A stretch of 64,000 nucleotides of DNA from Plumapathes pennacea (Eukaryota > Cnidaria > Anthozoa > Antipatharia > Myriopathidae), in assembly GCA_964036295.1 (NCBI GenBank), contig OZ038463.1, positions 6,997,274-7,061,273 of the forward strand. Direction: 5' to 3'. The position numbers and the translations under genes are program-made. Positions 1 through 64,000 of the stretch are shown one piece after another; within the stretch, counting starts at the first letter, position 1; every line of letters begins with the position of its first letter. The notes beneath the pieces were generated by a model, which had not been told where the DNA came from, made no database searches, and worked only from the letters and a program-made list of their open reading frames with translations.

Positions 1-223
1 TGATATAACTGAGAGCTAGATGACTACGAACAAGCGGCGTGTTTACAAACGCCGAGCCGTGTGTAAGCGAGTGTTAAAATCGATCGGCGATGAAGTACTT
101 CTTGATGCTTTGTTTTTATGTATAGTACAGGAGAAGACGCTGAAGCTATATGATCATTTCATTCTCAGAAATAATTGTAATATTTATGATTAATTGGTAA
201 GAGGACTTCGTGTCGTCCGATGT
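1..223. other. Nothing recognised
   Basis: No coding exon, repeat or RNA gene was recognised between the window edge and the first hairpin. Confidence 0.5.
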
Positions 224-312
224 CGGTCTGTAATCATACGAGTGATTGCGAAATCGGACTCCCGCGAAGCGCGGTCGTCCGATTTCGTAATCACTCGTAT
301 GATTACAGACCG
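224..312. repeat. Inverted repeat (hairpin), 36-bp arms
   Basis: Arms at 224-259 and 277-312 are reverse complements with one mismatch, around a 17-base GC-rich loop. A short motif (GTCCGAT/ATCGGAC) just outside each arm extends the symmetry. It has the form of a small foldback element. A long open frame runs through it but is a by-product of the palindrome. Confidence 0.85.
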
Positions 313-425
313 AATCGGACTCCAGTCAGTCCTATTACCATTATTAATCGTGGCCTGCGATTAGAAACAAATGTTCGAAGTCAAACTGTCAAAACAATTA
401 TGCATGAAAATGAGATAAGTCACGC

Positions 426-616
426 AATTACTCCCAAACTCAAAATGTAGATTCTCTCACCCTTTTGAAGCAAATGTACGAGTGTTGTAATTATAACTTA
501 TAGTTTAATCAGGTTCATTTGAGTAAATCAAAAGCCAAGTTCCCCTTACTGTATAATATTTTTTTCGGGTGAGAAATTGAAAGAGAAAATTGAAGTTGAT
601 CACTCTTGGGAGTCTC
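426..616 (-). mobile_element. Decayed piggyBac-type MITE copy
   Basis: This is a reverse-orientation copy of the roughly 202-bp family seen intact at 47091-47292. It shares the subterminal blocks ACTCCCAA..CTCAAAATG and GTTGATCACTCTTGGGAGT. The outermost CCCTTTC is lost on both sides and no duplicated target site remains. Confidence 0.7.
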
Positions 617-1341
617 GCTCTAGTCCAGAGATTGCTTATTCAACAATTCTTATGGTGCGTGCGGACACTTGCCACACCAAACTTGAATCCCAGCATCTGT
701 CGCGTTTTCACGCGACAAAACTCGTTATATTTAATGATATTTGAGCGGTCGACCCAAGAACACAAGGCTCATCGAGGGGGGCTTACGTAAATTGAAACCA
801 GCTACAAAATGTAACCCCCCGTTAATATGGCCAGATTATTGTCCCTACGGTGGCCGGAGTGGTAGTATTAATAAGTAGCAGACGTAGAAGTGTAGCAGAA
901 GTATAGCAGTAGCAAATCAAACTTGGCATAGCATGCCAGGTACCTCGGCTCAGAAAAAAAACAAAAACAAAACAAAACAAAACAAAACCTATAAACAAAA
1001 ATAAAAACAAAATAAAGACGTGTTTTAAATTAAAAAACAGACGAAAATGACATAAATAACAAACTGTGCTCGACGGCAAAACTAATGAAAATGATAAATC
1101 GAATCACCATTCAAAAGAATTGCAAAAGCCCTAAGAAATGCCACGAAAACTCAGAATAAGAGATTGTGGACTAAAGTCTGTAAAGGATTATTTTGGACTG
1201 GACTTATACCCTACCAAGACTGTGCACAACCAGTACTAAGTTGAGCAACTCTTCCAGTTCAAATTCCTGCACAGGAGAATAACTACAAGCTCCTTTTTCT
1301 ATAAAATTATGTAGCAGAATCTGAATGCTGCTTCTAATAAT
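617..1341. other. Intergenic, with A-rich low-complexity patch
   Basis: No gene was recognised. About 954-1015 is an A/AAAAC-rich tract whose reverse strand gives a meaningless F/L-rich frame. From about 1140 the sequence may already belong to the LINE end that follows, but I cannot align it by eye. Confidence 0.5.
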
Positions 1342-1740
1342 ACGCCAAGAAGAAATGAAACTTTGCTACACCTCGTCTGGAAATGCCGTATTATAAATGT
1401 ATTTTGGGACAAAGTAGAATGTTCTTCCTGGCATCTCTTGGTCTTACTTTGGCCCAGTTTAAAAATTTGCTTTGGTCTGCAAGGGAACATTGCCAAAGTC
1501 TTACTAGACGTCTATTTACTCCTTGCACGAGTTTATATTTACAGCTGCAAAATGTAAAAGAAAACTTGCTACCGTATTTTTTTTGTATACGAAGACATGT
1601 ATAATCTAAAGTACGACTCAGTGGAAAATTCAAAATGGTCGTCGGCGATAATTTTCCGCCTGTAATTTTTTCCACTGCCTTTATTACTTGTTTGTTTATT
1701 CCTATATAATTCCTTATAACATGACTCAAGCTTAGTGCAA
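1342..1740 (+). pseudogene. 3' end of an L1/Tx1-type LINE ORF2 (decayed)
   Basis: The frame starting at 1342 reads RRNETLLHLVWKCRIINVFW and then, about 40 codons later, ARVYIYSCK. This is the pattern of the C-terminal region of L1-like reverse transcriptase proteins: a C/H-type motif with a hydrophobic W, then a conserved ARxYIYxxK block. The frame hits a stop at 1555-1557 and continues in other frames with further stops to about 1740. No reverse-transcriptase catalytic domain lies upstream, so only the 5'-truncated tail remains, as is usual for LINE copies. The subfamily is inferred. Confidence 0.6.
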
Positions 1741-1795
1741 ATTAGACACGTTAGTGGCAAAACATCATGACAAAACACACTAATATATTAGTCTT

Positions 1796-2462
1796 TATTA
1801 AAAACTGGACCACGGGATATTGGATTTCTAGGCTTTTGATTGGTTCCTTGGACATGGGTTATCAGCTCATATCAAATGGGTGGATATATATGGTCAATGG
1901 ACGTGTGAGCGACGAAGTAATGTTGAGAAAGTTTTTTCAGATTTCACAATACGAGCAGCCATTGATCGATCGCTTACTTCGGTTCGCCTCCGCGATGTAA
2001 ACAGTTTTCCATCTCCACCGACTCTACCCTCACAGAAGCAAATTTAGTTTTCTTCTTCAATAGTCCCTGCTGATGTTCAAGCATCTCCAGCTTCAGTTCT
2101 CGTTCAGCACAACCAGTTGTCAATTTCAAGCAACATCACAAACGTCGCACATGGCGAGCAAAGAAAGCGATTCCTTCCGTAATGCAATGTTTACAACTGT
2201 ACCAACGTCCAAGTTTTCAATAATTTTGGTACATCACCTTGAGATATTTTTGTAAACTCCTCCTGAGAGTGTTTGTGCGGTGTAAATCCATGGTAATGTG
2301 TTTTTCACTCGATTTTCATTTATTCAGCTATTAGCCCGTTCGCAAAGACGTTGTCATAGTTGCGGTAATTGTATTTTTGGAGCGGAAGTTGAGTCGTCTT
2401 CCGGTCTTTTTTGCGTAAAATAAATTCATTTGGGGAGTATTTTGTGGTCCAGTTTTTAATAA
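1796..2462 (+). mobile_element. 667-bp TIR element, copy A
   Basis: It starts TTATTAAAAACTGGACCAC and ends with the reverse complement. A second copy in opposite orientation lies at 5161-5981 and shares long internal blocks, such as the stretch around GGTTATCAGCTCATA and a short frame beginning MASKES. In both copies a perfect palindrome (2463-2578; 5046-5160) abuts the same end, so the palindrome may be part of the element. No transposase is encoded. Confidence 0.75.
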
Positions 2463-2578
2463 AACAATTATCCTACTCGGGCTTACCGAATATGGATTGA
2501 TAATAACCAACGAGGCGTCGCGCCTCGTTGGTTATTTATCAATCCATATTCGGCAAGCCCGAGTAGGATAATATTGTT
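2463..2578. repeat. Near-perfect palindrome A, about 55-bp arms
   Basis: The left arm begins AACAATTATCCTACTCGGGC and the right arm ends with its complement. The centre is GGCGTCGCGCC. It is the same family as 5046-5160, with a few compensated and uncompensated differences. Confidence 0.9.
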
Positions 2579-2581
2579 AAA

Positions 2582-3900
2582 TAGTCTATACTGGGAGCCG
2601 GGTCCTACAGTAGGCATCTTGGTTTGGACGAACCTGTGATTTGCGCGCCTTTAACTCTCTTGCAGTGGCTGTTTATATAGCACACTTCAGTTACAGATGC
2701 GTCAATGTTCCACTCCCCAGTCCCTTTTGGGTTCCATGACGGCTCGAGTTTAAGAAAACTTTTTCCCGTTTCGAAGTTGAACGCCTCGTTGTTCACAGTG
2801 CTCGGGCTTCCACGAAAAATCCCACTGAAGTGAATTTGAGGATAATTGAGGTACGACATGTAGTCGACATCTCCTGTAGAAAGTGAGACGAGAAATATTG
2901 CAATAATTTTAGATGGTGTGGTTAATGCCCCTTCAAGTAGAGACCGTGGTAGCTGATAAGCTTATACTGAACAGATTGATTGACGCAAGAAATCAAGAGA
3001 ATATAAACTCGTTTTGATAAGCAATGGCTCTCTCATCCTAGTCTTTAATGATCTTTTCTCTAGTTTATGTGCTATCTTTGGCTCTGACTAGTTATATCAT
3101 AATTGCTACCTTTTCTATGGGGAAATTTCAGTCGTATTCAGATACCACTTTGAATTCTCCCATTCAAGGTGTCACTTTTAAAGATTTGAGAGTACTCTGG
3201 TACTCAACAGCAACCAATGGTACCAACTTACCAGAGCAACCTTTATCAGCGTTGCACTCTTGTGTGTCATCTTTGGAAGACTCGCTGTAACTGCTAAAGA
3301 AGGCTAAAAATACAAAACATTCTCAATCTATTTTATTGATGTGGATTAAATGACAGGAACGTAAGAAAATTCCAGCTAGCAAGTTCTGTCCTGGTTACTA
3401 TATGAACACTCAGCCATTTCCTAAAGGGAAACAGAAAATTGATAATGCATCGTCTGAAGCTAAAAATAACTGACTGCAGGTTATATTCGCTAGCTGACAC
3501 TTTTGCAGATTCAACCTGTCTGCCGTTAGTCACCACACTCTTATACACACAGGTGTTTCGCGTCACGTTAATGTTCTTGTTATCCCCACATCAGTTTAAA
3601 AGCAAAAGAGGATAAACAGGGTAATCCCTTTATCACATTTTTTAAACTGGTTCCTTTTATCGGATGACTGCTAATTAAACTTCTCTAAGATTTTACATCC
3701 ATGCATGGTCCAGTTATTTAAGGAGCGGCTGCCTTAATTGCGCATCTACTTCCTTACTCGGCTAGTCATATAACAGCGCACGTCACTAAGTGCACGTAAT
3801 ATAGCATATGCATTATGCAATGAGTTTTGCAGGATTTTAGGACTATTCATTTTGCCAACTTTGTAATTGGAAATCTTTAGTTTCAAAATTCCAACGTCTG
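2582..3900. repeat. Segmental duplication, left copy (partner 39058-41728)
   Basis: This block carries exon 1 of the VioB-like gene plus its upstream DNA. It matches 39058-41728 collinearly with scattered substitutions. The right copy is about twice as long because it holds three extra insertions. Shared landmarks include the exon, a GATAAGCTTATACTGAACAG-like stretch, and TTTTGCCAACTTTGTAATTG near the end. Confidence 0.9.
2634..2859 (-). CDS. Duplicate exon 1 of a VioB-like gene (partial)
   Basis: The open frame from ATG at 2859 encodes [17 protein letters not shown] and onward, about 75 residues to a candidate donor (ACAG|GTTCGT). Read without splicing it continues ten codons to a stop. It matches exon 1 of the full gene (39114-39339) closely, with differences clustered near the exon end (CYINSHCKR versus CYENRTCIR). 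No homologue of exon 2 was seen between 1 and 2600, where transposons lie. Either this is an orphan exon or a second VioB-like gene continues left of the window. The intact frame suggests recent duplication or constraint. Confidence 0.7.
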
Positions 3901-4446
3901 TTGCTGAAGCTAAATCGGTTTTTGGCACGAGTGGATATTTATTTGATAGTAACTTACTGGGATGGAGTTTTCACTTCCCTTTAATAATGACACCCTCGTA
4001 CCTTATCACTCGATAGTCAAATACTTTGAAAGACACCGAACCGAATCATCAACATGCACGCATCGGTAGTTCAAATGCAAAACTTCTAAGGTTTGATTTT
4101 TGACTTGTATTCCAAAATTTCCCCTTTTTTCAGGCCTGTGTACCAGAATCTGCACCCTATTTGACAAACCAAATACCAATTAAACTAAGCTACTACTTTA
4201 TTCCAAACCAAAGCCACAAAATTGATTGTCTGAAAACTATACCCTTTTGGGTGGCACATACCTATACATGGTTTATATGTGGAAGTAACTTCTCAGTCTT
4301 TGAATTTTTCTGGACGGTTGCTTTTGATCCGGCCAACTAAAATTTCACTGATCTCCTAGCTCATGGCGAGATCGAATAACAGCGCCCTCTTATTCTGTTT
4401 CCCTAATGGTTACTACAGGGATCGAGCTGAAACTTCCAGCTTAACT
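3901..4446. other. Intergenic, nothing recognised
   Basis: AT-rich DNA between the duplicated block and a palindromic element. No coding similarity or repeat was recognised. Confidence 0.5.
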
Positions 4447-4915
4447 TGCGATCAGGCCCTCCTCTCCCTCCCCGGTGGCAAAAAACACGAAAAGATGTAC
4501 CCAGGCTCTCACAGCCAAATTTAATAAATTTCCACTGGTTTGCCGTGATGTGGACTCTTATTTACCACGATTTACGTAATCACATGGTCAAAATGTTGTG
4601 GACTCACGAGGTGCTTCGCCGAGTGAGTTCACAACAAATTTTGACCATGTGATTACGTAAATCGTGGTAAATAAGAGTCCACACCACGGCAAACCATTGG
4701 AAATTTGTTTTTTACCACAATATTTTGAAATATACAAGAAAGATTCGTTGTATTTCGTTGCAATGCGTGGCGCGCTGGCGTCAGCTGGCGTCATATCGAT
4801 GTCTGGACTCTTATTTACCACTGTTAATCGACCAATCAGTGAGCGAGAAACTAGTGAGTTGTGGTAAAAATATATTTTTGTCTTTTTCACCAGGGAAAGG
4901 AGGGGCTGATTGCAG
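4447..4915. mobile_element. Palindromic element with long internal hairpin
   Basis: The ends are imperfect inverted repeats (GCGATCAGGCCCTCCTCTCC versus GCAATCAGCCCCTCCTTTCC, reading inward). Inside, 4523-4710 is a long palindrome with about 75-bp arms containing CTCTTATTTACCACGATTTA. The arm sequence recurs at about 16560-16680 beside a THAP-domain relic, which suggests a P-element-like parent. No reading frame of interest was seen. Confidence 0.75.
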
Positions 4916-5013
4916 GTCACTTTTAGCAATGATACCGGTTTCTGTTTACAATCAATTATGACCCATCAAATATTTCCTCTCGCACTTGATTGGCGGAATC
5001 GTGACATGTGACC

Positions 5014-5045
5014 AAATAACGTCCGCTCGCGAGCGGACGTTATTT
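5014..5045. repeat. Perfect 32-bp palindrome
   Basis: AAATAACGTCCGCTCG followed directly by its exact reverse complement, with no loop. It abuts palindrome B. Confidence 0.9.
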
Positions 5046-5160
5046 AACAATTATTCTACTCGGGCTTGCCTAATATGGAATGATAAATAACCAACGAGGC
5101 GCCGCGCCGAGTTGGTTATTTATCATTCCATATTAGGCAAGCCCGAGTAGAATAATTGTT
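5046..5160. repeat. Near-perfect palindrome B
   Basis: Same family as 2463-2578: the arms begin AACAATTATTCTACTCGGGC and the centre is GGCGCCGCGCC. It abuts the 5161-5981 element. Confidence 0.9.
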
Positions 5161-5981
5161 TTATTAAAAACTGGACCACAAATTACTCTGCCCTGATCTT
5201 ACTTGATGTAAAAAAAGACCGGAAGACGACTTAACTTCCGCTCCAAGGATACAATGATCACATGATTACCGCAACTATGGCAACGTCTTTGCGGACGGGC
5301 TGATAGCTGAATGAATAAAAATCGAGTGAAGAACACATTCTCATGGGAATTACACCGCACAAACACTCTCAGAAGGAGTTTACAAAAATATCTGAAGGTG
5401 ATGTACTAAAATTATTGAAAACGTGGACGTTGGTACCGTTGTAAACATCGCATTACAGAGGGAATTGCTTTCTTTGCTCGCCATTTTTTGACGTTTGTAA
5501 TGCTGCTTTAAAATGACAACTGTCTGTACTGAACGAGAACTGAAACTGGAGATGCTTGAACATCAGCAAGGAATATTGAAGAAGAAAACTTTCTTCGTTT
5601 CTCAGAGAGCAAAGTCGGTGGTGATAAAAAGCTGCTTACATCGCGGAGGTGAACCGAAGTAAGCGATTGATCAATGGCTGCTCGTATCGACTTGAGCGAG
5701 GTGCCGTCTTGTTCCCTTTGCTGTTGTGTAAAAACACTTGAGGCATGCATTTTTTTCCTCTTTGTTCATGCCTAGATTAGTGTTGTAAATCTGTCTCACC
5801 CGGGACTTGCCAGCCACCCTGAAAAGGTTGTGAAATCTGAAAAACATTCTCAACATTATTCGTCGCTCACGAGTTCATTGACCATATTTGTCCACACATA
5901 GGTTATGAGCTGATAACCCATGTCCACAAGGAACCAATCAAATGCCTAGAAATCCAATAACCGTGGTCCAGTTTTTAATAA
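5161..5981 (-). mobile_element. 821-bp TIR element, copy B
   Basis: Inverted copy of the 1796-2462 element with the same 19-bp ends (TTATTAAAAACTGGACCAC). It is longer than copy A because of internal indels. It contains the reverse-strand frame beginning MHASSVFTQQQ. No transposase motif was recognised. Confidence 0.75.
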
Positions 5982-5993
5982 CAGCGAATAACC

Positions 5994-6445
5994 CCCACCT
6001 GGCGAACTATCGCTGTTTATTGACAATATCCGAACACAGTTTTACATATTAATCACAAAAAACATTCCGAGATGACTACCGAGGAGGACATCAATTCATT
6101 TGTCGAAAAAGCAGTTCCAGAAAGCACCAAAGAGCTTCACAGTCCTTGCGCCATTATTTGCACTGCGAGAGGAAATAGCTGAAGTATAATAGAGACAATA
6201 AACTACTTTTCAAAAGTAGTTTATTGTTTATATAATCCCCGCCTGGCGAACTATCGCCCTTTGTTGACATATTCGAACGTAGTTTTATTTATCTAATCAC
6301 CAAAAAAATTACGAGACGCCTACCGAAGAAGAGGACATCAATTCATTGGTCAAAAAAGCAGTTTCAGAAAGCACCAAAAACCTTCACAGTACCCGCACCA
6401 TTATTTTCGCTTCGAGAGAAAATATTAAAGGATAATAAAGACAAT
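5994..6445 (+). repeat. Tandem duplication (about 243-bp unit) with Crypton-like peptide
   Basis: Two direct copies begin CCCC(A/G)CCTGGCGAACTATCGC at 5994 and 6237. Each encodes a short peptide of the pattern TEEDINSFVEKAVPESTK, then breaks. That acidic motif followed by ESTK resembles the N-terminal part of Crypton/QRICH-ZMYM-type tyrosine-recombinase-derived proteins. The resemblance is weak and from memory of the family. A perfect palindrome (6195-6227, TTTATTGT ends) sits at the junction. Confidence 0.45.
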
Positions 6446-6534
6446 AACTACTCTTGGCTTCGGAAATATGCACGGATAATTGTCCTTGGACATTATCTGT
6501 TCTTCAAAGCACACATTTCGCTTCTCGAATTAAA

Positions 6535-7337
6535 CTGGGGAGTGGACAAAACACTGACCCCCAGTCCATGGACTACCATATGGACTACCCAAATGTACTA
6601 CCCCTGAAAATCACTTAGAAGGTGAAAGACAACTGTTCGAAGCACGCTCAATATCTATTTTACATATACCTTTCGCTTTTGCTTAAACAAAATTGTTCAA
6701 TACCATTCCCTCGTTGGCGCCATTTTTAAATGTCAGCATCCGCTGACCGGTAGCAGGCAAGGCTCAAAGTTGCACCCAGGCCTCCGACGTTTATGGCGAT
6801 AGTTTTGACAAGCAAAAGTAAATCATCAGGTAAATCTTGTTGCATCGAATATCAAATATCATTCCGTCTTGATTAGTTATTTGAGATAATTCATTGATGG
6901 AAAAAAGGAAGTTCTACTTAATTAAAGGTTTTACCTATGTATCTTGATAATATTGAATGGTTACGCACTCACCATGTAATCGCCTCGAGCGAGCAGCCTT
7001 GTTGTTTCGAGTGCTGCTTGAATATGGCTTGCTGAGCCTTGAGGAACGTTGTAATTTTCACCGTAACTCTGGTTTTTCGAGTGATGCCAGTTCGTCTGCA
7101 TGTTGCATAGGACTAAGTCTTACATATATTGCCTGCCAGGACACAATGGCGCCATTGAGCGAATGGGTCGCATTGAACAATATTTCCCATGCAAAAGCAA
7201 AAGGGAAGTGTAAAATAAATATTGAGCGTGCTTTTAGCAGTTGTTTTTTAACCTTCTAAATGATTTTCAGGGGTAGTCCATTTGGGTAGTCCATATGGTA
7301 GTCCATGGACTGGGGTCAGTGTTTTGTCCACTCCCAG
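6535..7337. mobile_element. 803-bp foldback element with about 150-bp TIRs
   Basis: Left end CTGGGGAGTGGACAAAACAC and right end its complement. Symmetry extends inward through the CATGGACTACCATATGGACT blocks to about 6690 and about 7195. The loop region has no recognisable protein. No clear target-site duplication was seen. Confidence 0.85.
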
Positions 7338-7688
7338 CCACAAAGGTCAGTGGAAATCGAACAATCACCGTGAAAAATTGCAAGTACGCCGTCTATATTC
7401 TATCCCGTATCTTGTGACCCGATCCGCTTCAAGAAAATATTTAAACCTGCATGCTGATCATTTTCTCTAGAATTATTTTTTAAATACGCTTCTGTCGCCA
7501 GTTTTGACTAGCGTATTTTGCTCAGAGCAGTCGGAACCTGGGGTTTTAAATGATTTAGTCAGTGTCTGTTTTTCTTTCAAGATCTAAAACTGCAACTGTC
7601 TATTCGAGAAATGCTGCGATCTGACACGCGGTTATTGCAACAAGAATCATTCATAACCCCTTTCAAGTATGATTATCCAGATTTGAAG
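7338..7688. other. Intergenic, nothing recognised
   Basis: No gene or repeat recognised. It ends with ATTTGAAG (7681-7688), the left copy of a candidate 8-bp target duplication. Confidence 0.5.
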
Positions 7689-7852
7689 CCGGCCGGCCCC
7701 GTACAAAACGAGCAGCGCTGTGCAGCGCTGCAACATCGCTTCCAAACCGCTGCACGGCGGTTTTGCAGCTAATTTGCAGCGCTTTTGCAACTGTTTGGCA
7801 GTAGAATTCATTTTGCAGCGCGCTGCCAAACAGCTTCGCAGCGCCTGCAGCG

Positions 7853-8076
7853 GTGTGCATCATTTCGCAGCCATTCTGCAGGGCCATTTTAGCTGTCAAA
7901 TGACTGTCATACCGCTACACGCGGTGCTGCCAAATAGATCACTTTCGTAAAATCGCGCAGTTTAGTGTGCATCATTTTGCAGCCATTCTACAGCGCCATC
8001 TTTGGTTGTCAAGTGACTGTCATACCGCTACACGGCGCTGCCAAATAGATCACCTTCACCGCGAAATCGCGCACTC
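7853..8076 (+). repeat. Tandem duplication, 112-bp period
   Basis: GTGTGCATCATTT(C/T)GCAGCC begins at 7853 and 7965. The two units differ by scattered substitutions and small indels. Confidence 0.85.
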
Positions 8077-8786
8077 AACCAAATCTTTGTTTGCAGCAAC
8101 CACGTTAATTTTGATGTCGCGATTTTTTTTTTTTTTTTTCAATTTCCCGCTTGTTACTGTCGTTGTTGTTGTCTTTTTGGTTACTTGGGTATAATATATA
8201 TAACACTGTTTTGTTTTGTTTTTTTGTACGTAGATACTTCGGTTTGGACAACAGAAAAGAGAACAAGCAATTTATGAACAAGAAATATACAGCGCCTAAA
8301 AGGTTACGACCTTGAAGTAATCAGATGAGAATCTGTCAAAAATCCTCCTCACACGTGATCCCATTTGTCCAATCAAAACAATGTATCTATTTTAACCCCG
8401 CCTTGTCTGTAACAATGTTTGCACTACGTTTTTGGTTATGTTGACCAGCAATAGTAATACTAGAGACATTGCCTTGGATCTAAATGATGGAAAGAATGAG
8501 AAAAGAAAGGCCGTAAACAATGGGCCTTTTTGTACGAAGCAGAGGTGAATCTAATTAAGGTACGTTTCGTGGCATAAGCCTTACTTATGCAGAATAAATT
8601 ATTGGTTATAATTGGTTTAAACCATACAAACACTGTCAAATTTCTATTTGCGAGCGGTTCCCATGAACTACAAGCTGTACATTATTTTAACTTATACTGC
8701 CCATATATAGCCCTGATACACCACAGCACTTTGCTTTCTTATCTGTATGCTGTACTGTATAGTGTTTATACTGACATGGTATAGAA

Positions 8787-9340
8787 CCCTTGTCTATGCT
8801 GTTTATAGTGGGTATGCTGTATGGAGCCCTGATACAAGGCATAATGTTGTCTGTGTGTCTATAGACACAATATAGACAGCACTTTCGTTATGCTGTTTAT
8901 AGTGTCTGTGAGGTTGGTTGTGATTGTCCAAGTTAGAGTAGCCTCCAGGAAGACTGTAGTTGGTGACCGACATTTCGACTCCCTGAGCGGATGTCATCTT
9001 CAGAGTCAAGTGAAAGTATTCGTCAGATGGTGAAACCTTTCACTGAGTCAAGTTGACTCTGAAGATGACTTCCGCTCAGGAAGTCGAAACGTCAATCACC
9101 AACAACAGTCTTCCTGGAGACTGCTCCAGCTCGGATGACCACAACCAACCAACTGTTCACACTTCTGGGTTCAAACCATTTGCCACAGGGCACTGTGTTG
9201 TCTAATTGCTGTGTATAGTGTCTTTAAACAGTATAGACAGCACCTTTTTCTATGCAGTCTATACTGTTTATGGCGTCTAGTATGCTGTCTATTTGTCTAT
9301 GCTGTTTATAATGTCTATGCTGTTTACAGTGTGTGACAGC
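8787..9340 (+). repeat. Degenerate minisatellite around an inverted repeat
   Basis: Variants of CTATGCTGTTTATAGTGTCT recur about ten times in 8787-8905 and 9205-9335. The two runs are separated by the 8911-9150 inverted repeat. Confidence 0.65.
8911..9150. ncRNA. Inverted pair of hammerhead-like stem-loops (tentative)
   Basis: Outer arms GGTTGGTTGTG / CACAACCAACC enclose two inverted copies of a motif. On the plus strand (9058-9090) it reads CTGAAGA, a 7-bp stem GACTTCC/GGAAGTC with loop GCTCA, then GAAAC. The minus-strand copy (8969-9002) keeps CTGAAGA and GAAAT with a weaker stem. CUGANGA-stem-GAAA is the conserved core layout of hammerhead ribozymes, known in Penelope-like retroelements of invertebrates. 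An extra U before the stem and an unidentified stem III and cleavage site make this a candidate only. Confidence 0.35.
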
Positions 9341-10858
9341 TATCATATTACCCACGCAAAACCAATGCCGTTGCCGCTGATGGTGTGTGTAGACGTCATA
9401 TGCATGCATTGATGAATAACTTTTTATAGTGTGTCTAAATACTGTCTACAGACATCATTCATATTCATGCATTGATACACTGCTGAGACAGCCCCATGAA
9501 CCTTCTCTTTTTATATTAACATAATCAGAACAGTGATGTTGTTACTTATGAAATTATTAGTGTAAACATCGACAGCGTCATCCTCTCGTATTCATCAAGG
9601 ACAATTGCGTAGCTGGCGCTGTTCGACCGCCTTGCCCGTGCCTGTTCCCTTCTCTTTTGAAGACGAGCTTTGCGAGACCATTCTGTTTCAAGTTTTCTAG
9701 TTTTCAAATTCATTTTCGTGAACGCAGTTACGTACAATTATTGCTTTGTTCGAATCTTTTTTTCTTCCGAATGTCAGTAAAAACACTGGCGGAGACGCTA
9801 ATTGATAATTATTATGTCATTGCCTTAGGCACCTGGCCTAAAAAGTTGTACGCCAGACTGACAAACTCACAGACGTCAACATTGAATTTCGAGATGGCGA
9901 CCCACTTGGAGTCTCCAATAAGGAGTATTAGCGTCGTGATTATTACCCTCGCTTTGCTCGGGGATAAATCTATTCCACAATGAGTCACAACATGATCGCT
10001 GGTATAATTGATTTAAGCACAAGGCGGCGACGTGGAGCGCCAAGTCACACGCTTGCATTAAACGTGTATACATAAATCCGACTCTTTATTTTTATGTTGT
10101 AGGGTATGCCAAACGATGTGCTGCAGTGTCGAAGGTAGATAAAAAATTGGACTTCGCCAGACTGTCCGTAACAAGCGTGGATCTGCCAAAGAACACTACA
10201 GAGGAATCTAAGACGAAGCCGCAACATAAATAGCAGCTAAGAGACTATACTCACCGCGTAGATCTTTCTAGTGTAGTTTTTCGATAGATAAACGGCGACA
10301 ATGTATACGTAGGCTGCATTTTCACACACGTAATATAATTGAGAAATCCCGTGATAGCGTAGACTTCCGACAGTGGGCTCTCGCAATATAATCTCGGAGG
10401 GAAAAGGAGGGACTGCTGGCAGTCTACTGATAGCGAAATCTGGTATGTTAAATTGCTTGCCATCATTCCCATCAGTAAACGTTTTTAGAACTTTTATACT
10501 GTCATATTTGTGCATGTACGGTTTGTGTAATTTTTGTAGCCTTTCTACCCGCTGCCGAACCGCTGTTGCCGCTGCCAAACCGTTCTAAAAATACACATTT
10601 TTGTCATTCTTGCAGCCATTCTGCAGCGTCATGCAGCATTTCGTATGGCCTTAGTTCCACTGCAGAACGCTGCTATTCACGCTTTGGCAGCGGTTTGGCA
10701 ACCAAAATTCGTAACTGCTGCAGCAACCTAATTTGCAGCGCTGCTCGTTTTGTACGGGGGAGTGTATAATTTGAAGTAAACCGTTCAAATTTTGATTTGA
10801 TTCTGGGACAAATCACGCTGTTTTGAGCGGGTTCACATAGAAAAAAATTTGAGCTCAC

Positions 10859-13725
10859 TAAGAGCGGCTCTCTGTAAATATTGAGAACCGGGCGCCAAAT
10901 GCCAAATGTCGAATTTCATTTTATTTTACCCAAAGAACCTCTTTGGTGAACTGTCTTTGAAAATAATATTCAAAAGTTCAACTGCCCTGTCGTTATGACA
11001 AAATCGCGGAAAGTCTAAAATGCCCTGAACCGACACGAAAATAGTGCGTATTTAACAAGCTCGTTTCTAAAATAAAAGTTATATATAACGACCGCTCTGA
11101 TTGGTTTCCAACCGTGTTTGCATGTATGTAATATGGAAAGTGTGCTATATTGCTCTGAGGTTGCGCAGTGGGACAAATGCTTGGCCTGCTCGATTTTAGT
11201 GAAGTTCCCGATTCTTCATTTGACCTGAGTTTACGAGAAAAACAAGAAATTATAAGCCTCCAGCAAATAAACGGCAACGGCGGTTGTGGCAGAAAGAATG
11301 ATTGATGAAAGATTATTTAGCGCTGGGCAGAAACAGTTCGCTAACACTCGAGTTTCTTTGAAATAACAGCGGAAAAGATAAGTCCATTGAAGTGTTGAAC
11401 TGAGCAACAGGCAACTTACAGTGAGCATTGAAAACCGAACAATATTTACAATCAGTTGTGATCTCGCTTAATACAATTCACTGATGAATGCGGTACCTCT
11501 TTAGTACAACAAAAACGCGAATAAATACAGTAAGTATCGGCTCATCAAAATTCAGTCCCATTTAGGAATACGTGAAAACAAAAAACCTAAAGTAATTACA
11601 AAGTACATATATGTGATTACGCCGCACTGCAAAACATTCATCCGTTCAACTCAGTCCGGCGAAGAACCGACGTGATATGATTTGTTAAATGTTCATAAGG
11701 CCAACTTGCACCACACCAAAATCAGTTCTGGACGAGACGTCGGACAAGTGGAGCAGAAAGTAATCATAGCGAAGTAGCTTCCCAAACGTTGCGTTTACAT
11801 TTAATACAGTTCACATCGCTCACTTCAATCGGCACAGCAGAAGCTTCACTAGCTGCTAGGCCAGTTTAAGACAATTGCTCTGGATACTACGGAAGCGCCA
11901 ACGAGTTGAAGAAAGTTCAGTTTGAGGAGTCTCCAGCATGCGTATAAGTTCGTAGTTTGAAGATTTGAAAATTCTGTCTGCTCTGCTCGGCACAACGATT
12001 TGTGATTGGTTTCAGTTTGTGTATTGAGAATCTCGACTTTGACAATCACGTAAAACGGTCGTTTTTGCGGTAACATTGCTGTAGTTTATTTTATTAAAAC
12101 AAATATAAAACGCTTGCCGTGTTTACATAGCCTGACGCAAACACTCGAGTAAGTATGGGAGAATGAGAAAGTTTGTGTAAACCCTCGCCGCGGCGGCTCG
12201 GGCTTACACAAACTTTCTCATTCTCCCAAACTCCCTCTCGTGTTTGCATCAGGCTATGTAAACACGGCATGCGTTTTATATTTCTTAAATATCGCGGGAG
12301 TTGAAAGTCTCGGCAGAGCCTCTCCGTATCAAAATTTATGATGCGAGTGCCTGTCCCTCTAACCTGTTTCTTAATTCGAGATATGCCCTTATGTGAAATT
12401 GAATGCTCCGTTTTATTTCAGAACTCGGTCACAGGCCGGTTTGTTTTGCTGGCCCGAGACCCTTTGGCGGGTCTGCAAGACACGGCTGTACTATTCAGAT
12501 AAAACCGCAGCTAATAAACCAATTTAACAGCAAAGGTTGGGGTTAGAAATTCAAACAATTTCACGGTAACACTTGCTAAAGCGAATGTTGATTACATTTA
12601 CCACCAGCGTTTTGCAGGGCATTTAATAGTCACGCAAACGGCATCGAATTTCTGTTAAAGGGCTATCGTGTGTTAAAATGACAAGCTCTTTTCAACTGGA
12701 AAGCAAGGATTTCGAGTTACAAGTACGTATTACGGTTAGCTGGTGTTGGTAAATTAGATGTTATGTTCAATCGCGGTAAGTGATTTGTTGTGTACAGCTC
12801 ACTGAAATCTATCTGAAAGCCGTGCTGTGTAGCTTTTGATTTAACTCTAACCAGTCACTCTCATGGCTTGTACTGGAAATATTTGGCAATGTCCACGTGC
12901 TTTTATTGCAGTAGTACAGTTGAAACTTTGTGTACTAAGACTTTTTTGAGTTCCAGAAAATGTAATCTGATCCGTGCCCGCGTCGGTTCTTAGCAGTGCT
13001 CATTATTCATCACAACATCGCCGTTTTCTGCGAAAATGACGCTCTAAGTCACACAATGGTAGAGAATATAGCAAATCGAGTTTTTAATTGTCAAACATTT
13101 GATAATTTTTTTTTTCTGTTTACCTGTTTAATGATTCATTTTGGCCGAAGCCATTTCCCGCATCCTGCAACGATTGTGTCAAATACCCTCTCTGTTATGT
13201 TTATGTTTCTCAACGCGAGGCTTTTTGCGGGCCGCGGAAAACCTTTTGAGACAAAAAATTTCAGTGTTTATTCATTCAGTTGACGTTGGATTTTTTCTCA
13301 AACAACAGGAACCACAAATGTGCCTGGTGAAATTTAAATTGGCTAAAATATGACCTGCCGCTCGGAGGTGTTACCTTGGTCTTTTTAATAAAAAATTGAA
13401 ACACTATCATAAGTTCAAGTTTCCATAGCTTTTCTAGGTGCTTTAGAAAGAAGAAGAGGTGCTTTGAATTACTGACGAGTTACAATGACCAGATTGTTCA
13501 CCGTTTTATTACATGAGCTTGTTAAATATGCACTATTTTCGTGTCGGTTCGAGGGGTCGAGAAGCATTTGAGACTTCCCGCGATTTTGTCAAAACGAAAA
13601 GGCAGTTGAACTATTGAATATTATTTTCGTAGACAGTTCACCAAAGAGGTTTTTTGGGTAAAATAAAATGAAATTCGAATTTGGCATTTGGCACCCGGTT
13701 CTCGATATTTACAGAGCCGCTCTTA
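10859..13725. mobile_element. 2.87-kb element with about 230-bp terminal inverted repeats
   Basis: The ends are TAAGAGCGGCTCTCTGTAAA and its near-complement. Similarity between the arms continues inward for about 230 bases (10859-11075 versus 13500-13725), including the ACCCAAAGAACCTCTTTGGT and CGTGTCGGTTC blocks. The interior has only short frames and no recognisable transposase, and it contains the 12094-12288 palindrome as a nested element. Confidence 0.8.
12094..12288. repeat. 195-bp near-perfect palindrome, GC-rich centre
   Basis: Arms run from TAAAACAAATATAAAACGC through GCCGTGTTTACATAGCCTGA and GAGAATGAGAAAGTTTGTGT to a centre of CGCCGCGGCGG. Part of the arm sequence recurs, decayed, at about 19100-19190. 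Confidence 0.9.
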
Positions 13726-13767
13726 AACATGCATGCCTGCGCCCAGCGCATACATTCCAGAGTAGAT

Positions 13768-13798
<31 letters not shown>

Positions 13799-13834
13799 AG
13801 AAAAAGAAGAAAAACAAACAAACAAACAAACAAA
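13768..13834 (+). repeat. (GAA)n followed by (CAAA)n microsatellite
   Basis: Simple repeat. It gives a Lys-rich frame on one strand and a Phe-rich frame on the other; neither is a gene. Confidence 0.95.
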
Positions 13835-13969
13835 GAAATCGCAAAAAAAGCCTATTTAATTGTACTACCTATGAATTCAAAACTGGTTGCAGAATACCCT
13901 GCCACTTCTGACTACTATTGTTTGAATGCGAGGGGGTATCTGCGATTATCGTATTTCTAGTATCTGATT

Positions 13970-14450
13970 TTAATAAGGTATCTGATTTATGTTTACTCAA
14001 AGCTTGACTTCGGTTATGAGGGCAAAATTTCAGCGGATTTTACAGAATGTACCTTTTGGCAAGCTGATTTTAGATGTTCCATTATTATAATGACCGTCAA
14101 TAAAATATTTCTCCGCTTTGTTTATAACGCTGGTTGTTCCGGTTACTACAGTAACGATATTATTCCTCATTGGATCAAGTGTGTTTTCGTTTATACTCGT
14201 TGCCGTCGCCTCTTCAGTCCTGTATTTTAAATTAGTTTTTCTAAGAGCCTGTCGCGGTACGTACCTGTTACTTCATTTGACAGTTGTGTAGTGATGATAA
14301 AGAGCAGAGTTGCGTAGCAAAATCTGGAGAGAATCATCGTGCTGGGCGCCTCCGATATCGAGCAGTCTGCAAATAAATGACGTTTTACCAGAATCAAGTC
14401 AAAGGAATCTGATTGGTTGATATATTTAACACGGGGCATGAGGCGTGTCT
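13970..14450. repeat. Segmental duplication, left copy (partner 42879-43725)
   Basis: Begins AAGGTATCTGATTTATGTTT and ends near ATATTTAACACGGGG. It is collinear with 42879-43725, where an extra block of about 320 bp (about 43110-43450) interrupts the match. It includes a signal-peptide-coding exon on the minus strand. Confidence 0.85.
14265..14337 (-). CDS. Signal-peptide first exon of an unknown secreted protein
   Basis: ATG at 14337 opens MILSRFCYATLLFIITTQLS then NEVTG, a short basic start and a hydrophobic core as in a signal peptide. The exon ends at ACAG|GTACGT, a near-ideal donor, in phase 1, which is common for first exons of secreted proteins. The duplicate at 43531-43606 keeps the frame, the hydrophobic core and the same donor although the surrounding DNA has diverged. 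The downstream exons, expected at lower coordinates, were not recognised. The product is unknown, and this copy may be orphaned. Confidence 0.55.
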
Positions 14451-14521
14451 CACTGTACCAAAGGCTTGCTGACTATCAGCAGGTATAATAAGGATCAAGT
14501 GTCGCACAAATGGGGTGGTCA

Positions 14522-14586
14522 ACAAAAAAATAATAATAAAATAAAACAATAATGAAAGCATTATTGTTTTATTTTATTATTTTTTT
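14522..14586. repeat. AT-rich hairpin
   Basis: AAAATAATAATAAAATAAAA..TTTTATTTTATTATTTTTT arms of about 30 bases around GAAAG: a perfect or near-perfect stem. Confidence 0.85.
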
Positions 14587-14639
14587 TTTGGACGGGGGGA
14601 TTAACGTTGGGGCGATCGTAGGAGGGAACAAACTAAGAA

Positions 14640-15143
14640 CCTGCCGTGAGTTCAAAACCAAATACGAATTTGAGAATTACTTAAACGAGATTCAAAAATA
14701 CAGAACACCGCAGGGCTCTAACTAAATTAAGAATTAGTGATCACATACTAGAAATTGAGCGCGGTGGTCGTTATAACAGAAATTACGTAAGCCCAGAGTT
14801 AAGAAAATGCCCACGTTGTCAACACATGGAAGACGAAAAACATTTCCTCCTCAAATGTCAAATATATGCCGACAAACGTAACGCTCTTTTTCAAGAAATT
14901 AACAAGTCAGTGACCAACTACAAAGAACTTATTTCACCCCAAAACCACAAAACGGAAATAGCAAAATATATATACGAGTGTTTTTAAATTAGGAAAAACA
15001 TATAGCTTTTACAAATTTATCATCATACACATACCTAATGTTATGTAATACTTACCTATACTATTAGAGAAAAAAAAATCTACGTACAGTCAATCACATG
15101 GTTCTCTAATAAAAGTTGTCTTGTCTTGTCTTGTCTTGTCTTA
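14640..15143 (+). pseudogene. 3' end of a LINE with TTGTC tail
   Basis: The frame ending at a stop at 14985-14987 reads RALTKLRISDHILEIERG, then CPRCQHMEDEKHFLLKCQIY, then YECF. The CPxC..EDExHFLLxC pattern is the C-terminal zinc-knuckle-like region of many metazoan LINE ORF2 proteins. A one-base frameshift lies near 14710, joining the preceding KYEFENYLNEIQKYRTP frame. After about 100 bases of 3' UTR, AATAAAA is followed by TTGTCTTGTCTTGTCTTGTC at 15117-15142, a microsatellite tail as in CR1/L2-like elements. It is 5'-truncated. Confidence 0.75.
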
Positions 15144-16247
15144 ATCCACGTTTCGTTAGTGGAAGAGAAGGCGATTAAGCTGTACCTTGTGTGACTAAGT
15201 ATAAAAAGAAAAGTAACTTAAATTTAAAGGAAAATAGTCCCGAACCTGGAAAAACGTTGAAGCCAGATGACCAAGCGAGCCAATAGAACGGTTATGCTTC
15301 AGCCGACAGGTGATAATTCAATTCACTGAGTCGTGTGATCAAAGCAGCAAAACAGTCGCAAGTTTCAAAAGAATACTAGAAATACGATAATCGCAGGAAG
15401 TTTTGACGCAAACACATCTTGGAAGTCAACTAGTGCAGGACGCAAAGAAAGGCGAAAAAATATCGCGTTGAAAAACAATCCTTGCGTGACGCCGTACGCC
15501 TTCTCACGGTGAGGACATCGTACGCGCCAAAGTAATTTATGAGTAGACAGAGCTGAATAACGCATTGTGCAGCCGCACAAAGTCAGCGGTATGGAACGCG
15601 GGCAAAATTGCGGGCTATTTAAAATGGCCAGGACACCAAAATATGGAAAGAAATGCCGAGGTTAAGTTCGGAATTTGGGGGTTAAGGTTTTTTCTTAAGT
15701 TATTAGACGAAGGAGTTCATCTTCTATCCAAATTTGGTTTGTAAAAATTTTAAACGGGTCAGTTTAAGGAAATTCGACTCGTGCACTAAAAATGTAAACA
15801 GTAAATTGACATTAGTGGACGACTTATGGAACAAGATATCTCGGCGTTCCGACTTCCTACTGCCGCTTGTTGGGGCATTCTTGCATACTACGAACCTGGT
15901 GATGTACCGCAACACTGAAAGAATCTTTTGTACGTCAGGAAGAACGAAACGACTAAAGAAACGTCCAGGGGGACCGGCTTTGTGACTGTCAGGCGAACAA
16001 TCACGAAGAGCACAAGCATCGCCTGGCTCCCGTGCCTACTTTTACCACTCGAGGAGGTCCACCCCAATGTTCCTTCATTCTGATCGCCTCTCTAGAGTCT
16101 TGTAGAGAAGCGCATTTACCCTAGCCCTTCTTACAGTTCCCGGCGCCATACTGGATTAGTAACCGCGCAAACACGAGAGCGAGGCTTGCGTTGACTCGTG
16201 CAAGGCATTTCAGTACTCTGGAGACTTCTGTGCGATTGTTTTAGAAA
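15144..16247. other. Intergenic, nothing recognised
   Basis: No exon or repeat was recognised in about 1.1 kb. Confidence 0.5.
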
Positions 16248-16526
16248 ATGAGTGAGAGTCGCAGTGCTCAGGTATCCCCTTGATGTTCTTCTGGGAGGAA
16301 AGGAAAACACTGTGCCGCTTTTGGTTGCGGCAACAGCTTTTATGGTGCGAACAGCCTCCTTCCCACAGGGTATCATTTCTTCTCGTTTCCCATGGAGGCC
16401 ACGCGAAGAAGGCGATGGTGTAATCTCATAAAACGCCAGCATGGCAAAGACGGATTCTTCGTCATGAAATCGACTGTTCTTTGCTCGGATCATTTCAAAA
16501 AAGAAAGAAGAGGAGAGAAATGCTAA
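16248..16526 (+). pseudogene. THAP-domain relic
   Basis: The plus frame reads GKHCAAFGCGNSFYG, then HFFSFPMEATRRRRWCNLI, then VLCSDHF. This is the C2CH zinc signature of THAP domains: CxxxxC, a central W, and CxxH followed by F. The same frame begins MSESRSAQ at 16248 but has a stop at 16281-16283 before the domain and a stop at 16524-16526 soon after it, without the usual AVPT box. THAP domains bind DNA and occur in host regulators and P-element transposases. The adjacent 16560-16680 repeats a palindromic-element arm, so a P-element-like origin is plausible. The 156-residue frame on the opposite strand is its shadow. Confidence 0.7.
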
Positions 16527-16559
16527 TGAAGATGCTCGAGGAGCAGCACGCAGGCAGCC

Positions 16560-16680
16560 CACAAGGTAAAGTGCCTCATGAGTCCACAATATTTTGAACA
16601 TGTGATACGATATAAATCAAGGTAAATAAGATTCAACACCTCAGCAAACCACTTGGAGTAAGATTTTTTTATTTTCACGC
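16560..16680. repeat. Decayed arm of the 4447-4915 palindromic family
   Basis: Shares blocks such as ACATGTGAT..GTAAATAAGA and CAGCAAACCACTTGGA with one arm of the 4523-4710 palindrome, with many substitutions. Confidence 0.6.
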
Positions 16681-16878
16681 GTAAAATGTGATTTGAAAAT
16701 CTCCCCATACAAATCCTTATTAACCGATCGGCCGTGACGTCATCAGACCTTGACCGATCAGGCGTGACTTAGTTTCGGAAATTTGTAAACTTTTAACATA
16801 TTTACTTCAAGTTTCTGTTTGCGCATGAGACAGAAACACACTGACAGTGATGAAGGTTTGAAATTTAATGACACTCAC

Positions 16879-17727
16879 AGACCACCGATTGTAATGATTC
16901 TTCCTTTTGGCACCAGCAATGATTCCCAGGACACCTGGTAACAAGTACTAGAGCAAGAGAAAGCCAAAATTCAACAAACAGTTCATTATTTATTGGTCAA
17001 CATTGATGTTTTTATCACTTTGTGAATACAGTGAAACCTGTATTAAGCACTGACCCCCTATTAAATGCCCACCCTCTATTAAGCGAACACCAGCTTGGTT
17101 CCCGAAATTTGCAAGATTCTGCACATATTTACTTTTAAAACGAACCTGTATTCAATGAACACCGTTAATAAGTGGACACAGACACCGAAATCAAGCCGTT
17201 TTGTTACTAGAAACCTGTATTAAGTAGACACACTTTAAGTATTTTTAGATTGTATTTTTATCAGACTATAAGAATACTGTCTAATTGTAAAAGTGCCTTT
17301 TCCAGTTGTAACGGCCTGTTGCAAAAGATTGGCAATAAACAATGCCAACCAGCGGCTTCACAATCAAAGGGAACCTCGCAACCTGTATTAAACAATACCC
17401 TGTATTGATTAATTATACATAAAGGAGCTTTTTATCACTGCAAAAACAACAATATACACACAGTAATGGCTAGCTTATATTACATGACAATTACCAAGTG
17501 TTTAAATGGCTTGCTTAGTATTTCTACAAGTGACTAAAAATAAAATACCATGCAAAGTGAGTAAAATGGAGAATCAGTACCGGAAAGCCTGCGTAGACAG
17601 GAGAGCTGAACAAGCTGGGAATATCTGCGTACATCACAAACGAACAAACAATAATCGCCAAAGCCAAAACTAGCTGCACGGCGCCAAGAACTATGAATGC
17701 CCTTCCCCGTGACTTTGACAGCGCCAT
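16879..17727 (-). pseudogene. Truncated four-pass membrane gene, exons 1-2 only
   Basis: Exon 1 (17581-17727) encodes MALSKSRGRAFIVLGAVQLV and onward, 49 residues including a first membrane helix. Exon 2 (16879-16947) reads YLLPGVLGIIAG then KRKN, the second helix. Donors CCG|GTACTG and TCT|GTGAGT match the full gene at 28477-31379 exactly in position and phase. The later exons were not found to the left, where THAP-element sequence begins, so this copy looks broken. Both exons still have open frames, so distant exons cannot be excluded. Confidence 0.65.
17025..17250. mobile_element. Tigger/mariner-type MITE remnant
   Basis: TACAGTGAAACCTGTATTAA with repeated CCTATTAA/CTGTATTAAG motifs, the style of short mariner-superfamily ends. 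It lies in intron 1 of the truncated membrane gene. The right end is not clear. Confidence 0.45.
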
Positions 17728-18010
17728 TATGAGTCGTACAATGTCTCGGGTACAGAACCGAAACTCTGCCAAATTTTCAGGTGAACTTCACGAACTATCT
17801 GAACGTGTGCGTCACAGGAATATTTTAATGAATAAATACACAGTAAAGATTACATAAATGCATGTCACGTCCGGAAGAACCGGCGCAATTGGTAAAAAAA
17901 TGCGTGGCATCAAACACGGATATTTTTCGAGTCCACTTACTTTGGTCCATTACGTCAGATTGTCGTTCATTCTTTATGGGGGAACCTTTGCCTTTGCCAT
18001 TTGCGGTTTC
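17290..18010. repeat. Duplicated block around membrane-gene exon 1
   Basis: 17290-17645 matches 22065-22445 in the same orientation, including the intron stretch ATACATAAAGGAGCTTTTT. 17524-18010 matches 28080-28680 in inverted orientation, including the 5' flank (AAATATTCCTGTGACGCACA). All three blocks therefore descend from one exon-1 region. Confidence 0.8.
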
Positions 18011-18104
18011 CCGACTACAGCGCGTTCACAGTACGAGTTCTGTAAACCGCTCATATTAGCACGTCGTGTAAAGTATATTTATAACATAGTCACGATACAA
18101 GCCG

Positions 18105-18197
18105 CGCGCTGATTGGTCGAAAACCGTGGTCTGCCAGAGTATAAGCCACGCTGACCCGTGGTTTATAAGTTATAAACCACGCTTACGTCATCCTCTG
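18105..18197. repeat. Imperfect inverted repeat with GTGGTTTATAA core
   Basis: TGCCAGAG..GTGGTTTATAAGTTATAAACCAC..CTCTGGCA: a small MITE-like hairpin with about 10-bp perfect core arms and weaker outer pairing. Confidence 0.65.
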
Positions 18198-18199
18198 GC

Positions 18200-19560
18200 A
18201 AAAAATAATAATAATGCAAGAATGGAGTCTTGGCTTTATGTGAAATGCACCGGCTAGTACGGTATGATCAAAGCAGTTCACCGTGAATCGGGTAAACTTG
18301 ACCTCATCAAAAAGCACTTCAACAATTTGGAGAGGAAAATCTATGTCGAAGAACGGCCGCGGCACAAGTTTCTTGTCAGCGTCGTGGAAACTGGCGACTC
18401 GCTTTAAGCATTTGGGACTCACAATTACATCAGTGCGTTGTTTAAAGTTGTATGCTTCAACAAGGAAGGAGAGGGCAAGATCAGGCATGAGCAGTCTGAA
18501 CATGAACGGCGAAGGCAGACGAGCAGACGTGTTTGTAGTGATGCACAAGAGAAAGAATTTCCGACGATGTGATTGAAAAAAAAATGATTGATCACGTACT
18601 TGAAGTCCAAAGTTCTACGGGAAAATACAACAGACGGGCTGGTTGAAAAGTTGAAGCGAAACTGTACTGACTTTGCAATTCGGACCGCCGAGCCGTTTAG
18701 GAGAATCTGTTTTTTCATCGCTGTTAGCATTCCAACATTTTTGATGAATAAAAACAGCTTTTTGTAAAACTGGAGATGTTCTATGTTATAAAACAAATAT
18801 CGCCTTCGGCTCGCGTTTCTCCCTACACTTCTTTCATGCTCTCGTCACTTGCTGCGTGCTTTATTTCTGAACGGAGCACGCTTGAAGCTGTTTTATTTGT
18901 TAAGTATTGTCACATGGTTACCAGGCTTCCAGTTTCGTGAATTTTCTGTAGATCACGCAAAATTAAACTCCTGCAGAAAAAAATCCTCAAAAATTTACTA
19001 ATTTTTTTATCAAACAGACTGCAAATAATATGGCTACCTTCTTCTAAGTTGCATCCCTTGTTGTCGATCGTGCAAGACATAGCACTAAAGCTGAAATTTT
19101 ATTCCGCGCAAATGTAATACTTAAGAAAAATATAACGCGTTCCCGCGTAATATAGCCTAATCTAAACACGCGGGAAGTTAGGAGAACACGAGAGTAGCGT
19201 AGGGAAACCACGAGGCCGCAGTGATAAAAGTGCCAAACTTAGCTGAATGAACTATCAATCAATATTCTATTTTTCTCTTGATGGTTGTTTTATATACATA
19301 AATATTTACTTACTAATAATACTTACTCTATACACTATACAATTTACACTAACATATACTATAAAACATACAGATTTTATAAGGAAAAATTAAAAGGAAA
19401 ATCTGATAAAACCTTAGGGGCTATTCAGTCAGGATCACCTTCGCGAAAAGATTAAGCAAGGACATATGTCATTATTGTAGCAGGTTTTGTTTCGAAATAA
19501 CTGAGAACATCGTCCAAATTTATGTAACTGGTGTTAGCTTTCAACATACGACATACTGGG
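18200..19560. other. Intergenic, nothing certain
   Basis: A 121-residue frame on the minus strand (18183-18548) has no recognisable domain and no splice context that I could support. About 19100-19190 is a decayed half of the 12094-12288 palindrome family. Confidence 0.4.
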
Positions 19561-19572
19561 GAAGAGTGCAAT

Positions 19573-20628
19573 TTAACTGAGAACTGACAGTGAAATTCTT
19601 CCCTGTGGACCTTTAACAACTACTGCAGGTTGTCGAGTTGCGGCAGCAGCGGTCTGGTTTGTCTGATTTTCCACCTCGCTCTTTGTGCACCTCAGGACGT
19701 TTGCAAATGCTCGTTTAAACTGAGGATTCATCACGCCGTAAATCATTGGGTTGGCTCCACTGCTACAAAAGACCAAGAAAACTACCACAGTATTTACAAA
19801 TCCAGGAGGAGCGCCGAAAATGGTTTCGGACAAATTAACCAACGCCCCTGGTGCCCAGCACGCGGCGTAAACGCATACCACGGTAAATGTCGCTTTCAAA
19901 AGTTTGATGTCCGTAGGTCGGGACAGTGTGTTAAGGCTTACGGTAGAAGCATTTTGAGCCACATAAGTACTTAAACTGTTCGAGCTGGCTCTCACCTTGC
20001 GGTAGATCTTGTAATAGCAAAACACAATCACGCCAGATATGCTGCAGAACAGAATCCCCACAAATACAATAGCATACGAAATATTCTCCATTTTCCATAC
20101 AAGAGTACACAGAGCCGCGCGCTGATGATAAGCGTATTGTCCCCAGCCATACAGGGGTGGGGTTGAGAACAACACAGCTAACAGCCACACAGAAACGCTG
20201 TAGACTCGCGCAATTCCTAGGCTGGGGAAAAACTTAGGATAGATGTTGGGCTTGACGACTTTCAGATAACGGTTCACGGCTATTACTCCCATTGTCCATA
20301 CGGAAGCGTTTGCACAAATAAATTGCGTGGTTGCAGTCCACTCACAAAGTTCAGTGCTGAAATTCCAACGTCCAGTGTACAAAGTGACAATCCAAAAGGG
20401 CATGACCAACGCAGCCATGCAGATATCCGTCCACGCCAAATTGTGGATGAAAACGTTGGTGATATTTTTGAGTTGAGAGTCTTTGTGAATCACAAATACG
20501 ACCAGAAAGTTGCCCAGAATAGACACTAGGCAAATAAAAGCGGCGAAAAACACTTCAAAGCCAATCTGTACCTTGCTTCGTCCAAGGAGGTCCGATGTGA
20601 TCAAGTTAGTACTGTTGTTACTTGCCAT
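19573..20628 (-). CDS. Rhodopsin-family GPCR, melatonin-receptor-like (single exon)
   Basis: 351 residues, complete and intronless. Class A landmarks: TM1 GN at 39-40; TM2 LAWTD at 64-68; Cys95 and Cys174 for the extracellular disulfide; NRY at 119-121 in place of DRY; CWAP at 257-260 in TM6; NPMIY at 293-297 in TM7; then helix 8 with Cys314 as a possible lipid anchor. NNST at 4-7 gives N-terminal glycosylation sites. NRY is typical of melatonin receptors, whereas NPxxY is the general class A form (melatonin receptors usually have NAxxY). There is no lysine at the retinal-binding position of TM7, so it is not an opsin. The ATG sits in a strong context (AACCATGG). The ligand is unknown; cnidarians have many such orphan receptors. 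Confidence 0.92.
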   Translation of the reverse strand: MASNNSTNLITSDLLGRSKVQIGFEVFFAAFICLVSILGNFLVVFVIHKDSQLKNITNVFIHNLAWTDICMAALVMPFWIVTLYTGRWNFSTELCEWTATTQFICANASVWTMGVIAVNRYLKVVKPNIYPKFFPSLGIARVYSVSVWLLAVLFSTPPLYGWGQYAYHQRAALCTLVWKMENISYAIVFVGILFCSISGVIVFCYYKIYRKVRASSNSLSTYVAQNASTVSLNTLSRPTDIKLLKATFTVVCVYAACWAPGALVNLSETIFGAPPGFVNTVVVFLVFCSSGANPMIYGVMNPQFKRAFANVLRCTKSEVENQTNQTAAAATRQPAVVVKGPQGRISLSVLS

Positions 20629-20675
20629 GGTTTACAACTAAAATATAACAAGCGGCGGATATATATTTGAATGCT
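20629..20675 (-). promoter_or_regulatory. Possible TATA box upstream of the GPCR
   Basis: On the minus strand AAATATATATCC lies about 40 bases before the ATG. This would require a very short 5' leader, so it may be just AT-rich DNA. Confidence 0.25.
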
Positions 20676-21699
20676 AATTAGTTTGGGAAGGGGTTCAGGA
20701 TTAATACACGAAATGGCCATAATTATCAAACTTAACGATAACATCAAACTATCGGTAAAGCCTCGGAATAATAAATGGCCATTGTGGCATCTGGAAGGTT
20801 CGATCATTAGTATTGTTGCGTCAAAGAATTTTGTCCATGCGGAAATAAAAGACTTGTCTTATTTCAATATTTTTATTATCTGAGGTTCTCTTCAGTTTTG
20901 ATTGGATAAGTTCTGTATGTTTTACTTTTTCGATAATGTCGAATTTATTGACTTGCTTGAGTCCACTCGAAGTTGCACGGTGACTGTGTATCCTTCGTCC
21001 AGATCCGCAACTAACATTGTACACAATAAGGCAACTAATAAGGATAGTACACAGCATACACACCACTGACATTGTTAGAAAATCATCATACACAGTGTAC
21101 TGGTTATACACACTGATAGGTACTAATGCAGTGTTCGACGAAAAACGTCATCGCATAGTTTTCTCAGCACTTCTACCTCCCTTGGCTTGCTACAAGTAGC
21201 TGTGTGAATCATTCAGATTCATTTACGGCACGCTGTGGTTACAGTGGAGGTGTCATTCATTAGTGGCATTTCTGAAACTGTTACACCAAGCCGACCTCAT
21301 CTATCCGTTCATACTTCGATGCCTGAACTCTTCGCATTTTTCGGCCCGACTTAACTATCATTGTGAATTGCAGTAATTAAAATGGCCTTCGTTTTGTTTT
21401 GTCCGTCGTCGACGCCATTCTATAAACGATTATTTCCAATCGTTCGTTAGTCAGCCGGAGCGTCAATAATTTAAACGTACGAATTTTCGACTAAACGGAT
21501 TTACCTTTGTATAGGTGCAGCTTCGGTCTCGATGTGTCTGACTATCTCCGGAACCAGTGCGCTCGATCATAAACCCAAAACGGTTCAAAATATTTATTTA
21601 GAAAATATTAAACGCTTGGTTGATCGACTATAAACGGCTTTGTATTTTTTCCGCAGTGGTTTAATTACACCATGCGAGAAGAACCTTTGCGTGACTATA
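20676..21699. other. Intergenic, nothing recognised
   Basis: Upstream of the GPCR. No exon or repeat was recognised. Confidence 0.45.
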
Positions 21700-21825
21700 T
21701 GGCCCAGTTCAGACGTCGCTTTTTTCATGCGCCGAACTCAATGCAAATGACAAAGGCCATTGTTTCGAGCAAATTTGCATTGGGCCGTTTGGCGCATGAA
21801 AAGAGCGACGTCTGAACTGGGGCCT
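21700..21825. mobile_element. 126-bp MITE with about 30-bp inverted ends
   Basis: TGGCCCAGTTCAGACGTCGC at the left and AGAGCGACGTCTGAACTGGG at the right, with CATGCGCC/GGCGCATG inside and TA at both borders. Related fragments lie at 21829-21920, 25943-26060 and about 43345-43430, sharing CTCATTTGCATTGTATT. Confidence 0.8.
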
Positions 21826-21929
21826 AAGGCCTGTTTTAAACGTAAAAATACAATAGAAACAATGGATTTCGCTCATTTGCATTGTATTTGACGCGTGTGA
21901 ACTGGGACGTTTGAATTTTGACACAGCTA

Positions 21930-21990
21930 TTAGCGTGTGCGCTTATTCCTATTCCGGAATCAATCCCAAACGAACACGCCCTTAATTTAC
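21930..21990. mobile_element. Fragment of the 39971-40192 MITE family
   Basis: TTATTCCTATTCCGGAATCA followed by AACGAACACGCCC matches the right end of the element at 39971-40192. Confidence 0.55.
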
Positions 21991-22380
21991 TTACGTAACA
22001 GTAAAACCCCCCTTTTTTTTTTTTTTGCTTTCTCACTTTTCAATATCGTCGGCCGACATTTCGGGATGTTGCAAAAGAACTTGGCGATAAACTATGCCGA
22101 ACAGCACTTCACAATCAAAGGGCACCTTGCATGTGCCTCTAGCTATTATGGCACAATTTATCACAACCTGTATTACGCAACACCCTGTATTGATTGATTA
22201 TACATAAAGGAGCTTTTTCTCACTGCAAAAAGAATAATAGCGATCATGATCATCACATCCATTACCATACACATACAGAAATGGTTAGCAATATATTGCA
22301 TGGCAATTACCAGGTGTTAATGACTGAGTGAGATTCTACAACTAAAAATACACCATTTGAAATGAATAAAATGGAGAATC

Positions 22381-22445
22381 AGTACCGGGAAGCCTGCGTA
22401 GACAGGAGAGCTTAACAAGTCGGGAACATCTGTGTACATCACAAA
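22381..22445 (-). pseudogene. Fragment of four-pass membrane gene exon 1
   Basis: Encodes VMYTDVPDLLSSPVYAGFP and ends at the same CCG|GTACTG donor as the other copies. The first half of the exon is missing (homology stops at about 22445), so it cannot be functional. It is part of the 22065-22445 duplicated block. Confidence 0.8.
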
Positions 22446-22449
22446 CGTA

Positions 22450-23870
22450 CAAAAACGAAACAACGAAAATTTGTCAAAAAACTTGTTAAAAGAAAATTGC
22501 TCGACCGTATACACGAGCAAATCATTTGTCACAGAAAACTTGTCATAGAAAACTTGCTCGTGTGCATGGGGCTTTACATTAGAGCTAAAAGCGCGCTATG
22601 AGCACGTTTACTGAGTAAAGTAGTCCGTAGGAGTGACGCTTTTATTATCTCAAAACACCCACGCATTGCCGAAGTGAACGCGCTCAAATATCGGACCCTG
22701 CTGAGAGTTTTGGCACCTTCAATGTTGGATACTGCAGGAGGGCGAAAGTGTGAAGCTCATCATGCCAAATGCGAAAACGACTATTGTGATTCTGCTTTCT
22801 GCAATGATTCACCAGTCAAAGCGGTCAGCGCCTTCTTCTTGAGTGCATGTGCATTGTTGTCATTGTTCTCTGTTTAAGAACTTTACTGTAACTGAGAGGG
22901 AAAGTGCTGTTGTTGACTCTTTTTTGTCAATTTTATCTTTTTATGAATTCCCTCCGGCCGGCCCCGTTTGTAGTGCCGTGTTTGCGAAGCGTTTCAATAA
23001 AAGTACTGTATCAAATTCACTTCAGACTGACTTACTTTCTCTCGCGTAATATTATCCACTTTGATTTATCGGAGGAGGGGGGTACTGAGATACTGTTGAA
23101 AAATTAACGGGTGCAAAATTCTGTCCGTGATGTCATTTTCAAGCTTTTGTGACTCTGCATTGTGCAATGGCTCACCAGCCAAAGGAGTGAGCACTTTCTT
23201 GCTGCTCAAGTACATTAAAGACGGTTTGCCATCTAATCCCTAGAACCTTGTTTATAATAGGGTGGTAAAGTGATGACGTCACACTTTACCACCCTATAGG
23301 GATACAGGACGGGAACGTCAATGAAACAATAAAACTAATTGCAGAAAACAAAAAAACCCCACCCCTCCCCCGCCCTGTTGTTGGGTTTTTGAAATGCGGG
23401 ATTCTTCTCTATTTTCCTTTAGATTATTATTATTGTTCACAAACCTTGGTTTTGTAGCGCAACGTTTTTCAGGTTGAAAACTTGATCCAAACCAGAGGGA
23501 GTGTGATGCGCATTGTTGGCATCGGTTTGCCGAGTAAAAATTTAGAAATTGAGCCAGGAGGTTTTCTTTTCATTTATTTACCTCGAGGTTTTTAATTAGA
23601 GGTGTTGCAGATGTACAAGTTTTACAGTGCATTTATGAGGTTGTTTGGAATTGACACTAATGTGTACATTACCAGAAATACCGAACCAGAGTGGGCGGTG
23701 CTCTGTGCGGGCATCGAGCCGTAGCTAATTACTTGCCAATCAAAGCAGTATGTTTCCTCGAATATGATTGGTTCTTGAGGAAGAGCTGAGCAATATGGCC
23801 GCCGTAAGTCGTTCATGTGCGACGCGAGCAAGGGCTTTATGCCGCTTTAAATCTTGTTTCCTCTTCGGAC
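22450..23870. other. Intergenic with one CRE-centred hairpin
   Basis: 23257-23297 is a perfect palindrome: 16-base arms ATAGGGTGGTAAAGTG and complement around TGACGTCA. Nothing else was recognised; short GC-poor open frames lack support. Confidence 0.5.
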
Positions 23871-24140
23871 ATGCTTCCTAGTCCACCTAAAAAGAAGAGA
23901 GCGACAGGAAGAGGGCCTTTCTACGAAGTGGAAAGGCTCATAACATTGACGGTGAAAGATGGAAAGGCAAGTACTCGATTGCTTTTGGGTTGTTTTTTTT
24001 AACACCACCAGAATTTCCTTCAGTGAACTATGCATTTTTCTGTTGTTATTGTAGACGGAATATCTAGTGAAGTACAGAAGATATTCGGCATTTGAAACCA
24101 GTTGGGAGCCGGCTGAAAACATCATGACGGATTGCATAAG
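23871..24140 (+). CDS. Chromodomain protein, two exons seen, GC-AG intron
   Basis: Exon 1 (23871-23966) encodes MLPSPPKKKRATGRG then FYEVERLITLTVKDGK. Exon 2 (24055-24140) reads TEYLVKYRRYSAFETSWEPA then ENIMTDC. Joined, this is a chromodomain: aromatic cage residues Y/F-E-V-E, YLVKY, and W-E-P-x-E-N. Chromodomains bind methylated histone tails or nucleic acid; a basic PPKKKR start suggests nuclear entry. The intron begins AAG|GCAAGT and ends TTGTAG, a GC-AG intron in phase 0. Exon 2 ends at AG|GTCATT in phase 2, a weak donor, and later exons were not found. It may be a short CBX-like gene or a partial copy. Confidence 0.7.
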
Positions 24141-25150
24141 GTCATTGTTATTAGCCGGCGCATTTTGGCGCAATAGCGGACTATTTTCTTGGCCCAATCA
24201 TATCGCTGCATTTCTCTCTCATTTCCAGTTTTAATGTATCAAAAATACAGAGAGAGCCTGATACAAAGCACAAACGTGGCGACATTGTTGGTTTGAGGAG
24301 TGCGAGATTCATGCTCCGTTCTACCTGCGAGCAACGAGGAGACAGGCAAATATGGCGTCACCAATGCACCCAGATACGTCTGCAATTTTATTTTGCAAAA
24401 ACCGCGTTCGAATCTCAAGTAAATGTGAATTTATTTGCCAGATCGGAAAGAACAACCTTCGAACTTCCATCGAGGGGTTATAGCCGCGAAGAACAGATGT
24501 CGTGCTACACAGAAAATTCTCCCTCGCCACACCAGTTTGAGGATATTCGGCCATTCTTACTGAACATTACAGGAGCAATTTATATCATTTTTCGATCCAA
24601 AAACCACACCGAATATTGGTAGTATTCGGCAAACTGATGTTTCAATGTGTTCTTAATATTTGGCTGTGAATTGTTCTTGGGGTTATAGAAAGTTGATATC
24701 ATTAACCATTCGAAAGATAATCGCAATTCAAAATAGTACTCCACTTTATTCCTTGTAAATCTCGCAGCTCGCCGGAAGCCAAAAAAATATGTGTAACACA
24801 ACTGCGCGTGCGCGTTTGGTATTTCTGGTGATGAACATATATTATGTGCTTGAACCTTGAAATTCTCCCAAGCATAAATAATATTGCGCTTCGAAAAAGG
24901 AAAAGAAAAGAACTGTATCGCAAAGCAAAATAGTAAAAAAAAAAAAAAAACGAAAATGAATTATTCAGGTAGTCCGACTGGGCCTAACTTGCGAATTTGT
25001 CACTTTACCAATCTAAATGGATAACAATAAAGAAGTGTTATAAATATAGAAATTCTGCACTGCTTGCAATGAAAATGTCATCACTTTTTATGTCGGTGAT
25101 AGATTTTTTACTAAAATGCTTGGATGGACAGTGGAAGCTTCCCGTCTTGC
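24141..25150. other. Intergenic, nothing recognised
   Basis: Open frames at 24293-24622 and 24321-24554 overlap each other on opposite strands and show no domain. A poly-A run lies at about 24934-24950. Confidence 0.4.
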
Positions 25151-27264
25151 TCAAGACTGTGCTGCTGATTCGCGGACCGAAATTGTTGACCGCTGCAGCT
25201 GTGACTGAAAAACAAAAGAAATTGGCAAAGATTGACTTGTGTTCCTTGAAAGTGTCGCAACTGCAGTCCGTAAATTAATTTTTAAAGAAACAAACTGTCG
25301 GGGCCGAAAATCGAAAGTGCTGGCATTAATTTATGAATCTCTGCATTGCTATTTGAAGCAAATTTGAAATTAAAAAATAAGTATTTTTGATTTCATGGTC
25401 TGCCCCTTCTCCTAAGAAAAGCAGTATTGACTTACTCGAGTGCGGCACAAACCGACACATCCCAGAATGGAACCAGCAAATCCCAGCACAAAGCTGAGGT
25501 TACACACAACCATGACTGTCAGGAAAAGAGTCTGGAAGGCAGAGCACTCCGTTTCTATCACTGTAGGAAAAAAAGCAAAATGACTACAATATGAACTATT
25601 ATTGATTAGATAATTTTAACGAAAAAAACTTGCACACATGCTCCAGACGCATGCACCAACTACGTTTTGTTCCAAGACTGTTCATGGGAGAGGGGTCGGA
25701 GTGGGGTATAAAGGGAAAGAAAGGTTTTCCCTGGATTTTAGAACGTACCTGAGGACTTTATAATGAGACTAAAGAAGCCGACAGAGCTAAATTTAGGGTT
25801 ATGTTTAGGGTTAGTTTCAGGTTTAGGATAATGGTTAGACATTAAAATCACTAATCTTAAACATAACCATAGCCTAACCCTAAAACTAAGGCCCTTGCCT
25901 GACTCTGTGACTCAATTTGTGATCCGTCAATTCGTGACCTTAGGCCCGTTTCAGACGTTGAACCTCACATACATCGAATACAATGCTGAAACAATAGATT
26001 TAATAGGCTCATTTGCATTGTATTCGAGGCACGTGAAGGTCGACGTTTGAAACAGTTCTTACTCGCAATTTTCATTATTGGAAATTAAAAACGTTTGCCT
26101 CGATCACTTTTGGTGCTTTCTCAGAAAGTGAAATATCGTACTCCACGACAATTTCAGTTATAGTAGAAAAATGAGCGAGTTTTTTTTTTTTTTTTTTTTT
26201 TTTTTCTTTTTCAGATCGTCGCAAACTAGTTAGTTAGGACAGGCAAACCTGGCGATGATTAATACTATGATTTCACTTATTTGTATACGCAGAACGTTAC
26301 AGTACCACGACAGCTGTTCCCAATGATAATGTATAGGTAAGTTGCAAGCGCTGCAGGAGCAGTCATGAGGATGGCCACGGAGATGTTGAGGACAAGAACT
26401 GCGAACACCTATAAACCAGAGACACAGGAACCGATTTGTAGTGGCATCATACTAGCCTATGATAACACATTTACTGTATTACTACTTACAGCTATTCTAT
26501 AAAGTGTAAACTGACATGCCCATGATGTGCATTATAACTTTGATATGCGCGTGTCCACGGTTTGCGGAACTAAACCACGCGCCGGTTTTTTTTTTTTTTT
26601 TTTTTTTTTTTTCCTTTTCTACAACTGGCTCCTTTTTTAGTAACTGTTCATCAACTCTTTGTACACTGGAGACATTTTATTGAAGACGTGTAAAAGTAAG
26701 GGCGTATGGAGTGTGGTTACAAAATAAAGTACGCGATTTCTGAAGCCGAAACACTGGACAGAAAAGTACTCTCGTGTTTATGAACGCAACTTCTACTCAC
26801 ATAGGCGATGTTCCCTGTAACTCCCACGAGGAACCCAGAGATAGCTGGCAAGAGATACTAAAATAGTCGAACAAGAAGAGAAAACAGCTCAGCCTGCATG
26901 ATTGGGAAAAAGCAGTATAGTGTGATCTTGATTGACTAGTCAGCGTATGCCAACACGACTAAAACCTGTAAATCTTAGCAGTTATCACTCTTTCGCCGCT
27001 GTGGAGAATATTTGGGCATGTTGTCATCCGAACTGATGAACTAATACGACTGAAATAAGAGCACATTTTAATAAATTCACTAAACAGTCCTGATTTAATT
27101 ACCAGAAAACCGGCCCAGTGGGGACTGATCCAATCGGTGGTGCCAGAACGGTACTCGAAGCTTGCCAGTTTAAACGAACACCCGATCAGTATTACTGCCA
27201 AGATGAACTGAAGAACGCCGATAACGAACGAGGTCACTCTGAAGTACTTGTTTGTCGTCGCCAT
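25151..27264 (-). CDS. Four-pass membrane protein (MS4A/CD20-like), 166 residues
   Basis: Five exons: 27103-27264, 26801-26857, 26306-26408, 25436-25560, 25151-25204. Their phases (0,0,1,0) are consistent and they join into 166 codons plus stop. The start MATTNKYFRVTSFVIGVL leads into helix 1. YLLPAISGFLVGVTG forms helix 2, VFAVLVLNISVAILMTAPA helix 3, and TLFLTVMVVCNLSFVLGFAG helix 4. A short tail ends SVRESAAQS. The layout (short N terminus, four helices, helix 1-2 loop, short Ser-rich tail) resembles MS4A-type tetraspans; tetraspanin CCG motifs are absent. Exon order and phases equal those of 28477-31379, to which it lies head to head, so the two are old tandem paralogues. The function is unknown. 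Confidence 0.8.
25943..26060. mobile_element. 118-bp MITE in intron
   Basis: TTAGGCCCGTTTCAGACGTT at the left, CGACGTTTGAAACAGTTCTT at the right, and CTCATTTGCATTGTATTCG inside. It is in intron 3 of the minus-strand membrane gene and belongs with 21829-21920. Confidence 0.7.
26180..26613. repeat. Two long T runs
   Basis: T runs of about 25-28 bases at about 26180-26205 and 26586-26612, on either side of exon 3 of the minus-strand membrane gene. Confidence 0.9.
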
Positions 27265-28476
27265 GATGAAGAGTCAATAAAAATTGCCGCGAATGTCAAA
27301 GTGATAAAAATGGTCGAACTCAGATTGTTCCGTGTTTTGGAACATGCACATGATGCCATGCAGACGAAACTAATGTTCCGCGTGCGTCACGGAACTGTGC
27401 ATGGCCGGAGTCACGTTCACCGGAACTGTGTGTTTGCTGGAACCTTCATTCAGGCTGGTGGAGCCTGAATGAAGCTATTTTGCTAATATTTAACTTGGCA
27501 GAGATTTTACTCTTGAGTCCGAACGTGAACGTGAACTGTAGTGCTTCGCTGAATTTCGGTAGTTGGCTAATCAGACAAGTGCAAACTGTACACGTAGAAA
27601 ATGATATATTTTTTACTTGATAATTTAATCGCCCGCCAAATATAGCTAACCAAACGCCTTGAATTACTTGTGTTGCCTTCTTTAGCCTTTTTAATGGTGC
27701 TTCGTCAAGATGTGAAGACTTTTCTCTTGGTGACTATCATAGTCATTCTGCTGGTATCGTGACGCTGTTTGACACCGCTGTGCGACAAAAAAAACTTTCC
27801 CACTCCCCCTTGCAAGATATTACCACTCATAAAGTAGTGAGTTTTAATCAGTTACAAAGTTGTATTTTTTACCTATTTTGTGCTTTGTCAACACTGGTAC
27901 GAAGAAGTATTTGTCTATGTCTGAACAACAAACACGCATATCAACCCTTCAAGTACCAATCACCAGTCCCTGACGCAATTTCTGATTGGCTGTCCGTAAA
28001 GTACTATGTTTATTTACAAGTGCGTGTGATTTATAAATCATCCGACGTTTTCAAATACTTCCGTTTTTAAAAACTTCCGTCTTCAAAAACGTCTGTTTCC
28101 ACCGTCCATGACACGACAAAAAGAAATTTCCCCCATGTACGTGTTAGTGTAAACGCACTGTGAGTCAGAAAACCGCAAATGGTAAAGGGATAACACAATT
28201 GGGTTCAGAAAGAATGAACGAGAATTTGACGTGTAAAAAAATGGCCCAAGGTATTCAATTAGTGGACGCAAAACAGATCCGTGTTTGATGCCACGTATTT
28301 TTACCTCATTATTGCGTTCTTCGGAACGTGACTAATAATCTAATATTTATTCGTTCAAATATTCCTGTGACGCACACGTTCAGAAAGTTTGTGAAGTTCG
28401 CCTGAGAGTTAACATTCCTTGAGTGGCAAAGTTTCGGTTTTGTATCCGAGACATAAAAGACATTGTACAACTCATA
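27265..28476. promoter_or_regulatory. Shared upstream region of the head-to-head membrane genes
   Basis: About 1.2 kb separates the two divergent start codons. The part next to the plus gene (28080-28476) is duplicated, inverted, upstream of the broken copy at 17.7-18.0 kb, so at least that promoter segment was carried along. No definite core-promoter motif was picked out. Confidence 0.4.
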
Positions 28477-31379
28477 ATGGCGCTGTCAAAGTCGTGGAGA
28501 AAGGCATTCATAGTTCTTGGCGCCGTGCAGCTAGTTTTGGCTTTGGCGGTTATTGTTTGTGCGTTTGTGATGTACGCAGATGTTCCCAATTTGCTCAGCT
28601 CTCCTGTCTACGCAGGCTTCCCGGTACTGATTCTTCATTTATTCACTTCGCATGGTGTTTTATTTTTAGTTGTATAAAATCCTAAGCCATTCACCTGTTA
28701 GTAATCGCAAGCATTTAATGGTAGCAATATTATATTGTTCCCGCTACTGCATGTGTGCAATATGGTGATGGCTGATGATCGTGATTGCTAAATTAAAGTG
28801 ATCACGCACTACTCCGTATTTCTTATGTAACTAATGAACTGTTATGTATCTTGTTAAGGTGACTCGAAACAGTTTCTTGGCGCGCTCTGATTTGTGTGCG
28901 CGAACAGGATTACGCAGCCAATGTGGCGATCTTGTGAAGTCATGTGTTGCCGCCTTTTTATCGTGTTATTTTTTTTTACGAAAACTCCGATTTGAATTGG
29001 TGAATTGCTGTAACTTTTTTCTTGTTCGTTCACGTCAACAAGATAAATACTTGTGTCGTTTTTCAAAGAATTTTGTCAACCGATCCTATATACATTAACA
29101 GGAAACGGCATTTTCTCCAAAACTTGTTGACAAAAATTCATGAAATACAATTATTTTGTTTCCCTCGGCATACAAATCAGTTGTGCGAAATTTAAAACAT
29201 ATTCCACCGAAGGAATACAAAAAAGATCGGCACTTGCCGGTTTCTTTATTGCTCACGATAGCTGACGTTGTGTTTCCATGGTAACTGGTACTTGTCAATT
29301 TATGGGGAAATACTCTCCATGAGAACCCAGCAAAATATACCTAAACCATACTGATCAAGCAAAACTCAACCTATGTGAATTGTTGATCCAGCTCCCAGTC
29401 CAAAACCAGGCAAGGGGTCGCGATTTGATTTTTGGAGGAAATGTTTGGTTAAATTTTCCACCCTAGGGATAGAAATATGGCTCAAATTGAATGAAACTCT
29501 GCCGGGGGGGGGGGGGGGGGGGACTCCTATATGATCATATGGTAAGACATATATCCATAATAATGTATATGCCGCCCCAAAGGGTATTGTTTTCAGCATT
29601 TTAGTCTGAAAAATAGGGTATTGATTTTGGGCCTTTGGTCTGGAAATGGAAGATTTTGATAATTGGTCTGAATTAAGGTTAATCGCAACTTTTGATTTGA
29701 TAACATAATTTGGTCTGAATTAGAGTCGAAAGATTGTATATTTTAGGGTAAGCGTTTTCAAGCCCGGGCAGTCACTGAAACCCAAAATTATAAGGAGTAC
29801 ATATATTAATTTGAATGCTTGCTAATTTTGGCTTTCTTTTGCTTTAGTACCTGTTACCAGGTGTCCTGGGAATCATTGCTGGTACCACAAGGAAGAATCG
29901 TTGCAGCCGGTGCTGTGTGAGTGTCTGGTCTTTCTGATTATTGTACACGAACAGAAACCTGAAGTAAATAATTATGTTAAAAAATGGTATTTTTTCAATC
30001 AATCAATCTTTAGTTGTCATATATTGATAATTTGTAAGTGTGTACCTTATCTATCATATTTAACCTAGCCGCAGGATGTCTTTGCAGGTTTGGTTGGGCT
30101 TTTCTAAGGAGATCTCCTGTATTCAATAACATACAAACTAACAAAAAAATGTTTCAACTTTTTATAGTGGCTTTATGGTTTTTGTCATAAAAAACTGCAA
30201 CACTGTTGATGCTTCCTTTACTCTACGCAGTCATACTGTTGTACAAAGTCTTTCAAATACTTGGGGTTGTTGGCAATTAAGCTTAGCATATTTTGAACTA
30301 TCTGCAGGTGGTTTCCTTGATGATCCTCAACATGATTATGAGTCTTTTCATGTATGTTGTGGGTGTCATCATGACTGTAATCTCAGTGGTGTATAGTCCT
30401 ATCAAAATCTTCAAATGTAGGGATGGCGGCACATTTTTTAATCGTATGTATATTATTATGTGTACAGTATCTTTGTGAGAGTTTGTATTGTCATTACAAA
30501 TAAAGCTAAAGATTTTGTCATTATCATTGTTATCATTGTTCTATTTCCTGTCTGCCTCTGTGCTAAATGACCTGTCCACCCCCACCACCTGACTCCTCTC
30601 ATTTTCTCTTTCTGTGCAGTGAACAAATTTACAGACTTAAATCGACTCATAGACAATACAGATGATACAGCTAACTTAAATCCCTTTTTGTTGCTTTCTG
30701 ATCACCAGTACCAGTTGAATGCTCAAAGGTGGAAGGTGTAGGAACTCTCGCCACAGCTCTTGCCGTATTGTGTTACCTGTGCTGTGCACTGTCATTGGGA
30801 ATGTCAATTCTGGGTTGTGGCAGTACATGCTGTGGCAAATGTTGCCCAACTGTGAGTACAAATCTGTATTTCTTTATAAAATTAGTGATAATATTGCTGT
30901 TAGGTTATATGTTTATATTAAGATTTATTTGGCGCTGCCTGTTCGGTGATAAATAGAAGGTACAAAGGTTCAGGGATGGGGTATGCAGGTGCCATTATCT
31001 GCAAATTTGCAGGTTGGCAGATTCAGTCTGACGATCTAGGGCCCACTTGGGCTCTCGAGGGTGGTGTGGGGATAATTTGATTATTAAAAAATTAGCCGAA
31101 GCCCAGAAGATGACAGGTAAAATACGCATATGCGGAAGAGTTGGCAGGGTTGGGGTTCTTACTTCATTCCTTATCAGAAGGGCTTGACGAACCTCCTCTC
31201 TGTATATTGTGGATTTATACTTCATTGATTGTGTGTAATTGAATCAAGTTACTCAATTTTGTCCGTTTCAGTCCCGTGATGACGAGTCAAGTTTCACGGT
31301 CGCCATGGCTCCCCTCGACAAAGGTGTCACAGGAGAGAGTTCCTCTCCAAACGAGCCATGGCAGGGAGACCGTGCTTAG
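28477..31379 (+). CDS. Four-pass membrane protein (MS4A/CD20-like), about 200 residues
   Basis: Five exons: 28477-28623, 29848-29916, 30308-30443 (or to 30416 with an alternative donor of the same phase), 30709-30851, 31272-31379. Exon 1 gives MALSKSWRKAFIVLGAVQLV (helix 1) and SSPVYAGFP; exon 2 YLLPGVLGIIAG (helix 2); exon 3 VVSLMILNMIMSLFMYVVG (helix 3); exon 4 ECSKVEGVGTLATALAVLCY (helix 4) then a Cys-rich CGSTCCGKCC. Exon 5 is an acidic, Ser-rich tail ending PWQGDRA. The cysteines after helix 4 could be palmitoylated. The start was chosen because the paralogue at 17727 has the same ATG. A second acceptor 6 bases downstream in exon 4 would also keep frame. Product class is inferred from topology. 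Confidence 0.8.
29490..29775. mobile_element. G-tipped repeat in intron 1
   Basis: A G run (about 29503-29521) followed by ACTCCTATATGATCATATGG and repeated GGGTATTG..TTGGTCTGAA motifs. It resembles the G-tipped family at 39391-39808, but I could not define its other end. Confidence 0.45.
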
Positions 31380-31474
31380 CATCATGGCCAGAGTCAGACC
31401 ATTTTGTACAATAGAGCTGTTTCTGATTTCTGATTCTCGGCTCACGCCGAGGGTGATAATGCGTAAAAAAAAAT

Positions 31475-31840
31475 CTTCTTATGGGAGGTTTTATCGCGGT
31501 TTTCCGCTCGTTCGGGTCGGCTGGCTTTCAAAATATCGCGTCAACTAAGAGTTTTCTCTTAAGGTTACGCTGGATATAAGGTCGTGAATATTGAGTAGAG
31601 CAAACATTTTGTGAATGCAGCAATGACAGTTGGCACGTCAAAAACAGTCGCGCGCATGAACAGATACTTGTGTTTAGGCAGTTATTTGCAGATGACGTAG
31701 CATTCTCTCGGCTAATTGACAGAGGGAAAAAGTATCGAATGATAATCGATAGTCGCAAATTGAATCACTTTGACGGCCAGAGGAAACTTACGCGCCATTT
31801 TTGACGTTATAAGAAGATTCTATAAAACCTCCCATAGAGG
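31475..31840. mobile_element. About 365-bp MITE with short inverted ends
   Basis: TATGGGAGGTTTTAT at 31480-31494 and its complement at 31822-31836, extended outward by AAATCTTCT/AGAAGATT-like pairing. It follows the membrane gene's stop codon. Confidence 0.55.
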
Positions 31841-31849
31841 TGTAATTGT

Positions 31850-33470
31850 AGTATGACCGATTCTATTTGTAAGTATTGATGTTGAACAATTTCTTGAATT
31901 AAATGTGCAAATAAACGAGTAAAAAGGCGTTGCTTTTAAACGTAATGCGTAAGCAGGTGTTCGCATAAAAATAATATGATGGTGTAGTAATGTAGTTACC
32001 CGAATTACCCTTCCCCTTTCCCTTTTACTTTACTGTAAAACTTTCTTTGTTAACATGAAAAAGAGCAAAAACAAATAAACAAACCTTACTGGTCGTTGCC
32101 AGTGATCTCATGTCGTCATTGACTGTACATTCGGGGCAAAAAAGAAATTGGACAAAAGTAAGAATGCGGTGTGTCCCGGGTGAGGATTTTTTTTGTTGTT
32201 GCGCATAAGGATTATATATGGCAAGAGTAGCCGAGTTAGTTTTTGAACATGGCGGATCTAAATTTCTCTTGCCCTCTTTCTTTCCAATTACGTTTAAAAC
32301 CTGGAATTTCATGAAAAAGTTCTACGTTTTTATTGTCACCCGGATTGACATGCTTACAGTATTATGCCAGGAGAAGACGAGGCACTCATGCGAGAAAGTT
32401 TGATGAGTAAGTAGTTTATTGTGTAAGGCAGTGAATTTAGTTTACTTGCTTAGTTTCTAAAAAGTAATAATATAAAAGTTGGACCGATGCTATAGTTTTA
32501 TAAGACTAGACAAAAACTAAGAAAATTACCACAGTAATAAACTACAGTAGAATGTGCACACACAGGTCTGTGCAAGTTTCTTTTTAATGTGTTTGGCTAA
32601 CGCTGTCTTGCACGTGCGCTGAACTCTGCTCAATAACAAACATGTGAGCACTGCTATTAAAAAATGAATGAACTCACCGTGAGTTTTTATTTGAGCACGG
32701 TCACATATTTAGGTTAAAATAAAAATTTACTAGCACAAGCACGAAGAAAAACTAATATTCTCCGACTTGTGCTTGCGTTTAAATGTGTCAGAGTGCTTTA
32801 GATTTCGCAGAGTCTGAGTGTTTCCACCGTGAAATAAGGACTCTTTGTGCTTTAGTTCACTTGCGTCAGTGCTTGCGTTTAAATGTGTCAGAGTGCTTTA
32901 GATTGTACAGTGAGTGTTTCCACCGTGAAATAAGGACTCTTTGACGTGTTTTAGTTCACTAATGCGTCTGTACTTGTGTTTCCATTGAGCCTGTTTTCAT
33001 TGTGAAATAAGAACTATGACTTGTGTTGCTGTACAGATATAATTATACTAATATAAAATTGAGGGACGTTATAACGCTTACCCCTGCACTACATTACTTT
33101 TAGTTGATGCAGTATTATTTTCTAGTCAATACGCCGGCATTATCTATAATAGCTAGCCTGGCTATACTCCATCGTAAAACAAAATACAAACAGTTGCATA
33201 ATGCACAATATTCAAATGCATAAACACACGCTCAAACAATAGCATAAGGGTGCACACATAAACAAAGACAAAGCATACAGAAAATAAACATAGCAACCGC
33301 AAAATAATAAACTGACACATAGAAGAAACAGTCGAGTAATACTGACACCGCCACTGTTTAGACACACAAAAAGATAGAATAATTACTCCAAACACGATAC
33401 CATACACACACACACACACAACAACAAAAGCATATAAGCATCAACATATGCCGTCTCCTTCCAACTCCTC
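31850..33470. other. Intergenic with a tandem repeat
   Basis: 32766-32966 holds two copies, plus part of a third, of a roughly 100-bp unit containing GCTTGCGTTTAAATGTGTCA and TTTCCACCGTGAAATAAGGA. A (CA)n run lies at 33405-33420. This region is 3' of the VioB-like gene and probably includes its 3' UTR; no poly-A site was assigned. Confidence 0.6.
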
Positions 33471-36400
33471 TCAAGGAGTAAAGGTAAAAGTTGGACCAGC
33501 ATTGGGTCCAATTTCTGAGTTTCCATCGTCATCAATTGGAGTGCGCACCAGGTTCTTCAAGTGTAACTCAACCGTGTGCATGAGTCCAAGAGCGTCGTCC
33601 ATTCGTTCGTCTCCTCCACCGTTAAACGCATCGTGCAAAACTTTAAGTAGCTTTGTGTAAGCTTTGTTAAAAAGAACTGCGTTGTAGTATGCGCGAGAGC
33701 CTGGCTTGTACATAGACATCTTAGGACTGTTGATCATTGGCCACACACTGCCTTTGTCAAAAGGGATTTTGGGGCCATCAAATGCGAAGGTGTAATTGAT
33801 ATTACATTCCTACATAAAAACAATGGCAAGATATGTACATATTTGTTAATATAAGGTTTTTGTAATGATACGCCCAGAAGGATGATTGACTTCGATAGTT
33901 ATTTGATTTGACTTGAGATTTGGCTCTCTAAAATGTGATTTCATATCTTCTAGAGAACTACAAGCACTTTACAGTGAAAAGTACTGCACACAAAAATAAG
34001 TGATCCTCCCCAAACTCCTGCCATAATTTTTAAGGCCCTCCCCTTTTGGGTTACATAAACCAGTGACCCTCCCCACCCCCTCCCCCCATTCTAATTAATA
34101 GCCAGTCCCTTATTCACATGGACGTTTAGCGTATTATTAAATACAAAAACGTTTTACGACTGCGCGTTGGCGCAGACCAAAATCGTAAAAAGTGAGAAGA
34201 CAATAAAATATTTAGAGAATAAGCAATCGATTTCCATTCGATAGGTAGCATTATTAACGTGCCTTCTCTAGAATACACATTTTATTATCTAAAAGTGTCA
34301 TTATTTTCTTGCTTACCTTTTCAAGCCTTATAGCTGACTCATCGTCTGACTGTGGCTTTCGATCTTTGTGGATACGGAGCTGTTTTTTCTCGACAATGCA
34401 CTTAAATAGGTAGTAATGCGACAGCTGCCTTTTCTTGTCAAGTGCATGGAAAGGATTGCATACAGAAGACCCTTCTCCTTGTTCTACAATTTCATTAATT
34501 GCAGCCAAGGCAGATTTCAAGTCGGTAACTTTGATTAACTCCCCCAGTCCATACCTGTTTTTAAACTTCTTCCACTGCAGTTGCCTACTTTCAACACCTA
34601 AATACATAATATAAAATGAGTGTGAGTTATGGCGACTGCATTCATTGTTATTTGACGCACATAGCACTTAAAAGTAACAAAAATAACATTCGACTGACAC
34701 CCAACCCCTAAACAGTACCAAGTCACATAAAAATGTCAGCGTTTGATATTGAGCACCCTAAGCGGTACCCAAATCCGTGATTTTGCACCTCTAAGAGGTA
34801 AGTGCGACGAGCATCCCCGTCTCTTTTTTTATCAGTCTCGGGCCATCACCCTTTTACCTACCCACACACACGCTCAATCCGCACACATGGACACACTGTC
34901 TTCCACTCCCTGAGCCAGCGCGAGCATCGGTTCTGAATTACAGTTCTATTCGGGTAAGTGGCCCGGCAGACAAACCTTTATCAAATACTATTAACTTATA
35001 TATAGTATTAGTTAATATTCTTACCTTGTGGAAATAAGTTTTCGTCTCGGTCGTTCAAAACCTTTAACTGCAGTTTAACATGCTCGTAGAATGAGCCGAT
35101 GCTGTTGGATTCATTGATGAATGAAGGCTGGACGTCTTGATTTTTAACAGGATAAAGTAAATATCTTGCTCGGTTTCGGGTGGCCGCGTAACCTCTGTGA
35201 TCGAAGGTTGGCTTGTACTCCGAAAGGTAAGGAGCTTCTTCTGGTTGAACATCACCGGAATGATTGTCCGCCGAATAGTAAGACGGCTGTTCAATCTTCA
35301 TAAAAACGTTTCTGATAAGCGACAAGGAACACGGTTCGATGGGAACGGCAAGATCAGGTTGAACTCCACCGGGCAGCTGTGAAGGATAATCTGGGATAAA
35401 GCCATCATAATAGAGGTTGGGCTGGCCTCCGATCGCGTTCAGGATGTTTGCTACGAGCCCCATGTGTAACATTTCTTGAACGAGGACAGTTTTAAGAATA
35501 AACTGTACCTCAGAGTTACAGATATCTTTAATTGTAGCCAGGGCCGTCAGATACGGTGGAATAGTAGCGTGCTCGACTTCCAGGGCGATTTGCAAGTCCT
35601 TTTTTAGCTGTTTAACGGTGTAGTCGGCGGCACTAAATTGTCCTATAGGAAGATCTAGGTTATCCAACCAACGGTTAATAACCTTCAGCTTGGCCTTTGA
35701 AAGGTCACGGGTTGCGGGCATGTAGTTTGCATTGTGAATTGGCAAATTTAGGGTCATCTTTATGACGATCCTATGACTTTTTACCTGGTAGTAGTCTCCA
35801 AGATCGACAAAATTCTCGGTCATAACAGGGTACAGAACTGCGTACTGCTTAAATATGGGGTAGATTTGTGCCAGCCACGTCGGGGACGGTACGTCTAGGT
35901 AGTCGTCATAAACTTTAATCACTATGACGTTATCAAGGCTTTCGTCATCAGCAGGGGGACCACCTACCACGCTGTAGCAGAAGCCGTATAACTGACCATC
36001 AATGTAACGACGCTGCTGATTCGGATCAATAGTCTTAATTTTCACAGTGGCAATTCCGTTTCCGTCTGTCTTGATCTTTCCAGGTTTAGGTAAAGAAGGC
36101 AGTCCCACAAGTGGCCAGCCCTTAAGTACTCCGAACACTTTCAAGCACTCCTGGAATTCTATCTCTTTGTTCGGGACCTCCTGCCCAAATTGAGTCACCA
36201 CAAATTGAAATTCAGCGACGTCGCCTGCTTCATAACGGTTAGTCCATCTGCTAAATGGGTGCACGTGAAGTCCATTCTGGTGTTCTGCCAGGAGCACCCT
36301 AGAACAAGTTACTTCTGGCCAATTACCTTTGACCTGTTGCGATACAATAATTCCACCGCAAAGAGATGAGAAGTCGCATCGAAAGAAGAAAGATGGAGGA

Positions 36401-39339
36401 AGAAAGAAAGGCTGGGGAAGAAAAAGAAGAGGAGGGGAGCGGTATGACATGGAGACTGAAGATAAGATCAGAGAAAGAAAGAAATGGATGAGTGGATGGA
36501 TGGATAAATGGGTGGGTGAGTGGATGGATGGATGGATGGATGGATGGATTACTTTTATTTATACAAGATTATTATAAAGGCATACAGCATCAAAAATTGC
36601 TGACAAGGTATTTGAGAATAGCTCGTCTTCTGCACCTCACGAAAATTTAAGCGATGTTGGCCAAACTCCTTAAAAGTTTTAGTTCCCGAAAAACCTCCTT
36701 TTTGCGAAAATCTTTCATCGATCTGACCTAGATCGCACTCTGCCTTTAACGTGTATGAAAAACATAATAGTAGATCTGCATTCTTCAGTGCCAAGACCTT
36801 TTCAAGGATTTACAGTACTAGTCTGCTCGCAGCCGTTTTTGTGGTGCACAAGGTGTTGCGACCACAAAAACGGCTGCGAGCAGACTAATACAGTACGTGT
36901 AAATACTTAAAATAGCAACGCTACAATTCTCTTTTTCTGACAATAATTTTGAGGGACGCACAAATCTTTTTTGAGACCTTAAAATGGGGCACAAGGTGAA
37001 AGGAAACACCAACAAGAAAAAGACCAAATTAACAACATAAAAGGACTCCAAGAACATGAACTTAGAGAATATAGAAACAACACAACAAGCGGTAAGAGCG
37101 AGAAAAATTCTAAGAACTACAAGGAAAGATAAAGAAGGAAGATTGAAACATTAACTACTTACCTCTAAAAGCACCAGCGGACGTTCATGTATAAGCTTTT
37201 CTTGCTCCTCGTTGAAGACGCCAATGGATGGAAATCTCTGGATACCCGCTGAAGTCTCATACCAGTCAGGCACACGTTTGTTGTCGACCACACCGAGCCA
37301 CAATAGCTCGTCGTCACAATCAAAGTTTGGAGCGTCTGTCGTATCAACTGCAAGCACGAGCGAATCCAGTAGCGTTGACATGTCCCCACTGGATGTGATT
37401 GGCAGGCTGTTACCAAAGTCAACAAGAACTCTGAAAGAGACAGGGATAATTTTAACATAATAAAGTAACGTGGTTTATAAGTTTGGTCTGAACTGACATG
37501 AATCAGAAAATGAATAGACAATAATATGTATCAAGGGCGGATCCAGGACTTTTGCAAAGGGGGACTGGAGGATTTGAAGCGAAATTTTGCTCTTGGTTGG
37601 GATCGAGTATGGTTGAACGCCGAAGGCGTGAGCTATTGGGGGGAGGGGGGAGGGATTGCCATTTCCAGTGTTTTGAGGCAATTTTGGAGCACAGTAAAGA
37701 GTCTTGTTATCAAACGCGACATACTTTATTTTACGCAGAGCTAGAAAGCACTTCTTTATATATATTGCATAATTTTCTATCATAATATTCATACTTTTTT
37801 TTGCTACTCCAAAGGGGGGTGGCTAGTCACCAAATCCACCCCATCCCTCCCCTAAATCCTCCCATGTAAATACAATAATAATTAATATGTAATTAGGCAC
37901 GTGACTTACTGCTTACAAAGGCAGCGTTTCTTACATTTTGTTACGTGTATCCATAATGAAAGGAGCATTTTGTACTGCCTCATCCCTGGTCAATAACATG
38001 CGTCCGCGACCAACAAAGAAAGGAGGTGCTTTACTGCCATGAACACCTATGACTCCTGTTAGACGCCCCCATGTAAAATTGGCCCAGGTGTCGTCGTCCG
38101 AATAGAGGTCAAGGTTGAGATGAATGGAAAACTCAATATTTTCCTCAGAAGTAAATGGACGTCTCATTTGGTCAACCACCTCTTTTAGTTCATGATTTGT
38201 TTCGTTCTGAAGCCAACGGAAGTTATTCAATACCGAAGTATACGCAGCTCCGAACGAGTGATCGCCACTAGAATGGAGCAATTTTGTCCAAAGGCCATGA
38301 AACGCAACGGGTTTATAGTCGGCTTCAAAGGAATTTCCGACTTGAACTCTCCATCCCCAAATCTCACTAAACGTTTGGGCTGCAACATCGAGGTCTACTA
38401 GTTTTGCGAAACTGTGCATTCCCACATCTATGAAGTAAAGTTGAAACTCTCTTAGTTTGAGCTTCACAAAAATAAATAGTATTAGTAACAGTGCTATAGT
38501 GGATATTTAATTAAATATTAACACAATGTATAAACATTATAATTACCTATACTTAGCGCATATATCATGTTTTTCTAGTGTACAGTGAAAACCCGCCTTA
38601 CGGCCACTCCCCGTTATTACGGCCATTTCTTATGCCCATGCAGCTATTACGCCCAGTCATTTTATTAACTGGAAACCCCGTTAATCCGGACAAAATAACA
38701 TTATCTATGCTAAAATACTTTATAACAAAAGAACATTAAACGTAACTGATGATTGGCTCGAACGAAGGAGAAGCTAGTCGAAACTCGTCTTTTTTTTTTG
38801 TTTTTCTTCAAACCGTCTACATTGAGTTAGTTACATTGTTGGCTGTTGAAAGTGAACTAGGAGAGCTTCGTTTAGTATAGTACTGTAAGAATTTGAAACT
38901 TTGTTCCTGTTTACAAAAAAAAACAGTTTTGTTCACCTTAATATGGTTATCTAATATGATATCTTTATTCTGCGCACTAGATGCTCACAAATATAGTATA
39001 TTTTAGGACAGATTTCATCGATCCTGACATTACTTAATGTATATACATATATATTAGTCTATAGTCTATACTGGGAGACGGGTCCTACAGTAAGGTTCTT
39101 GGTTTGGACGAACCTGTGATTTGCGCGCCTTTAACTCTTATGCAGGTGCGGTTCTCATAGCACACTTCAGTTACAGATGCGTCAGTGTTCCACTCCCCAG
39201 TCCCCTTCGGGTTCCATGACGGCTTGAGTTTAAGAAAACTTTTTCCCGTTTCGAAGTTGAACGCCTCGTTGTTCACAGTGCTCGGGCTTCCACGAAAAAT
39301 CCCACTGAAGTGAATTTGAGGATAATTGAGGTAGGACAT
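33471..39339 (-). CDS. VioB/RebD-like protein with ferritin-like domain, six exons
   Basis: Exons 39114-39339, 37935-38448, 37163-37430, 35025-36333, 34317-34597, 33471-33809 join with consistent phases (1,2,0,1,0) into about 978 residues, close to bacterial VioB (about 1,000). The start [17 protein letters not shown] matches the family's N-terminal motif, and [16 protein letters not shown] in exon 3 fits the middle region. [12 protein letters not shown] leads into the ferritin-like region: [19 protein letters not shown] (about 588-606), [18 protein letters not shown] (about 622-639), FYEHV (about 752), [15 protein letters not shown] (about 808-837). Glu and ExxH residues there are candidate metal ligands. 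Family members (VioB, RebD, StaD) couple oxidised tryptophan units; other ferritin-like homologues are unassigned. An intron-rich gene with this layout suggests ancient transfer from bacteria. The exon 1-2 junction is the least certain. Substrate unknown. Confidence 0.85.
36486..36549 (+). repeat. (GGAT)n microsatellite in intron 3
   Basis: GGATGGATGGAT with interruptions, inside intron 3 (between exons 4 and 3 on the plus map) of the VioB-like gene. Confidence 0.95.
36819..36887. mobile_element. 69-bp hairpin MITE
   Basis: Perfect 27-base arms TAGTCTGCTCGCAGCCG..TTTGTGGT and complement around a 15-base loop, in an intron of the VioB-like gene. TACAGTA occurs just outside both arms as a possible target duplication. 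Confidence 0.85.
38580..38700. mobile_element. Mariner/Tigger-type MITE fragment
   Basis: TACAGTGAAAACCCGCCTTA with repeated TTACGGCC/TTACGCCC units, in intron 1 of the VioB-like gene. The right end was not identified. Confidence 0.45.
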
Positions 39340-39390
39340 GTAGTCGACATCTCCTGTAGAAAGTGAGACGAGAATATTGCAACATTTTTA

Positions 39391-39808
39391 GCCTGGGGGG
39401 TGGGGGGGGGGGGTACTCCCATATATTTCCTATATAGGGATGTTCCGCCCGATAGGGTATCATTTTCAGGGTCTTCTGTCTTAAACAGGGTATCAAATTT
39501 TACGTTTTCGTGTCTTAAACAGGGTTATTGTTTGAAGATTTTCTCCTCTTCCCCTCCCCCCTCAACCACGTTTTTGCTCTCGTCATTTTCGCGTGATTTC
39601 TTCATATGTTCCAGTGGAAACGCATGCAACACAGGCTAACTTATCTAAACTTAGTCTTGAACAGAGTATCAAATTAGAGCACTTTGTCTTAGACAGGGTA
39701 GCAAAATTTCCATTTTTGTGTCTTGAATAGGGTCAGGGTTTTATAGAGTCAGCGGAACACCCCTACCCAAATTCCTATTGAGTACCCCCCCCCCCCCCCG
39801 GGAATTTT
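39391..39808. mobile_element. G-tipped MITE with empty site in the duplicate
   Basis: Ends are C/G runs with GGGGTACTC inverted. Inside are GATGTTCCGCCCGATAGGGT and several AACAGGGTATCAAATT motifs. Flanks read ATTTTTAG and ATTTTAG, while the left duplicate has a single ATTTTAGATGG there, which marks the insertion point. A related copy is at 51478-51815. Confidence 0.85.
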
Positions 39809-39970
39809 AGACGGTGTGATGATTGTTTCAATGCCCCCTCAATTAGAGACCGTAGTAGCTGATAAACTTATACTGAACAGATTACGTGTTGACGCAAGAA
39901 CGCAAGAGAATAAACTTGTTTTGATAAGCAACCGAGATCTAAGCAGTGTTCTATGGCTCTCTCATCCTAG

Positions 39971-40192
39971 GGTGCGTTCGACTGACCGTATTCCGGAATA
40001 GGAATACCTAAAATGATCCAAAGTTTTGCTTGTTCTGGGGAAAACAACTTTCGGGATTGTTTCAAAACCTTCAAGCTGACAATTCGAACAGCTCCCGATA
40101 CATCTCGACATAATTCAGCTTCAAAGCAAAATATTTTATTAATCAGTATCGCTATTCCTATTCCGGAATAAACCCAATTAAACGCGCCCCTA
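39971..40192. mobile_element. 222-bp MITE with CCGGAATA motifs
   Basis: Starts GGTGCGTTCGACTGACCG..TTCCGGAATAGGAATA and ends TATTCCTATTCCGGAATAAA..AACGCGCCCC. CTAG flanks both sides. The left duplicate reads CATCCTAGTCTTTAATG without it. Confidence 0.8.
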
Positions 40193-40963
40193 GACTATAG
40201 TGATTTTTTCTCAAGTTTCATGCGCTACCTTTGGCTCTGACTAGTTGTTATAATTGCTATCTTTTCCATGCTATGGGAAAATTTCTGTCGTACAGATACC
40301 ACTTTAAATTCTCCTATTCAAGGTGTCAGTTATAAAAGATTTGCGAGTATACTCTGGTGCTCCACAGCAACAAGGGATAACTTACCAGAACAATCTTCAT
40401 CAGCGTTGCACTCCTGTGTGTCGTCTTTGGAAGACTTACTGTAACTGCTAAAGAAGCCGGCTAAAAATGCAAAACATGTTCAATCGATATCTAATTTATT
40501 GATGTGGATTAAATGACAGGAACGTAAGAAAAGTTCAGCTAGCACTAAGTTCTGTTCTGGTTACTATATGAACACTCGGCCATTTATTAAAGGGAAACAG
40601 AAAAATTATAACGCATCGTCTAAAGCTGAAAATAACTGTCCGCAGGTTATTCGCTAAGCTGACGTTTGCAGATTCAACCTGTCTGCCGTTAGTCACCACA
40701 CATGGGGTGTATTGGACAGCCTTCTCACACATATGTTCTGAGTCACTTTAATATTCTTGTTATCACATCAGTTAAAAACAAATAAAAAGGATAAACCGGG
40801 TAAAATCCCTTTATCCTGTATTCCAAACTGGTTCATCGGGTGACCGCTAATTAAACTTGTTAATCTCCATTTTTTTACATCCATGGTCTAGTTATCAAAG
40901 GAGCGGCTGTAAATTTATTACTCGTCGTTTCCAAGTTGTCTCCATTGCGCGGCTACTTCAACC

Positions 40964-41573
40964 ACAGGGCGCAGAGGAGTTCGCTTGCTTTCCATCATGT
41001 AAAACACTATATATTGACCTAAATGAAGGATACCTCAGGACGATTGCATCGCGGGGCGCAAAGGCATACGTAATGAGGATCGTCTAATAGGGACTTAAAG
41101 CAATTAAACTAGGACGGCGACGGCAACGCGAGGAACCAGGAAAAACGTCCCTCCATATTCCTATTTCAGTGAAACTTTACCTATTCTAAGGTTGCTGAAT
41201 TTTTTCCGCTTTTGCCAAGGTTCTTTTGTTTTCATAGTTTCCTACCGAGAAGAACGACTATCGTAATTTCTCAAAATGTCGTCCACGTCCTGACAACAAC
41301 GTAAAAAAAGAAGCATTTAAAGTCGCACGCGAGAGCACGACGACCCCGAGATCAGATTAATTTCAGATATTCACGTGCTCCTTTTGTTTTCTGCAAATAT
41401 TTTTATTGCTTCACCGACGTCGCCGTTGCCGTTCCCGTCCTGGTGCAGTCCCTTGTATCAGTGCGTACCTTTGCGCGCCCGCGATGCAATCGTTGTGCGG
41501 TAATCATCATGTAGGTCAATATGTAGTGTTTTACATGATCGAAAGCAAGCGAACTCCTCTGCGTCCAGTGCTT
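40964..41573. mobile_element. 610-bp foldback element with about 55-bp TIRs
   Basis: CACAGGGCGCAGAGGAGTTC at the left; right end complementary to CACTGGACGCAGAGGAGTTC. Pairing continues through GCTTGC..CATGTAAAACACTATAT. CTTCAAC and CTTCAAT flank it, a 7-base near-identical duplication. It is absent from the left duplicate. Confidence 0.8.
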
Positions 41574-41728
41574 CAATTCATGATTCGGCTAATTATGTAA
41601 CAGCGGAAGTCACTTCCTGGTTTTGAGAAAAGCGTACGTGACACTGAATATGCATTATGCAGGTTTTGAAGGATTTTTGGACTATTCATTTTGCCAACTT
41701 TGTAATTGAAAATCTTTAGTTTGATGAC

Positions 41729-42129
41729 GGTTTCTGTTAATAAAATTATCTGTTCGGTTTCCAGAGGTCCTCATATTATTCCTTCAAGAGTTTTCCGACA
41801 AGAACGGCGGCGACGAAGCGAGCGGAAAGGAACCTCTGGGCGCGCGAGATAGCTACCTCACTTCCATGAGTTCAGTTGAAAAAGCGAAAATGCGAAAAAG
41901 GAGGTAAAATGTCCAATTGAGGAAATTAACGCGAAACCGTTTGCTTTTGCATTGTAAACGGTCGAAATACAGTGTGCACAGAGGAAAAAAAAACCTATTG
42001 TTTCCTTGGTGTCAAATATGGTCTGGACAGGATCCAGAATTTGGGGTTATGTAATGGAAATCAAGGTCGCGGAAATGAAAGCAAATTCTCTTATTTTGCA
42101 TTAATTTCATGGGGCGTTAATTACTTATT
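41729..42129. other. Intergenic, nothing recognised
   Basis: Between the duplicated block and a PIF/Harbinger-type element. No feature recognised. Confidence 0.5.
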
Positions 42130-42878
42130 AGTCGTGGTCACCCTACACACTTTTCTCCAGGGAAATACGATTTACCGAGGGTGAAATGTGAAAAAATTTT
42201 CCCAAGGGAAAGTATCTCGGGTTTCATTTTCCTCAGGTAATCACCGATCACACCGTAATCAGGTTGACTATATGCAATAACATGTCCGATAATCAACGTG
42301 AAGAGTTTACTCTTATTCGCTCACTTTTTGTCACTTTATTTCAACGAGCAAGGCGATCAAGAGCACTGCTATTACACTGTTTGATTGCTCGGAGACGTCG
42401 ACGAAGACAACAAGCGGAATTATTTCGATTTATGACCATTTTGGCTTGGCAAGCAGGGCACCGGTCCACGCGAAACGCTTGGGTTCTTCCCAGGCCGCTC
42501 TGGTTTGCAAACATGCTGCATTCAGATATTTTGAATACGTGGTGGAAGAACTTTCGTGTTTCAAGACATACTTTGGACTTCATTTGTGCGCCACTCTGCG
42601 CGGCAAATGTATCCCACGTGCTTAGTGATCTGTCACTAGCGCATTAAGCGACAAGCCCCTATTGGTTAACATGCTGGGGAAATGAATTTACCCTTGCTGT
42701 TTCTTATGGGTAGCTGTCAAGGGAAACTCTATTGTTCGCATGACATATTCAAGGCCCAGAGGGTGAAATTTCCCCGAGGTAATTTAGCTAGGGTAAACTC
42801 GGTCACACTTAAAAAAATTTAAATTACCCTTGGTAAAGTGAGGTTTCCCTAGGGTAAGTGTCTAGTGTGACCACGACT
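42130..42878 (+). mobile_element. PIF/Harbinger-type element with transposase N-terminal fragment
   Basis: Inverted ends AGTCGTGGTCACCCTACAC / GTGTGACCACGACT are flanked by ATT on both sides (42127-42129; 42879-42881), a 3-bp target duplication as in the PIF/Harbinger superfamily. Inside, 42264-42647 encodes RSTRNAWVLPRPLWFANMLH, then WWKNFRVSRHTLDFI. This is the W-x-RP..FRMS..F pattern preceding the DDE domain in Harbinger transposases, cut off by a stop. No DDE domain remains, so it is non-autonomous. Confidence 0.7.
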
Positions 42879-43725
42879 ATTATAAGGTATCTGATTTATG
42901 TTTACTCTGAGCTGACTTTGGTTATGAGGCAAAAATTTCAGCGGATTTTACAGAATGTACATTTGGCAAGCTGATCTATATGTTCCATTTATTAATATAA
43001 TGACCAATCAGTAAAGTGTTTTTCCGCTTTCTTAACGCTCCTTGTTCCGGTTACTATAGTTACGACATTATTCCGCATTGGATCAAGTGTTTTCGTTTAT
43101 ACTCTGTGCAACTGATTTCAAAACTATAACTATAAGAAGGTGCAATTCATCCGTTTTGTTTCCTCTCATGGCTCTTGTTTGTCTGTAACCTGCGAATACA
43201 GCCTCTCCTGCCGAGCAGCTTTCGAGTTCCCCGAGAGAGAGACGCACTGATTAGCTTCGGGCTTGTTCGCCTTGCGGAACTGTGTTTCTAGTCTAACAGG
43301 AAAAACTAGGACGGCAAACCAGGAAAACTGTCTCCGTATTCTCGTCGAATACCATATAAATTAGCTGAAACAACAGATTTTGCTCATTTGCACCGTATTC
43401 AACGCATGTGAAGTTAAAACCGACCTATTAAGAGATCGTCTTCTGCAACTGATTTGATCGTTTCACAGACGTTGCCTCTTCCGTCCTGTATCTTAAATTA
43501 GTTTTTGTAAGGGCCGGTCGCGGTACGTACCTGTCACTTCACTAAGCAGTTGTGTAGTGATTATGAAGAACAGAGTCGCGTTGCAAAATCTGGAGAGAAC
43601 CAACATGTTGGCGCCTCCGATGTCGAACGTCTGCGAATAAATTACGTTTTTACCAGAATCGAGTCAAATGAATCTGATTGGTCGATATATTTAACACGGG
43701 GTATGAGGAACTCAATGCCTGCCTA
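42879..43725. repeat. Segmental duplication, right copy (partner 13970-14450)
   Basis: Matches the left copy, with an extra block of about 320 bases (about 43110-43450) bordered by CTGCAACTGATTT on both sides. It holds the second signal-peptide exon. Confidence 0.85.
43531..43606 (-). CDS. Signal-peptide first exon, second copy
   Basis: MLVLSRFCNATLFFIITTQL then LSEVTG, ending ACAG|GTACGT in phase 1. It has one codon more than 14265-14337. Conservation of start, hydrophobic core, donor and phase between diverged copies argues that this is a real exon. The rest of the gene was not recognised at lower coordinates. Confidence 0.55.
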
Positions 43726-43739
43726 CTCTGGCCTCAGAG

Positions 43740-44008
43740 TAGCCTGCGTAGCTGGCGGTCTCATTCGATGCGGTTGAACAGTGTTCACGGGCGCCATTTC
43801 AGTGTACTTATGGCGGATGGGAGACTGAGGTTGAGTGACAAAATTACGGGGCGGGGGAAGGGGGGCGGGGGCGTGGGAAACCCCTCCCCCTTCCCCCCGC
43901 CCAGTAATTTTGTCACTCGACCTCAGTCTCCCATCTGCCATCAGTACAAAATGGCGCCCGTGAACACTGTTCAACCGCATCGAATGAGACCGCCAGCTAC
44001 GCAGGCTA
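43740..44008. mobile_element. 269-bp palindromic MITE with 9-bp target duplication (Mutator-like)
   Basis: Nearly full-length palindrome: TAGCCTGCGTAGCTGGCGGT at the left and its complement at the right. About 125-bp arms lead to a GC-rich centre. GCCTCAGAG (43731-43739) and GCCTCAGGG (44009-44017) flank it, a 9-bp duplication with one mismatch, as in Mutator-like elements. Confidence 0.8.
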
Positions 44009-44128
44009 GCCTCAGGGGTTTTCTAATCCTCCCAGCGAAACATTGAGCTGCGCAACGGCGAAAAACAAGTCGCGCCACACCTTGTTACGAGACCTTGATC
44101 ATGACCAGATTTGGAAAACTGCAACTCC

Positions 44129-44134
44129 TTTATT
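44129..44134 (-). terminator. Candidate poly-A signal of the dehydrogenase gene
   Basis: AATAAA on the minus strand about 225 bases after the stop codon at 44360-44362. Not tested against a cleavage site. Confidence 0.3.
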
Positions 44135-44359
44135 TGGAAATCTATTGCTGACAACAAAGGGAAGATGGAAGGCACAGAGTGATTACAATAACTCGCAATC
44201 CCACTTCGTGGGATTCGCGATCTAAACTGAGACAGACAGACAAAACGAAAGAAAAAATGAAAACCAAACTTGAGTGACTGACTCTCCACTGGTTTCCGTT
44301 CTTGTACCAGAGCTGTGTGAGCAGTCTACAAATTAACAGACTAAAAGCCGTTTGGCTGT

Positions 44360-44486
44360 TTACTTATGCGCTAAAGAAGGCGGGAAAAGGCCCGAAGCGA
44401 CATAATCCTGAACAACCTGTAAAAAGAGTAAATCACTATTATCACTATTATAAAAATGGAATTAATTAAGGAACCTCCCCCCTCCA

Positions 44487-44525
<39 letters not shown>

Positions 44526-47500
44526 ACATATAACATATAACATAACTATCTTTAGTCAGTTGATGCAATTTAAATTTAAAAATCTGCTAGAAAGTGGTCC
44601 AGTGCGCTTATTCGAGGATTTACGTTGTTACTGTAGCTTTGTTCGCCTTTCAAGCGCAAATTTATTTTACAAGATTAATAAATTTGCTCACAAGATTAGC
44701 TCGCGGTATAAGATTCGTTTCCATTTATTGCGATCAGTTCTCTACAATAAATCGAATTTGTTTGTGGAAACTCTCTTAAGTTTGTCATTGTCCTTACCTC
44801 TTTTAAGGAATCTGCGGTTAAGACGGGTATCCCATACGTAAAGCTTGTTGTTTCGATTTTAGATCCGTCCACACTCAAGTGCTTGTCATACAACAACTCC
44901 TAAAACGTTGAAACAATTATTAAGACTTCAGGAGCAAAAAAACTATGCAAGACTGAATGTACTGTAGGAACATCGCAGGTAATAGAAAAACAAAACAAGA
45001 AACAAATTAAAAATTAAAATATAAAGGGAGGGAAACAAAGAAGCAACAAAACATTGTGAAAATGATGATATATTTTGAACAGAACCTTGACAGAAGCATT
45101 CGAGAGATATTTTACTTTTTCTGGATTTAGTTGACAGTTTACAAGAGAGAAAACAGAGGGACGGAAAGAAGATGAGAGTAGGAATAATCAAAGCAGCGAT
45201 GCCGCTGTAAGGTCGGCTCTCTTTTTGATTGGCAGACTTTGGTTGTGGTCTAGTTCGTACAACAGGCTTGTGTCTTAACTGCTCTAAAGCAGGTATTGCC
45301 TTGGGTGAATATAGCGGTAAAGTGATGTCACAAAAAATATCCGAATATGGATTTTAGACAATTCTGTGGAATGCCCTGTCTAGAAAAAGGTCACACAAAA
45401 AAATTAGCTCTTTAGCGCATTGAACAGATGAGATGTGGGCTAATGAGGTTCAAATTGCTTAATACTAAACCCTCTTATTTGGTATTGGTTCCTTTGATTT
45501 AGAATTGATGCTAAATAAGAGAGTTCAGTATGGAGCTATCTGGTTGCTGTCAGTAGGGCTAGCGATTTGAAACTTTGCACACATTTGTGCAGCAGCTGTG
45601 TATGTTTAGAGATTCGAATGGCCTAATCTTCTCAACTCAAACTAAAGTGCACAAACCTTGCCCGCTTTACCGGCGTTCAAAATCATTTTGAGCGCGTAAC
45701 TTCCTTCCAAGCGGTATACATATTCAAGGTAATCATTAACTCGGATTTCAAATGACGACGAATACAAATGAAGTTTATTATAGTCACATGAATGACCTGT
45801 CATAGAAGGTTCACAGTTTTATGGTCTCGGTAATTCGATGAAACAGATAAGTATTAACCGGATGACTGAATACGTACATACGTACAAGAATGTGTTGTTT
45901 TCTTGCATAGTTCGTTCGAGCGAACTCTTAATAATATTGTAACTCATTATCAACGAAGAACACCAAAGTAACCTTTCGTTCAAGGGCTTCGGCATACACA
46001 ATGTACTTCAAGTCTTGTGGTAAGTTATCCAGGTAAACAGAGTTTATCAGGAAAATCGGGCGATGCTTGAAACACTCGAGGTATCGGCCAAGAGCAAGTA
46101 GAAACCTTTGGAGCATCTTCCGCATTCATACTTTCACCAAAAGCCGTGATTAAAAGGTCGCATAATTCCGTGCCTTTAAAGTAAATCGATCTCTTGAAAT
46201 GTATTTCATCATGCATGATCGTGCCCAAATTTGGAATAAACTTCCTAATTTGGAAGTCTATTGTTGACACAGATGACGGACTGACGGTGTCGTAGCCGCA
46301 ACAAGGTCGTGCTTCTCACTTTCGTGAGACGCCGACCTTAAAAAACAGAGTAAGATGCAAAACAACAAGTTAGAAACTTCTTGGGGGGGGGGGGGGGGGG
46401 GGGGGGGGAGAAGGCGAGTGCAGAAAGAGTTAGTTGACATGTGTAATAACAACATACCTCGTCCAGATAGGGGCTCAAAGGGCTGCTGTTAATGCCGTCT
46501 TTCTCACAAGCATGCGACCAGGGACCCATGTGTTTTTCATTTGAATCGTCTGCTGTAGCAGACATGCTCAGCTGTAACGCAGAGAATATTTACTTAAATC
46601 CACACATCTTAGGCTATCAACTTTACGCGAATATAAATTCAAGTGAAATCCATGCAATAATTTTCGTGTGGTTTCGTTAGACCGGTAAAGCCCGCCCGCT
46701 AAAATACACAAGCCTCAAACTTCTTTTGGCACGTTCTAGCGTTTGACGCTGCGTTTGGCACGTTCTAGCGTTTGATGTTTTATTGAATTGGCCCCAGGAC
46801 TCTTGTTGTACTTGCACTTGTGTTTGCGTCGCTTGTGAAACCAGATTTAAAGGTCTCGGTCACACTTGTGCCAGAACCATGGTTAGATAATTGCTCATCA
46901 AGCGCATTCCTAGCCGAGTTGCAAACGCATGTGACTGGTCATTGCCGATCCAAGCAGTGTGAGCGCGCTTCTAGGGAGAGTGTAACACAGCGTCCAATTG
47001 GCAAAAAGTCGCCTTTTTATTTGACTCACGCAACCTCTTTATACGATGCTATCACACACAGACCATCTGTAAAGTCGAATCTAATTTTAACCCTTTCACT
47101 CCCAAGAGTGATCAACTTCAATTTTCTCCTTTAGTTTTTCACCAGAAATGTATCATATAGTAAGGAGAACTTGGCTTTCGATACCTTGCTCAGATGATAA
47201 TTGACTAAACTATCAATTCTCACTACATCACTCCTACATTTTCCTCTTAAAAGGTTTGGAGAATCTGCATTTTGAGCTTGGGAGTGAAAGGGTTAATACG
47301 TACCCGTGCCATTTGTGACATCATAGTACCAAAGTAGTCGTGCTCTATGCCAAATATTTCACAGACAAGCTCGGTAATGCTTCCCTGGGCTGAAACAAGG
47401 ACAACAAAAGAAGCTGAGTGGTCAACTTCAACTTTCTCATTCTGTTTCTCATTAGAGATATATATCAGAGTAAGGAGAACCAATACGAACTTGGGAGTAA

Positions 47501-50500
47501 AAAGGTAAAACGCCTCAGGCTTCACGCCTGGTCAAATTTACCATCAACATGCCTTGCCATGTTTGATAAAATGAACAGTTGGTGAAAACTCTTAACAGTG
47601 AAGCTACCCAGGGGGTTGGAGTGGGGAGTTGACTTACTTGATTCACTCTTGTCCGCGAGGTTGAATACCTGACCCCTCTCCCCATGGTCAGTGAGGTGCC
47701 ACAGTGCTCGGCAAACGTCATCAACATGGACAGTATTCATCATGAGATCTTTTGTCCACAGGAGCTGGAAAAGATGGAGATCAGTTGCCAAAGAACGTAC
47801 AATATATAAATTGGAGTCAGTAGGTGTCACACTTCGTCTCATCTATCAACTGCTAGACAGGTGATTACTTGATATTCAGTTTGAAACTTTATCATTTAGT
47901 AACTTGCTCATCAAGGCAGTTATGACTTCAACGCTAAATTGAAACGGCTACAAGCTAAATTGAGTACTACAGCTACAAGCTAACGGAACTCGAAGGGTGG
48001 AAGAACTGCTATAAACTGCCACAACCTTCATCTTCTCACTTAGTTGCTTGTACACGGCACCAATAATCAGCCTTGGAGCTGAAAACAACCAAAAATAGAT
48101 TGCTGTTATCACGAATTCAATTTACACTTGTAACATTAAATTACGAAGAAAAGTCAGTGTGTCTGCGTCAATTCGTCACGTTTTTCCTCGGCTGTTGTCA
48201 ACAAGCAGTCAAATATGGGGGAATGCTAAAGACGTACAGCCAAATATAGGAGAACGCTGAAGACCTACAGCCAAATATGGGAGAATGCTAAAGACCTACA
48301 GCCAAATATGGGAGAACGCTGAAGACCTACAGCCAAATATGGGAGAATGCTAAAAGACCTACAGCCAAATATGGGAGAACGCTAAAGACCTACAGCCAAA
48401 TCGTGAAGGCTTCCGGGGTTCACCTGGTTTAGCTTAGTTTAAATTAGTCCACGAAAATGCGTTGGAATTCAGAATAGAGTTGACAAATAATTAACGAGAA
48501 ACGAGACTTTGATGCAAGACAAGTACATTTAGTGGTGTCCGACGAAAATAATAATGTACAAAAAGTCGAACCCAAAGACAAACTGTTCCTACTCCAGTCG
48601 TTCGTTGAAGAGAGAAATGCTTTAGACATGTAGACGTGTCCTGTATCAGTATACTTACTCAAACCTTGTCGATCAGCTATTCCATAAATAATGACCGGCC
48701 TCACGACCACAAAATCCAACCTGTAACAAAATAATATTTAACAATTATTAGCCGAACTGGAGGTGAATAGCTGTGGATATTTACCGTACGTTTTAGTATA
48801 TATACCACACAAGTTAAATAGCAATCTCCCAAATAGCTATTTAATTTTCTGTCAAAAATAGGCAAAAAATCGGGTTTGCGCGCGAGACCGTTTTACCGGA
48901 AGCCGCCGGGAGGTGAATAGTGCTTGCTATTCCGATATTGAAGAGCCAATCAGAACGCGCGAAAGGTACATATAATATTTCGTTCATACTGTATCTGACA
49001 ATTAATAACAGACAAGAAATAGATATCTCCAAGAGCCACGTGACTGAAATAATTTGTCCAATGCATTTATTTACCACTTTAAAATGTTAAAACAATATAA
49101 CACGTCTTTCCCTCTCATAGAAACGTGGGATAGTTCACGAGAGACAAGTTATAATCAATCAGAGGGCGGATACTGTTAAAATCATTTCGTAAAATATTTT
49201 CATAGACACTTTTCTAGCGGGACAAATTCAAGGATCGGTAAACTGGACCAGACTTACGATGAAGCTGATTTTCACCCATTGTTTCATATATCGCGTATTT
49301 TAATTCCTCTTGAAACACGACACTTTGTACAGATGTACAGACAGTTTATCAACAAAATGTTGGTGTGGATTTGTTGACCGTGGTAAAGAATGTGCTAGCT
49401 AAAGTTTTCGAGCGTTAGTGATTCTGCTAACATGAATTAGTCAGATAAGTCAATAAGTCAGACCATGGATAAAGTGGTTCAACTAAGTACTAAAAAAAAA
49501 AAAAAAAAAAAAAAGGCGCTCACCCTTCCACTTTTGACAGCTCCTCTTCAACCATCAACTTGTACTTGGCTAACAGCGTCCAAGGAGACATCTTGGCATT
49601 TTCTTCACTAACTTTCTGCACGAACAGAACACTAATATAAGATCATGGATTCACCACCAGATGGACAGACAACACTGTCAGTCAACAATCGACCGAATCA
49701 TTGGACTAGTTTGTGGATGATTAAGTTTCACGAGCGGGATTATGTACAGCGGTGGCGCCAAGTTGCGCCTTCACGAGGCCACAATGCAAGCGTATAGTAA
49801 TACACTGAGGTGGTTGACAATCATGTACCCTGTGTACGCTCTCAATTTGTAACTCAATTAAGGCGCTGCGTTGCAGTTGGCATACGGTGATGTAATATTA
49901 AGGCTCATGTCTTGTGCCAACCTAACCCTTTCATTGTTTGCTCGACCAACAAAAATGCACCTCCTAAGGTCACTGATATAAAACCTAAAGGTATCGGACC
50001 ACTCAACGAAAACTGTTAGTGATTTCATTATAATATGGCAGTGTTCCCTTGTTGTTGCTGTTGCGCAAGTTCGTGTTGTTTACGGCTAAATTTGACTTGG
50101 ACAGGACAACTAGCAGTGAAAAGGATTCCTTATTTTTTCAATATCATGAAGTAGAACGTGTTCTTCAATCTTAATATACCTTGTCACAAGAATAAACCTG
50201 CGATGTGGACATCTCGATAAAGCGCTTAACGCGGCTTTTCGCTGCTTGATCAGCGCAATTAATGCTGAGCTTCAATACGCCATCTTTGTAAACCTGAGTA
50301 AAATTAACAACAGAGGAAAAACAGATGAGTTTGCTGTGTATGCGGACAAGAGAAGTTTTATAAGAAAAAAGAGTACGAATGTGCGAGGAAATGCACCGCT
50401 GGGGCAGGTACGGGTTTGCCAGAGTGAACAAGTACACAAGTGAGTGCCATGAGCTGATTGGAAGAATAAGTGAGGAAGTGAGTGAAAAAGTGAAGGCCCT

Positions 50501-53500
50501 GCTCCGCGCGATGCGTTTTTTCCTGCAACACTTACACTAGCAAAGCATTCCCCAAGCCGCTGTGGAGTGTCAGGCACGCAACTTTCTTTGTGAAAAGTAG
50601 AAGTTCTATTTGCGAAAAGTACGTACAACACGATTGTTCTACATTCCCTACAACTTGTCTCGCAAACTTTCGTTGAGAAACAAGTTGCAAAAAAGGAATG
50701 TTACACGCGTAAGTTTTGTTTTGTCTCGCAATGATATTGTTATTGCAAGATGCAAGAAAAGTTTCCTAGTGTAATGGGACCCAAGTGTGAGGGAGGAAGA
50801 GAGAAGCGAGTAAATATATAAAGGTCCTGTCACACGAGGCAACGTTCCTTGCAACTTGCACCACAACGTTACCAGACGAATTGCAGAAGAGAATTTCTTA
50901 ATTTAATTACATTGCATGTAACACACGTTTTTGCAACTTGAACCGCAACAAAAAAATGTGATACAAGTTGCAGGGAATGTAGAACAATCTTCTACTTTTT
51001 GCACCGTTGCATGCAAGTTGCAAACAAGGAAGTCAGTGGAGACAAGTCAGTAAGGAAATCAGATTTGACACTGAAGTCACTAGTTGTACCTGGTCTGTCT
51101 GTCCATACTTTGTCTCAGCTGCACAATTGATGCAATAATCAAACTTCCCCTCTGGGTCTTGAAATGCCTTTTCAACACTACCTAAACAGAGAGCAATGAA
51201 AACAAACTACAGTCGAACCCCGCTATTTCGAAATAGCCGATAGAAAATGACTGAAAAAATAAATCCAAGGGGATTCGGCTTGACTTCGAAATAACGGGGA
51301 CTTCGAATTAAGGTATCAGGATACCCTCGTGAACGACATGCGTTCAAACCCATTTTTCGCGCTAGCGTTACATTTAACTAAAAATAAAGTATATATTTTC
51401 TGAAAGCTCAACAATCACAGATTTAGGTTAAAGCTTTATATTTTTTGAATTTGCTAAAGAAAGAAAGTTATCAGCTTCCTCCCATATATTTCCTATATAG
51501 GTATGTTCCGCCCGATAGGGTATCATTTTCAGGGTCTTCTGTCTTAAACAGGGTATCAAATTTTACATTTTCGTGTCTTAAACAGGGTTATTTTCTCAAG
51601 ATCCTCTCCTCTTCCCCTCCCCCCTCAACCACATTTTTTTGCACTCGCCATTTTTTCGCGCGTCCAGTCTTGAACAGGGTATCCAATTAGAGCACTTTGT
51701 CTTAGACAGGGTAGCAAAATTTCCATTTTTGTGTCTTGAATAGGGTCAGGGTTTTATAGAATCGGCGGAACACCCCTACCCAAATTCCTATTGAGTACCC
51801 CCACCCCCCGGGCGTTCGGGTAAGTTTCGCAACATCTATTTTCCCTTCACAGTTGCACTCACCACTCAACACCAGTTCAACCTTTTGCAGCCACAGTTGG
51901 AATTCGGAATGAGTTCAAGCAAACGACAACTCGTTCTAAAAAGAGAGCTGCGAAAGCAGGAGTGCTCTTGAGCCACCACCATTGAGCGTGGTCCACGCGC
52001 TGCTCAAGGTTTATAAATCGGCATTGTGCAAGAATCACACGTTGTGACATTTCGTCGCTCACGTGGTTATATTTAATTTTTTTCAGCGTAAACATAGAAA
52101 AGCGTTCACAAAGGCGTACAAGGAAAGATTTCTTGCGGCATTTCGTTATTCTTGCAGATTTGCTGTTAGTCATGCGTTACCCGTCGCGCGGCTAAAATTT
52201 GTACTTTATTGTTTTGCATGACTGGCGCGCAAGCCGCATGCTGCGCAGTTACGGGTAATACTAAGGATCTGTTGACAGCTAGTTTCCGGTGAGAAAGAGA
52301 AAGATAAAATCCTTTCGTTTAAATATCTCGGGGAAAAAAATAGGTATCCTAATTTTGTTTTCAGAAACACAAGGTAAAACATGTAGTAAGTTCGTTAAGC
52401 CAAAAAAAATTTTTTTTCGAATCTGGCAAAGTCCGGAGGGTATCCTGATACCTTAACCGAGTTTGAAATAGCGAGGTTCGACTGTATAAGACTGGACCAC
52501 ATGTGCACAGTAAACTGCTAAAGAAATCAATGGATGATGATGAAATCAGACAGCCTCATACGCATAACACTAGTAATCATATTAACTGGGCTGGCACAAA
52601 AAAATAAAAAATAAAAATAAAAAACAAATACACAATAACCTCCTCTCTTCTTACCTGGATTGATCAGATTGGCACTTTTGAATTCAACACAACTGTTCTC
52701 AAATGCTTTCTGAGAAAGTACAATTTTAAAATTTGTATGAGATTGGAATATGAATACGTACTGGAACTGGTAGATCAGACCTGTTGCAGCTTTGCTTGTA
52801 AGAAAAAATACAGCTGGAATTGATTGATGTAATCCTTGAAACATTTTCACAAAGGGGATAAATGCAGATTCCAGTTTGCATAACATGTGTAAACTAATCA
52901 GACACATGGCATTTACTGTCTTACAGTTTCATATAAAGCTTGCAAAGAATTGATCAATGCACATTTTACATGCCTTATTTTAATAATTTTTTTATATATT
53001 CATAACCTGAATTACCACAGACTGACACAGAAAGTTGGCTGAAACGTGTAAATGTCAATTGGCCGTTTTGTTGTAGAATGGTGCAAACAGACAGAAAACC
53101 TCGATTTTGAATAATATATTTTATAACATATACAGTCAAAGCTCCTGTAAGCAGACACCTCAGGATTTGAAAAAGGTGTCCATAACTAGAATTGTTCGCT
53201 TACAAGAATGAGTCTAGTTAGCAGCCACCAGCAGTTAAGGGGATGAACAGATGCTTATGGGGTTTGTACTGCATACTCTAAACACAGAAATCTAATCAAC
53301 ACGGCTGAAAAACAACATGTTACAAAGTACAATGAAACTCTGGCGTTAGAACGCAATTACATCTGGCTGGACAAAAGAACAGTTGGAGATTGAACTGAAA
53401 GTTTATCATTACCTGCAATGCTCTAATTAAATTGATTTCGGAACAAAACCATGTGTGAAGTTGATTGATTGCAATTTGAGTCTTTCTAAAATGATTGTTT

Positions 53501-55763
53501 CGTCAGGGTGTCCGCTTATGTGAGTGTAAAAACAAAAGAAAAATCCAAATCTCATCCCCCAAAAGTGTCCGCGTTCGCTTACGGGAATGTCCGCTTATGG
53601 GAATGTGTAAATACAGAGTTTGAGTTAGAGTTCAAAAAGGGTTTCGTAAAGGCGTCCGTACTGTAAGTAGAGCTGTCCACTTACAAGTGTCCACCCAGAG
53701 AGCTTTGACTGTATACAGTAAATATGATATGGTCAGCATACAGCACAAATTACAGCACTTTGCAATGCATCATTATTTTTTAGTGGTCCTACCTTGTGCC
53801 TGTCATTAAGCCATGCAGTCTTTGGTGGAACTTTATCAACAACTCTGATCTGAAAGAGCCACCAATTATATGAACAAGTCAGTGCTGTACAGCATAAAGC
53901 TTTGTAAATAACAACACTGATTTGGACTATTACATGAACTGCAATCTGGGTGCTGCAGATAATAAATTACAAAATACACTGGATGTAAAAACAATATATT
54001 ATTCACCAAAGTGGAGACAAAGTAATGGATATTCACACAAGTTTGAGGTACATACTTTTGAGCAGAGATCATTTTCCACCAGAAAACAAACAAAGTTTCG
54101 ACCCACAAAACCAAGCCCTGTGGGACAAAATCCACTGTTATCCAATAATAGCATTACTTTATATGTTCAATCTGCTTTCAGTAAACTATCAATATTATCA
54201 AGTTCTTGATGTTAACTCTATAGCGTCTCTTGTCACAATCTTAGCAAGGTCTTGCAAGACCACCCAGAATTCATTAAGTCAAGACCTTGCTTTTATAACA
54301 TCTTTGGTAGCATCCCACCAAAGATCTGGCCAACCAGATCATTTTAAGAGCTTGCCAGGTCCTGTAAGATCATGCCAAGATTCAGTATGGTCTTGCTAGG
54401 TCCTGGCAAGGAATTGGTAAGATCCTGCAGGACCATGGACCTTGTAGGATCTTGGTTAAGATCTTGGCAAGATCTTATGTAAGCCTTGCTAAAATCTTAG
54501 CCAAGATTCTCAAGCAATGTGTTGAAAAGGATGTGTTTTCATTTGGACATGTGGCAGCTCATTAGAAAATTATTGGAGTGTTGCTGATGACCGGGTAAGT
54601 TGGCTGTATAAAAGCCTATATGCAGAGAAATTACTATCACTGAGAAGGTTGAATGAGATGGGGTTGTAAAGCTTTATTGACCGAACGATAAGAATAAAAA
54701 AAAGACCGGGTGTGGGGGGAGGGTGCTTTCGCGGCTAAGAGATTACAGAACTGAGCCACACAAGCACGAGGTAATAGCTTAAAAGGCTATAGGTTAATTA
54801 TTAATCGTACTAATACTAATTACTTATTTTAACCGAAGGTTAAAATCCTCAACTTAAATTATTGATCCACAGATGAGGAACAAAAACAAAAACTTTATTT
54901 CTGTTTCCTCTGTCAAAACAATTGGGCCCTCCAATTCCCAGGGATTTTAGAGCAGTTTTCCAATGACTGTTGAAAGTAATCATGTGATTGCTTTGGTTTT
55001 GCGTTTGCTATGCTTTTGGATTGGTCCACACAAGTTTGTCAGCATGCTCAGCTAATCAAGAACAAAACCAAAACCAAAACCAAAACCAAACACTTCTCAT
55101 GCAAGCATTTGCATGCGCTCGCATTGCTGATTGGAAAGTAAAACCAACTGCAAGACCAAACGTGAATTACTTTGGCTTCCGATTGGCTGAACTGATTGGT
55201 GGTGTGATTACTTTGGTTTTGGTTTTCGATAGTCATCCAAAAACCGCTCTATTCAATAAAATGTAATAATTAAACTGAATCAACTATTTCTGAGCTGCCT
55301 CGCTATAGTTCAATTCTCAGCCGTCGGCATTTCGGCACCCGCAATCCTCTCCACCACTACAGAAGGTGAAACTTGAACAGCAAAATCCCAATTCTCTTTC
55401 ACTTTTTAGTGAACTATATGTAAATATTTCATTATGGCATGATAAATGTATTATTTTGTGCAGGTAATATGGGTGTTAATACTGTAGCTCAATAGTTAGC
55501 GATCAACCACAGCATAGTACCACAAGAAAACACTTTTGATGTTCTTTCACAAAGTCCCAGTCGCCTGCACCCTGACGAATCATTGAGATGGATGTTTCCG
55601 TTTCGCATTATTGTGTTTGGACGTCAAAGGCTGATATATTTTTGATCATTATCGTTCGATAAAATGATAAATGATATTAATCAAAATAAACAGATGGTAC
55701 ACAAGTCTGACCAAGGCAATTCGGCTTACCTCCAAGGACGATTAATCTCGGCTTTGAACTCAT
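44360..55763 (-). CDS. Extended short-chain dehydrogenase/epimerase, 13 exons read
   Basis: Exons (5' to 3'): 55730-55763, 53793-53849, 52655-52709, 51090-51181, 50180-50293, 49524-49615, 48659-48720, 48026-48078, 47638-47764, 47304-47389, 46458-46571, 44798-44899, 44360-44416. All later junction phases agree. MSSKPRLIVLGG starts a Rossmann fold, IRVVDKVPPK is the second strand, and FDYCINCAAETKYGQTD, FIEMSTSQVYS, LDFVVVRPVIIYG and MNTVHVDDVCRALW are motifs of the 3-beta-HSD/epimerase group. The C-terminal part ends ASGLFPPSLAHK. At the YxxxK position the sequence is TLLAKYK, so the catalytic Tyr appears replaced by Leu. The exon between 55730 and 53849, expected to complete GGxGFxG, was not found. 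Reaction unknown. Confidence 0.8.
44488..44525 (+). repeat. (CAA)n microsatellite
   Basis: About 12 units, in the last intron of the dehydrogenase gene. Confidence 0.95.
46381..46410. repeat. G run of about 28-30 bases
   Basis: Homopolymer in an intron of the dehydrogenase gene; sequence length here is prone to error. Confidence 0.9.
47087..47296. mobile_element. Intact piggyBac-type MITE, 202 bp, TTAA target
   Basis: TTAA on both sides and 16-bp perfect inverted ends CCCTTTCACTCCCAAG. The element is 47091-47292. Its right TTAA begins 8 bases beyond the 3' end of the exon 47304-47389 in gene orientation. Other copies: 426-616 (reverse), 58200-58401 (flanked by GTAG), and partial ones at about 47415-47510 and 57770-57850. 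Confidence 0.9.
47415..47510. mobile_element. Internal-deleted copy of the piggyBac-type MITE
   Basis: GTGGTCAACTTCAACTTTCT at the left and GAACTTGGGAGTAAAAAGG at the right, in the same family. It lies in the intron upstream of exon 47304-47389. Confidence 0.65.
48211..48402. repeat. Minisatellite, about six units of 31-34 bp
   Basis: Unit AAATATGGGAGAACGCTAAA then GACCTACAGCC, with alternating AATGCTAAAG and AACGCTGAAG variants, in an intron of the dehydrogenase gene. Confidence 0.9.
50629..50990. mobile_element. About 362-bp MITE with TTGCAACTTG motifs
   Basis: Inverted ends ACGATTGTTCTACATTCCCT and AGGGAATGTAGAACAATC. Many internal ACTTGTCTCGCAAC/CAACTTG repeats. A relative lies at about 61390-61640. 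Confidence 0.75.
51312..52452. mobile_element. piggyBac-like element nested in the mariner MITE
   Basis: TTAA flanks at 51308-51311 and 52453-52456; inverted ends GGTATCAGGATACCCTC. The 98-residue minus frame at 51877-52173 has no recognisable transposase motif. A G-tipped element (about 51478-51815) is inserted inside it. Confidence 0.75.
51478..51815. mobile_element. G-tipped MITE, second copy
   Basis: Close match to 39391-39808 (CTCCCATATATTTCCTATAT through GAGTACCCCCACCCC). The left G run is missing. Confidence 0.85.
53131..53713. mobile_element. 583-bp mariner-type MITE, TA target
   Basis: TACAGTCAAAGCTCCTGTAA at the left and AGAGCTTTGACTGTA at the right, bordered by TA, with repeated GTCCGCTTA motifs inside. 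It is in an intron of the dehydrogenase gene. Confidence 0.8.
53850..55729. other. Long first intron(s) of the dehydrogenase gene
   Basis: About 54200-54520 is a degenerate array of CTTGCAAGATC/GATCTTGGCAAG words. About 55060-55092 is (AACCAA)n-like. The missing exon with the rest of the NAD-binding loop should lie here, but I found no matching acceptor-frame-donor set. Confidence 0.45.
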
Positions 55764-57962
55764 AATGAAGACCGTACGTTCTCAAAGCTCATGTGCAAGA
55801 TTTGTCTCCGATCATTATCGTTGTAGCCTTCGATGGTCTTGAACGCTGTGTTCGGGACAGTCAAGAGGTCACTCAGAACTTAATTAGACGTACTTCAAGC
55901 CTTTTACTTCTTACAGAGCATAGGTGACGGTCAACAGACGGCCTGTTCTTACAAAGGTTTTCTCGCAGTGTAAACAACACGTGCCTGCACAGACACAATT
56001 CGCCAACCAGGGGGAGGCAGTAGAAGAGCTTACAAATCCACTACCCGGGTGGGGGAAGGGCATCGTTTGATTCGAGATTTCCACTTTTATACCGCGAACT
56101 GTAGATGCTAAGCGAGTTTCCTTCATGCCTTAGAACTTCTCTATTCAACCACAAAACCGATGAACGAAGGAAAACTTCCACCTGTCACCAATGGCGGGAA
56201 TTCGTTCATTCAACAGTTAATATCCGGGACATCGAAGCGGAAATAATTGTAATAAGGTGGTTATGAGAAGATAACATGCTATCAGAGTATTACTAAGCAT
56301 ATATTGGTGAGTTTTAAGAGATATCAACTATAGCGCAGTAAAAAGGTTTCCGTAACGTGAAGCATTGCCTCGATTTGTTTAAAGGATTTTTAAGGCTAAA
56401 ACTTTGAATTCCAGCATTAGCGAAGTTTGACGCAAATTTATTTTCTCTCAACTTTACACCCACGTGACCACCCGTCGAGAGCGCGCGGCGTCATCCCCTA
56501 GCGCATGTTTGCTGGCAGGAAGTTCTCGGCTTGGGGACCGAACCATGTGGTTTTACACTGATTTCCGGCGTTGATCTTGGAGCAAGCCCGCGATCCCAAG
56601 GAACCTAGCACTTCCATTCAAAACCAGGAACAGCCGTCATATCCTGGGAAAGCAACTCAGCATATTTGATTGTACGCAGAGGTTCGTTTGATTGCTTCTA
56701 GCTACCAAGTCGTACGTTGCAAGCTTCGCTTCCGTGTTATCTGTGTGTTCTTTGCCACACGGTTGTTATGCTCCCATTCTTGCAGCTTGAGCTCGACTTT
56801 CACTTGCGATACATGAAAAAGTAAACATAAGGCCTGGATTCTTTCAATTTTTGTTGTGAAACTTCTTTATAACAAGCAAAAGTCATGTTCTACAAAACCG
56901 GTAGTCGCTCTTCAACTGTTGCATAAATTATGGTCCGGATGTGAGAACCTTCTGTGTTTTTCGCTCGATAATATTGCAAACTCATTCGTTGCTTTGCCGA
57001 ACATGCTGCTTTTAAAGCACGCCACTTCGAAAACATCAGAAGGTTCGAAGTTGTACAATCTTATCGCCGTATTTTGAGGAAAATTTAAATTATTCTGATG
57101 GAATTGCATACAGAAAGTTTTAGCGGATGCGAAGGAAAATATAATATAGTGACTGTTCGTTATTTTCCTGTCTCGATCGCAGCCAAAATTCTTTAAAATT
57201 AGTTGAGGAGTTTAAAAAGTTTTAGTTTGAATAACACACGATAGCATTTCTTGTTCATAAGATCCATTCCTGATGGCTTTTATTTTGCCTTTCAAGCGCG
57301 CTCGCGATGACAACATGGCGTCCGAAGACTTCCGGAGTTGAGCAAATGTACACAAAACGATCGAATCCTGCTTTTGGGCCTTCGAACTTTCATCAAAAAA
57401 ACTGAAAAATGATTTAGTTTTGAGATCTGGTGGTCGTCTTCTCAAATAATCTTTTCCGTTGCAGTTGTCACCTAATGAAATATAACCCGCCAACTTTATG
57501 CTTATTTTAAAACAATTATTTCGTTATCTTTCCAAGAATTAAATACGCCCATTCCTTTCATGAAATTCTGGTCGGGCGGCAGCTTCTGCGCTGGTCTTCT
57601 TTTATTTTTTAATTATTTTTCCCTCGTTAATTTGAGGACCTTTTAAACAATATTTCCTTCTTTCAGGTGCAAGCTGCATCAAATCGAATGTGTCTTTGTG
57701 TGTGTGTGTTTTCTTTTTTTCAATATTGTCAAACATAATTTACAGAAGTAGTTTTGGCTTACTGTTGAATTCTGAGAGTGATCAACTTCAATATTCTCCT
57801 TCAGTCCCTGTGGATTAATAATTCAGCTTCTGAATGGTTGGGAGAATATACAAGCAAATAAACTTGTTTCTTACTCTTTCTTTCTGCATTGTTTTTGCTG
57901 TAGTGATGCAACCATTTTCTTTGTATCTTTCAGGTCAATTGCTGAGCAAATGTGAAGTGGAG
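55764..57962. promoter_or_regulatory. Intergenic region between divergent dehydrogenase and GABP-beta genes
   Basis: About 2.2 kb holding both promoters. No coding exon recognised. A (GT)n run lies at 57698-57710. About 57770-57850 carries part of the piggyBac-type MITE. TTTCAG at 57927-57932 is the acceptor for the first GABP-beta coding exon, so a non-coding 5' exon is expected upstream. Confidence 0.5.
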
Positions 57963-57980
57963 ATGAAGGCGAAGGAAAAA

Positions 57981-60900
57981 ATGTCATTAGTTGATCTAGG
58001 CAAGCGTCTGCTAGAGGCATCGAGAAAGGGGCAGGCAGAGGAAGTTAGCATACTCATGGCTTCGGGTGCACCTTTTACAACTGACTGGGTAAGGCTCGGT
58101 TGTTGTGTCTGCTGCGCATGCCCGACTCACATGGCTAGCAAAATGTGACATCAAGCTGGCAAGAAATGACTTCTGTGCCCAACGGGCTATATTCAGTAGC
58201 CCTTTCATTCCTGAGAGTGATCAACTTTAATTTTTTTCTTTTCAGTCTCCCACCAGAAATATATCATACATTGTGGAGAATTTTGCATGATACCTTGCTC
58301 AAATGACAGTTGATTAAAACTTTAATTCTCATTTCATCACTAATACATTTTCTTATTTTATGTTTGGGAGAATTTGTATTTTGAGCTTGGGGGTGAAAGG
58401 GGTAGTAGACTAGAGTTCCCTGAACTGGGGCTACCACACTTATGTTACAAGCCAGACCATGGCAGTGAGACATAAGAAATTCTTTTGAGCCTTGATCATG
58501 CTTGGAACTTGGCCCATGGTAATAAAATTCATGGACAGTCAGGGAGGTCACATGAAAATCAGTTACTGGCCGGGGTGAGTAATTATGACCCAACTGCTGA
58601 AGTATTGGCACAGAGTTTAGTTGTTTTGCAGTAAAAATATGTAATATGACCTACCACTAAACTTTTATGATTTATTGCAGTTAGGGACATCTCCCCTTCA
58701 TCTGGCAGCCCAGCATGGCCATACGCAGACAGCAGAAGTATTGTTGAGAGCAGGCGTCAGCAGAGATGCAAGAACAAAGGTAAAGTTTAGACCTGAGGAC
58801 TGATCTGCATGAAGAATACACCATTTAAAAAATATATAGATAGAACGTGGGGGTAACAATACTGTAGTGGCATCACAGTAACAATCAATGTGCAAGGACT
58901 TAACTTTATTGTACATGCTTATTTTAATAGGTTGACAGGACACCGTTACACATGGCAGCACAGCATGGTCACACTGCAATTGTCGATTTTCTTATTTCAT
59001 CTGGAGCATCTGTCAATACTAAGGATATGGTAATAATATAAAAAAAGGCAATATTTTACAAGATATATCCTGAAATACACTTAGCAGGGTATTGTAAGCT
59101 TGCATTACATCCGAACTAAACCCTGCTTTGCGGCATACATGTACATGAAGTTGATCTGTACTTTTGAACCACAAACTTTTGTTGATACTTCCAACCTTAT
59201 GATGCAAGGTGGGACACAATGTTTAAGGGCTGATGAGGAGCAATTGCAGGATGTTTTTGCAGGTGCAGATACTGTGGAGTGCATAATACAGTATCTTCAT
59301 GTTCTTATTGACATCTCTCTTGTTTCATTAGCTGAACATGACGCCACTGCATTGGGCATGTGAGCACAACCACTTAGACATAATAAGGATTCTGCTGCAG
59401 TCCGGAGCACACACAGACATCAGGAGCAAGGTGAATGAATTAACAAAACAAAACAGCACCCTGGCTAGTTCTAACATTTCTTAATTTACTCCCTGTACTT
59501 TCACTCATTGAAGGACTTTATAACCAATGGAATTGTTTCCTTTTTGTCAGTTTGGAAAACTCCCTACAGACATAGCAAAACAGAAAGGATACAGCCAGGC
59601 CTTGGCAATGTTGTTGTCAGAACATGTGAGTTCTATACTGTACTGCAATGTAGTTATGTATATAGTGTAGTAGTAACCAGCAGTACTGTAGTCATTTATC
59701 CATCACAAGAAATACACCAACTGTACCCAGAATTTTGGCATAATAAAATAATGCAGTTTATAGTACCCTTTTTGATCTTAGCAACTCCTAGTAGGTATAT
59801 ACTGTAGATAATTTAAGTGCACTGTATCAGAATGTGTGTGTAAAGTGTAATAGTGTTATAATTTGTTTGCCGGGCTCCAGCTAAAATATTTATGACCCCG
59901 AGTGTCCAGGGGATTGTAAATAGGCATAAATCATATAAATCTTGGGCTTTACCCACAGCACACATACGGTAGCATACTTTTTACTAATACTTGATTTTAT
60001 GACATAAGACATGTAAATTATCTTTATACATCTGACTGACTTTGAGTTTCATTCTAGCAGGAGGACCCAGGGAAAAAGGCTCCTGCAATCAAGAGAGAAG
60101 GTTTGTGCAGCAGTGTGACCAAAAAAACTGTAACATGTAGTAGCCAATGTCTTTCTGATATCAAGCTGGAGCACAGTTGAGAGAACTTGGCAGATGATCT
60201 CCATTGAGATTAAGAGTGAAGCCTTCTCATTGTGTACAGAGCTTTAAAGTAGTTTGCTCAGACTTATAATTCTCCTAACATTTTGTCCAGAGCAGGTCAG
60301 GAGAATGAGTGCCCGGATCTTTGGACTTAAGATTAAACCTTAAGATTGTCATCTTTTGTTTCAGCTGATAAAAACAGCCTGACATTAAGCTCACTTAGGC
60401 TGAAAAGACAGCGAACCAAGAAATTCCCCATGACAGCTGGATCCTGGACAGGAGCTGATGGACCAGTCGGTATGTACCTACATGACGTACAGTAGAGTAC
60501 AATAAGTAGATAGACCAGTCGGTATGTACTTACATGACGTACGGCAGAGTACAGTAAGTAGCCTGAGAAAGGGGCCTTCTGGCCAGTGGACTGTCAACAT
60601 TTACATGTTATATGAAACTGTACACTAAAGTCGCATGTACTAACTAGCCAAGCCAAGTCAAGTACTAAAATGTATACTACACCAATTTCCAGCTCTGCTT
60701 AGCTCTCTTTGACCAGAGATTCTGCTAGACTCGCCCATCAGCCGGTACAGTGTACCGGTAGGAAATATTTTTTCCGGTACAGAGCTACCTGGAACCGGTA
60801 CAAGATATATGTGAAGCAAAATAATTGTTTCTTCTGCTGCAGCGGAACTGGACAGTTTTCGACCGTTTCGGATCATTTCTTTGGTAGAACGAGTAGAATA

Positions 60901-63900
60901 TTCAGTGGGAGAGCCGTCAGAAAAAAATGTTGTACTTCATATTTTTCCGGTACGCCATACAGGCAGCCTCAGTTTTTTCCGGTACAGTACGATTTTTATC
61001 GGTAAAATACCGGCATATGCCGGTCTTGCAGAATCTCTGCTTCGACTGTATTCTGTATTGTACTATCGGTTCCAAATTTACAAAATCACGTGTAGAAAGT
61101 TTATAGAGAGCTTTCAATTGATGAATACATTCGTCTTCATCTAGAGGGTGGAAATAAACAACGTAAGAAAGCCACAACACCCGGCGGTCAGCCCAAGTCA
61201 GCTGTTTCCAATGGACGCAGAGTGTCTGCTCCAGCGCAATATCCGTCAGCAGGTAAGTACAGTACATTATTGCATGAACTTGGCGCACGGTCGACTTCCA
61301 TTGATAACAGCCTTCAGAACTGACGCAACTATCGACGTTAAATAAAGTAATTTTACCGTTTTTTGACTTGTAAAAACGCCATATCATACGAGGGAACTTT
61401 CCCTGCAATTAACTTGTCTCGTAACGCTGACGACATCATTGCGGGACAAGATCCAAAGTACATGTCACGTCACACGTTGCAACAAGACCACGTGACACTG
61501 AAAACCCAAAGATTGTCAAAGTTTCCTGCGACTTGTCTCGCAGTTATTGTTGCATTGCAAGCTGCAAAGAGGGGATGTCAAACGCGCAGCTTTTCTGCAA
61601 CTTGTCTCGCAACGAGTTTGTGTTCCAAGTTGCAAGATTGCCTCGTATGTCGTGCCCGCGTGCATTCTGACTCAGCGGATTCACTATGTAGCATGCGCGG
61701 GTCAGTCTTACGTGAGTCTAAAGCCATCGTTTGCCTTATTATCTTGTAAAAGAATTAAAGCACTTGTCAACGTGTTACGTTAAGTTATATAAGCACGCGG
61801 GAATTTGAAACAACTCAAGTGAAGTGTGGAGAAGCACGACGTCTTTTTCGGAAAGGCCGACATACTCCAGGGGAGATTGTGAAGAGCGATGTTTGTGTTA
61901 TAGATAATCTATATTGAGTTAAGGAATTCTTTTTATCTGTGCAGGTTCCCCGTCGCTTAGGAGTCCGACAGAGAACTCTATTGCTTCTTTGGTGTCTGCA
62001 GCAGCTCTTGTGAAAGCCAAAGCAGAGAGCGAAGGTTAACTTTTAGGGATACAGGCTGAAATTATAAAATAATACCATAAATGACCACTTGTTTCGAAAT
62101 ATTCTGTACACTTATATGTACAGCAAGCGCTTGTCTATACTAAGTTAGCCCATTGGAGTTAGTTAGGACACGTTATTTTTTTAAACTTCTACTGTAGAAT
62201 ACACGGAGTTGACGATGGTTGTGTTCACTCTTTTAGAGCCTATTCTGATTTGGAAGTAATATTCAGTGAATTCTGCTCCAGATAGGAGAATTGGCAGAAT
62301 AGACGGAATAGCAGTTTCTCTAAAACGAATGGGCAGTTGTTGGGAAGTTATTTATCTGTTTCTGTGTTTTAAGGCACCAGAGATTTAACAGATTGTTTTG
62401 TCTTCTGATTTTACAGATTCCCATGGCAACAAGCACAGCAGCTCCTCCACGACGGCGCAAGACTCCAGCGTACTGGACACCTTAGCAACGCTAGCAACTG
62501 CCACCTTAAGTCACGGCACTGCCGCCACATCAACAGCCTCAGCCCCACAAGTGGCGACCATCTCGAGCCGGCCGGTGAGCGTGACACCACTCACCCTCCC
62601 CCCTAACACACCCAGCTCGGTCTTGAGTGGCCTCACCACTCCCCTCACCCCTGGGGGCAGTCTCTTTCCCATCCCCTCCCCACTGGTGGCCTTGTCTGCA
62701 CTCTCGTCACTGTCCTCCCCGATTCAGACCTCTCCGCTGCCAAGCTTCGCCATGTCGCCCATGGGCTTCTCGCTGCCCGTTACCATGACATCCGCTCAGG
62801 TGGCGTCTTTGGTCCAGGGAAACGCCAACCTTAACGTGAGCACCGCCTCGACGACGTCTTCTACCCCTGCTATGGACATGTCCACGACGGGTAGGCGTTT
62901 GCTAAGACGGAATTTCTCTTTTTAGCGCAGTTCAGAAAAACCTCGGGCCGGGATCACCAAACTTTCGTGCCCACGAAAATGTTCGTGTGGAATTTTTACA
63001 AGCATTTTCGTGCGTACGAAAGTTTTGGTGAATCCGGCCTCGGTTACGTCTTTGCCTTACTGTAGCTAGGCTTCAAAACAGTCGCGCGCTGAACGTAAGC
63101 GGACTCAGTCACGTGACACACAAGATGAAAGTTCGTCATCTTGCTCCCGAGAAAAAATCCAAGTATTTCTACAAAGAAACCAAAAATTCTTTTTCAAAAG
63201 TCGTTTTAGGCTGTGCATTTCTCGAATTCTTGAAATTCACCTCGAATTCTTGAAATTCACCACAACAGGTGCGACTTCGACCACGTGGAGCGCAGCTCAG
63301 CCGCACGCCCAGACCTTCATTCCACAGCAGTTTGCAATGGCGCCGTTTCAGATCGTCGGAAATCCCGGGGGGCCGCAGCAACTGACCCTAACCCCAGGAG
63401 GGGCGCTCTTGACTCAGCTTGCTGCAGGGCAACCTAACCTCGTCGTCGATCTTGGTGGTGCGGCGGGCAAAGAAAATGCGGGAAAAACGGACGGTGATGC
63501 TGCCAAGACCGTGCCCAGCGTTCTGGTCGACCTTGGTGGTGCGGCGAGTAAAGAAAACGCAGGGAAAGCAGACAGCGATGCTCTCAAATCGCAGCGCTCT
63601 GAAGTACAGGTGTGTAACCGTTCAAAACAAAAAGCTATTGCACGTCCGATACGCGCACCGACAAACAAAACGAAATTGAAACACTCATCTCTATGATCTG
63701 TCAGACTTCTTGAAGTCAAACAAGACGTAAGTGGACGTTATGTAAGTCAGTAATTGTCCAATCAAATCACAATACGTTGTTTTTCCCGCAGAATGCAGAG
63801 GAACAAGACTCGGCCCCTGACTCAAAACCTGAAGAACTTGGCCCACAAAATCCTCAGAGTGCAACGCAAGACATAATAGTCACTCTTCAGGTCCCTGCAG

Positions 63901-64000
63901 GTATACAGCACTTGCAGCAGCAGCTTCTGGGTGACCAAGCCTTTTCCCTGCCTCAGATCCAGTTCTTACAACAAGTGGCCGCGGGGCAAGACCCAGGCCT
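57981..64000 (+). CDS. GABPB: GA-binding protein beta subunit (GABP-beta), 3' end outside window
   Basis: Exons: 57981-58088 (exon begins at 57933), 58681-58779, 58931-59029, 59332-59430, 59551-59625, 60061-60100, 60365-60469, 61145-61252, 61945-62034, 62417-62890, 63269-63609, 63792-64000+. The start [20 protein letters not shown] and NGAPFTTDW-like end of exon 1 match vertebrate GABP-beta, followed by ankyrin repeats [22 protein letters not shown] and [12 protein letters not shown]. These bind the ETS subunit GABP-alpha, giving a nuclear transcription factor. Exons 2-4 are each 99 nt: one 33-residue repeat, phase 0. Downstream is a Ser/Thr/Pro- and Gln-rich activation-type region; the C-terminal leucine zipper would lie beyond the window. 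An upstream in-frame ATG (57963) would add MKAKEK. Confidence 0.93.
58196..58405. mobile_element. piggyBac-type MITE copy flanked by GTAG
   Basis: Ends CCCTTTCATTCC and GGGGGTGAAAGGG, same length as the 47091-47292 copy. GTAG, not TTAA, occurs on both sides. In intron 1 of GABP-beta. Confidence 0.85.
60461..60562 (+). repeat. 52-bp tandem duplication covering a splice donor
   Basis: GACCAGTCGGTATGTACCTA starts at 60461 and again, with one change, at 60513. The first unit contains the exon end and donor (GTCG|GTATGT) of GABP-beta exon 7; the second is a spare donor in the intron. Confidence 0.9.
60715..61038. mobile_element. 324-bp MITE rich in CCGGTAC motifs
   Basis: Ends AGAGATTCTGCTAGAC and GTCTTGCAGAATCTCT. 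Inside, CCGGTAC/GTACCGG recurs many times in both orientations. In an intron of GABP-beta. Confidence 0.75.
61385..61640. mobile_element. Relative of the 50629-50990 MITE
   Basis: Repeated ACTTGTCTCGCAACG and GTTGCAACAAG words as in 50629-50990. Ends not defined. In an intron of GABP-beta. Confidence 0.55.
63221..63260 (+). repeat. Exact 20-bp tandem duplication before a splice acceptor
   Basis: CTCGAATTCTTGAAATTCAC occurs twice in direct succession, ending 8 bases before the acceptor of GABP-beta exon 63269-63609. Confidence 0.95.

Follow-up and report, generated by a model that had tools for sequence, protein, structure and literature searches.

In the biosynthesis of violacein, a purple pigment, two tryptophan units are coupled by the enzyme VioB. 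We find 14 loci (in 14 of 195 genomes) that score above the cut-off of the VioB equivalog TIGR04492 (iminophenyl-pyruvate dimer synthase; 1779-1908 bits), and in all eight of those fetched as a VioB reference set an ORF with an FAD motif precedes VioB in the place of VioA. An amine-oxidase-like FAD ORF adjoins five of the eight near full-length RebD-like loci ("RebD-like" is our own name for the best near full-length matches below the TIGR04492 cut-off).

An earlier note on the window, the 64-kb stretch of DNA analyzed here (G000:C2:6997274-7061273, in a 290-Mb animal genome of 24 contigs), had described an animal gene of VioB/RebD type with six exons and a start Met at position 39339. We rebuilt the gene from its splice signals. 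The predicted model is intact, comprises eight exons on the minus strand (window 43606-33471) and encodes 1026 residues; 7 of 7 introns are GT-AG and in frame, with phases 1, 1, 1, 2, 0, 1, and 0. The window gene is real, well above chance expectation by its PF12902 match and its tandem paralogue, and its spliceosomal introns agree with the intron-containing animal gene described before. The six exons, with their phases and motifs, are all present on the minus strand but represent only exons 3 to 8. The acceptor of exon 3 ends at 39354 (ctcactttctacag), and the Met at 39339, 14 bases into this exon, is Met 56 of the longer protein. Two 5' exons, one of them signal-peptide-like, and a multi-copy gene family had been overlooked. 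The exons of the window gene and those of a tandem paralogue that lie in the window are as follows.

43531..43606, minus strand: window gene exon 1 (predicted), ATG and signal-peptide-like segment MLVLSRFCNATLFFIITTQLLSEVTA, donor gtacgtac, counterpart in the tandem paralogue at 14337
40386..40460, minus strand: window gene exon 2, short linker containing two Cys residues (GFFSSYSKSSKDDTQECNADEDCSG), paralogue counterpart at 3303-3232
39114..39353, minus strand: window gene exon 3, start of the conserved protein (Met 56), donor gttcgtcc
37935..38427, minus strand: window gene exon 4, N-terminal part, β-rich in the model of a bacterial relative
37163..37430, minus strand: window gene exon 5, N-terminal part, also β-rich in that model
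35025..36333, minus strand: window gene exon 6, region that is Ig-like in the bacterial model, then YMPATRDLS and the first part of the ferritin-like domain (E638, E671, H674, and E732)
34317..34597, minus strand: window gene exon 7, end of the PF12902 match, E862 (EQGEG) and H881 (SHYY)
33471..33809, minus strand: window gene exon 8, C-terminal end, stop TGA
14265..14337, minus strand: tandem paralogue exon 1, MILSRFCYATLLFIITTQLSNEVT
3232..3303, minus strand: tandem paralogue exon 2
2634..2873, minus strand: tandem paralogue exon 3 (the remaining exons, 4-8, fall outside the window on its left side, at G000:C2:6993837-6974748)

The intron between exons 5 and 6 harbors an almost perfect inverted repeat of 35 bases around a 15-base loop (window 36811-36895), which could be a small transposon remnant. 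The two 5' exons add a hydrophobic start that looks signal-peptide-like when read by eye. By sequence, entry of the product into the secretory pathway is thus strongly suggested and its secretion probable, a reading supported by the similar exon 1 of the tandem paralogue. A crude hydrophobicity scan of up to 6 kb of upstream DNA located candidate signal exons at two copies on contig C7 and none at five of seven loci (C9, C7g3, C2b, C5, and C2par); C2b was covered over 1.9 kb only, and the exon of C2par, the tandem paralogue, sits beyond 6 kb.

The nearest relatives found are 45 bacterial loci, recovered in one scan of genome contigs, from Acidobacteriota, Myxococcota, Chloroflexota, Actinomycetota, Pseudomonadota, Bacteroidota, and Planctomycetota. 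The two halves of the protein share one ORF in 14 loci (such as L029 from Pyrinomonadaceae, L031 from Undibacterium, and L042 from Actinoplanes) and occupy two adjacent ORFs in 25 (such as L054 from Flavobacterium); in 6, one half is missing in the DNA or ORFs examined. The bacterial family resembles the animal gene in that its parts follow the same order from end to end, an N-terminal part followed by a PF12902 C-terminal part (E is 2e-181 over 874 columns in hhalign), and the best aligned stretches of the one-ORF matches L029-L031 are 38-43% identical to the animal protein, with the same Glu and His positions. Unlike the animal product, the bacterial proteins appear to start with [MV][ST]YL, without a signal-peptide segment, and their genes contain no introns. 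The bacterial N-terminal part returned no Pfam family above cut-off in four proteins tested, and no member of this family turned up with a known activity. By sequence, the window gene sits with this uncharacterized bacterial family, which is distinct from VioB/RebD. The Pyrinomonadaceae contig carries a second PF12902-type gene ∼4 kb upstream of the main one (L029 3389-4870); its long branch places it between the sister family and VioB/RebD.

Eight of the 45 loci (three Undibacterium, four Flavobacterium, and one Alteromonas) have ebo-type genes, which function in metabolite traffic, within 10 kb. One representative per gene cluster was scored, yielding 442.9 bits for EboE (cut-off 250), 135.1 for the EboA domain (50), and 565.6 for a dehydroquinate-synthase-like protein (333); the four Flavobacterium loci additionally carry EboC (360.5 bits, cut-off 250). 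The Alteromonas locus (L065) contains three copies of the N-part gene beside its ebo-type genes. According to PMC6282210, ebo genes assist the transport of a precursor of scytonemin into the periplasm, and a Pseudomonas fluorescens cluster containing ebo confers resistance to nematode predation. The words ferritin and VioB are absent from the main text of that paper and from the main text of a paper on eustigmatophyte ebo genes (PMC5133447). In the 290-Mb animal genome, EboE (NF035939) gave no match in a search ignoring introns, and LodA (PF17990), the partner expected of PF12902 genes of the LodA/GoxA-associated kind, gave none either.

A comparison of profiles extends the relationship to VioB/RebD. 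In the alignment of the animal profile with VioB/RebD, residues 56 to 1020 are covered (E is 5e-26). The N-terminal halves alone match with a probability of 98.6 (E is 8.5e-16, 494 columns) and the C-terminal halves, colinear with them, with 97.5 (E is 6.2e-12), whereas nine column-shuffled N-terminal halves used as controls (six bacterial, three animal) reach at most 0.3%. Since the N-terminal halves match on their own, the resemblance reaches beyond the ferritin-like part, a point that the earlier note had named as a test of its reading. At the profile level only, the window protein is thus a distant full-length relative of VioB/RebD. Its placement within the VioB/RebD type is not supported: the protein scores 32.8 bits with TIGR04492 against a cut-off of 1250 (three bacterial relatives reach 13.9-37.1 bits), and the nearest relatives found form the separate bacterial family.

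PF12902 is the sole Pfam family above cut-off in the 1026-residue protein (residues 631-889, 184.1 bits, E is 4.5e-54, gathering cut-off 22.3). The match contains the ferritin-like dimetal pattern E, ExxH, E, E, H, with E638, E671xxH674, E732, E862, and H881 as candidate ligands. These six positions are common to the animal and bacterial rows and to those of VioB and the RebD-like chromopyrrolate synthases, in line with the conserved candidate ligands noted before, and suggest a metal site. E862 and H881 are 19 residues apart, unlike the usual dimetal spacing ExxH. The animal rows and distant bacteria also agree at further polar positions (Y645, N680, Y800, and Y965). A PDB sequence search returned no match other than 3hl1, the ferritin-like protein CC_0557 from Caulobacter, which corresponds to the C-terminal part only; in a folded model of a bacterial relative, the 3hl1 match extends to residue 898 of 903, and the model also predicts an Ig-like middle domain. 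The comparison set for the fold of the N-terminal barrel comprised the AbyU-type β-barrel cyclases 7pxo, 5dyq, and 5dyv and the heme-binding 6le0.

The genome contains 28 matches to PF12902, with paralogues spread over five contigs, and 43 matches to the N-terminal half. Eleven loci match both halves: the window gene, its tandem copy, one at 5.54 Mb on C2, one each on C5 and C9, and six on C7. Complete stop-free models were checked for the window gene and the tandem copy only; at some other loci stops fall within the matches, which may reflect read-through into introns or real damage. At 584 kb on C7 only C-terminal exons were found, and short family matches occur on C2 at 6.87-6.96 Mb. Four loci on C10 match the ferritin-like half only, with stops in two of their matches; this cluster (G000:C10:3382535-3403763) falls inside the animal clade, as if the N-terminal half had been lost.

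The tandem paralogue has the same eight exons, is 88% identical to the window gene and contains one stop, at its end. Over 1024 codons the pair differs with a dS of 0.138 and a dN of 0.062 (dN/dS is 0.448, bootstrap 95% interval 0.333-0.594), and the tandem copies are under purifying selection. Around their exons 2, window segments 3037-3731 and 40189-40909 are 81% identical and mark the duplication. Introns at residues 131 (phase 1), 295 (phase 2), 385 (phase 0), 821 (phase 1), and 915 (phase 0) are common, within one residue, to the window gene and the C9, C7g1, and C7g3 genes, with junctions picked by script, some of which score low and are unreliable (C9 at 915 and C7g3 at 820 score low). 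C7g1 and C7g3 have one additional intron at 255, and C2b and C5 share the introns at 131 and 385. In these last two paralogues (G000:C2:5537883-5539952 and G000:C5:768748-766571), long polar inserts both precede and interrupt the ferritin-like domain, and the intron at residue 295 is absent. Sequence comparisons did not include the C7 copy at 969-974 kb.

We tentatively propose, at somewhat less than even confidence, that the window gene, probably of bacterial origin, encodes a secreted metal oxidase acting on a small molecule. Of the functions considered, an oxidizing metalloenzyme for a small molecule appears the likeliest, with a similar reserve. The ferritin-like domain would bind two metal ions, probably iron, and in the extracellular space would use O2 or H2O2 to oxidize, and perhaps couple, a small substrate that is aromatic or derived from an amino acid and that the β-rich N-terminal domains would hold; the product may act in defense, color, or surface chemistry. 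Small-molecule oxidation is carried over here from remote relatives, because our searches gave no activity for the nearest bacterial family. VioB is termed a heme protein in PMC2810235, which is not easily reconciled with a non-heme dimetal mechanism.

The product could instead be a secreted non-catalytic protein, in which the ferritin-like part would take up or store metal or act as a scaffold or as an antimicrobial that binds iron, with the β domains contacting a partner or surface. The C9 paralogue (G000:C9:16456713-16461239) is otherwise colinear but has lost two of the six positions (E671K and H881N); it is possibly a pseudoenzyme, and at least one copy may thus have a non-catalytic role. 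The ferritin-only copies on C10, the extent of duplication, and the Ig-like domain predicted by the bacterial model point the same way. For the window gene we regard such a role as unlikely, though a serious competitor, given that the ligand set and the four additional polar positions are conserved between animals and distant bacteria and that dN/dS between the tandem copies is below 1.

Our main tree comprises 39 bacterial rows, 8 from the animal, and 8 that are VioB/RebD-like. The animal proteins form one clade in it (support 100), adjacent to the 14 one-ORF bacteria, with a support of 95 for the two groups combined; a long branch leads to VioB/RebD. This tree omits L037, L053, L057, L061, L070, and L073 (not both halves), the partial C7 copies g4 and g5, L097-L100, and 8 of the 16 rows L081-L096. 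In a tree of the ferritin part, three C10 copies fall within the same animal clade (98), the copy at 3393211, which has two stops in its match, being left out. A more careful unrooted tree groups the animals with 100/100 support and the animals with the one-ORF bacteria with 99/98. VioB and RebD are also encoded in one ORF, and this layout thus indicates no special tie to any donor. An AU test does not reject a topology that unites all sister bacteria in one group excluding the animals (log-likelihood lower by 1.69, p-AU is 0.362), and the nesting of the animal copies among bacteria, which was to have supported transfer, is not proved. The AU test and the unrooted tree included 24 of the 39 two-half bacterial rows, with five VioB/RebD rows in the former and none in the latter.

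The direction of transfer therefore rests on distribution. From its occurrence among the sampled bacteria and in one animal clade, the gene was probably acquired once from a bacterium; it would then have gained introns and a signal peptide and been duplicated. Alternatively, the gene could be an ancient eukaryotic one that most lineages have since lost, or could have moved from one eukaryote to another. Such a history would fit the unrejected alternative tree and the introns common to divergent paralogues, which point to an old gene; PF12902 genes are also described beside lodA/lodB in the fungus Gymnopus (PMC4417212). We judge such a history improbable, although not markedly so, as the bacterial relatives cover seven phyla against a single animal clade seen, and that clade joins the one-ORF bacteria in the unrooted tree.

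A true VioB/RebD enzyme, coupling two imines that a separate l-amino-acid oxidase produces from tryptophan or a related amino acid and so forming an animal bisindole-type product, is very unlikely. The full-length profile homology, the shared Glu and His positions, and PF01593 amine-oxidase matches in the genome (of which seven are near full-length and contained in one ORF) speak for it; against it stand the low equivalog score, the long branch to VioB/RebD, and the rarity of the expected partner, as a clear VioA/RebO-type neighbor adjoins only one of the 45 loci of the nearest bacterial family (L062). The animal gene also differs from VioB/RebD in lacking such a neighbor, in being probably secreted, and in its separate deep branch. 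As reported before, no pathway partner is recognized in the 64-kb window, and PF01593 has no match on its chromosome, C2. Four near full-length single-ORF PF01593 matches lie in a row on C5 (G000:C5:17348372-17360621, 234-237 bits) and are a possible source of imines or peroxide. Bacterial contamination, which the earlier note had raised, is refuted, and a dead gene is scarcely credible: family fragments and stop-holding matches occur elsewhere in the genome, none for the window gene itself, which lies on a 37.9-Mb contig, has spliceosomal introns, paralogues on five contigs, and an intact tandem copy under purifying selection, and is close to an animal-type GPCR gene. The latter, a single-exon rhodopsin-type gene (window 19573-20631, minus strand; 7tm_1, 153 bits), separates the window gene from its tandem copy.

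Beyond the proposal of a secreted metal oxidase, we can sketch a fuller history, which as a whole we consider doubtful: a bacterial two-part oxidase of the VioB/RebD superfamily would have been taken up, given a signal peptide and introns, and expanded to about 11 two-half loci, and would make extracellular, oxidatively coupled small molecules of a type not known in animals, with amine or amino-acid oxidases of the same genome possibly supplying imine and peroxide. A search of the literature returned no paper on such animal genes among the matches listed. Characterized members of the superfamily build pigments and antitumor compounds. If our reading is true, animals would possess a secreted branch of their own within a superfamily that we otherwise observe in bacteria and that has also been reported from fungi. 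The window gene would then be a concrete, cloneable candidate for an animal metabolite, and the bacterial sister family, some of whose members lie near ebo genes, would become testable too.
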